From an uncultured Litorivicinus sp. (GTDB lineage Bacteria; Pseudomonadota; Gammaproteobacteria; Pseudomonadales; Litorivicinaceae), in assembly GCA_902541775.1 (NCBI GenBank), contig CACBSE010000008.1, positions 1 through 37,631 of the forward strand: 37,631 bases of DNA, read 5' to 3'. The notes under the pieces were generated by a model. The model saw only the letters and a program-made list of their open reading frames with translations. It did not search any database and had not been told where the DNA came from. Shown piece after piece: positions 1 through 37,631 of this stretch; position 1 is the first letter of the stretch; the number at the start of each line of letters is the position of its first letter. Both the position numbers and the translations under genes were made by a program.

Positions 1-1
1 A

Positions 2-280
2 ATGTATCTTTATGTCGATCAAAAAGAGGGGCTACGGCAGGTCCCGGATGATTTGCTTTCGAGTTTTGGACAGACCGAATCGGTGATGGTACTGCCCTTA
101 ACAAGAGATAAAAAACTCGCCCGAGTTGAAGCGACTGACGTCTTGGAAGCGATTGAGCAGCATGGCTATTTTTTGCAGATTCCTCCACCACTAGAGGCTT
201 TAGCTGAGGCTCAAATTACTGCGATGGTAAAGGCAGAGGAACAGTTGGCCGACACTCAAAACCAAGAGCCAACGAAGTAA
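2..280 (+). CDS. YcgL-family protein, 5' end outside window
   Basis: This is the carboxy-terminal part of a YcgL-domain protein, a small cytoplasmic family of unknown biochemical role in gammaproteobacteria. Family signatures are the YLYVDQK start of the visible part, the GQTESVMVLPL strand and the HGYFLQIPPP segment. Full-length members have roughly 15 more residues before YLYV, so the ATG at base 2 is probably an internal Met and the true start lies before the window. The last 81 bases overlap, tail to tail, the end of the transporter gene on the other strand. Family assignment is by recalled motif similarity. Confidence 0.8.
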   Translation: MYLYVDQKEGLRQVPDDLLSSFGQTESVMVLPLTRDKKLARVEATDVLEAIEQHGYFLQIPPPLEALAEAQITAMVKAEEQLADTQNQEPTK

Positions 281-1336
281 CTCCAGTTCCAACAGCCCGA
301 CTACGAGCAGTGATACCACCGCAGTTCCTACGATCATCATCGCATTTGCGATGTTATTCACAGCAATACGGTCGGCGACAGCGACGGTGTCATCCTGCAG
401 TAATGTATACAATGGTAATGCAAGGAATCCACCACCCATACTTGTGAGCACGAGTCCAGTTGTGGCGGCCTGAAAATCGTTGAGCTGCAGAATGAGTGAG
501 CCGAAGACCATGGCGCTGGCTCCGGCGATAACTCTAGTGGTTAGGTGGCGGTTTTTGAGCAATACACCGAGGCATGCACCGAGTGTCACCCCGAGTACGA
601 AGTAACTTAGTAACGTGCCTACTGATTGTGGTGATAGCTGCCAGGTGTCGACCGTCAGTATGGGTAAGTGAGTGAGCCACACCGATCCGACGCCCCAAAA
701 TCCACTGATGCACCAGATTGCAGACATGGATCGTCGATCTTGACGCTGTTGATGCACTAAATATTGGATGGAACGCGGAGTGTGATCCGGTCTGCCATCG
801 AGGTGAGGAAGGAAAAAAACGCCCATTAACCCGATACAGGCCATCAGTAAGATCAGAGTGATCAGGTGGATTGTTGAGTTGAGGATCCAATCCGAGGCGA
901 TCAAGGTGCCAATCAGAATGGCGACAAATGTGGCCGATTCCATCCAAGCATTTTTATTGAGTAGGTCTGCTTGGTTGGTCAATTGAGGAATCAATGCATA
1001 TTTGAGTGGTCCGATGAGAGCCGACTGAACCCCAAATCCAGCGATACATAGGAGTAACAGCCATCCAAGCTTGAAATAGATCGCGATTGCTGAAATCAAT
1101 GCGAGTACGAGCTCAACAGTCTTCAAAATCATCAACCAACGCTTAGGCGCTTGGACATTGGCTTGGTGTGCTGCAAATCCTGCGAGCATAATGAAAGGCA
1201 AGATGAAGCACAGTGCCGCAGCATTTGCGAGCACTACAGGATTGAGTGTGAAAACGTCCCAAGACAAAGCCGTGATCGCGACAATAAAGGCAGTTTTTAC
1301 GAGATTGTCGTTTGCTGCTCCGGAGAACATTGTCAA
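200..1336 (-). CDS. MFS transporter, LplT-like
   Basis: Inner-membrane protein of about 378 residues with around 12 hydrophobic segments. The family marks are an early GAANDNLVKTAF segment and the loop GPLKYALIPQL, both typical of the MFS branch holding the lysophospholipid transporter LplT and acyltransferase-fused relatives. Substrate is not proven. The start is unsure: the first candidate is TTG at 1336, but the frame is open back to TGA at 1379-1381 and the extra residues (GFAGLLLT) would complete the first helix, with AGAGGA 12-15 bases before CTG or TTG. It lies just downstream of the broken FNR-type gene on the same strand and may have been co-transcribed with it. Its 3' end overlaps the YcgL-like gene by 81 bases. 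Confidence 0.78.
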   Translation of the reverse strand: MTMFSGAANDNLVKTAFIVAITALSWDVFTLNPVVLANAAALCFILPFIMLAGFAAHQANVQAPKRWLMILKTVELVLALISAIAIYFKLGWLLLLCIAGFGVQSALIGPLKYALIPQLTNQADLLNKNAWMESATFVAILIGTLIASDWILNSTIHLITLILLMACIGLMGVFFLPHLDGRPDHTPRSIQYLVHQQRQDRRSMSAIWCISGFWGVGSVWLTHLPILTVDTWQLSPQSVGTLLSYFVLGVTLGACLGVLLKNRHLTTRVIAGASAMVFGSLILQLNDFQAATTGLVLTSMGGGFLALPLYTLLQDDTVAVADRIAVNNIANAMMIVGTAVVSLLVVGLLELELLRWLLVLSVGQLFLCLYHRSNLSLS

Positions 1337-1355
1337 CAGAAGCCCTGCGAATCCT

Positions 1356-2096
1356 CTATTGTGGTTCAGTTGAGGGCCTCACAAGCATTTTGAGTGCATG
1401 ATGGTCGAGTAGTCGAACGGTCTTATTTTCAAAAATCAAAATTTTTTCTCGCTAAAGTAGCCGATTAAACAACTAATTGTCTCAGGGGCCAGCGCAAGAA
1501 AATCAGAGATATCCGTCTGTGGCATGGGGGGCTCAATTTTTGTATCAAATAGATTTTGCCGCTTGTGATGGGTACTTATGGCTTGAATCAGTAACCCAAA
1601 TTGCACAAGTGCTGGCAGATAAGTTTGGATGATCTGACGCTGAGCTTGAGCAGTCTGGAGAGCGATCGCTCGTCGCAGGCCCTGAGCACGCGCAAGTTGC
1701 CTGAGTTGCGCTCCTTGCAGGGGAGCGAAAGGGAGTCGACAGACAGTCGATCGATTTACCGCCTGACCTGTAAATACGTAAGAGCCTCCCGTCAGACCAC
1801 AAGTGACAACAAGATCGCCAAGCATTCTATATGCCTGAAATTTGTGCGTCATGACCATACAGTGGTGTCATGATTTTGAACCCACTACTTTTGACCATGT
1901 GCAAATTACTGGCTGTATCGCGGTGACAATAGAGTTTTTGATCTTTTGGAACTGTGATGTTGTCAGCAACGATTGAGCTTAAACCTGAATTCAAGCACCC
2001 GACAGTTTCGAAGAGAAATAAGGCACAGAGCGCGCACTGCTGAGAAAGACCAGTGGCTCTCGAATCCATTCGCAGCAAGGGCTGTTCTAATCTCAT
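1356..2096 (-). pseudogene. FNR/ANR-type (Crp-Fnr) regulator, frameshifted
   Basis: Three reading-frame pieces line up in order with an oxygen-sensing FNR-type regulator. Piece one (ATG at 2096, behind AGGAG seven bases upstream) carries the Cys-rich start CALCALFLFETVGC and the beginning of the cyclic-nucleotide-like barrel, ending GHDAQISG. A shift of one base near 1829-1834 leads to piece two: LGDL, then STVCRLPF, where Cys matches E. coli FNR Cys122, then the helix-turn-helix DISDFLALAPETISCLIGYF. A second shift in the A/T run near 1440 leads to piece three (ILIFENKTVRLLDHHALKML), the usual FNR tail, stopping at 1356. All four cluster-type cysteines are present, although the spacing of the third (x9) is wider than usual and the recognition helix has Cys where Arg is usual. 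Real decay or two sequencing errors are both possible. Confidence 0.8.
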
Positions 2097-2235
2097 CAGT
2101 TCTCCTGATTGTTGGTTTTCTGTATTTTGACGGAGTTTGATCCGTGGTCAACAAAACGATTTTGTTGCAATGCAAAATAAAAAGAGTATATTGATCTAAT
2201 GGAGCACTGCACAATTACACCCGAAAGGAAGAATT

Positions 2236-2703
2236 ATGTACCAGATTGACACTTCTTTGACCATGTATGCATTAAAGCAGGGAGAAGCCATGGTCTCTCA
2301 ATTCAATGCAATATTCGATCAAATGGTTGATGATTCATTTGCACTGAACCGAGCAATAGTGAAACTTGATCTTGTTGAGATGAGCCCAGGAGAAACCTTT
2401 GAGTTGCTGTTTCCTTATGTGGCAACAGGTAGCGTAAAAAAAAGATCAGTTCATCCAGAGAGTGCCTCGGAGAGCAAGGCGATTGCGCAGACGCCGACAT
2501 CACACGACAATCTGAAGCTGATTTCAGGAATTGGCCCACGTCTTGAGAAGAAGTTACGTGACGCCGGAATTACTTCGTATTCGCAGATCGCTACCTTGAC
2601 GCCTGCCGAGATCACAGATCTTGAAGCAAATGTCGTAAGTTTCCCCGGCCGTATTAAGCGAGATGACTGGATTGGTCAAGCACAATTGTTGATGAATTCT
2701 TAA
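2236..2703 (+). CDS. Helix-hairpin-helix domain protein
   Basis: Protein of 155 residues. The carboxy-terminal half (about residues 92-150) is a helix-hairpin-helix module with the core LKLISGIGPRLEKKLRDAGI, followed by the FPGRIKRDDWIGQAQ tail found in small proteins annotated as flap-endonuclease-like or complex-I 41-kDa-like. Such modules bind DNA non-specifically or act as protein contacts. The first 70 residues are helical and match nothing I recognise; a phasin-like role is conceivable but unsupported. ATG at 2236 follows AAGGA. The gene is divergent from the FNR-type pseudogene and ends in a clear terminator. Confidence 0.7.
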   Translation: MYQIDTSLTMYALKQGEAMVSQFNAIFDQMVDDSFALNRAIVKLDLVEMSPGETFELLFPYVATGSVKKRSVHPESASESKAIAQTPTSHDNLKLISGIGPRLEKKLRDAGITSYSQIATLTPAEITDLEANVVSFPGRIKRDDWIGQAQLLMNS

Positions 2704-2733
2704 CGGCTTTCCTCAGGCGAAGAATTCGGATTT

Positions 2734-2758
2734 GCCGGGCAATAGCCCGGCTTTTTTT
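2734..2758 (+). terminator. Rho-independent terminator
   Basis: Arms GCCGGGC and GCCCGGC enclose the loop AATA and are followed by seven T. It ends the helix-hairpin-helix gene. The nhaA stop codon on the other strand lies in the T run, so the two genes converge here. Confidence 0.92.
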
Positions 2759-3983
2759 AGGTTAATGGCTTCGATCCGAGCACGCAAAATGAGCGTTCAG
2801 GTAGGGCTTTCTTCAACACGAAGAATCCGACGACAGCTGACAGAATTGATCCAGTTAAAATACCAAGTCGGTCGAGTCCCGCTAGCGGATTACCCATGCC
2901 GCCGAAAGCCAGTGAACCAATAAACAATGACATGGTGAACCCGATACCGCATAAGAGCGATACACCAAACAATTGACCCCAGTTCACATGGCGCGGCATC
3001 TGTGCGATGCCAAATTTCAGGATGAGGAAGCAGCAGAGCATCACGCCAATTGGCTTACCGAAGAACAACCCTGCAGCGATACCTATGGGGACTTCGTGGC
3101 CCAAAATAGCCAAGCCTTGTTCCCCGATGGCAACTCCAGCATTGGCGAAAGCGAATAATGGTAATACGATATAGCTGGAGAATCCGTGAAGCTCATGTTC
3201 GAGCTTCACAACTGGTGAGGATTCTTGTTTAGGGATCGTGTATGGAATACAAAAGCCAAGTGCAACGCCGGCGAGCGTTGCGTGGACGCCAGATTTCAGA
3301 ACAGCTACCCACATTATGAATCCAACAAACAAATAAGCCGATTTGTTACCCACATTTGAGTAATTCATCAGAATTAATACGCCAAGTGCCGCGAATGCGA
3401 CCCCCAACGAGCCAACGCTCAGTTGTTCGGTGTAGAATAGAGCAATTATTACGATCGCGCCTAAATCATCTGCGACAGCGAGCGTTAACAGGAATACTTT
3501 CAGTGAAACAGGCACTCTCGGTCCGAGAAGTGCGAGAACCCCAATCGCGAATGCAATATCGGTCGCGGCCGGAATCGCCCAACCGTTTCCAGCGCCATCG
3601 ACACCTTGCGTTACGATAAGATAGATGAGTGCAGGAGCAGCCATTCCACCAACCGCTGCTCCCAATGGCAGCAGTGCCTGACGGATGTCGGAAAGATGCC
3701 CGACCATCAGCTCCCGCTTGATTTCGAGGCCGATCAAGAAAAAGAAAATAGCCATCAAGCCATCGTTGACCCACAGCAGAAATGGCTTATCGATCACGAT
3801 TGGACCAACACCGAACACGACTTTTGTACTGAAGACGTTTTCATAATGCAGAGCTAACGGTGAATTCATGATCGTCATCGCTAAAACTGCCATAATAACC
3901 AGCAAAATTCCCGGACCGACCTCTGAGTGGAGTACAGCTTTAATCTTCTTCAGAGGTCCTAAATTTTGATTTGGAGAGTTCAT
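2757..3983 (-). CDS. nhaA: Na+/H+ antiporter NhaA
   Basis: Inner-membrane antiporter exchanging internal sodium for external protons, used in pH and salt homeostasis. The sequence has the NhaA pattern throughout: LGPLKKI at the start, LLWVNDGLMAIFFFLIGLEI, the TDIAFAIG segment with the first conserved Asp, and the AVADDLGAIV pair of Asp residues that bind the ion. The tail GIGFTMSLFIGSLAF is also typical. Length is about 408 residues. I chose ATG at 3983 because AAAGGGGA lies 11 bases upstream; the longer TTG frame from 4010 would put that site inside the gene. It is divergent from the quinone oxidoreductase gene with about 54 bases between them. Confidence 0.95.
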   Translation of the reverse strand: MNSPNQNLGPLKKIKAVLHSEVGPGILLVIMAVLAMTIMNSPLALHYENVFSTKVVFGVGPIVIDKPFLLWVNDGLMAIFFFLIGLEIKRELMVGHLSDIRQALLPLGAAVGGMAAPALIYLIVTQGVDGAGNGWAIPAATDIAFAIGVLALLGPRVPVSLKVFLLTLAVADDLGAIVIIALFYTEQLSVGSLGVAFAALGVLILMNYSNVGNKSAYLFVGFIMWVAVLKSGVHATLAGVALGFCIPYTIPKQESSPVVKLEHELHGFSSYIVLPLFAFANAGVAIGEQGLAILGHEVPIGIAAGLFFGKPIGVMLCCFLILKFGIAQMPRHVNWGQLFGVSLLCGIGFTMSLFIGSLAFGGMGNPLAGLDRLGILTGSILSAVVGFFVLKKALPERSFCVLGSKPLT

Positions 3984-4037
3984 GTGCGTCAATGTCCCCT
4001 TTAAACGCAAGCTTTTAGTTAGAGGTGCACAAAATTT

Positions 4038-5000
4038 ATGCGCGTCTTAGGTGTCAATAATGCGAAGGCCGAGGCTCAATGGCAAGAGTTGCCTCCGCCC
4101 AAAGTCGAAAAAGGTCAAATTCGGATACAGGTTGAAGCCGCTGGATTGAATCGCGCTGATCTCCTACAAATCAAAGGGCTTTATCCTGGTAAGGTCGAAA
4201 TACCCGTACTTGGTCTGGAATGTTCGGGGATTATCGATCAGATCGGTGAAGGGGTTGATGAAGCTTGGCTAGGCCGTAAGGTTTGTGCGTTACTTCCAGG
4301 TGGAGGGATCGCTGAATATGTTGCCTGCTCGCCCTCGGTTGTTGTGTCTGTTCCCAATGGTCTTGAACTATCTTTGGCAGCTGGTCTCTGCGAGACCTGG
4401 TGTACCGCGTTACTCAATCTGTGGGATCAGGCAGCAATGGTCCCGAAAGATAAAGTGTTGATTCACGCTGGTGCATCAGGTGTCGGAATTGCTGCCATTC
4501 AGCTTGCCCGACTTTTGGGCGCAGTTCCCTATATTACCTGTGGGTCACAGACGAAATTGGACTATTGTTTCGCGAGAGGCGCTGAAGCCGGCGTATTGAG
4601 ATCACAAGATTGGGCGGCCTATTTCAGAGGACTTGGCTTGCAGTTCGATGTGATTTTGGATCCGGTGGGTGCGGGCTACCTTAATAAAGATTTGAGCGTT
4701 GCTGCAAATGGCGCTCGCATTGCGATTTTTGGCCTACTTGGTGGTGTATCGACCGACTGTAACCTTGTTGATTTTCTCTCCAAGAATGTCACGGTATTTG
4801 GGCGCACGCTTCGTACCCAACATGATCGAGTAAAGAGACGACTGTTAGCGGAACTCGAAACTATCGTATGGCCAGGCGTCGAGCGTGGCAAGGTTCATCA
4901 CTGCGTTGAGCAGATCGTGATGCCAGATGAAATCATTGAGGCATATCGAAACATGCAGCATGGTGATCAACTGGGAAAAACGATTGTCCTGATGAAATGA
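4038..5000 (+). CDS. NAD(P)H:quinone oxidoreductase, zinc-less MDR family
   Basis: Cytosolic reductase of the medium-chain dehydrogenase superfamily, close to the PIG3 type, reducing quinones with NADPH. It has the GroES-like amino-terminal domain (AAGLNRADLLQIKGLYPG), the nucleotide-binding turn GASGVGIAAIQLA and the DPVGAGY segment. The structural zinc cysteines of true alcohol dehydrogenases are absent. Length of 320 residues is normal. AGAGGTG precedes the ATG by about ten bases. Only seven bases separate it from gor, so the two are probably one redox-defence transcript. Confidence 0.88.
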   Translation: MRVLGVNNAKAEAQWQELPPPKVEKGQIRIQVEAAGLNRADLLQIKGLYPGKVEIPVLGLECSGIIDQIGEGVDEAWLGRKVCALLPGGGIAEYVACSPSVVVSVPNGLELSLAAGLCETWCTALLNLWDQAAMVPKDKVLIHAGASGVGIAAIQLARLLGAVPYITCGSQTKLDYCFARGAEAGVLRSQDWAAYFRGLGLQFDVILDPVGAGYLNKDLSVAANGARIAIFGLLGGVSTDCNLVDFLSKNVTVFGRTLRTQHDRVKRRLLAELETIVWPGVERGKVHHCVEQIVMPDEIIEAYRNMQHGDQLGKTIVLMK

Positions 5001-5007
5001 GAGTAAT

Positions 5008-6375
5008 ATGAGCCAATATGATTTAGTTGTAATCGGTGCCGGTAGCGGTGGCGTGCGTGCATCGCGAATGTCAGCAGATTTTGGCGCAAAAGTCGCTGTC
5101 GTAGAAGATCGATATCTTGGTGGCACCTGCGTGAATGTGGGTTGTGTTCCCAAGAAACTATACGTTTACGGATCGAGTTTTTCTGAATCATTCCAAGACG
5201 CTGCGGGCTATGGATGGAATAATTCGATTGATGAGTTTGATTGGGCTCGGCTCAGGAATAATAAAATACAAGAAATCAGCCGCTTAAATGGAATATATGA
5301 TCAGTTACTTGAGAACTCTGGGGTGGAACTGATTCGTGGACGGGGTGTGATCGTTGATTCCAATACAGTCACAGTTGGGGATCGCGCGCTATCGACAAAA
5401 CGGATTTTGATCGCCACAGGCGGGTGGCCCCGTCAACCCGAAATACCTGGCATTGAACTGACCAAAACGAGTAATGAGATTTTTGATTTGGATGTGCTGC
5501 CGAAACGGGTGTTGGTGGTCGGTGGTGGTTATATTGCTGTTGAATTTGCGGGAATTTTTGCAGGACTCGGCGTCGACACCACCTTATCGTATCGAGGCCC
5601 AAATCTTCTCAAAGAATTTGATCGCGAAATTGTCGATCAGTTGGTTGCAGAAATGGCTGCCAAAGGAATTGATGTCCGTCTGAATCATCAATTATTCGGC
5701 TTTCAGCGAGAAAGAGATGGAATTCATGTGGATCATTCCGGGGGCGACGCTGCTGGCTTGGTTGTCGACGAAATCTTGATGGCCGTCGGGCGAACTCCAA
5801 ACACCATGGGTCTTGGTCTTGATCATACTCAGGTGACGACTCGAGCTGACGGAACGATTGAGGTGTTTGATAACTTTCAAACCAAAGATCCGTCGATTTA
5901 CGCGGTTGGTGATGTGACTGGAAGTGTTGCGTTGACGCCCGTTGCACTGGCGGAAGGAATGGCTCTTGCGAAGTACTTATTTTATGGCGCTGAATCTGCA
6001 AGTGTAGATTATGATTTCATTCCAACCACAATTTTTTGTCAGCCCAATATTGGTACGCTGGGCATGACTGAAGAAGCGGCAGTCGTGGCTGGTTTACGCG
6101 CAAATGTATACGTAAGTCGTTTCAAGCCAATGAAACATGCATTGAGTGGTCGTCAAGAACAGAGTCTTTTCAAGCTTATTGTCGACGCGGCAAGCGACAA
6201 GATCATTGGATTACACCTTCTGTCGCCAGATGCAGGAGAAATCCTGCAGGGCTTTGCTGTCGCATTAAAGGCTGGAGCAACGAAAGCGGATTTTGATCGC
6301 ACGATTGGGATTCATCCGACCGCAGCTGAAGAGTTTGTCACGATGCGTTCACCGACCCGAGTGATTGGAGCGTAG
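5008..6375 (+). CDS. gor: Glutathione-disulfide reductase
   Basis: FAD enzyme that reduces oxidised glutathione with NADPH in the cytoplasm. Visible parts are the FAD-binding start VIGAGSGGVRAS, the redox-active disulfide GGTCVNVGCVPKK, the second dinucleotide fold GGGYIAVEFAGIFAGLG, the GD motif of the FAD site (AVGDVTG) and the catalytic His-Glu end HPTAAEE. The residues after the NADPH fold (SYRGPNLLKEFD) fit NADPH specificity and the overall pattern fits glutathione reductase rather than lipoamide dehydrogenase. Length is 455 residues. It follows the quinone reductase closely. The ruined SelD-associated oxidoreductase begins right after its stop. Confidence 0.95.
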   Translation: MSQYDLVVIGAGSGGVRASRMSADFGAKVAVVEDRYLGGTCVNVGCVPKKLYVYGSSFSESFQDAAGYGWNNSIDEFDWARLRNNKIQEISRLNGIYDQLLENSGVELIRGRGVIVDSNTVTVGDRALSTKRILIATGGWPRQPEIPGIELTKTSNEIFDLDVLPKRVLVVGGGYIAVEFAGIFAGLGVDTTLSYRGPNLLKEFDREIVDQLVAEMAAKGIDVRLNHQLFGFQRERDGIHVDHSGGDAAGLVVDEILMAVGRTPNTMGLGLDHTQVTTRADGTIEVFDNFQTKDPSIYAVGDVTGSVALTPVALAEGMALAKYLFYGAESASVDYDFIPTTIFCQPNIGTLGMTEEAAVVAGLRANVYVSRFKPMKHALSGRQEQSLFKLIVDAASDKIIGLHLLSPDAGEILQGFAVALKAGATKADFDRTIGIHPTAAEEFVTMRSPTRVIGA

Positions 6376-6384
6376 TTCTATCTC

Positions 6385-7097
6385 TCTGGCCGAATACAGC
6401 CTAGAATTGGGTGGAGCTGGCCAGTCCACTATTTCGCTAATCCGACGTTTTGCTTTGGAGCCACTCGATCATGTGCGGTTGGTCGTTATTAAACCAGATT
6501 CGACGGTACCGTATTGGGGAATGCTCCCGGGTTATTTAGCCAGCTAGTATTCTTTGAACGACCTCTTCATTGATATTGCGGCGTTGTGTAAACAGGCTGG
6601 TGCTCATTGGATTCGAGGATCCCTCGAGCGAATCGATGCAGATACCAAGATACTCCATATCAGTCATCAAGCGTCGCTCTTTTCCGAGACGTTGTAAGTT
6701 TATTAGCACTCCGCGGTTCTAAATACAGGCGCAGCAACAGCAAAAAGCGTTCCTATCTCCCATTCTAATTGCCATTACGTGAAACCGATTCGAAACCTGC
6801 TTGAAGATCTGCCCCATGTTGACTCTGGAATCTTGTTCGCGGCGCTTGCCTTAGGGCGTGAAGTCGGGGCGTCAATTGACCAATGGCTGGTTAGCGCATT
6901 GTGTTCGTTATTTGACACAAGCCAGGTCACAATTCCTGGAGGCGTGCATACCATAACTGATGTGACAGAATCGTGTTGCTGGACATTTAAAAGAAGTGCT
7001 CCATGAAAGTTGTATGACTGTGCAGTGGGTAGAGGTGACTCATTCGTTCGCATCAGTTGAGGAATGTATTTTACAAGGAATTCAGTCAACAGCCTAG
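6385..7097 (+). pseudogene. Remnant of SelD-associated FAD oxidoreductase (TIGR03169-like)
   Basis: Translation continuing past gor gives a degraded relative of the pyridine-nucleotide oxidoreductase that accompanies or is fused to selenophosphate synthetase SelD. The first frame gives LIRRFALEPLDHVRLVVIKP and WGMLPGYLAS, then an in-frame TAG at 6545-6547, then YSLNDLFIDIAALCKQAGAH in the same frame, further stops near 6693 and 6702, then NTGAATA and VKPIRNLLEDL. After a shift near 6966, QNRVAGHLKEVLHES matches the later part of the family. No ATG with a binding site is seen, and only about 255 bases remain before the next gene, so the SelD synthetase domain itself is absent. The best-matching parts are before 6660; the part after 6830 is weaker. 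Confidence 0.72.
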
Positions 7098-7352
7098 TTG
7101 GACAACCGCTCCTACGCTGAAGCAATCGGGTATGGCGCACCAAATCCCGTACTCCTTGACTAGCAGACCTGCGGTCCTTTGATGGTTGCTGCGCCTTCCG
7201 CAATTGCTTGCGGGTAAGCCAACAATGGAGCACGATCGGTCTTTCGCCCCAATAATGTCGGCACAATTACCACCGAAACGTCGTAAAGACTTGTGAAACA
7301 AATTAATTCACATTAAAAGCAGATAACAGTTCGTACGTAATAAGGACGTTCC

Positions 7353-9221
7353 ATGAGCTATCAAAATGAATACGATCAGTCCATTCAAGATCCACAGGGA
7401 TTCTGGCTTGATAAAGCAAATCTCATCGATTGGGTTCAAAAGCCACAGGTCGGCTTGGCTGATGACATTAACGGGATCGAACGATGGTATCCCGATGGCA
7501 CACTCAACACCTGCTATAACGCCATTGATCGTCATGTTGAAGCAGGTCGTGGTGACCAAGTTGCTGTCTATTATGACTCACCTTTAACCGAAACCAAAAG
7601 AGCGCTTAGTTATGTCGAATTAAAGCATGAGGTTGAGCGATTCGCTGGCGGTCTCGAGTCACTCGGAGTGTCCATGGGCGATCGCGTTGTGATTTATATG
7701 CCGATGGTGCCAGAAGCCCTCGTGGCTATGTTCGCCTGTGCTCGAATCGGTGCCATCCATTCGGTTGTTTTTGGTGGGTTTGCAGCTAATGAATTGGCTG
7801 TTCGACTCTCCGATGCAACGCCTAAAGTTATCATTACTGCGACTTGTGGTATCGAGGTGAATAAAACTATTGAATACATGCCGATCGTAAACCAAGCGAT
7901 CGAGTTATCGGACAAAAAACCCGCCTCCGTTGTTGTTTTTGAAAGACCGCAGGCTAAGTTTGAACCTATTGACGGACGTGACATCATTTGGTCAGATCTG
8001 ATGGCGAGTGCTCAACCAATTGATTGTGTGCCAGTGAGTTCCACGCATCCGCTTTACATTCTGTATACCTCGGGAACCACGGGTAAACCAAAGGGTGTTG
8101 TTCGTGACAATGGTGGTCATGCTGTCGCGATGACCTATTCGATGGATGCTGTTTATGACATGAAGCCTGGTGAGGTATTTTGGGCTGCCAGCGACGTCGG
8201 TTGGGTTGTTGGTCACTCCTACATAGTTTACGCGCCTCTGTTATTCGGATGTTCAACAGTTTTGTATGAAGGAAAGCCTGTTCGTACGCCGAATGCGGGC
8301 GCTTTTTGGCGTGTCGTCGAAGAATATAAAGTCAAAGTCCTATTTTCGGCGCCAACCGCTTTCCGTGCGGTACGTAAAGAAGATCCGCAAGCAGAGTTTT
8401 ATAAAAAATATGACCTTAACTCACTCAAAGCACTGTATTTGGCAGGAGAACGCCTTGATCCGCCGACATATCACTGGCTTGATGAGATTTCAGGATTGCC
8501 GGTCGTCGATCACTGGTGGCAAACCGAAACAGGCTGGGCGATTGCATCCAACCCGCGCGGTCTCGAGTCATTTACGCCAAAAGCAGGATCTGCAACAAAG
8601 CCAACGCCTGGCTTCCAGGTAGAAATCCTTGATCCAGAAGGCAAGCAGGTTGCAGCTGGACAGCAGGGCAGTGTTGTCATTAAACGACCATTGCCGCCAA
8701 GTTGTCTCCCGACCGTGTGGGGCAATCAAACGCGATTTGAAGAAAGTTATTTAAATCCATATCCCGGATATTACTTGACTGGAGATGGTGGATTTATCGA
8801 TCAGGATGGCTACGTTTTTATAATGGGCCGTACCGATGACGTGATTAATGTGGCAGGTCACCGGTTATCGACTGGAGAAATGGAAGAAATTGTTGCCGCA
8901 CATTCGGCAGTTGCTGAATGCGCTGTGATTGGCGTTGCAGACGAACTCAAAGGACAATTACCGTTGGGTCTTGTCGTACTCAAGGATGGTGTGAGTCAAT
9001 CACATGATGAAGTCGAGAAAGAGCTGATTGCGTCTGTTCGTGCATCGATTGGTGCAGTCGCTTGCTTTAACCAAGCGCTCGTTGTTGACCGGTTACCAAA
9101 AACTCGGTCAGGTAAGATTCTTCGCGCGACACTGAGAAAGATCGCCGCTGGAGAATCCTATATAGCCCCGTCAACAATCGAGGATCCGGCTGTGCTTGTA
9201 GAGATCGAAAGTCGCTTTTAG
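7353..9221 (+). CDS. prpE: Propionate-CoA ligase (PrpE-type acyl-CoA synthetase)
   Basis: Cytosolic AMP-forming ligase of 622 residues joining propionate, or acetate less well, to coenzyme A. The phosphate-binding motif YTSGTTGKPKGVVRDNGG, the VDHWWQTETGWAI segment and LTGDGGFID are clear, and the tail holds the catalytic lysine in KTRSGKILR. The overall pattern is nearer PrpE than AcsA, but the two cannot be fully separated by eye. AAGGA lies about eight bases before the ATG. No prpB, prpC or prpD is next to it, so it appears as a single gene between the SelD-associated remnant and selU. Confidence 0.82.
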   Translation: MSYQNEYDQSIQDPQGFWLDKANLIDWVQKPQVGLADDINGIERWYPDGTLNTCYNAIDRHVEAGRGDQVAVYYDSPLTETKRALSYVELKHEVERFAGGLESLGVSMGDRVVIYMPMVPEALVAMFACARIGAIHSVVFGGFAANELAVRLSDATPKVIITATCGIEVNKTIEYMPIVNQAIELSDKKPASVVVFERPQAKFEPIDGRDIIWSDLMASAQPIDCVPVSSTHPLYILYTSGTTGKPKGVVRDNGGHAVAMTYSMDAVYDMKPGEVFWAASDVGWVVGHSYIVYAPLLFGCSTVLYEGKPVRTPNAGAFWRVVEEYKVKVLFSAPTAFRAVRKEDPQAEFYKKYDLNSLKALYLAGERLDPPTYHWLDEISGLPVVDHWWQTETGWAIASNPRGLESFTPKAGSATKPTPGFQVEILDPEGKQVAAGQQGSVVIKRPLPPSCLPTVWGNQTRFEESYLNPYPGYYLTGDGGFIDQDGYVFIMGRTDDVINVAGHRLSTGEMEEIVAAHSAVAECAVIGVADELKGQLPLGLVVLKDGVSQSHDEVEKELIASVRASIGAVACFNQALVVDRLPKTRSGKILRATLRKIAAGESYIAPSTIEDPAVLVEIESRF

Positions 9222-9304
9222 CTCGGTGAAAGATGGTACGGGACGGTTGAATGACAGCTGTTTTGCGATACTTCTGAAATGCTCAATCTGAGTGGAAGAT
9301 GTGC

Positions 9305-10348
9305 TTAATTCGCGATCTGATCGAAGATGGTTAGTGACTCGGGTAGTCCTGGCTGTTCAAGTTCGTATTGAGCTGTGACCTGCAGTCGTTTTTGCGATCT
9401 GTCGTATGCAGGGTCGTAGTGTTGCTCCAGGAGGCTTTCAGCAAGCTGATCCCAGCACTGTTCTTCGATCAGTTTGGTCCAATACGCAATCTGCTGCTTT
9501 CCATGTCGAAACTCCAGTCGCTGAATCAGTTGTTGAGTGATTTCTGGGCGCTGAGTGAGATGTTGATACTGCTCGAGCAAGAAGGCTGCGCGCTTCGACC
9601 GATCACAAGTGAAGGCAATGACTCGCGAGGTAATGAGATTCTGAAAAAGGGCTTTTGGCACATGAACCTCACCAATTTTTGACGATTCTGACTCAATCAA
9701 TATTGGTTTTTTCAGATCAAGATATGACAAAGCTTCAAAGAGACGCGATTCAAATAGCTTTTGCGATGGTTGTGGTTCGTCAGGCTCTTGCCCGAGGAGT
9801 GAGCCGCGATGTCTCGCTAGTGCTTCAAGATCAAGAACCTGATGCCCGTATCCGCGCAATATCTTGAGCAGCTTAGTTTTACCGCAACCTGTCGGTCCGG
9901 CAAGAACAAGTAGTTGAATCTGAGGGAGAATGCGACTGAGCTGCTCCTGGACATGCCGTCGGTAGGCCTTATAGCCACCTGAAATAATCGATACCGGCCA
10001 TCCGATTTCATTCATCACCAGTGCCATTGACCCAGAGCGTTGACCACCGCGCCAACAATACACCAGTGGACGCCAACTTTTGGCATGCTCGTTCAACATT
10101 TCGATATGTGCTGCGATATTTCGGTTGGTGAGGACTGCGCCTCGTTTTCTCGCGGTAAATGGATCAAATTGGTTGTAGATCGTTCCGACTTCAGCGCGTT
10201 CGCGGTCACTGAGAACAGGTAGATTAATTGCGCCAGGGATATGATCCTCGGCAAATTCCGATGGAGCACGGACGTCAATCACGCAGTCATAAGCATCTTT
10301 ACTTGCAAGAATTTGTGCAATACCGGTTAGCGGAATCTGACGTTGCAT
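9305..10348 (-). CDS. selU: tRNA 2-selenouridine synthase SelU (MnmH)
   Basis: Enzyme acting on 2-thiouridine at the wobble base of Lys, Glu and Gln tRNAs, first geranylating it and then replacing sulfur with selenium from selenophosphate. The amino-terminal rhodanese domain starts VIDVRAPSEFAEDHIPGAIN and has the active-site loop YCWRGGQRS; the carboxy-terminal part carries the P-loop GPTGCGKTKLL. Length of 347 residues is normal and no damage is visible. The ATG at 10348 abuts the -35 box of the tRNA promoter on the other strand. In other genomes selU sits with selD; here the only nearby selenium gene is a wreck. Confidence 0.92.
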   Translation of the reverse strand: MQRQIPLTGIAQILASKDAYDCVIDVRAPSEFAEDHIPGAINLPVLSDRERAEVGTIYNQFDPFTARKRGAVLTNRNIAAHIEMLNEHAKSWRPLVYCWRGGQRSGSMALVMNEIGWPVSIISGGYKAYRRHVQEQLSRILPQIQLLVLAGPTGCGKTKLLKILRGYGHQVLDLEALARHRGSLLGQEPDEPQPSQKLFESRLFEALSYLDLKKPILIESESSKIGEVHVPKALFQNLITSRVIAFTCDRSKRAAFLLEQYQHLTQRPEITQQLIQRLEFRHGKQQIAYWTKLIEEQCWDQLAESLLEQHYDPAYDRSQKRLQVTAQYELEQPGLPESLTIFDQIAN

Positions 10349-10349
10349 G

Positions 10350-10377
10350 TTGACTTGATGCGTTCAGACCTTAATAC
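10350..10377 (+). promoter_or_regulatory. Sigma-70 promoter of tRNA-Thr
   Basis: TTGACT (10350-10355) and TAATAC (10372-10377) are separated by 16 bases and lie 13 bases before the tRNA. The GC-rich run CGCCCGC after the -10 box resembles the discriminator of stringently controlled stable-RNA promoters. The -35 box touches the selU start codon on the other strand. Confidence 0.7.
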
Positions 10378-10389
10378 TTTCGCCCGCAT

Positions 10390-10465
<76 letters not shown>

Positions 10466-10921
10466 CTAAATTCCCCGTGAATTAAGGTCTTCGGCTTTTT
10501 CCCTTAGCTAGTTTCCACATAAACGAATCTCTTCGCACCCGATTTCATACCTAAAACGCTAAAAGTATCATTGATCTAACTGTAGACTGACCGTTCGGCG
10601 TTAGATAAGCCCAAGTCACAATAGCATTAGTGGGACGTTTACCACACGCCTCATGTCAAAAAGTTACATGCGGCGTTCAATGGTTTGACCGCGCCCAATA
10701 CAATCCCTCGATCCCATTTTGAGCATCACTGGCTGCGAGCGTTAAAAGAAGATCAAATTCAACTAGCATTAAGTTAACCGAATGCTTGGATATCAATCGA
10801 CCCAAAGCGGAAATTCGGCGGCTCTTCGCATACTCAAATTTTATAGGTTGGATAATTTTCGATGAATCACTTCTACTGAAGCATTTATTATTTTTGCAAT
10901 AGCTGCGCGTTTGTTTTTTGA
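10466..10921. other. Gene-poor stretch after tRNA-Thr
   Basis: No convincing gene. Open frames on both strands near 10680-10920 are interrupted or have no binding site. A plus-strand frame reading CGVQWFDRAQYNPSIPF then a stop near 10720 has a coding look but matches nothing I recognise. Confidence 0.4.
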
Positions 10922-11155
10922 GCATTATTGGCTTTTGTACCCAAGACTGATGGGGTTGAACAAGAGCTTAATCGCGAGGCATTTAGCTCGTTAAACGGGT
11001 GAATTTTAAATGTGGCCGACTCACAAGTTGTGAGTGACGCGTTACGAGATGAATTTACAAAGCAGGGTAAATCTCATGAATATTTCTATATGCTCGATTA
11101 TTCTGAGGATAAGAATACTGCGATTTACGAAACTCTTTTTAGACCAGGATTCTAA
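10922..11155 (+). pseudogene. Unidentified gene fragment with in-frame TGA
   Basis: One frame reads PKTDGVEQELNREAFSSLNG, TGA at 11000-11002, then LNVADSQVVSDALRDEFTK and EYFYMLDYSEDKNTAIYET ending LFRPGF at 11155. The amino-acid make-up is that of a real cytosolic or exported protein, yet there is no good start or binding site; GTG at 11012 is the only candidate for the second part. It looks like the 3' end of a decayed gene. I do not recognise the family. Confidence 0.45.
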
Positions 11156-11200
11156 AGTAGGCAGGATGATCTTTTTTTTGAGTACGTATCAGTCGAAAAA

Positions 11201-11223
11201 AAGACCGCTTCTGTGGCGGCCTT
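11201..11223 (+). terminator. Imperfect terminator-like hairpin
   Basis: AAG-A-CCGC pairs with GCGG-C-CTT across a seven-base loop, with one mismatch, followed by the T-rich GATCTTTCCTTTTCT. It lies 45 bases after the stop of the gene fragment ending at 11155 and may be that gene's old terminator. Confidence 0.4.
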
Positions 11224-11379
11224 GATCTTTCCTTTTCTCTAATTACTCATCCCTGAGCGCGCCTTAGGATAACAAGTCTCAGTGGTATATCAAGTCCACC
11301 ACTAAACCTCAATCTCTCTAATATCTCTCCATCAGTAAATCGCATACTGACAATTAAAGGAACCGGAGAAAGTTCGAGA

Positions 11380-11445
11380 GTGGCCTTACGGATTAAATGT
11401 ATGATTGCGCTGTTATGCCTGTTGGCTAGTGGTGTCTCCTTTTAA
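11380..11445 (+). pseudogene. Signal-peptide-like fragment of 21 residues
   Basis: GTG at 11380 opens MALRIKCMIALLCLLASGVSF, which looks like a secretion signal, and stops at TAA 11443-11445. The same frame goes on for a dozen residues (SDVPDEPIPAPCP) to a second stop. GGAGA is about nine bases upstream of the GTG. Most likely debris of an exported protein gene; a leader peptide is the alternative. Confidence 0.25.
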
Positions 11446-11781
11446 TTTTTCAGTGATGTCCCTGACGAGCCTATTCCTGCTCCTTGCCCCTGATTATCGT
11501 CAGAGACTTTTTATAAATGTATCAAGTCCTCGAGTGCTTAACCATCTCGGAGTATTAGGTTTCTTGGTTCATTAAATTACTCTCAGTTTGTGAAGATCTG
11601 TGCATCCAACACTAATGATTCCCGCATAGTCTAGACAGAACCATCTTTTTTTGACACTGAATAGGCAGCCGATAAGCATCTGGCACGAGTTATACCAAGT
11701 CCTAATTGCTAGATGAGCGTATAATTAAGTAAAGTTATTTGATCTTGTCGAGGGCAGTACAAAGCTTTCCGACAATCAGGA

Positions 11782-11864
11782 GCTCGTGCGTGCGTCGCTC
11801 GTGCGTCGGGTAACCGCTAATCCATTTAATCCGGATTGGCCAGGAGGCCGGTAAGCAGTCCGGC
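11782..11864. repeat. Repeat-rich leader before the ABC operon
   Basis: GCTCGTGCGT occurs twice at 11782-11791 and 11797-11806, a 15-base period. It is followed by the perfect palindrome AATCCGGATT (11828-11837), by GGCC-AGGA-GGCC (11838-11849), and by arms GCCGG/CCGGC around an eight-base loop (11847-11864). The palindrome with central CG could be the operator of a LacI-type regulator, which is usual for sugar operons, but no regulator gene lies nearby. Function is inferred from position alone. Confidence 0.4.
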
Positions 11865-11898
11865 AAATAATAAGAGCAAACTCTGGAGGTTTTAATTC

Positions 11899-13242
11899 AT
11901 GAGATTAGGTATTTTAACGGCCACGACAGCTGTGATTTCCACGCTAGTCGTGGGCTTAGCACAGGCGGATACAATCCGCTTCTGGACTACTGAGAATCAA
12001 CCCGAACGCCTCGCTAAACAGCAGGCGATGGCAGATGATTTCAAAACGAGGACAGGCCACACGGTTGAGGTCATTCCGGTTGAGGAGAAAGACCTTGGTA
12101 CCCGCACCACGGCGGCTTTTGCGGCCGGTGACCTTCCCGATGTGATCTATCATACATTGCAATACGTGCTGCCTTGGGCAGAAGCCGGCATTCTCGATGT
12201 TGAGACGAATTCTGATATCGTTGATGCGTTACAGCAAAACACATTCGCGCCGGGTGCGATCACTATGGCGCAGTTTGACGGCATGACAGCCGCAGTTCCC
12301 GTCGATGGCTGGACACAGATGGTTGTCTATCGCAAGGATCTGTTCGACGCCGCCGGTCTTGCGGCACCGACAAGCTATGCTGCTATCGAGGCTGCTGTGG
12401 ATGCGCTTCACAACCCACCTTCGATGTACGGTTTCGTGGCTCCAAACAAGGTTGACGAGAATTTTATGAGCCAGGTCCTAGAGCATGTGTTCCTCGCCAA
12501 TGGTGTTTCGCCTGTCAGTACAGACGGTTTCGCGCCGCTTGACGCAACCATGACAACCGAGGTTCTGGACTTCTATAAGAAGATTTCCAAGGCATCGCCT
12601 CCGGGTGAGCTATATTGGAAGCAATCGCGTGAAATGTATTTTGCCGGCCAGGCCGCGATGATTATCTGGTCACCTTTCATTCTTGACGAGCTAGCAGGTC
12701 TTCGTGACTCGGCTCCGCCAACCATCAATGATGATCCTACATCGCCAGAGTTGGCGTCAAAGACGGGTATCGTGACCACCTTCGGCGGTCCATCGAATCC
12801 TGACGGCGCTGCTTGGGCTGACATCCGCTATTTTGGTGTCACCAGCGAGGCCAACACCGATGTGGCTTCCGAATTCGTGACCTATTCCATGAAGGATGGT
12901 TATACAGCTACATTGTCGATCGCCCCCGAAGGCAAATTCCCGGTCCGACGAGGTGAAGTCACCGATACGGCCCGCTATGTGAACGCATGGTCAAATTTGC
13001 CTGTCGGTGTTGACCGCAAGGCACCTCTGTCGAACTTCTATGACCGTGCGACAATCCGGCGAATCGTTGCTGGTCTTGAGACTGCCAACCGCTGGGGCGT
13101 GAAGGAGGGCCAGTTGTCGCTTGCCTCAAAAATGATCAATACACAGGCCATCAACCGCATTGTTCGTCAATATATCGATGACGAAATCAATTCAGTGGAT
13201 GCTGTCGCCAAGCTCAACGCCGAGCTTGGTAGTGTTCAGTAA
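11899..13242 (+). CDS. ABC transporter sugar-binding protein, family 1
   Basis: Periplasmic solute-binding protein of 447 residues. The first 23 residues are a secretion signal ending LAQA, and the mature chain begins DTIRFWTTENQPERL as in family 1 carbohydrate-binding proteins. The TAAFAAGDLPDVIYH segment and VPVDGWTQMVVYRKDLFDAAG are typical of the ligand cleft and hinge. CTGGAGG precedes the ATG by nine bases. It opens a five-gene operon whose glycosidase suggests a glycoside, such as mannosylglycerate, glucosylglycerate or an alpha-disaccharide, as ligand. The codon choice looks richer in G and C than the flanking genes. Confidence 0.88.
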   Translation: MRLGILTATTAVISTLVVGLAQADTIRFWTTENQPERLAKQQAMADDFKTRTGHTVEVIPVEEKDLGTRTTAAFAAGDLPDVIYHTLQYVLPWAEAGILDVETNSDIVDALQQNTFAPGAITMAQFDGMTAAVPVDGWTQMVVYRKDLFDAAGLAAPTSYAAIEAAVDALHNPPSMYGFVAPNKVDENFMSQVLEHVFLANGVSPVSTDGFAPLDATMTTEVLDFYKKISKASPPGELYWKQSREMYFAGQAAMIIWSPFILDELAGLRDSAPPTINDDPTSPELASKTGIVTTFGGPSNPDGAAWADIRYFGVTSEANTDVASEFVTYSMKDGYTATLSIAPEGKFPVRRGEVTDTARYVNAWSNLPVGVDRKAPLSNFYDRATIRRIVAGLETANRWGVKEGQLSLASKMINTQAINRIVRQYIDDEINSVDAVAKLNAELGSVQ

Positions 13243-13254
13243 GTTCCGAAAACT

Positions 13255-13288
13255 GGCCGGACAGCTGTTTAATGGTTGCTGTCCGGTC
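13255..13288 (+). promoter_or_regulatory. Stable intercistronic hairpin
   Basis: Arms GGCCGGACAGC and GCTGTCCGGTC pair over 11 positions (one G-T pair) around a 12-base loop, 13 bases after the binding-protein stop, with no T run. Such hairpins in binding-protein operons protect the upstream message from 3' decay and lower expression of the permeases. Confidence 0.75.
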
Positions 13289-13338
13289 ATTGTCCCTTAT
13301 TCTGTAATAACAGCAGTTTGTTACGATGACGGGAACGT

Positions 13339-14622
13339 ATGACCCAGCCAGGCCGCAGACGCGAGGGAGCACTTCAACGCCGCGAAAAACGACTTGCCTA
13401 TGCGTTGCTGATGCCCACCTTTCTGCTTGTTCTAGCGGTTGTTCTGTTGCCGCTCGTGGCGAATTTCTGGATTTCTGTAAAGCCGGTCACGCTTGCTGAC
13501 CTGCGCCCACCAACGTTGATCCTGAAGGAACAGGTACGAGGAGACTTTGCTGCTGCCGGTGACAATGCGCGTCTTGAATACCGGTATCGCAATTCTTCGA
13601 TTACATACCCGCTGGAAGCGGTTGTATTCAACGACACGCTGCCGTCCGGGGTCGTAGTGACATCGCTTGATCCTGCCTGCGATCTTGAGAAGGCCGGTGC
13701 TGGTATTCGCTGCGATCTGGCCACGCTGGTAGCCAAAGGCAGAGGCAAGATTCAGATTGGCATCACAGCAACTAAGGCGTTTGGCGGCGACAAATCCAGT
13801 TTTAAGGCCAGCCGGCCGACAGTGCGTTTCTCCAGCTACAATGTGATGACGTCGTTTGATTTCACGCTGACAAATTTTGAACGGATATTTTCCGCCGCTG
13901 AATTCTGGGACGTGCTGAAGGTGTCTATCTACTACACTGTATTTGGCACGGCGGGTGCATTATTATTCGGCCTGTTCGCCGCACAGATCATGCAGAAAAC
14001 TTTTCCTGGTCGACCAGTCATAAGGGGCTTGATGTTATTTCCTTATGTGGCCCCGGTCATCGCGGTAGCCTTCTCATGGGTAGTGCTGTTCGATCCGTTT
14101 TCTGGTGCTGTCAACGCTATGCTGATGCAGATGAATATTGCGGAGGGGCCAATTAATTTCTTTGGGCAACGGATGGTCACGATTCATATCTTTGGATATG
14201 GCATATCCCTGCCGATGGCGCTGACGATGGTGATACTTTTCGAAATATGGCGGTATTTTCCTCTGTCCTTCCTGTTCATTCTGGCGCGTATGCAGTCGAT
14301 TCCCTCGGACATTTATGAAGCCGCCGAGATTGACGGCGCGTCGCCGATACAACAGTTCTGGTTTTTGTCACTTCCTTTTATTGCCGGCATCCTGGCGGTA
14401 CTGTTCCTACTACGCTTTATCTGGACCTTTAACAAATTTGACGACATTTTCCTGCTGACAGGTGGCAATGCCGGCACACGGACGCTCACAGTAAACGTCT
14501 ATGAGCAGGCATTTGCAATTTCAAATCTTGGCGCCGGAGCGGCGGTAGCGGTGGTGATTTTTGTGCTCCTGCTTATCTTCTCAGTTATTTTCATCCGCTT
14601 TTCGCCAAAGGATGCCGGTTGA
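13339..14622 (+). CDS. MalF-like permease with inserted DUF11-like periplasmic domain
   Basis: Inner-membrane permease of 427 residues. A first membrane helix (about 20-45) is followed by some 120 residues facing the periplasm, and then the usual permease core from about 190. The core has the coupling loop EAAEIDGASPIQQFWFLSLP that contacts the ATPase. The inserted part (about 60-150) reads like a DUF11-type beta-sandwich: LEYRYRNSS, VVFNDTLPSGVVVTSLDPAC and GIRCDLATL, with Cys114 and Cys125 placed for a disulfide. MalF of E. coli also has a large loop here, which touches the binding protein, but of a different fold. The start ATG follows GACGGGAACGT. The stop overlaps the next start by one base. 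Confidence 0.85.
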   Translation: MTQPGRRREGALQRREKRLAYALLMPTFLLVLAVVLLPLVANFWISVKPVTLADLRPPTLILKEQVRGDFAAAGDNARLEYRYRNSSITYPLEAVVFNDTLPSGVVVTSLDPACDLEKAGAGIRCDLATLVAKGRGKIQIGITATKAFGGDKSSFKASRPTVRFSSYNVMTSFDFTLTNFERIFSAAEFWDVLKVSIYYTVFGTAGALLFGLFAAQIMQKTFPGRPVIRGLMLFPYVAPVIAVAFSWVVLFDPFSGAVNAMLMQMNIAEGPINFFGQRMVTIHIFGYGISLPMALTMVILFEIWRYFPLSFLFILARMQSIPSDIYEAAEIDGASPIQQFWFLSLPFIAGILAVLFLLRFIWTFNKFDDIFLLTGGNAGTRTLTVNVYEQAFAISNLGAGAAVAVVIFVLLLIFSVIFIRFSPKDAG

Positions 14623-15851
14623 TGAAGATCTGGAGGCATGGGCTTTTTGGCGCGGTTCTGGCGGGGGGGGTCTGGGCCAGTCTATGGCAGATAGTGGTGA
14701 CAATTGCCCTGATTCTCACCACTGGTACGGGACTGACGCTGCAGGCAGGCCCAGCTATGCTTGCCGGTATGGCGGGTGGGATGATCGCAATCCTTTTCCG
14801 CCCAGTCGGCAGGTTACTACGGCATAGTGCCGGTATCATAGTCGTGGCATTGCTGATCTGGGGGTTCACTCTGGGCGCGCCTTTCGACCCGGATAATCTG
14901 CTGCAACGATGGCAGAGTTGGACCGCTTTAGCTATCACTGCGACAGCGAGCTGGTTCAGTCTGTCTGCAACCATTGGCGAGATGCTACCGGTTATGCAAG
15001 CTCGCTATGCGTGCGAAAAATTCTATCTGCGCCTGCTTTGGGGCCTTGGCCTGACAATGTTCGTCCTAATTGTCTCTATCCCCTTTTATGTGATGGTGAT
15101 GACAAGTCTGACGAGCCAACAGAGCTTGCTCGCCAACCCTTTGGATTTTTCGATCGACCCAAGTGTTGGCGCAGCGGTTCTGTTCCGGTCCTATATCGAG
15201 CTGTTCACAAAATATGATTTCGGCACGCTCCTTCTCAACTCGGCCATTGTCTCAGTGGCGACTGTGTTGATCACATTGATATTTTCGGTTCCGGGCGCCT
15301 ATGCAGTGGCGAAGCTTCGTTTTCCCGGTCGCAAATGGTTGTCCGGGTCGGTCCTGCTGATCTATCTCATCCCGGCGATCATCTTGGTGATCCCGCTCTA
15401 TGCTGTGTTCAGTCAGCTTGGTCTTCGTAACTCGCTTCTTGGCTTGTGCATTGTCTATCCAGCGACAACGATTCCCGTCGCGCTCTACATGCTTCGCGGC
15501 TATTTTGCCGGCCTGCCGTCAGAGCTTGATGATGCCGGATTAATGGATGGCCTGTCGCGTCTGCAGATCATCACCAGAATTGCTATGCCGCTGTCGACAC
15601 CCGCGATTGCATCGGTTGCGCTTTATGTCTTTATGATTGCTTGGAACGAGTTCCTATTTGCTTTCATGTTTCTTGACGATGTGAAGCTGTTCACGCTGTC
15701 GCGTGGCATCGTCTCGCTGAATTCCTCGGAGGTACCGCGCCAGCATCTGATGGCTGGAGCCGTAATTGCGACAACACCGGTTCTTGTGCTCTTCCTGTGG
15801 TTCGAGCGGTTCCTTGTTTCGGGCCTGACCGCGGGAAGTGTCAAGGGTTAA
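14622..15851 (+). CDS. MalG-like permease with extra N-terminal membrane segments
   Basis: Second inner-membrane permease of the operon. The MalG core begins near residue 140 (LWGLGLTMFVLIVSIPFYVM) and has the coupling loop ELDDAGLMDGLSRLQIITRI, where the usual EAA is replaced by DDA. About 130 residues come before it, with some three or four hydrophobic stretches (LAGGVWASLWQIVVTIALIL, GPAMLAGMAGGMIAILF, IIVVALLIWGFTL). Ordinary MalG relatives have about 280 residues and lack these. ATG at 14622 overlaps the upstream TGA as TGATG, which supports it. A run of eight G lies near 14663-14670, but the frame is open across it. Confidence 0.85.
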   Translation: MKIWRHGLFGAVLAGGVWASLWQIVVTIALILTTGTGLTLQAGPAMLAGMAGGMIAILFRPVGRLLRHSAGIIVVALLIWGFTLGAPFDPDNLLQRWQSWTALAITATASWFSLSATIGEMLPVMQARYACEKFYLRLLWGLGLTMFVLIVSIPFYVMVMTSLTSQQSLLANPLDFSIDPSVGAAVLFRSYIELFTKYDFGTLLLNSAIVSVATVLITLIFSVPGAYAVAKLRFPGRKWLSGSVLLIYLIPAIILVIPLYAVFSQLGLRNSLLGLCIVYPATTIPVALYMLRGYFAGLPSELDDAGLMDGLSRLQIITRIAMPLSTPAIASVALYVFMIAWNEFLFAFMFLDDVKLFTLSRGIVSLNSSEVPRQHLMAGAVIATTPVLVLFLWFERFLVSGLTAGSVKG

Positions 15852-15882
15852 GGGAGACAGGGTCCATAAATAAAGGGTGAAT

Positions 15883-17223
15883 ATGACCAGACGGATCGAC
15901 GAAGCCATCAGAATTATCAAAATGAATGATCGCGGCGGCTATACTGTGCCGACCAATCGCCTGTATCCCTATCAGTGGAACTGGGATTCTGGATTTACCG
16001 CCCTTGGCATCTGGCATTTCAATAAATGGCGCGCCTGGCTTGAGATTATGGTGCTTCTTGAAGCGCAGTGGGATGATGGCATGGTGCCCCATATCGTCTT
16101 CCGCCACCATGATCCCGATTATTTCCCTGGCCCCGATATCTGGCAATCCAATACCGAACCATCAACCAGTGGCCATTCACAGCCACCAGTGCTGGCAAGT
16201 GTCATTTTGAGGATAGTCCGCATGGGAACAGCCTATGACAGCCGCAAGGCGCGCGAGGTTTTTCCAAAGCTGATGGCTTATCATCGCTGGTTCTGCAATG
16301 CCCGAGATCCACAGGGGAAAGGTGTCATTGGTATCATTCACCCATGGGAATCAGGGCGCGATAACTGCCCTGACTGGGATATTGGCATGAAAGGCATCAC
16401 CGTGCCTGACAACTTGATGAGCTATGCTCGTCGTGACACCTCATATGTTGATAGTGATCAGCGTCCAAGTCAGGCGCAATATGACCGATTTATTACCATT
16501 GTTCAGTTCGGTCGTGAGGTCAAGTGGGACCATCGCGCCATTAACGCACGTGGTCCATTCCTGATGGCCGATCCCGGAGTGCAATTTATCCTGCTTCGTG
16601 CCTGTCGGGACTTGCAGGAACTGGCGCATCTTCTCGATATGGATGAGCCCATTGACGAGATTCGAGGCTGGATCGACCGTCTTACAACGGGGTGTGACTG
16701 GCTTTGGAACGACGACATTGGTGGCTATTGCGCGCGCGACATCCGAAGCGGTGATTTCAGCAACGCCATTACCAACGCCTCGATGCTCAGCTTCTTTGCT
16801 GGTGTGGGTTCGTCGGACCAGCGAGCCAGTATGGTGGCGCATTGCCGCCGGATTCTGGATGCCTGTTGGTATGGGATGCCGAGTTGGGATCCGGAAGATC
16901 GTAATTTTGAACCGAAACGCTACTGGCGGGGGCCAGTCTGGGCGGTCATGAATCATATGATTGTGGCAGGCCTTGTCGATGCCGGCGAGAGTGAGCTTGC
17001 GTCACGGATCAGCAGTGACACGCGTCATCTTGTCGAGGCGCATGGTATGGCGGAATATTTTGACCCGCTCGATGGTACGGGGCTGGGCGGAATGGATTTT
17101 TCGTGGACAGCTGCCATCTATCTTGATCTGTGTCGCGACGAAGTTGCCCCGCTGCAAATAGACAACATAGAGACAGTCCTCGGAAACTTTGCGGAAGGGA
17201 TCAGTTCACATGGCATCGATTGA
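15883..17223 (+). CDS. GH63-type glycoside hydrolase (mannosylglycerate hydrolase-like)
   Basis: Soluble alpha-glycosidase of about 446 residues with the (alpha/alpha)6 barrel pattern of the GH63 branch holding mannosylglycerate and glucosylglycerate hydrolases. Marks are YPYQWNWDSGF near the start, HSQPPV, HPWESGRDNCPDWD (carrying a likely catalytic Asp), PKRYWRGPVWAVMNHM, and the tail EYFDPLDGTGLGGMDFSWTA (likely catalytic Glu). No signal peptide is seen, so it would act on substrate already taken up. ATG at 15883 lies five bases after AAAGGG; the longer GTG start at 15877 would disrupt that spacing. It is inside the ABC operon, and the ATPase gene overlaps its end by 14 bases. Exact substrate is unknown. 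Confidence 0.8.
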   Translation: MTRRIDEAIRIIKMNDRGGYTVPTNRLYPYQWNWDSGFTALGIWHFNKWRAWLEIMVLLEAQWDDGMVPHIVFRHHDPDYFPGPDIWQSNTEPSTSGHSQPPVLASVILRIVRMGTAYDSRKAREVFPKLMAYHRWFCNARDPQGKGVIGIIHPWESGRDNCPDWDIGMKGITVPDNLMSYARRDTSYVDSDQRPSQAQYDRFITIVQFGREVKWDHRAINARGPFLMADPGVQFILLRACRDLQELAHLLDMDEPIDEIRGWIDRLTTGCDWLWNDDIGGYCARDIRSGDFSNAITNASMLSFFAGVGSSDQRASMVAHCRRILDACWYGMPSWDPEDRNFEPKRYWRGPVWAVMNHMIVAGLVDAGESELASRISSDTRHLVEAHGMAEYFDPLDGTGLGGMDFSWTAAIYLDLCRDEVAPLQIDNIETVLGNFAEGISSHGID

Positions 17224-18292
17224 GCTTCGAGCAATTGAAAAATGGTTTGACGACCTGCAGGTTATAAAGAGTGTTGATTTTGCTATCAAGGAAGGCGAGT
17301 TCATTGTCCTTGTGGGTCCGTCCGGATGTGGCAAGTCGACCCTTCTTCGGATCCTCGCCGGACTTGAGGATGCAAGCGTTGGCTCGGTCCTAATTGACGG
17401 AGATGATGTAACCGACCGACTGCCTTCGGAGCGTGGTCTGTCAATGGTGTTTCAGTCTTATGCGCTCTATCCGCATATGGATGTGGCGGCGAATATCGGG
17501 TTTGCCCTCAAGACAGCCGGTGTCGGTAAGACCGAAATTGACGAGCGGGTTCGGGTGGTAGCGAAAATCCTGCGACTCGAGCCGCTTCTTGACAGATTAC
17601 CAAAACAGCTTTCCGGCGGTCAGCGCCAGCGTGTAGCTATCGGCCGAGCAATCATCCGGGAACCAAAGGGTTTCCTGTTTGACGAGCCACTATCGAATCT
17701 CGATGCCGCGCTGCGGGTGAATATGCGGCTGGAAATCTCGCGCCTTCACGAGCAGCTTGGCATCACCACGGTCTACGTAACGCATGATCAAATTGAGGCG
17801 ATGACGCTGGCCGATAGAATTGTGGTGCTGAATGAAGGTGAAATCATGCAGGCTGGTAGCCCGCGTGATCTTTACAACAAACCTCAAAACAAGTTTGTTG
17901 CCGAGTTCATTGGCAGTCCAAAGATGAACCTGATCCCCACTGGTGTGACACAGGGCAAGATCAAGCTCCTCGCGGACACGCCTCGGACCCTCGAGCTTGA
18001 TGCGCCAGTGTCAGATGTCGCTTGGCTTGGAGTGCGGCCGGAGAATATCAAGATTGGTGTGACGGGCGATCATTCTCGCGACGACATAGAGGGGACAGCC
18101 ACTATAACGGGAACGCTCAGTGTGTGTGAATATTTAGGGTCCGAGCAGTTCGCCTATGTCGATTGCGGTTTAGAAGAGATGATCACGGTGCGGGTTGACC
18201 CAGCCTGCGAACTGGAGAACGGAACAACCGTTGGATTGGGCTTTGACATCGACGACGTACATTTTTTTAACAGCGATAACCAACGGGTTTGA
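17210..18292 (+). CDS. MalK/UgpC-type ABC transporter ATPase
   Basis: Cytoplasmic ATPase of 360 residues driving the transporter. It has Walker A GPSGCGKST, the Q-loop VFQSYALYPHM, the signature LSGGQRQRVAIGRA, Walker B FLFDEPLSNLD, and the H-loop VTHDQ. The carboxy-terminal third is a TOBE-type regulatory domain (GVRPENIKIG) as in MalK and UgpC. ATG at 17210 is chosen because AAGGGA precedes it; it lies inside the end of the glycosidase gene, which suggests translational coupling. It is the last gene of the operon. No clear terminator follows. Confidence 0.92.
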   Translation: MASIELRAIEKWFDDLQVIKSVDFAIKEGEFIVLVGPSGCGKSTLLRILAGLEDASVGSVLIDGDDVTDRLPSERGLSMVFQSYALYPHMDVAANIGFALKTAGVGKTEIDERVRVVAKILRLEPLLDRLPKQLSGGQRQRVAIGRAIIREPKGFLFDEPLSNLDAALRVNMRLEISRLHEQLGITTVYVTHDQIEAMTLADRIVVLNEGEIMQAGSPRDLYNKPQNKFVAEFIGSPKMNLIPTGVTQGKIKLLADTPRTLELDAPVSDVAWLGVRPENIKIGVTGDHSRDDIEGTATITGTLSVCEYLGSEQFAYVDCGLEEMITVRVDPACELENGTTVGLGFDIDDVHFFNSDNQRV

Positions 18293-18602
18293 CAGGGTGA
18301 TCTGATGGTCGACTAAAGCGGTCAGATTGATCTAATTACGAGTACACCACAGTAACAGTATTTAAGGCATTGTCTAGCGTCAACTAAGATAAAAAATGTT
18401 GTGCTGGCGGGTCTGAATTGTATTGTTCGGAATCCTACTTTGCTGACGCTAATTTTTCGTCGCCTTTTCAATCGATCATCAAGCTTGCCAGACAGCGACG
18501 GGAATATGCCAAATATTCGTATCTCGACAGTTGTTTTCGGGAGTATCGAACACCACGGTGTCAAATATCTGTGATTTTGAATTGTTGATGCAAGTTTGGC
18601 TG
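18293..18602. other. Intergenic stretch between ABC operon and copper block
   Basis: About 310 bases without a convincing gene. A plus-strand frame ending near 18545 reads SSSLPDSDGNMPNIRISTVV, and another reads KLARQRREYAKYSYLDSCF; both may be debris and neither has a start. Directly after the ATPase stop, a four-codon frame (ATG-GTC-GAC-TAA) is probably chance. Confidence 0.35.
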
Positions 18603-18633
18603 TTGACTTTCCACCGCTGGTAAAGTGCAGCGT
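18603..18633 (+). promoter_or_regulatory. CueR/MerR-type copper operator and promoter
   Basis: The -35 box TTGACT (18603-18608) overlaps the dyad arms ACTTTCC (18606-18612) and GTAAAGT (18620-18626), separated by seven bases. This geometry, and much of the sequence, match the copA promoter controlled by CueR (arms ACCTTCC and GGAAGGT). With the 19-base spacer usual for MerR-type promoters the -10 is CAGCGT, keeping the key A and T. It stands 23 bases before the CopC-CusF gene and its AAGGAG. No cueR gene is in the window. Confidence 0.6.
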
Positions 18634-18655
18634 AGCCTTATGAAAGGAGCGTAGG

Positions 18656-19282
18656 ATGAAATTCTTTCGTCTAGTAATACTAACGGTCTTGTTTGTTCCG
18701 ACGATAGTTGGAGCGCACTCGCCTGTGGCTTATGTGATACCCCAAGACGAGGCGATTATTAAGGAATCGCCAGCCACAATGGAGATCGTATTTACCGGTC
18801 CGTCGAAGCTTATCAAAGTTAGATTATATAGGCTGGAACCAAATGAAGGTGCTTCACTTGTTAGTGGGCTGTTTGGTGAGGCCCGGCAGGAGGAGATTGC
18901 GCTGTCAGACGTTCAGTTCATGGAAGAAAATAAACGGCACCTGATAGGGTTACCGCGGCTGACGGATGGTATGTATGAAGCTACATGGCGCGCCATAAGT
19001 GAGGATGGCCATACGATAAAAGGCGATTTTTCGTTTGAAATATCTCCAAATGGCATCGACCCTGTGGCGGTCGAGGATCAGACCTTTAAAGGCGAGGGTA
19101 TCGTCAAGCGCATAAGGGGCACTAAATTGACGATAAAGCACGGGGCTATTGGAGATTTGATGCCAGCGATGACGATGGAGTATGAGGTTCCAGACAAAGC
19201 GGTACTCAAAGAGCTAAAAAAAGGAGATCAAGTGTCGTTTGAGATCAATAAGGATCTTGAAATCACTAACCTGGTTGATTGA
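18656..19282 (+). CDS. CopC-CusF fusion, periplasmic copper-binding protein
   Basis: Exported protein of 208 residues with two copper domains. After a signal ending VGA, the mature chain starts with His21, the usual first copper ligand of CopC. The CopC beta-barrel continues to about residue 132 and has the conserved TWRAISEDGHTIKGDFSF with His119. From about 145 a CusF-like domain follows: GEGIVKRIRGTKLTIKH with His162, then LMPAMTM with Met172 and Met174. The CusF tryptophan that caps Cu(I) is replaced by Met169, and the loop before it is one residue shorter. AAGGAG lies eight bases before the ATG. It is the first gene behind the CueR-like operator. Confidence 0.85.
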   Translation: MKFFRLVILTVLFVPTIVGAHSPVAYVIPQDEAIIKESPATMEIVFTGPSKLIKVRLYRLEPNEGASLVSGLFGEARQEEIALSDVQFMEENKRHLIGLPRLTDGMYEATWRAISEDGHTIKGDFSFEISPNGIDPVAVEDQTFKGEGIVKRIRGTKLTIKHGAIGDLMPAMTMEYEVPDKAVLKELKKGDQVSFEINKDLEITNLVD

Positions 19283-19377
19283 GAACCGAGTGTCAAGAGA
19301 ATTAGTAATTGTTAAAGAAGTCGTTGATCACACCCAAAAGTTTCCGAAGACAAGTGACCCCCCTAAGAGGCCGAAGC

Positions 19378-19644
19378 ATGACAAGTACCCCACTCGTTCT
19401 TAAAAAAATGAGTATCGTAGCCTTGACCATCACCAGCTTAAGTGGAGCGGTCCACGCGTTGGAAGCAGCTGGCGCGCCCCAAGAGAAATCGGTGATTGTT
19501 GAATACAGTTCCGTTTTTGAAGGCTACACCGAATGGGAATGGGAAGAAGTAGGTGATTGGCGCCAAGCCAATAGCGTGGTCGACGAGATAGGAGGCTGGG
19601 AGGTTTATGCTCGCGAACCTGAGGAGAGCGAGGAAAATAACTGA
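19378..19644 (+). CDS. Small exported protein of the copper block
   Basis: Protein of 88 residues. The start ATG at 19378 gives a secretion signal (MSIVALTITSLSGAVHALEA), followed by an acidic mature part with FEGYTEWEWEEVGDWRQANS and IGGWEVYAREPEE. Small proteins with this Trp-rich pattern, ending in a GGW-x-YARE motif, occur upstream of CusC/TolC-type genes in metal-resistance clusters; their role is unknown. A longer frame from 19309 exists but would bury the signal. The stop is one base before the start of the TolC-like gene, so the two are translationally linked. Confidence 0.7.
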   Translation: MTSTPLVLKKMSIVALTITSLSGAVHALEAAGAPQEKSVIVEYSSVFEGYTEWEWEEVGDWRQANSVVDEIGGWEVYAREPEESEENN

Positions 19645-19645
19645 A

Positions 19646-21046
19646 GTGAAATTTAATACAATTATCATTAGCTGCTGCCTAGTGTTGTCTGGATGTGTCT
19701 CATATAATTTCGACGAAAATTTAGAGAGGATTAACCAAAACGACAATGTTGTTCCAACTGGTGAAGTCGTAGCAGCTATAACAAGGGATCAACAGGATGC
19801 TCTGAATAACCGCGCGAAATTGATTCTTCAAGAGGAGGTGGGCGAGTTTGAAGCAGTTGAGCTGATGCTTCTGAAGAGTCCCTCTTTTCAGAGACTACTA
19901 TTTGAAAATCTAGTAGAGGGATCATTAGCTGCTCAAACAGGAAACATCTCCAATCCAACATTATCTCTTGAGCGGATGGTCAAGGGAACTGAGACTGAAT
20001 ACGGGCGGTTCCTAACCTTTGGATTGATCGACGTATTCACCCTACCGATGCGAAAAAAATACGCAAACCGTGCTGTGCAATCGGCCACATTAAACCTTGA
20101 AGCAAATATTTTTGGAGCTATTACCGGATTGCGGTTGGCTTGGCTTGAGGCGGTCGCTGCCGAAGAAAGGTTTTCACTTGCCGAGGACACCTACACCGCT
20201 CTCTCTGCATCAGCTGAATTAGCTAAGCGAATGAAACAAGCTGGGAACATGTCCACATCTGAACGTATAGATCAACAACTGTTGTTTTCAGCGGCGACCG
20301 TAGCTTTAGCGGAAGCGAAACAGCAACGACTCTCGTCGCGTGAAAAATTGATCCGGCTCCTGGGACTGGGTACCTCTGAAGGTAAAAATCTGCAGCTCCC
20401 CAGTGCATTACCGGATGTTCCAGAGCAACCTATTCAACCTGAAGATATTGAAAAGGACTTACAGCAGCGTTTTGACGTGAGAGCGGCACGTTTAGATTAT
20501 GAAATGTCTCTTGAAAATCTTGGGATCGAAAATATCACCTCTTACACGGATATCGAGTTGGGTTATCGTCACGACCGTATCGACGATGATGGGACGATAT
20601 CGAAAAAGAGGGGTTACGAGATTGAAATTAAAATCCCAGTTTTCGACTGGGGAAATTTAGAACGCGATGCAGCTCAAGCTGACGCGTTGTCTAGGCAGAA
20701 TGAGTATAAGCAGGTGGTACTTAACGCTGGATCTGAAGTAAGAGTCGCTTACGGGGCATACCGTACCGCTTTTGACATAGCAGAACATTATCAAGATCAG
20801 ATTCTTCCTATGCAGGAAACGCTGTTGGAGGAGGCGAACTATAACTACAACGGGATGATCATTGGAGTTTTCGAACTTCTGCAAGCTGGTACTGCTAAGG
20901 CTTCTGCAGAAATCAACGCAATAACCGCTAAACAGAACACTTTGGCAGCCGCTATAAATCTGTATAGCGTGCTGGCTGGGAATCAAAGCGATATGGAATT
21001 CGATACCATATCAGCTAGTGAAACAAGGCAGGACAAGGGTCATTAG
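19646..21046 (+). CDS. TolC/CusC-family outer-membrane lipoprotein
   Basis: Outer-membrane channel protein of about 466 residues. GTG at 19646 opens MKFNTIIISCCLVLSGC, a lipoprotein signal with lipobox LSGC. The rest is the doubled helical coiled-coil pattern of the OEP family, with LEVTLR-like segments replaced by NPTLSLERMVKG and PVFDWGNLERD. The C-terminal half repeats the helix-strand pattern. It directly follows the small exported protein and is probably co-transcribed with the CopC-CusF gene. Usually such a channel works with a periplasmic adaptor and an RND pump, but none is encoded next to it. Confidence 0.82.
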   Translation: MKFNTIIISCCLVLSGCVSYNFDENLERINQNDNVVPTGEVVAAITRDQQDALNNRAKLILQEEVGEFEAVELMLLKSPSFQRLLFENLVEGSLAAQTGNISNPTLSLERMVKGTETEYGRFLTFGLIDVFTLPMRKKYANRAVQSATLNLEANIFGAITGLRLAWLEAVAAEERFSLAEDTYTALSASAELAKRMKQAGNMSTSERIDQQLLFSAATVALAEAKQQRLSSREKLIRLLGLGTSEGKNLQLPSALPDVPEQPIQPEDIEKDLQQRFDVRAARLDYEMSLENLGIENITSYTDIELGYRHDRIDDDGTISKKRGYEIEIKIPVFDWGNLERDAAQADALSRQNEYKQVVLNAGSEVRVAYGAYRTAFDIAEHYQDQILPMQETLLEEANYNYNGMIIGVFELLQAGTAKASAEINAITAKQNTLAAAINLYSVLAGNQSDMEFDTISASETRQDKGH

Positions 21047-21103
21047 GCTTTACCTTTGCTTGCAATGGCATTCGATATATAGAGCTAGACACTCGGAGGT
21101 TGT

Positions 21104-22513
21104 ATGGCTACAAGACGTGACTTTATGAAAATGACCGCACTCGCGGGAGGTGTGATGGCAGGGAGCTCTGTCTCAAATTCAGCACTTGGGGGGCTACCCG
21201 AACCTGTTTCGCAAACATCGCCTGATACCATGGATCCACTGCAGCCACACGATGGGTCGCATCCGTATAATCCGGTAGTGACCCTGAATGGATGGTCATT
21301 GCCTTATCGGATGAATAAAGGTTTTAAGGAATTTCATTTAGTAGCAGAGCCAGTGGTTCGCGAGCTGGCTCCAGGCATGGAAGCGAACCTCTGGGGATAT
21401 AATGGTCAGAGCCCGGGACCGACGATCGAGGTTGTTGAAGGCGACAAAGTGAGAATCTTCCTTACAAACCGGCTGCCTGAACATACAAGCATGCATTGGC
21501 ATGGTCAGCGCTTACCCAATGGAATGGACGGTGTGGCTGGGCTAAATCAGCCAGCTGTAATGCCTGGTAAAACGTTTGTTTACGAGTTTGAGGCGAAGCG
21601 CCCCGGCACATTTATGTACCACCCACATGCCGATGAAATGACGCAGATGGCGATGGGTATGATGGGTTTTTGGGTCACTCATCCGCGAACTAAACATCCG
21701 TGGATCAGTGAAGTGGATCGGGATTATTGTATTTTATTGAATGCGTTCGACATAGTGCCTGGGTCTGCGACACCACAGATAATGACTATGTTGGACTTCA
21801 ATTTATGGGCCTGGAATAGCAGAATTTTTCCAGGTATTTCCCCGCTAGTTGCACGAAAAAATGAGCGCGTGAGGGTTCGGATCGGGAATCTTACCATGAC
21901 AAACCATCCGATCCATGTTCATGGCATTGAGTTCCAGGTAACAGGCACAGACGGAGGGCCTACTCCTCCTGAAAGCCGTTGGTCAGAGGTCACATCAGAT
22001 ATTGCTGTGGGGCAGATGCGCCAAATCGAATTCATTGCAGATGAGGAGGGGGATTGGGCGATGCACTGCCACAAAAGCCACCACTCGATGAATGCCATGG
22101 GACATGATATTCCAACACTTATCGGGGTGGACCACAGGGGCATCACGAAAAAAATACAAAAGCTGGTCCCTGACTACATGGTCATGGGGGAACGTGGTAT
22201 GGCTGATATGACTGAAATGACCATGCCTCTTCCTGACAATACGATCCCAATGATGACAGGTAAGGGACCCTATGGATCCGTTGAAATGGGCGGAATGTTC
22301 AGTATGTTGAAAGTTCGGGCGGATCTAAAACCTGGTGATTATTCTGATCCGGGTTGGTTTCAGCATCCGGAAGGTCATCAGGCCTTCGAATATACGGGTG
22401 AGCTGCCAGAAATCTCAGAAGGACCGAGCTCCACAAATGGTCTCATGGAGGCCAATGAGACGCCTCAAGAGAATCAGTTTAGGGCAATCAGACCAAAAGA
22501 TAAGAGAGGTTGA
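21104..22513 (+). CDS. Multicopper oxidase, Tat-exported (CopA type)
   Basis: Periplasmic copper enzyme of 469 residues that likely oxidises Cu(I) to less toxic Cu(II). The start TRRDFMKMTALAGG is a twin-arginine signal. All copper motifs are visible: HWHG (His131), YHPHADE, NHPIHVHG and HCHKSHHSMNAMG (from His321), which holds the type 1 Cys and Met. A Met-rich tail (about residues 360-415) is typical of copper-resistance oxidases. The HPHADE segment has the cupredoxin spacing of the CopA/PcoA family and some laccases. It follows the TolC-like gene by 57 bases and precedes copD. Confidence 0.88.
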   Translation: MATRRDFMKMTALAGGVMAGSSVSNSALGGLPEPVSQTSPDTMDPLQPHDGSHPYNPVVTLNGWSLPYRMNKGFKEFHLVAEPVVRELAPGMEANLWGYNGQSPGPTIEVVEGDKVRIFLTNRLPEHTSMHWHGQRLPNGMDGVAGLNQPAVMPGKTFVYEFEAKRPGTFMYHPHADEMTQMAMGMMGFWVTHPRTKHPWISEVDRDYCILLNAFDIVPGSATPQIMTMLDFNLWAWNSRIFPGISPLVARKNERVRVRIGNLTMTNHPIHVHGIEFQVTGTDGGPTPPESRWSEVTSDIAVGQMRQIEFIADEEGDWAMHCHKSHHSMNAMGHDIPTLIGVDHRGITKKIQKLVPDYMVMGERGMADMTEMTMPLPDNTIPMMTGKGPYGSVEMGGMFSMLKVRADLKPGDYSDPGWFQHPEGHQAFEYTGELPEISEGPSSTNGLMEANETPQENQFRAIRPKDKRG

Positions 22514-22605
22514 GCTGACCCGGATATTTTTAGTTTGGAGGGATTGGCTTCTCGTCATATCCCCGGTAGGTTTTATGGCGTAGATGTTCGTCAGGTAGTA
22601 TTTTC

Positions 22606-23478
22606 ATGGATATATGGGTATTGCTGATCCCTACTATGCGAGTAGCTCTGTACGCTGCTGTAGTCGGGGTAATAGGTACGCTTATCTTTTCTGCTCATTT
22701 TTGGAAATATCAGTCGGACGGCAGCCGGGCCTTCTGCTCTGAACTTCTGCAAAAATTTTCTGTGGTCGGGGCCCTCATCTCGGTAGCACTTTTGTTCGCT
22801 GTGAGCGGAAATATGGGCGGCACTTTTATGAGTGCATTTTCGCCTGAACTACTCGAAATAGCGCTAAGTTCCAAAACAGGAGTCGCGAGCATACTGTGCA
22901 TGGGCGGATTTTTACTAATAATCGGCAAGCGGAAACTCGATAGAATCTTTCCTCCGCTTGTAACTGCCCTCGCAGCTTCAGGGCTCCTCCTCTGGACCTT
23001 TTTGATGTCCGGCCATGCGGTTAAACTGGGGGTTCTCGCTCAGATTCTGCTGTTATTCCATTTACTTGGTATCGCCTTCTGGCTCGGATCGCTCTTGCCC
23101 CTCAAACACATGTGTGAGTGCGAGGAGGGTGACAGATTGTACGAGGTAGCGCGCAATTTTGGGAAATTAGCCGTCTTTTATCTGTCAGGTTTGTTGGTAG
23201 CCGGAGTGACGTTTGCTTACTTGTTGATAGGGGACCTGTTTTTGTTAGTAGAGACCTCCTACGGTAACGTTTTTCTGGCAAAACTATTAGTGGTTTCGGT
23301 TTTGCTTTCTTTGGGCGCGTATAACAAATTTGTGTGCGTTCCCAAAATAAAAACTGATCCTATACGCGGGGCACTCTACTTAAAGAAGTCGATTCGAATC
23401 GAACTGGTGGCAGTCGGCTTGATATTGACAATTACAAGTATACTGACGACATCCGTTCCCCTCCCGATGGGGGGTTAA
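22606..23478 (+). CDS. copD: CopD-family copper resistance membrane protein
   Basis: Inner-membrane protein of 290 residues with about eight hydrophobic segments. The GLLLWTFLMSGHAVKLG and LLLFHLLGIAFWLGSLLPL segments have the His-bearing pattern typical of CopD, thought to pass copper across the inner membrane together with CopC. The CopC partner is the fusion protein at the head of the block. The ATG at 22606 lacks a strong binding site. It is the last gene of the copper block, and no terminator hairpin is evident after it. Confidence 0.82.
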   Translation: MDIWVLLIPTMRVALYAAVVGVIGTLIFSAHFWKYQSDGSRAFCSELLQKFSVVGALISVALLFAVSGNMGGTFMSAFSPELLEIALSSKTGVASILCMGGFLLIIGKRKLDRIFPPLVTALAASGLLLWTFLMSGHAVKLGVLAQILLLFHLLGIAFWLGSLLPLKHMCECEEGDRLYEVARNFGKLAVFYLSGLLVAGVTFAYLLIGDLFLLVETSYGNVFLAKLLVVSVLLSLGAYNKFVCVPKIKTDPIRGALYLKKSIRIELVAVGLILTITSILTTSVPLPMGG

Positions 23479-23540
23479 TTGCTACCTTAGTACGTAATGA
23501 TTCAGTCTCATTTCATGACGTGTCTGGTTATTAGACAACA

Positions 23541-23937
23541 TCAATCCATTAAATAATCGCCAATCTTTGCGATCGGTGTCGTGAAGGATACGTCAGTTCC
23601 AGTAGCCTCTCTGATCGCAACAATATCTGTCGTCTCTCCGAATGTTATGGTGACAGCCGTTTCTTTCATCGCGACCAAAATATAAACCACATTTTCATCG
23701 GCATCACATTCTAACTATAGAATTTTTGAGTCAACCTCAATCAGTTTGAGAGCTAAGGACCTTAGGCCATTTAAGACCCCGTATTCCAACCTTTCGAGAT
23801 GTTAAATGTCACCATCATAGTAATCGTTCTAGGTTTCTCAGTTTTTGAGAGATTTTTTCGCTGTCGCTCTCAATCGTTTCACCACCATGACAAAAATAGC
23901 TCGGCAGAGAATACGTTCTACGAACCAGACGAAGCAT
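23541..23937 (-). pseudogene. Decayed reverse-strand gene, unknown family
   Basis: Not visible as a single open frame. ATG at 23937 opens MLRLVRRTYSLPSYFCHGG and ETIESDSEKISQKLRNLERL to a stop. Another frame then gives LEYGVLNGLRSLALKLIEVD, an in-frame TAG, and LECDADENVVYILVAMKET followed by VTITFGETTDIVAIREATG and a stop at 23541. The pieces come in order on one strand with coding-like composition. I do not recognise the family. There is no good binding site before the ATG. It lies just downstream of, and on the same strand as, the DUF3764-like gene. Confidence 0.55.
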
Positions 23938-23964
23938 CAAGGACGAACATGCTTCATATCGTTT

Positions 23965-24231
23965 TTAATTGATGTAGATTTCTGTCACGGTTGACTCAAG
24001 GATGTGGCCAGAGGAAGCCATGGCTTTCCCATTAGCCTCGATGAACTTTTGCATATGCTCTTCGCTCAAGCAGTTTACAACTACTACCACTCGTTTATCG
24101 TTACCTGGTTCGTGGCCGTGGTACAACTCATATAGACCCGCGGCTCGAGCTACAGGTTGATGAGTATAAAAAGCTTGCTCCCACTCAGTGAATGTATTGC
24201 TTATGTCAAATTTCAGGATTGCTGTGATCAA
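23965..24231 (-). CDS. DUF3764/ABM-like small protein
   Basis: Protein of 88 residues that resembles the DUF3764 family: an opening strand ITAILKFDISNTFTEWEQAF, a middle YELYHGHEPGNDKRVVVVVN and an end SSGHILESTVTEIY. The expected fold is a small ferredoxin-like dimer as in antibiotic-biosynthesis monooxygenases, with unknown substrate. The start is TTG at 24231, backed by GGGAGG six bases upstream; there is no ATG in the first part. Family call is by recalled similarity. Confidence 0.65.
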   Translation of the reverse strand: MITAILKFDISNTFTEWEQAFYTHQPVARAAGLYELYHGHEPGNDKRVVVVVNCLSEEHMQKFIEANGKAMASSGHILESTVTEIYIN

Positions 24232-24261
24232 ATGCGGCCTCCCAAGTGAATCAGATTTCTT

Positions 24262-24432
24262 CTATCTTACTACAGTTCCAGAGACAGGATCAGTAACGCC
24301 AAGTTTTGGCGATGCCTCTTCCAACAGGCAGCGAGTAACATCTAGTATGGAATTCATCTCTGGCATAACTCCCGCATTGACATTGAGTGTCCAAAGACTG
24401 GCAAGCTCCACAGCGCCTTCTATTTGAGGCAT
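24262..24432 (-). CDS. Possible small protein upstream of the DUF3764-like gene
   Basis: A reverse-strand frame of 56 residues from ATG 24432 (or 71 from TTG 24477) reads MPQIEGAVELASLWTLNVNA and EMNSILDVTRCLLEEASPK before ending VSGTVVR. Its composition looks genuine and it ends 30 bases before the DUF3764-like start. No clear binding site is present and the long form would touch the acyl-CoA ligase start on the other strand. I do not recognise it; chance cannot be excluded. Confidence 0.35.
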   Translation of the reverse strand: MPQIEGAVELASLWTLNVNAGVMPEMNSILDVTRCLLEEASPKLGVTDPVSGTVVR

Positions 24433-24476
24433 TATCTGATGCTGACCACACATCACAAAAATTGAAGGTTGAGACA

Positions 24477-26144
24477 ATGCTGATTAGTCCATTTTTGGAG
24501 CTCGCAAAGGCTGCACCCGAATTACCTTGCCTATATCGCTCAAAAGACGATGGTTGGAGTGCATATTCGCGCGGCGAAGTCGTAGAAGCCGCTATGCGTC
24601 TATGTGCTCAGTGGAAGGCCGATGGGCTAAATGTCGGTGATCGCCTCTTGATTCTGATGGAGAATCGTCCTGAATGGGCGGTTACAGCCATTGCAAGTTG
24701 CATCTATGGCCTTGTTTCGGTGCCCGCATATACGACTCACCAAGACCACGAAATTCAATATTTGATCGAAAAATCAGGTGCTATCGCGGGCGTGGTGTCC
24801 AATGGACCATTACACGATCGATTAAGTGCACTGACGTCGAATACGCGATTCAACACATACGTCACGGCAGACGATGAGAGACTAATGTTTCCACAGTTTG
24901 TCGAGCGCCAGTTCGCTGTGGACGATGATCGGGACCCAAATGGACTTTACGCCTTGATTGCGACCTCAGGGACCAATGGATTGCCAAAGTTGGTTTCTCT
25001 GACGCAAAGTAACCTCCAGGCGAATGTGACCAGTATTCTCAAGGTCCTCGAAGAAGCAAATTTGGCAGAACCGCATCGATTTCTATCATTTCTGCCACTT
25101 GCGCATGCCTATGAGCACATGGCTGGCCTTTATCTACCTTTATATCTTGGCGGTGAGATTTTTTATTGCGAGAAGCTCGATAAACTCGCTTCAATGATGG
25201 CTGAAGTCAGCCCCACACTGATGACGGCTGTACCGAGGTTGTATGAGCTTTTGCACAGTCGGATAACAAGCCAAATCGCGAAGGGAAGTCCGCTGAAACG
25301 TCGTCTCTTCGAGACCACTATTCGTTTGGGCCAGAAGCCACAGGTGTCGGGATTCGACAAGTTTTTAAATACAGTATGTGAGCGTCTTGTTCGGCAGAAA
25401 GTTCGTCAGCGGTTTGGTGGTCAATTGCGATATTTTGTCTCCGGTGGTGCTGCGCTCAATCCAAAAATATCTGAATTTTTTCAGGGGCTTGGCGTTGGTA
25501 TTTTACAAGGGTATGGGCAGACTGAAGCATCGCCAGTGATCAGTGTTAATCGACCGGGCGCTGAGCGAGCAGATACCGTGGGTCCAAATCTGCCCGGCGT
25601 TGAGGTTCGGCTCAGTGAAGCAGGCGAGCTTCTCGTGCGAGGCGCCAATGTAATGACGGGCTATTGGAATGATCCCGAATCGACGTCTGCTGCGCTGATC
25701 GATGGCTGGTTGCATACGGGTGATTTGGCAGAAATCGACGCCGACGGACATATCCGAATCGTTGGACGACTCAAGGACCTCATTGTGAATTCCGGAGGTG
25801 ACAACATCGCTCCTGGTCCGATTGAACAAGATCTCAGTCTCTATCCAGAAATTGAGCAAGTAGTGGTTGTCGGTGACGCGAGGCCGTGGCTGTCTGCGAT
25901 CATCTGTTTTGCTGATGGAGTTGAGGCGACGACGCGTGAGCAAACGCTTCGTGACGTGCTGAAGCGGTACAATCGTGATAAATCACCGGTCTTGCAAATC
26001 CGCAAAGGCCTTGTGATGAGTGAGCCCTGTTCAATGGAGAACGGGCTGCTAACGCCAACACATAAGATTAAGCGTCCACAAGTGATTCGTCTGTATCAGT
26101 CCCAAATTGACGCGCTTTACATGACCAAGTCAGCAGCAAAGTAA
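24477..26144 (+). CDS. Long-chain fatty acid-CoA ligase (AMP-forming)
   Basis: Acyl-activating enzyme of about 555 residues, of the FAA1/FadD15-like branch. The phosphate loop reads ATSGTNGLPKLVSLTQSN, where Asn and Leu replace the usual Thr and Gly of TSGTTGxPKGV. Later motifs are normal: GYGQTEASPVIS, GWLHTGDLAEID, GRLKDLIVNSGGDNI and the terminal lysine region LTPTHKIKR. ATG at 24477 is chosen because MLISPFLELAKAAPELP matches the usual start; the longer frame from 24387 has no family-like residues. The next gene, chrA, follows after 42 bases. Confidence 0.85.
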   Translation: MLISPFLELAKAAPELPCLYRSKDDGWSAYSRGEVVEAAMRLCAQWKADGLNVGDRLLILMENRPEWAVTAIASCIYGLVSVPAYTTHQDHEIQYLIEKSGAIAGVVSNGPLHDRLSALTSNTRFNTYVTADDERLMFPQFVERQFAVDDDRDPNGLYALIATSGTNGLPKLVSLTQSNLQANVTSILKVLEEANLAEPHRFLSFLPLAHAYEHMAGLYLPLYLGGEIFYCEKLDKLASMMAEVSPTLMTAVPRLYELLHSRITSQIAKGSPLKRRLFETTIRLGQKPQVSGFDKFLNTVCERLVRQKVRQRFGGQLRYFVSGGAALNPKISEFFQGLGVGILQGYGQTEASPVISVNRPGAERADTVGPNLPGVEVRLSEAGELLVRGANVMTGYWNDPESTSAALIDGWLHTGDLAEIDADGHIRIVGRLKDLIVNSGGDNIAPGPIEQDLSLYPEIEQVVVVGDARPWLSAIICFADGVEATTREQTLRDVLKRYNRDKSPVLQIRKGLVMSEPCSMENGLLTPTHKIKRPQVIRLYQSQIDALYMTKSAAK

Positions 26145-26186
26145 CTAGGGTCTCATGGTATTTCTGTTTCATTTTTGGGAGTTGTT

Positions 26187-27362
26187 TTGAAATCGAGGCC
26201 ACTGGCGATCTTTCTGCACTTTCTGTGGCTTGGATGCACTTCGTTCGGTGGGCCGATTGCTCACCTCGGGATTTTTCGCCAGCAATTCGTCGAGAAAAAA
26301 CAGCGGATCAGTGAGAGTGACTATGCATCGCTCATTGCATTGTGCCAGATGATACCGGGACCTACCTCGTCACAAGTTGGTATGGGTCTCGGTTATCGCT
26401 TTGCCGGCTGGCAAGGAGCAGCGGCTGCTTGGCTTGGTTTTACACTGCCTAGTGCGGTACTCATGTTTTGTGCAGGGCTTTGGATCTTAAATGGTGGTGG
26501 CACCAACGGTGGGGCGTGGTTCATCACCGCCATGAAGCTAGTCGCTGTCGGCATCGTAACGCAAGCAGTCCTTGGGATGTGGAAGCAGTTGTGCGTCGAC
26601 AGTGAGACAAAAATTATCGCGCTAATCGCAGCAGTCGCATTTTATTCGACACCAACTGCGCTCATGCAGGTGAGTTTGATCGCAATTGCTCTAGTCGCCG
26701 GGTATGTGCTTGCATCCAATTCGGGTACCAAAATGACCCAGCCCATTGTAATTCACCGGAATCAATTGCTCGCCTCAATCGGCGTTGGTGTCGTTTGGGC
26801 GCTGGGGATCATTGCCGCTCTTTCCGTGACTGACGACAATGTTTGGGCTGAACTGATTGCGGGTCACTATATCAGTGGCGCGTTGGTTTTTGGTGGAGGC
26901 CACGTTGTGCTGCCACTGCTTGAATCAGAGTTCGTTCCACCGATGGACTCGAGTATATTTCTTGCTGGTTATGGATTTGCTCAGGCGATGCCCGGGCCTC
27001 TTTTCGCCATAGCGTCGTATTTAGGCGCTGTCATGATGACCGAATCTCCCTTCGTAGCAGCTATGGTTGGCGTGTTTGCGATTTTTGCTCCTGGCGCGAT
27101 GCTGTTATTAATCGCGTTGGGGTTAGGAAACCGGTTAACCCACTGGAAAAGTCGGTTGAAGTTCGTGAACGCTGCAGTCGTTGGCTTATTATTTGCGATC
27201 CTCATCAATCCAGTCTTCACTGAGGCTGTGTATTCAGAAGTGACAACCGGCCTCGCAGTATTAAGTTTGTTGACTTGCGTTGTATTGAAGCGATCGCCCT
27301 TTGAGTTGGTCGGTTTGATGGTGATCGTGACCTACCTCTGTCATTTATTAGAGTGGTTTTAA
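26187..27362 (+). CDS. chrA: Chromate transporter ChrA (two-domain)
   Basis: Inner-membrane carrier of about 391 residues made of two similar halves (long-chain CHR). The first half has FLWLGCTSFGGPIAHLG and QMIPGPTSSQVGMGLGY; the second has GGGHVVLPLLE and QAMPGPLFAIASYLG. Such proteins export chromate, although many homologues have unproven substrates. TTG at 26187 is the likely start because TTGGGAG lies about six bases before it; the frame is open to TTG 26175, which would overlap that site. A ruined MAPEG gene begins right behind its stop. Confidence 0.88.
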   Translation: MKSRPLAIFLHFLWLGCTSFGGPIAHLGIFRQQFVEKKQRISESDYASLIALCQMIPGPTSSQVGMGLGYRFAGWQGAAAAWLGFTLPSAVLMFCAGLWILNGGGTNGGAWFITAMKLVAVGIVTQAVLGMWKQLCVDSETKIIALIAAVAFYSTPTALMQVSLIAIALVAGYVLASNSGTKMTQPIVIHRNQLLASIGVGVVWALGIIAALSVTDDNVWAELIAGHYISGALVFGGGHVVLPLLESEFVPPMDSSIFLAGYGFAQAMPGPLFAIASYLGAVMMTESPFVAAMVGVFAIFAPGAMLLLIALGLGNRLTHWKSRLKFVNAAVVGLLFAILINPVFTEAVYSEVTTGLAVLSLLTCVVLKRSPFELVGLMVIVTYLCHLLEWF

Positions 27363-27790
27363 CTTGCAATTCCTGTTCTCACTTTATTTATCGGCAGTAT
27401 CTTGATCTTCATGCAGATGACACTCACTGCGCTGGTCATCAAATCACTCCGAAAATCCCACACGCCCTTGAGTACTAATGGCGCGCCTGGGCTCGAGAGA
27501 GCAGTTCGCGCCTACGCGAATTGCCTCGAAGTCACACTAATCTAATTGGTCAGTTTACTGATTCGTGAGTAAGTCGATCGCCACCTCTGGTGGGTCGCAA
27601 TACTAAGGATGTCATAGTTGGCCGAATTCTCCATGCACAATCACTAATGACGGCAGAACCATAATCAGGGACATTTCAGCTACGGGTTCTGGGGACGATA
27701 TTGACATTGGGCGCACTCTCTTCAAGTGCTATCAGTGGAGTGATTTGGGCAATCTGGAATCTCTCCAGTAGTGCTGCTCTGGACGGGAGA
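27363..27790 (+). pseudogene. MAPEG-family membrane protein, frameshifted
   Basis: Three frames in order reproduce a MAPEG protein (membrane glutathione/eicosanoid enzyme family). The first reads AIPVLTLFIGSILIF, LVIKSLRKSHTPLS and GAPGLERAVRAYANCLEVTL with a stop at 27543-27545. The second reads DVIVGRILHAQSL (about 27608-27664), and the third LRVLGTILTLGALSSSAI and IWAIWNLSS (about 27668-27780). The order and spacing match the family, where ERAVRAHxNxxE and GRxLHA are hallmarks. No initiation codon is clear; the frame opens at the chrA stop. Confidence 0.75.
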
Positions 27791-27906
27791 GCCAAGAAGA
27801 TCCTCGAAGATGAGATTCTAGGAAAGTTAGTGTTTGTACACAGGCTTGCGTCGCAACATCGTCGTCATAGCGTCCCCCAGTTGGGTTCGCAAATGCATGG
27901 TTGGCT

Positions 27907-28055
27907 TCATACCAGTGCGGCTTTAGCCAATTCGGTATCGGCGAGCACGTAAGCGAGTAGAATTGATGCGACGCCTTTAATAAACAAACGGCGGCTTTCC
28001 GGATCAACGTTGAGTGCTGGTTGACCGGATTGACAACAACAAATGTCATTACACT
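27907..28055 (-). pseudogene. Tat-signal protein fragment
   Basis: On the reverse strand a frame reads GQPALNVDPESRRLFIKG and VASILLAYVLADTELAKAAL, then TGA at 27907-27909. SRRLFIKG followed by a hydrophobic stretch is a twin-arginine signal. The only start, ATG near 28052, is in another frame (MTFVVVNPVN), and residues after the stop continue in a third frame (HWYEANHAFANPTGGRYDDD). This is what a short exported cofactor-enzyme subunit looks like after two frameshifts. The parent family is not identified. It follows bdhA on the same strand. Confidence 0.5.
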
Positions 28056-28074
28056 TGAATATTCTTCTCTTGCG

Positions 28075-28857
28075 TTATTGCGCGGTCCAACCGCCGTCAA
28101 CTGGCAGATTTGCGCCAGTAATTTGCGATGCTGCATCCGTGCATAAAAAGCGGGTCAGAGCTCCTAGCTGATCCGTCGTGACAAACTGTTTTGACGGCTG
28201 TTTTTCGGTCAATAAAGCACGTCCCCCATCTTCAACGCTGACATTGAGTTCCGTAGCGCGCTTTTCGATTTGTTCTTGGATTAGAGAGGTATGCGTCCAA
28301 CCGGGACAAATTGCATTGCATGTAATATCGATTTCAGCTGTCTCAAGTGCTGTCGCTTTCGTGAGTCCGATTAATCCATGTTTTGCTGCGACATAGGCAG
28401 GCTTGTTGACTGAAGCGACCAAGCCGTGGACGCTCGCGATATTGACAATGCGCCCAAAATTTTGTGCTTTCATTCCAGGAAGACATAACCGAGTGGTATG
28501 AAAAGCAGCGCTCAAATTCAAAGCGATGATTTGATCCCATTTTTCAATCGGGAACGCATCAATTGGTGCAGTAAATTGCGTCCCTGCGTTATTCACAAGG
28601 ACACTGATTGGTCCCTCCGACGCGATGATTTCGGCGAGGGCGGTTTCAATCGCCTGAGGTCGGGTCAGATCGGTTCCAACGTATATGGGCGGTGATGCAC
28701 TGACTGCGGCGACGTCAGCCACTGCTTGATCAATCACCTCAGGTTCACCAAAGCCATTCAGGATCAAACGATAACCGGCTTGGGCGAGGGATACCGCGAT
28801 CCCCAGGCCGATTCCGCTGGTGCTTCCTGTCACAAGAGCTATCTGTCTTTGCGTCAT
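28075..28857 (-). CDS. bdhA: 3-hydroxybutyrate dehydrogenase (SDR family)
   Basis: Cytosolic short-chain dehydrogenase of 260 residues converting D-3-hydroxybutyrate to acetoacetate with NAD, used in breakdown of polyhydroxybutyrate or ketone bodies. The NAD site is TGSTSGIGLGIA and the catalytic part is NIASVHGLVAS with YVAAKHGLIGLTKATALE (Tyr and Lys of the YxxxK motif). The segment NAICPGWTHTSLI and the end QITGANLPVDGGWTAQ are typical of BdhA. It lies 59 bases after the sbmA-like gene on the same strand and may share its message. Confidence 0.88.
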   Translation of the reverse strand: MTQRQIALVTGSTSGIGLGIAVSLAQAGYRLILNGFGEPEVIDQAVADVAAVSASPPIYVGTDLTRPQAIETALAEIIASEGPISVLVNNAGTQFTAPIDAFPIEKWDQIIALNLSAAFHTTRLCLPGMKAQNFGRIVNIASVHGLVASVNKPAYVAAKHGLIGLTKATALETAEIDITCNAICPGWTHTSLIQEQIEKRATELNVSVEDGGRALLTEKQPSKQFVTTDQLGALTRFLCTDAASQITGANLPVDGGWTAQ

Positions 28858-28916
28858 GGCTTACTAATGTGGAACATGATTCTGGTTGTTAGACATCATT
28901 CGTGGAGGTCCTTTGT

Positions 28917-29903
28917 TTACGCAACTGCTGAGTCAGAAACTAGGATTTGCCTCTCAAACTCTCTCAACCGCTTGTATACGCTCAATAATTCAATAATTGT
29001 TGGCCAAGCTTTAAGTAAATATTGCATCGAGCCCTCGACTCTCCCAAATGCTCGTATGATCTGTTGCATTACACCCAACGTCACAACACCTGCCACGATG
29101 GCGGGACCTAATAATACGTAGGCGCTAAGGACATTTGCTTGCAAGTAGGCGATACGCCCAATGTTAAAGTACAAATAACGTAAATAGCTCAAGTAGTGTA
29201 TTGATCTTACATCTTCGAACAGTTCGTCAATCCGTTTCGGTCTAATCGTTTCATCATCTTCAGCGATAACTAGGATTTTTCGATATGCAGCCTCTTTTTT
29301 CTGGAGATCGTATTCTATTCCTACTAGCCTCAACACCCAACCTAGGAGAATTAAAAATAAAGTGCCACCTATACTCCAAACGATAGCCCCAGTGATCAAT
29401 CCGTAGGGCCAGTCGCCAAAGAAAAAAATAGGGATCCCCAATGATAAGCCAAAGAGTATCGGAACAAACTGCACCAGAACCATGATCGATTCGATCAAAG
29501 ATGTACCTAATTGTTCCATGATTCGTGAAAATTTAATCGTGTCTTCTTGGACTCTTTGAGCGGCGCCTTCAATATGTCGCGCCTGATCGTACACCGCGTG
29601 ATACCACTCCACCATGGCTTGTCTCCACCGAAAAAGGAAATGAGCGGTGAAATAGCTTACCGATACAGCGATGGCAACATAGATCCCAGCTAAATATATA
29701 AAGCTAAAGAGGCTTGCCCAGTATTCCTCGAGAGTTATAGCGTTCGGCGACGCTAATGCCTTTTGGATCATATCGTAAAATTCGCCGAACCACTCATTTA
29801 TCTCTACATCGATCATCACCTGTATCCACAGAGATGCTAAAATTAAACCCGAGCCAAGCCAGGCCCAAATTAACCATTTTCTAGTCGTAAAAAATCTAAA
29901 CAT
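28917..29903 (-). CDS. SbmA/BacA-family peptide transporter
   Basis: Inner-membrane protein of 328 residues, matching the SbmA/BacA family of proton-driven importers of peptide antibiotics. Key stretches are MFRFFTTRKW at the start, VEINEWFGEFYDMIQKAL, FLFRWRQAMVEWYHAVYDQA with the GAAQRVQEDTIKF motif, and the tail GRVEGSMQYLLKAWPTIIELLSVYKRL. E. coli SbmA is longer (about 406 residues), but shorter homologues exist. The ATG at 29903 follows an A-rich stretch without a strong site. An element before it, and its own start, recur in damaged form near 34.0-34.2 kb. Confidence 0.85.
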   Translation of the reverse strand: MFRFFTTRKWLIWAWLGSGLILASLWIQVMIDVEINEWFGEFYDMIQKALASPNAITLEEYWASLFSFIYLAGIYVAIAVSVSYFTAHFLFRWRQAMVEWYHAVYDQARHIEGAAQRVQEDTIKFSRIMEQLGTSLIESIMVLVQFVPILFGLSLGIPIFFFGDWPYGLITGAIVWSIGGTLFLILLGWVLRLVGIEYDLQKKEAAYRKILVIAEDDETIRPKRIDELFEDVRSIHYLSYLRYLYFNIGRIAYLQANVLSAYVLLGPAIVAGVVTLGVMQQIIRAFGRVEGSMQYLLKAWPTIIELLSVYKRLREFERQILVSDSAVA

Positions 29904-29945
29904 ATTTTTTAATCCGCGATTTCCAGGGTTTTACAATGCCTTGCA

Positions 29946-30116
29946 TTATGTCCTAGTGTATTCCGGATTCTTGCGCCAGTCGGGGTTTTTTCTCGTCCGT
30001 TGTCGAATAAAGGCGATCCGAGGATCATTTAGCGGCATGTAAAGGAGCATCACGATTGAGCCGAATGGTTTCCGAAACCTTCGCCCTGTCTCATCAATAG
30101 CAACAATGGTGAACTG
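29946..30116 (-). pseudogene. 3' fragment of a gene upstream of sbmA
   Basis: Reverse-strand frame of 56 codons with no start: FTIVAIDETGRRFRKPFGSI, YMPLNDPRIAFIRQ, and the end TRKNPDWRKNPEYTRT, stopping at 29946. The beginning (FTIVAIDETGR) resembles the end of hotdog-fold acyl-CoA thioesterases, but this is weak. The transposase remnant starts immediately before it, so the insertion probably removed the front of the gene. The last 40 bases recur in damaged form at 34159-34202. Confidence 0.5.
29952..29991 (-). repeat. Element copy A before sbmA
   Basis: On the reverse strand this reads AAAAAACCCC, GACTGGCGCAAGAATCCGG and AATACACTAGG, coding for the tail KNPDWRKNPEYTR. It ends 48 bases before the sbmA start. 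Copy B at 34159-34202 matches about 33 of 40 positions with one two-base gap. Confidence 0.7.
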
Positions 30117-30775
30117 TTAAGTGTCCGAAGGGGATATTTTTGATGGGTAAACTGACTAAGACTGCTAAGTGCGATGAGTTGGCGATTCGCCAGAAGCTTG
30201 GCAACCTCAACATGACCAGTGACGGACTTCAAGAATTTGTACTCTTAGCTTCAGTATATTTACGAAGAACTCTTGATGGGAGAGCCTTTTAGGCGAAGCG
30301 ATAGCTTGTTCGGATTTTTTGACGACCAGTTCAAGCAGGACCGAGCGTTCTTCGAACACATCATATGCCTTGAATGTATCGGCATGGTAGAAACAGTGGA
30401 GTCGAACTTTCTCTCTTAAAATAGGCACAAGCATTGCTGCAGTTGCGTTTGGGATGATTTTGGTATGGACATAATCATTACGTTCCAAGAGCCCAAACAC
30501 TTGTAGCAAACCCGCTGCATCGCGTCCCCCTATGCCCTTGCGCCTGCTGTCAAAATAACTCTCGTTAAATTCGATTGTATCGCTCATCAAGGACGGTTGA
30601 TCGCCGACAATTTCTTAGTGGCTACTCTTGCGAAGCTTATGAATAAAAGGGGTTTCCGGTATTGCGAATTACACCTGTCAATTCAGTCGCAGAACGCGCT
30701 GTTTAGCCTGTACCGAAGTACTTAATAAGCTCGATTTGAATACTTGTTTTGAGCCTTCTACGTCGACGAACCGTA
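30117..30775 (-). mobile_element. IS1595-family (ISXO2-like) transposase remnant
   Basis: Reverse-strand pieces rebuild an ISXO2-like transposase. Near 30775-30640: SIQIELIKYFGTG, a stop, then TARSATELTGVIRNTGNPFY, which is the amino-terminal zinc/helix region. From 30590: DTIEFNESYFDSRRKGIGG, AAGLLQVFGLLERNDYVHTK and HADTFKAYDVFEE, the DDE-type core. Further on, FWRIANSSHLA near 30190 recalls the INGIENFW end. The first catalytic Asp of the usual EVDESYFGG is Asn here, and there are several stops and shifts, so the element is dead. I could not identify the terminal inverted repeats. Confidence 0.78.
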
Positions 30776-30897
30776 ACCGAATGATGGCAATCGCCTTTTT
30801 ACCCTATCTATGTCAGCCCCTCTTTTAAAAGCCACTTATGTTTGAAATTTTAAATGTTTAGAGCTAGTTTTCGGTACAGGTTAGAGAGGAGTTGCAA

Positions 30898-31329
30898 GTG
30901 TCAGATTGGCTGTATCAGGTAAGGATTAGGGTTTCGGAAAGGTTGTCTGAAAGTTTAAGAAGTGGACGCCACACGGATTTGGCAAATAATCTAGATAGCA
31001 TATCCAACGATCATGGAATGTCTCTAGTATGTACCTTTGATGCGTTTAAAGGGTACTGTGACGAAGCCGAAGAAAACGGTGTCGAAGAGTATGCTTTGTA
31101 CGACTGGACTAAAGCGACAATCGAAAATCCAGAAAAAAAAGCAAAACATTTAAAGTCGTTTGCTTTTTACAAAGGTTTCGAGCAGGTGTACGAGAAGGAA
31201 TTGGCGCTGTCGTTGGAAGAAAAGCTCCTGGATTTAGGGCTAGGTGAGGACTTACTCGAGGTGAAGGTTATAGACTCTAATCCAGCTAACAATCCCCAGC
31301 CACCGTCATTCAATCAGCAAGGCGGCTAA
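30898..31329 (+). CDS. Hypothetical small cytoplasmic protein
   Basis: Protein of 143 residues with no recognised domain. GTG at 30898 is favoured because GAGGAG lies about six bases upstream; a TTG six bases earlier is possible. The chain is largely helical and charged (WLYQVRIRVSERLSESLRSG, EEYALYDWTKATIENPEKKA, YEKELALSLEEKLLDLGLGE) and ends in a Pro/Asn/Gln-rich tail. It has no signal peptide or membrane segment. It lies between the transposase remnant and the exported trypsin-like protease and could be a member of that block. I do not know its function. Confidence 0.6.
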   Translation: MSDWLYQVRIRVSERLSESLRSGRHTDLANNLDSISNDHGMSLVCTFDAFKGYCDEAEENGVEEYALYDWTKATIENPEKKAKHLKSFAFYKGFEQVYEKELALSLEEKLLDLGLGEDLLEVKVIDSNPANNPQPPSFNQQGG

Positions 31330-31345
31330 GAAAACCGATGAACAG

Positions 31346-31379
31346 CAGTTAAAATTCACCGTTACAGGCTGTTTAACTG
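31346..31379. repeat. Inverted repeat after the hypothetical gene
   Basis: CAGTTAAA and TTTAACTG form a perfect eight-base inverted repeat around an 18-base loop, 17 bases past the stop. No T run follows, so it may be an operator or a weak message-end hairpin. Confidence 0.4.
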
Positions 31380-31464
31380 TTGTATAGACAGGATGTCAGC
31401 AGGGCATAGTGTCATGTAGCACGAATACTCCACCCTATAATCACAGGACTTCAGCAGACGCAGC

Positions 31465-31480
31465 AAAAAGCGCGCTTTTT
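31465..31480. terminator. Symmetric A-tract/T-tract hairpin
   Basis: The 16-base palindrome AAAAAGCGCGCTTTTT can form a six-pair stem with loop CGCG and works the same on both strands. It stands between the hypothetical gene and the protease promoter region and could stop upstream transcription. TATAAA at about 31502 lies shortly after and may be the protease -10 box. Confidence 0.45.
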
Positions 31481-31535
31481 ATTCCACTGCCGAACCTACA
31501 GTATAAAATGGATGTATAACCAACGGAGAAATGGG

Positions 31536-32705
31536 ATGCAATCTTACATCGTGTTTAAAGGCTCTAAGCGTCTGGTTGACTCGAGCATAGCAAAATATTC
31601 AATCACTCCAATCTTGGTCACCCTAACAATAGTTGTGTCTTTGCAAAATAAATTGCAGGCAAAGACGGTATGCGATGATCAGGAAAAAGTCTGCACTTGG
31701 GAAAAAAGAATTGTGGGCATCAAAACGCCAACGATGACTGCTTCAGGTTTTTTATTAGACGATGGAACTTTGATAACAAACAAACACGTTGCCGAAGATC
31801 ATCCAGTTGTAAAGGTAAAACTCCCGTCAGGACAGATTACCACCGCAAAGCCATCACCTAATGACCATCCAGCGGACCTCGCGATACTTGTCATCCCTTC
31901 GTACGCGCCAACATTTCCGCAACAGATAAAAATACATCAAGGGAAAATCCAAAAGCTGAGAGTTATAGCATTCGATCAGGGACGGAATGGCACTAGAATC
32001 TATCCTGCTAGTACTTATGCTATTTACCCTGATTCGAAGAAATTTCCACAGGCACGTATTCACTCCGATGTGTTTGCTTTACCTGGAAACAGCGGTGGCG
32101 CAGTGGTAACTGAACTAGGTGAGTTAGTTGGAATATTGGCGTCAGGTGATGGAAACATTAATGAAATCATTCCGGCGCAGCACATTGCCGCTGTACAAAA
32201 TTCATCAGATGATTTGAAGCGAGAGGATTTTGTTGCCCAAGGAACAGCGATAAGAATGTGTGCAGATTTACTCCATGAATCAAACAAAATCGCAAAAAAT
32301 CCACCTGCGTCAGTAGTATCTGACTTGGAAACTGCATGCCTTCAATCGAAAAATAAGCAACTTTTCGATCAGGCTGGCCAGTTATTCGGGAAGTGGTGGA
32401 TGTTCTCGCTATCGGAAATGTTTCTTACCGAGAGTCTGAAACTTGATCCCAATAGTCCTAATACCTTGATGTCGTTGGCTGTCGCTTATCATCTCAATCG
32501 TGATTACATCAAGGAAAAGCCACTGCTTGAAAAATATCTTGAACTTAACCCGTCTGATCCGCAGGCTCTGCGATTGTCAGTCCAGGTGGCAGGTTTATTA
32601 AAAGATGACGCTTTAGCGGAAAAATCACTTGAACTTATGCGAGAGCATAACCCCAATGCTGTTGAATTTGCTCAAGAATTCCTCGACTCAAGCTTCGGCA
32701 ATTAA
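31536..32705 (+). CDS. Exported trypsin-like serine protease with TPR-like tail
   Basis: Protein of about 389 residues. A hydrophobic stretch near residues 22-40 (TPILVTLTIVVSLQ) exports or anchors it. The S1/HtrA-type catalytic domain follows, with His84 in TNKHVAED, Asp114 in PADLAIL and Ser186 in LPGNSGGAV. No PDZ domain follows. After about residue 260 the chain turns helical, and FLTESLKLDPNSPNTLMSL and LEKYLELNPSDPQALRLS look like TPR repeats. ATG at 31536 lies eight bases after GGAG; the longer frame from ATG 31512 has no site. It ends by overlapping the subtilisin-like gene of the other strand by four bases. Substrate unknown. Confidence 0.82.
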   Translation: MQSYIVFKGSKRLVDSSIAKYSITPILVTLTIVVSLQNKLQAKTVCDDQEKVCTWEKRIVGIKTPTMTASGFLLDDGTLITNKHVAEDHPVVKVKLPSGQITTAKPSPNDHPADLAILVIPSYAPTFPQQIKIHQGKIQKLRVIAFDQGRNGTRIYPASTYAIYPDSKKFPQARIHSDVFALPGNSGGAVVTELGELVGILASGDGNINEIIPAQHIAAVQNSSDDLKREDFVAQGTAIRMCADLLHESNKIAKNPPASVVSDLETACLQSKNKQLFDQAGQLFGKWWMFSLSEMFLTESLKLDPNSPNTLMSLAVAYHLNRDYIKEKPLLEKYLELNPSDPQALRLSVQVAGLLKDDALAEKSLELMREHNPNAVEFAQEFLDSSFGN

Positions 32706-34018
32706 AAACCAAAATCATCAGTCGGATCTGGGATCCAGCCAAGTTTGATCTTATTGGACGGTATCGCTCTATCTTGCAAAAATTTCTTGACCTCAACAGA
32801 TGTTGATTGAGGATTAGATTTAATGTACCGGCCTACTAAAGCAGCGACCCTTGGTACCGCATAACTGCTTCCGCTAGCGTATGTTTTGACGCCGCGGTGA
32901 TCAATTACAGGGATTCGTTCGGCTGGAACTACTAGGTCGACTGAGTCTCTTCCATAGTTCGATTGGGGACCAAGTAACCCAAACTTGTTACCTGACGAAA
33001 CTACTATCAGATTATCCAAATCAAAGGATGCAGGATACACTGCCTGCTTATCAATATCGATGCCATTGTTACCTGCCGACACTATAAAAATTGTCTGAGG
33101 CATATTCCTCGCTTTTGTTTCAAAACATAGCCACTCAGTCTTATTTTTTGAACCCATCGGCATTGCTACCACCCTTATATTGTGGGTTTCCACATGAGCT
33201 AACAGCTGTTCAAATTTGCAGAGGTCATCAGCTGGGAATCTGTAGACCGTCACCTTTTGGTTTTTTAGTTCACGAATTAGAACGCTAAATACAGTCGTAC
33301 CGTGATGTAAGGGAAAAAACGGATTTGATCTCGGATCCTTATCAAAAGGCCGCTGATCGTCGTCCCAGAAATCGTACCCAGTAATGTTTCCGTCGAGATC
33401 AGTAGCGATGAATGGATAAAGCTCTTGTAGCAAATAGTTAACACCTGTATCCACCAAAGCAATGATAGAACGATCATCAATCTGGGTGTCCTCATGGATG
33501 GTTTTTTTCGGGAACTCGGGATTTTGCGGTTCCGTGGAGCTCACTGCGAATGTTGACGCCTCTAAATTCTGTATTGAATCAACGTTTCCCTTTTCGTCAA
33601 AAACCAGTTTGCGAATCCGACCAATCTGGCAATCCGGGGAAAGCCTCAACTGGAGATATTTACGCCCTTGATCATCAGAAACTGTAATGATTGCTACGCG
33701 CCAGTTTGTTCTCGAAGGTTTGTAATTAATTGACAGCTCTGCTTCATCTTTTGGGCTGGCAAACTTGATTGATCGCTCTTTTTTTTCAAGATGCCATGAA
33801 GCGAGGTATGTGTCGGTCAGATTTGGTATTGATGAAGACTCACAAAACAGCTCTTCCCGTGTGCGTATTAAATCCAGAATTGGTTGCGAGCCCTCCACAA
33901 GGTGGGTCGCGCAAATAAGTGGTACTCCAATGCATAAACTCCGAAAGCATCTTTTATTCAATTTACCTCTTTTGCTTGACGCCACAAACTCGATCAAATT
34001 ATTCATTGATTTGTACAT
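32702..34018 (-). CDS. Exported subtilisin-like (S8) serine protease
   Basis: Protein of up to 438 residues. A hydrophobic stretch (CFRSLCIGVPLICATHLVEG) near residues 24-43 should export it, and a propeptide-like region runs to about 175. The catalytic domain has Asp190 in IIALVDTGVNY, His239 in HHGTTVFS, oxyanion Asn317 in SAGNNG and Ser385 in ASGSSYAVPRVAALV. The usual GTSMA is GSSYA. The start is unsure: ATG 34018 or 34006 lie inside the remnant of a second sbmA, and a TTG about 57 bases after 34018, preceded by AGAGG, is another option. The stop overlaps the trypsin-like protease stop. Confidence 0.85.
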   Translation of the reverse strand: MYKSMNNLIEFVASSKRGKLNKRCFRSLCIGVPLICATHLVEGSQPILDLIRTREELFCESSSIPNLTDTYLASWHLEKKERSIKFASPKDEAELSINYKPSRTNWRVAIITVSDDQGRKYLQLRLSPDCQIGRIRKLVFDEKGNVDSIQNLEASTFAVSSTEPQNPEFPKKTIHEDTQIDDRSIIALVDTGVNYLLQELYPFIATDLDGNITGYDFWDDDQRPFDKDPRSNPFFPLHHGTTVFSVLIRELKNQKVTVYRFPADDLCKFEQLLAHVETHNIRVVAMPMGSKNKTEWLCFETKARNMPQTIFIVSAGNNGIDIDKQAVYPASFDLDNLIVVSSGNKFGLLGPQSNYGRDSVDLVVPAERIPVIDHRGVKTYASGSSYAVPRVAALVGRYIKSNPQSTSVEVKKFLQDRAIPSNKIKLGWIPDPTDDFGF

Positions 34019-34112
34019 TTGGGTACCTGCTGCGCCACATCGCGATAGCGATGAGTAGGGTTATACCGAGCCTCCAAGGCCTCCATTTACGGTTGTAGAA
34101 GTACCTAAACAT
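33999..34112 (-). pseudogene. Second sbmA/bacA start, truncated
   Basis: ATG at 34112 opens MFRYFYNRKWRPWRLGITLL and IAIAMW, then YPNVQINE and a TAA where SbmA proteins have Trp. This parallels the intact copy (MFRFFTTRKW and VEINEWFG) in order and spacing. After the stop the same frame reads FDRV and then merges into the subtilisin-like gene. Only about the first 40 codons remain. Confidence 0.65.
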
Positions 34113-34158
34113 GTTTTGATCTTTTGTTCGCTGAGCTTTGGTAACGCGCTACTGTCAA

Positions 34159-34202
34159 CCTAGAGTGCATTCTGGATTCTTTTACCAGTTGGGCTTTTTT
34201 TT
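34159..34202 (-). repeat. Element copy B before the sbmA remnant
   Basis: On the reverse strand this reads AAAAAAAAGCCC, AACTGGTAAAAGAATCC and AGAATGCACTCTAGG, a diverged copy of the element before sbmA. Its frame gives KKKPNW, a stop, then KNPEC, against RKNPDWRKNPEY in copy A. It is 46 bases before the sbmA-remnant ATG, against 48 bases in the intact arrangement. Confidence 0.65.
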
Positions 34203-34268
34203 ATTCAGCCCTTTGCTCTTGTTGCAATGTTTGCAAGACTATGTCACCACGTCTAAAAGGATGCAAGA

Positions 34269-34979
34269 TTGCAAGCGCTCGAACTTTTTGATGACGCCCC
34301 CCACACCGAGCACGCGGTGACTCTGTTCAATCAGGATTTCCGTCATGCCGGGCAGACCGATGATCTCACCATCTATCAAGCAGAATATGCCCTAAAGTCG
34401 CCTGATTTAGAGTGCTTGCATTGTTTGTTGGCTGACCAGTTGGTGGGGGAAGATGATGAAACGCCATGGCTCAGCGCACCGGTCATGGCCGCCTATGTCT
34501 CGCTTGCTGAACGCGAAGATGGCGTTCCAGTTCGGCTCGATGATGCGATTTGTATTCTTGAAAATCGACAAAAGCTATATCTTGTCCGAATGATTATGCG
34601 CCAAGCGACCCTTGAGCCATGGAATGAGAATGCTGATCTCAGTATTACGATCTATCGAGCTGAGTCGCACGATGGGGTGCATCAGAGCTTTTATGATCAG
34701 GTGGCGAATGAGGCACACGATGCGATGGCGGCCTGTCTCTATTGGCACGGTCAAATGGACATCGAAGATGACGCAATCCGGGAAAATCATCAAATCGCTG
34801 TCGAGGCATTGCAGACCGTCGTGCGTGATCTGATCGAAGAGTTCAATCAGCAAATGCCCGAAGGACTAGTGGCTAACCTTGAGCAAGCCGGTATGTTCGA
34901 TGAGGATTATGCGGATGAAGTGGAGCAAGTCGAAGAAGACGATAGTTCATCTGAATCAGGGACTCCGATTATTCATTGA
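34269..34979 (+). CDS. Hypothetical acidic protein upstream of pgi
   Basis: Protein of 236 residues with no family I recognise. TTG at 34269 is the likely start, with AAGGA eight bases upstream; no Met occurs in frame for some 70 codons. The chain has regions LFDDAPHTEHAVTLFNQDF, DAICILENRQKLYLVRMIM and FYDQVANEAHDAMAACLYW, a helical stretch (IAVEALQTVVRDLIEEFNQQ), and a very acidic tail (DEDYADEVEQVEEDDSSSES). No signal peptide or membrane segment is seen. It is followed by pgi within nine bases and should share its message. Confidence 0.65.
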   Translation: MQALELFDDAPHTEHAVTLFNQDFRHAGQTDDLTIYQAEYALKSPDLECLHCLLADQLVGEDDETPWLSAPVMAAYVSLAEREDGVPVRLDDAICILENRQKLYLVRMIMRQATLEPWNENADLSITIYRAESHDGVHQSFYDQVANEAHDAMAACLYWHGQMDIEDDAIRENHQIAVEALQTVVRDLIEEFNQQMPEGLVANLEQAGMFDEDYADEVEQVEEDDSSSESGTPIIH

Positions 34980-34987
34980 GGCAGATT

Positions 34988-36595
34988 TTGAAAGACCAGC
35001 TCAACGCTCTCGCAAACCAATGGAATCAATCACTAAAAGATCTTTTTGATCATGATCCTGAGCGTGGATCACGATTTGTTACGACGGGCGCGGGACTTCG
35101 TCTTGATTATTCGAAACATTGGATTGATCAGGCTGTGCTTGAGGCGTTATCTGAGATTTTAGCTAATTGTCATTTTGCTGCCATGCGTGACCAGTTATTT
35201 GACGGCGAAAAAGTGAATGTCACGGAAGATCGATCAGTTCTTCATGTAGCATTGCGCGCTCAGATGAATGATACGTTTCGTGTGAATGGGGTGTCGATAG
35301 TTTCTGACGTGCTTCAGGCGCGTGATCAGGCATATGCCTTCGCTAACCAGATTCGCGATGGCAGTCTCTTGGGGGCAACAGGAAAAAAGTTTACCGACGT
35401 CGTGAACATTGGCATCGGTGGATCGGATCTAGGGCCTCTGATGGTTAGTGAGGCACTGAAACCGCTGATTGATGGACCTCGACCACACTACGTCTCTAAC
35501 GCCGACGGAGCTCATCTGCACGACACAATTGCGGCTTTAGACCCCGAAGCAACGCTGTTCCTGATTGCTTCAAAGACATTCACAACTCAAGAAACAATGC
35601 ATAACGCGAGTAAGGCGCAGCAGTGGATTTCTGATGTGTTAGGTCACAGGGCGATCGCGTCTCATTTTGTCGCCTTATCGACCAATACCGAGGCGGCCAG
35701 GGCATTTGGAGTATCTGAAGAGCGCATGTTTGGATTTTGGGATTGGGTTGGTGGGCGTTATTCTGTCTGGTCGACGATTGGTTTGTCTTTGATGATTGCA
35801 TTGGGACCAGGTGTGTTTGATCGATTCCTTAATGGTGCCCGTGAGATGGACCTGCACTTTAGAGAATCATCTTTATTGTCAAATATTCCAGTCATAATGG
35901 CGTTACTTGGTGTTTGGTACCGCAATGGCTTTGGCCTACAAACACAAGCAGTCCTGCCATATGAGCAACGACTGCACCGGTTTCCAGCATACCTCCAGCA
36001 GATGGAAATGGAATCGAACGGGAAACGGATCGATAGGGATGGCCAATCAGTTGCATATGACACCTGTCCAGTGATCTGGGGTGAGCCTGGGACCAACGGG
36101 CAACACGCTTTTTTCCAACTATTGCATCAAGGCACGCTCGTGTGTCCGATCGATTTTATCCTGAGTGCGAATCCAACCAACACGGATTCTGAGTCTCACG
36201 TTTTACTCAATGCCAATTGCTTGGCTCAATCGGAGTCGTTGGCATTCGGGAAGTCACATGAGGAGGTCTATCAAGAGATGGTGGATCAAGGGATATCTGC
36301 ATCGCAAGCTAAGCAGTTGGCACCGCATCGTTCCTTCCCCGGCAATCGCCCAAGTTCGACCATCATGATGACACAATTAACTCCCGAGACACTCGGCGCA
36401 TTGATCGCGGCATATGAGCATAAAGTGTTCACCCAAGGTGTTCTTTGGAATATCAACTCATTTGATCAATGGGGCGTTGAGTTGGGAAAAGTACAATGTA
36501 AAGCGTTACGCGCGAGCTTTGATTCGGGCCACGCGAGCAATTTTTCTTCATCGACACGGGAGGGAGTGCGATGGCTTCGAAAAAATATGCACTGA
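34988..36595 (+). CDS. pgi: Glucose-6-phosphate isomerase
   Basis: Cytosolic enzyme interconverting glucose 6-phosphate and fructose 6-phosphate in glycolysis and gluconeogenesis. The sequence shows VVNIGIGGSDLGPLMVSEAL, the sugar-phosphate loop IASKTFTTQETMHNA, GGRYSVWSTIGLSLM (PGI signature) and the catalytic region YLQQMEMESNGK. The end NSFDQWGVELGK is the second signature, and Lys there is at the active site. TTG at 34988 is taken because GAGG lies six bases upstream; the frame opens at TTG 34976 inside the upstream stop. Length is about 535 residues. Confidence 0.95.
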   Translation: MKDQLNALANQWNQSLKDLFDHDPERGSRFVTTGAGLRLDYSKHWIDQAVLEALSEILANCHFAAMRDQLFDGEKVNVTEDRSVLHVALRAQMNDTFRVNGVSIVSDVLQARDQAYAFANQIRDGSLLGATGKKFTDVVNIGIGGSDLGPLMVSEALKPLIDGPRPHYVSNADGAHLHDTIAALDPEATLFLIASKTFTTQETMHNASKAQQWISDVLGHRAIASHFVALSTNTEAARAFGVSEERMFGFWDWVGGRYSVWSTIGLSLMIALGPGVFDRFLNGAREMDLHFRESSLLSNIPVIMALLGVWYRNGFGLQTQAVLPYEQRLHRFPAYLQQMEMESNGKRIDRDGQSVAYDTCPVIWGEPGTNGQHAFFQLLHQGTLVCPIDFILSANPTNTDSESHVLLNANCLAQSESLAFGKSHEEVYQEMVDQGISASQAKQLAPHRSFPGNRPSSTIMMTQLTPETLGALIAAYEHKVFTQGVLWNINSFDQWGVELGKVQCKALRASFDSGHASNFSSSTREGVRWLRKNMH

Positions 36596-36834
36596 GTACA
36601 GATGACGTCAGTCGCGTGATTGAAATGGCTTGGGAAGATCGAACCCCGTTTGAGGCAATCGAAGAATCTTATGGATTGAGTGAATCCGATGTGATTGAAC
36701 TTATGCGATATGAAATGAAACTGTCGAGCTTTAAGATGTGGCGTGAGCGGGTATCCGGGCGCAAAACAAAACACGTCCACCGCCGTGGATACCGCTTCGG
36801 TCGGCACGTCTGCCCAACGCAGCGCACCCGTTAA
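36571..36834 (+). CDS. TIGR03643-family small protein
   Basis: Protein of 87 residues with the family core VIEMAWEDRTPFEAIEESYG, LSESDVIELMRYEMK and SSFKMWRERVSGRKTKH. Members are short, basic and of unknown role; the DVIELM segment resembles a helix-turn-helix. The tail after KTKH, about 19 residues ending CPTQRTR, is longer than usual and may be non-conserved. ATG at 36571 lies inside the end of pgi, behind GGGAGGGAG, so the two are coupled. Confidence 0.78.
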   Translation: MASKKYALSTDDVSRVIEMAWEDRTPFEAIEESYGLSESDVIELMRYEMKLSSFKMWRERVSGRKTKHVHRRGYRFGRHVCPTQRTR

Positions 36835-36925
36835 AATAGAATGTTATAAGCATCGAAAAACTTATTCTTTTGAGATCTAAAGATTTTTGCTTATTATCTG
36901 AGTATAAATTTAAAAGGATAGTGGC

Positions 36926-37631
36926 ATGAACGCATGGAGATCCTTGCTAGGGATCATCAGTATAGCATTTGCGGTGACATCACAGGCTGCAACATTGACA
37001 CCGGTAATTGATAGTTTCACCTTGACCGACTTGATTGAAGACGGCAGCGTGAAGGTACTTGAGATACGAAGTGATGAGAATGCCTATCTAGAGCAACATA
37101 TTCCGGGATCAGTGTATCTTTCGTATGAGGAGTTCAGAGGGCCTAACACGAATCCAGGACAATTGCCTGAGTTCAGCAAGTTAGCTAAGGCGCTTGGCTC
37201 ACGAGGCATTCAAGCTGACGATGCTGTTGTGATTGTCCATGACGGGGTAACAACCACAGATTTTGGTGCCGCAGCACGTGTTTATTGGACTCTGAAAAGT
37301 GTCGGATTTGAGTCACTTGCCATTTTGAACGGTGGCTTTAGAGCATATCAGAAAGACGGCTTCGACCTGGTGACTGGTGAAACTAAAGTGTCACCAGTCA
37401 ACCCAATGCTTGTTTTTAATCCAGAATGGTATGCGGACACGGCGGAGGTTGCAAAACAGGTCGTTGGACACGACAGCGCAAAGCTTCTTGACGCGCGACT
37501 GGATGATTTTTATGCTGGAATTGCGTGGCATGATGCAGCAGCGCGTCCAGGAATTCTTCCGGGCGCAGATCAGTTCGCTTTTGAGGCATTTTTTGATATG
37601 AACACGCCGTTACTGAAGCATTCTGACGAAA
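36926..37631 (+). CDS. Exported rhodanese (sulfurtransferase), 3' end outside window
   Basis: The visible 235 residues begin with a secretion signal (LLGIISIAFAVTSQAATL), followed by a full rhodanese domain and the start of a second. The first domain shows VKVLEIRSDENAYLEQHIPG and, where the active-site loop would be, VIVHDGVTTTD without Cys, as in the structural domain of two-domain enzymes. The second begins AKLLDARLDDFYAG. The catalytic Cys, if present, lies beyond the window. Such proteins move sulfur from thiosulfate or mercaptopyruvate. AAGGA is eight bases before the ATG. Bases 36835-36925 before it hold only a weak AT-rich hairpin and possible promoter. Confidence 0.85.
   Translation, partial: MNAWRSLLGIISIAFAVTSQAATLTPVIDSFTLTDLIEDGSVKVLEIRSDENAYLEQHIPGSVYLSYEEFRGPNTNPGQLPEFSKLAKALGSRGIQADDAVVIVHDGVTTTDFGAAARVYWTLKSVGFESLAILNGGFRAYQKDGFDLVTGETKVSPVNPMLVFNPEWYADTAEVAKQVVGHDSAKLLDARLDDFYAGIAWHDAAARPGILPGADQFAFEAFFDMNTPLLKHSDE

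Follow-up and report, generated by a model that had tools for sequence, protein, structure and literature searches.

The comparison across genomes strongly supports a functional link between two serine proteases encoded tail to tail in a 37,631-nucleotide contig stretch from an uncultured Litorivicinus sp. (the window), namely an HtrA-related enzyme with a TPR tail (gene 1, or S1-TPR) and a subtilase (gene 2, or S8). We regard it as an evenly balanced possibility that the pair forms a periplasmic two-gene protease module whose members act in one pathway. The comparative support covers the association of the two genes, their co-transfer, the purifying selection on them, and the folds and complete active sites of their products. 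Each protein comes from a known superfamily, while the partnership itself appears to be undescribed. Both HtrA proteases and subtilases have been studied in great depth, yet a stable genomic partnership between them was not found in the literature searched, where open PMC text held no prior description of an HtrA-subtilase pair, and neither TPR nor tetratricopeptide occurs in the text of a 2008 survey of prokaryotic serine proteases. The pair leads to the testable prediction that one enzyme controls the other or completes its action, and it provides a clear case of functionally linked genes that are held convergent and not as an operon. The pair and its surroundings comprise:

28917-29903, minus strand: intact type-A SbmA/BacA-like transporter, 328 aa (context, outside the module)
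30207-30590, minus strand: truncated IS1595-type transposase, a dead insertion sequence (context)
30898-31329, plus strand: small ORF of 143 aa with a GTG start behind AGGAG (passenger, outside the module)
31512-32705, plus strand: gene 1, S1C (HtrA/DegS-type) serine protease with TPR, complete ORF, 397 aa
32702-34018, minus strand: gene 2, S8 subtilase, complete ORF, 438 aa
34001-34164, minus strand: 5' end of a type-B sbmA, cut off at the junction with the block (from DNA alignment)

The protein encoded by gene 1 consists of a hydrophobic N-terminal helix (the export segment), a Trypsin_2 domain (Pfam, E=1.2e-13) and a C-terminal TPR tail, for which TPR_17 also scores above its gathering score. 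The catalytic triad H92/D122/S194 has His, Asp and Ser in HtrA order within a trypsin fold. Among the S1 relatives the triad is readable and intact for His in 47/48, Asp in 47/48 and Ser in 48/48 sequences, the missing His belonging to one truncated sequence and the missing Asp to one unread base. The AF2 model (mean pLDDT 82.8) shows the trypsin fold at residues ~67-221 followed by helical repeats at 224-395, and its top Foldseek matches are DegS, DegP and HtrA2. Neither Pfam nor the AF2 model shows a PDZ domain, and TPR is found in its place. The NCBIfam degP/degS score is 43 bits against a cut-off of 416, and gene 1 is classed as S1C-like, not as DegP/DegS. The likelier start is the ATG at 31536 (codon 9), which lies behind GGAG. 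At two loci (L051 and L052, in G107 and G106) the gene 1 profile match runs across a TAA stop, which may reflect differing annotated starts or N-termini, or decay.

Gene 2 encodes an export segment, an all-beta N-terminal region (~76-164), a disordered linker (166-181) that carries an invariant Asn-Pro, and the catalytic domain (Pfam Peptidase_S8, E=3.7e-15). The active site D190/H239/N317/S385 comprises the Asp, His, Ser triad and the oxyanion Asn in subtilase motifs, and this tetrad is intact in 55/55 sequences. The AF2 model (mean pLDDT 70.0) has a subtilase fold, with the all-beta N-terminal domain modelled at moderate confidence (pLDDT ~60-77); no Pfam I9 match indicating an I9-type inhibitory propeptide was found in gene 2. 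Fold matches range from E ~1e-12 to 4e-16, with 15-23% identity to solved structures. While gene 2 shares the complete D/H/N/S site and the fold with known S8A subtilases (deseasin MCP-01, thermitase-type, LicP/EpiP/NisP), it forms a subfamily of its own by its GYDFWDxDxxPFD and YRFPA motifs, four invariant Cys (C59, C130, C267, C298) and the all-beta N-terminal region. Gene 2 probably starts natively at the TTG at 33961 (codon 20). Start codons of S8 relatives align close to this codon, and codons 1-6 of the gene as called are sbmA-derived DNA.

Both proteases have hydrophobic N-terminal segments and are predicted to be exported, as judged by sequence and by model helices. The paired invariant cysteines in both proteins would fit a non-cytoplasmic location, and we infer from sequence and models that both enzymes work in the periplasm. 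The preliminary description, made from the window's letters, had proposed an exported and catalytically complete pair of a trypsin-like protease with a TPR-like tail and a subtilisin-like protease ending on a four-base overlap, and the ORFs, Pfam matches and catalytic residues agree with this.

The two genes are convergent and share four nucleotides, TTAA at 32702-32705, as overlapping stop codons. On its own a 4-nt overlap is no evidence for a link; the evidence is its recurrence. In relatives the genes overlap by 4, 8, 11 or 13 nt, gaps of 1-25 nt occur in SAR116-order genomes, and the pair is also kept at gaps of 388 and 2397 nt. At one locus (L087 5875-8273, in G252) the convergent S8 and HtrA-S1-TPR genes are separated by a gene for a methyl-accepting chemotaxis protein. 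The tail-to-tail overlap leaves no space for a terminator between the protease genes, and it may tie the mRNA levels of both genes through antisense pairing. Convergent order is unusual for co-regulated genes, and this counts against reading the pair as a shared module.

A scan for gene 1 across one genome per GTDB species gave 13 loci, mostly labelled SAR116 Alphaproteobacteria, with one gammaproteobacterial MAG that is the G018 record. Two other species of the window's genus (G005 and G018) carry gene 1 at ~60%. Gene 2 was adjacent and tail to tail at 15/15 first-collected pair loci, a count in which one locus (G018) appears twice. At least five unrelated neighbourhoods surround the pair, and only the two proteases are common to them. 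Within the SAR116 family around G098 (58 genomes), the full S1-TPR is found in 19 genomes and S8 in the same 19, all convergent, and the only singles are G131, where S8 runs off the contig, and G137, which holds a gene scar. The latter (L095 8700-8974) is a ~270-nt deletion scar between conserved SDR and MaoC genes, at which both protease genes were lost and a fragment of gene 1 remains. Across the SAR116 order, 46 of the 136 genomes have this subtilase, at 47 S8 loci, by profile searches on stop-to-stop frames. Two of these loci are cut by contig ends and were set aside, and at all of the evaluable ones (45/45) a trypsin-fold (S1C) protease is adjacent. The arrangement is convergent with S1-TPR at 38 loci (38 genomes) and divergent from an HtrA-like gene at the other 7.

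Co-occurrence extends to the wider Alphaproteobacteria. In a sample of 385 genomes, S1-TPR was found in 10, the S8 subfamily in 17 and both in 8, compared with ~0.44 expected by chance. Two of these eight genomes (G384 and G522) hold S1-TPR and S8 on different contigs; the co-occurrence is therefore more than mere linkage. The association is not universal, as the S8 subfamily was found without an adjacent S1 in G462, G287, G181, G411 and G313 and at L012 and L014, and S1-TPR without a detected S8 in G340 and G491 of the Alphaproteobacteria sample. These lone cases indicate that neither enzyme is strictly dependent on the other everywhere. L012 and L014 belong to two species of the window's genus (G021 and G007), in which a related subtilase (33%) lacks an S1 partner and immediately follows an operon resembling that of NAD-dependent formate dehydrogenase. 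In another member of the genus (G015, L013 6138-8910), a further S8 of the subfamily stands head to head with a Trypsin_2 protease. Scans of viral contigs with both protease profiles turned up one short S8 stretch at 30% and nothing related to S1-TPR, and plasmids gave only remote S8 (25-30%) and ordinary HtrA matches.

These distributions bear on whether the two genes are chance neighbours held together only by the cost of separating overlapping 3' ends. Overlapping ends do limit separation, but the pair survives at gaps of 1-25 nt and even at 388 and 2397 nt, elsewhere S8 is linked to an HtrA-like gene in divergent or co-directional order, and both genes are retained when unlinked in G384 and G522 and were both lost in G137. 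We therefore find such an origin hardly credible. The preliminary description had itself named the absence of the pair from all other genomes as the sign of chance neighbours. The genome search instead recovered the convergent pair in 38 SAR116-order genomes and two further species of the genus, in unrelated neighbourhoods.

The relatives of the pair also connect it to HtrA proteases of the familiar type. Several Alphaproteobacteria encode a longer protein in which S1-TPR makes up the C-terminal half and an HtrA protease with PDZ the N-terminal half, and such HtrA-PDZ/S1-TPR fusions are convergent to S8 in five genomes. At four loci (L088 and L170-L172) there are three separate genes, with the HtrA-like gene followed by S8 on one strand and S1-TPR convergent on the other. 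The catalytic triad of the HtrA-like partners is intact in 18/18, and PDZ occurs in module relatives only in the separate or fused HtrA partner. The gene fusion, the three layouts and the unlinked co-occurrence in G384 and G522 all favour a functional link. Gene 1 shares the protease fold and the order of catalytic motifs with DegS/DegP/HtrA (S1C), and the module relatives include true HtrA-PDZ proteins. However, DegS and DegP bear PDZ and show no coupling to a subtilase, whereas gene 1 has TPR instead of PDZ and is coupled to one.

Both protease genes are under purifying selection according to sequence comparison, with Nei-Gojobori dN/dS in close pairs of 0.14-0.20 for S1 and 0.19-0.36 for S8. 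Distances among the S1 sequences mirror those among the S8 sequences, with r=0.92 between the two matrices, a value reached in 0 of 2000 permutations of a test that does not correct for shared ancestry. In the S1 tree, the three gammaproteobacterial sequences share a clade with part of the SAR116 sequences, from which the remaining SAR116 sequences are excluded (99/99); transfer between the two classes would give this pattern. The S8 tree recovers the same gammaproteobacterial group, but the placement of this group is weakly supported. Collectively, the comparison indicates that the pair has been inherited and transferred as a unit across ocean bacteria.

In a one-pathway module, gene 1 would be an HtrA/DegS-type S1C protease in which TPR replaces PDZ. 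The HtrA-type enzyme would act as the recognition or trigger protease and would read a substrate or an envelope signal through TPR, or through PDZ in the fused forms. The subtilase would be the executor, restrained by its N-terminal region or linker, although an inhibitory role for these parts is a guess. One protease might cut or release the other, or both might cleave one substrate in turn. No substrate, regulator or receptor gene recurs beside the pair. More tentatively, the HtrA-derived S1C-TPR protease may gate a subtilase zymogen in a periplasmic cascade, with its overlapping tail-to-tail genes passed between SAR116 Alphaproteobacteria and a genus of marine Gammaproteobacteria, a possibility that we consider doubtful in this specific form. 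The DegS-RseP cascades offer an analogy only, in that an HtrA-type protease is there combined with a second protease outside the cytoplasm. The second protease of DegS-RseP is a site-2 metalloprotease, whereas here it is a subtilase, and no gene for an anti-sigma factor or intramembrane protease recurs next to it; the pair is not a member of that group.

Alternatively, the genes might encode two ordinary secreted digestive proteases, side by side with no regulatory tie, that break down environmental or periplasmic protein for nutrition. Both enzymes have complete active sites and are predicted to be exported, marine heterotrophs use protein, and the solved S8 structure nearest to gene 2 by sequence and fold, deseasin MCP-01, is a marine secreted protease. 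However, strict coupling to an HtrA-type protease, a class of quality-control and sensor enzymes, including HtrA-PDZ fusions, is atypical of digestive enzymes. In addition, deseasin-type C-terminal extensions are absent and no peptide-uptake genes recur beside the pair, and we judge this explanation rather unlikely.

That the two proteases mature a natural product of peptide or protein nature, such as a bacteriocin or lanthipeptide, has very little probability in our assessment. This role is suggested by Foldseek, which puts LicP and EpiP just behind deseasin, and by weak NCBIfam matches of gene 2 to QhpE and mycosin, but the likeness to LicP and EpiP is that of the general subtilase fold. The lanthipeptide leader proteases LicP, EpiP and NisP are encoded with a precursor and lanthipeptide enzymes, whereas none of these lie beside the pair copies read, and no precursor, modification or dedicated export genes recur. 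At one SAR116 locus (L018), the pair sits between MaoC and SDR genes with spacings of -11 and +3 nt, which leaves no room for a precursor.

The window copy lies in an AT-richer block, with GC of 0.43-0.44 at 29001-34000 compared with ~0.48 on both sides. In the window's genus, sbmA occupies the position next to the pgi upstream gene and exists as two alternating alleles with ~50% identical proteins. Type A is found in G013, G016 and G005, at 88-89% to the intact copy in the window, and type B in G009 (the window's nearest relative), G010, G001 and G002. The window contains an intact type A with the start of a type B 4 kb away. The stretch 34001-34164 can be aligned to the beginning of sbmA and the DNA before it in G010 and G002, and the upstream DNA of this truncated type-B gene is now in front of the S8 gene. 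The simplest history, going by these alignments, would be that type-B sbmA was replaced or interrupted by a block that carried type-A sbmA, the IS1595 remnant, a phage-like gene and the two proteases. The pair and sbmA are on separate contigs in G005 (C6 and C48, respectively), so sbmA is no partner of the pair, and no sbmA was seen beside it at the SAR116 pair loci read. The preliminary description of the surroundings was thus partly borne out. The AT-richer block agrees with the GC figures, the dead insertion sequence is present as the IS1595 transposase remnant at 30207-30590, and the sbmA remnant is real as the 5' piece at 34001-34164, while the sbmA at 28917-29903 is full length. The suggested link to peptide import does not hold, as the proximity of sbmA is peculiar to this site of insertion.

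The same block could suggest a module for interbacterial competition or anti-phage defence, since the window copy lies in mobile DNA with an IS remnant and a phage-like gene, the distribution of the pair is patchy and horizontally moving, and PADLOC RT-Protease models match the trypsin domain. The match is confined to that domain, however; unlike the RT-Protease (DRT-type) systems, the pair has no reverse transcriptase domain or neighbour, and both proteins carry export segments and are predicted to leave the cytoplasm. None of the copies has a reverse transcriptase, immunity or defence gene next to it, and in SAR116 most copies occupy a stable metabolic neighbourhood common to many species. 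Such a role therefore has little probability. Of the earlier proposal of a system processing peptides outside the cytoplasm, the processing itself is plausible, but its competition or defence side found no counterpart, as PADLOC gave no system-level match and no immunity, toxin or defence genes recur.

The small helical protein encoded at 30898-31329 had been grouped with the proteases as a possible partner. As a third component it was rejected, as a search of the other pair loci found it absent from every one and it resembles a jumbo-phage protein. It has no family match and no relative in 274 gammaproteobacterial genomes. Four IMG/VR contigs of 66-323 kb (L153-L156) encode a protein with 39% identity to it over ~135 residues, directly downstream of a gene with a PHROG dehydrogenase match. 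The small protein shares its ending, DSNPANNPQPPS, with this uncharacterised marine jumbo-phage protein, whose gene immediately follows a GMP reductase-like gene.
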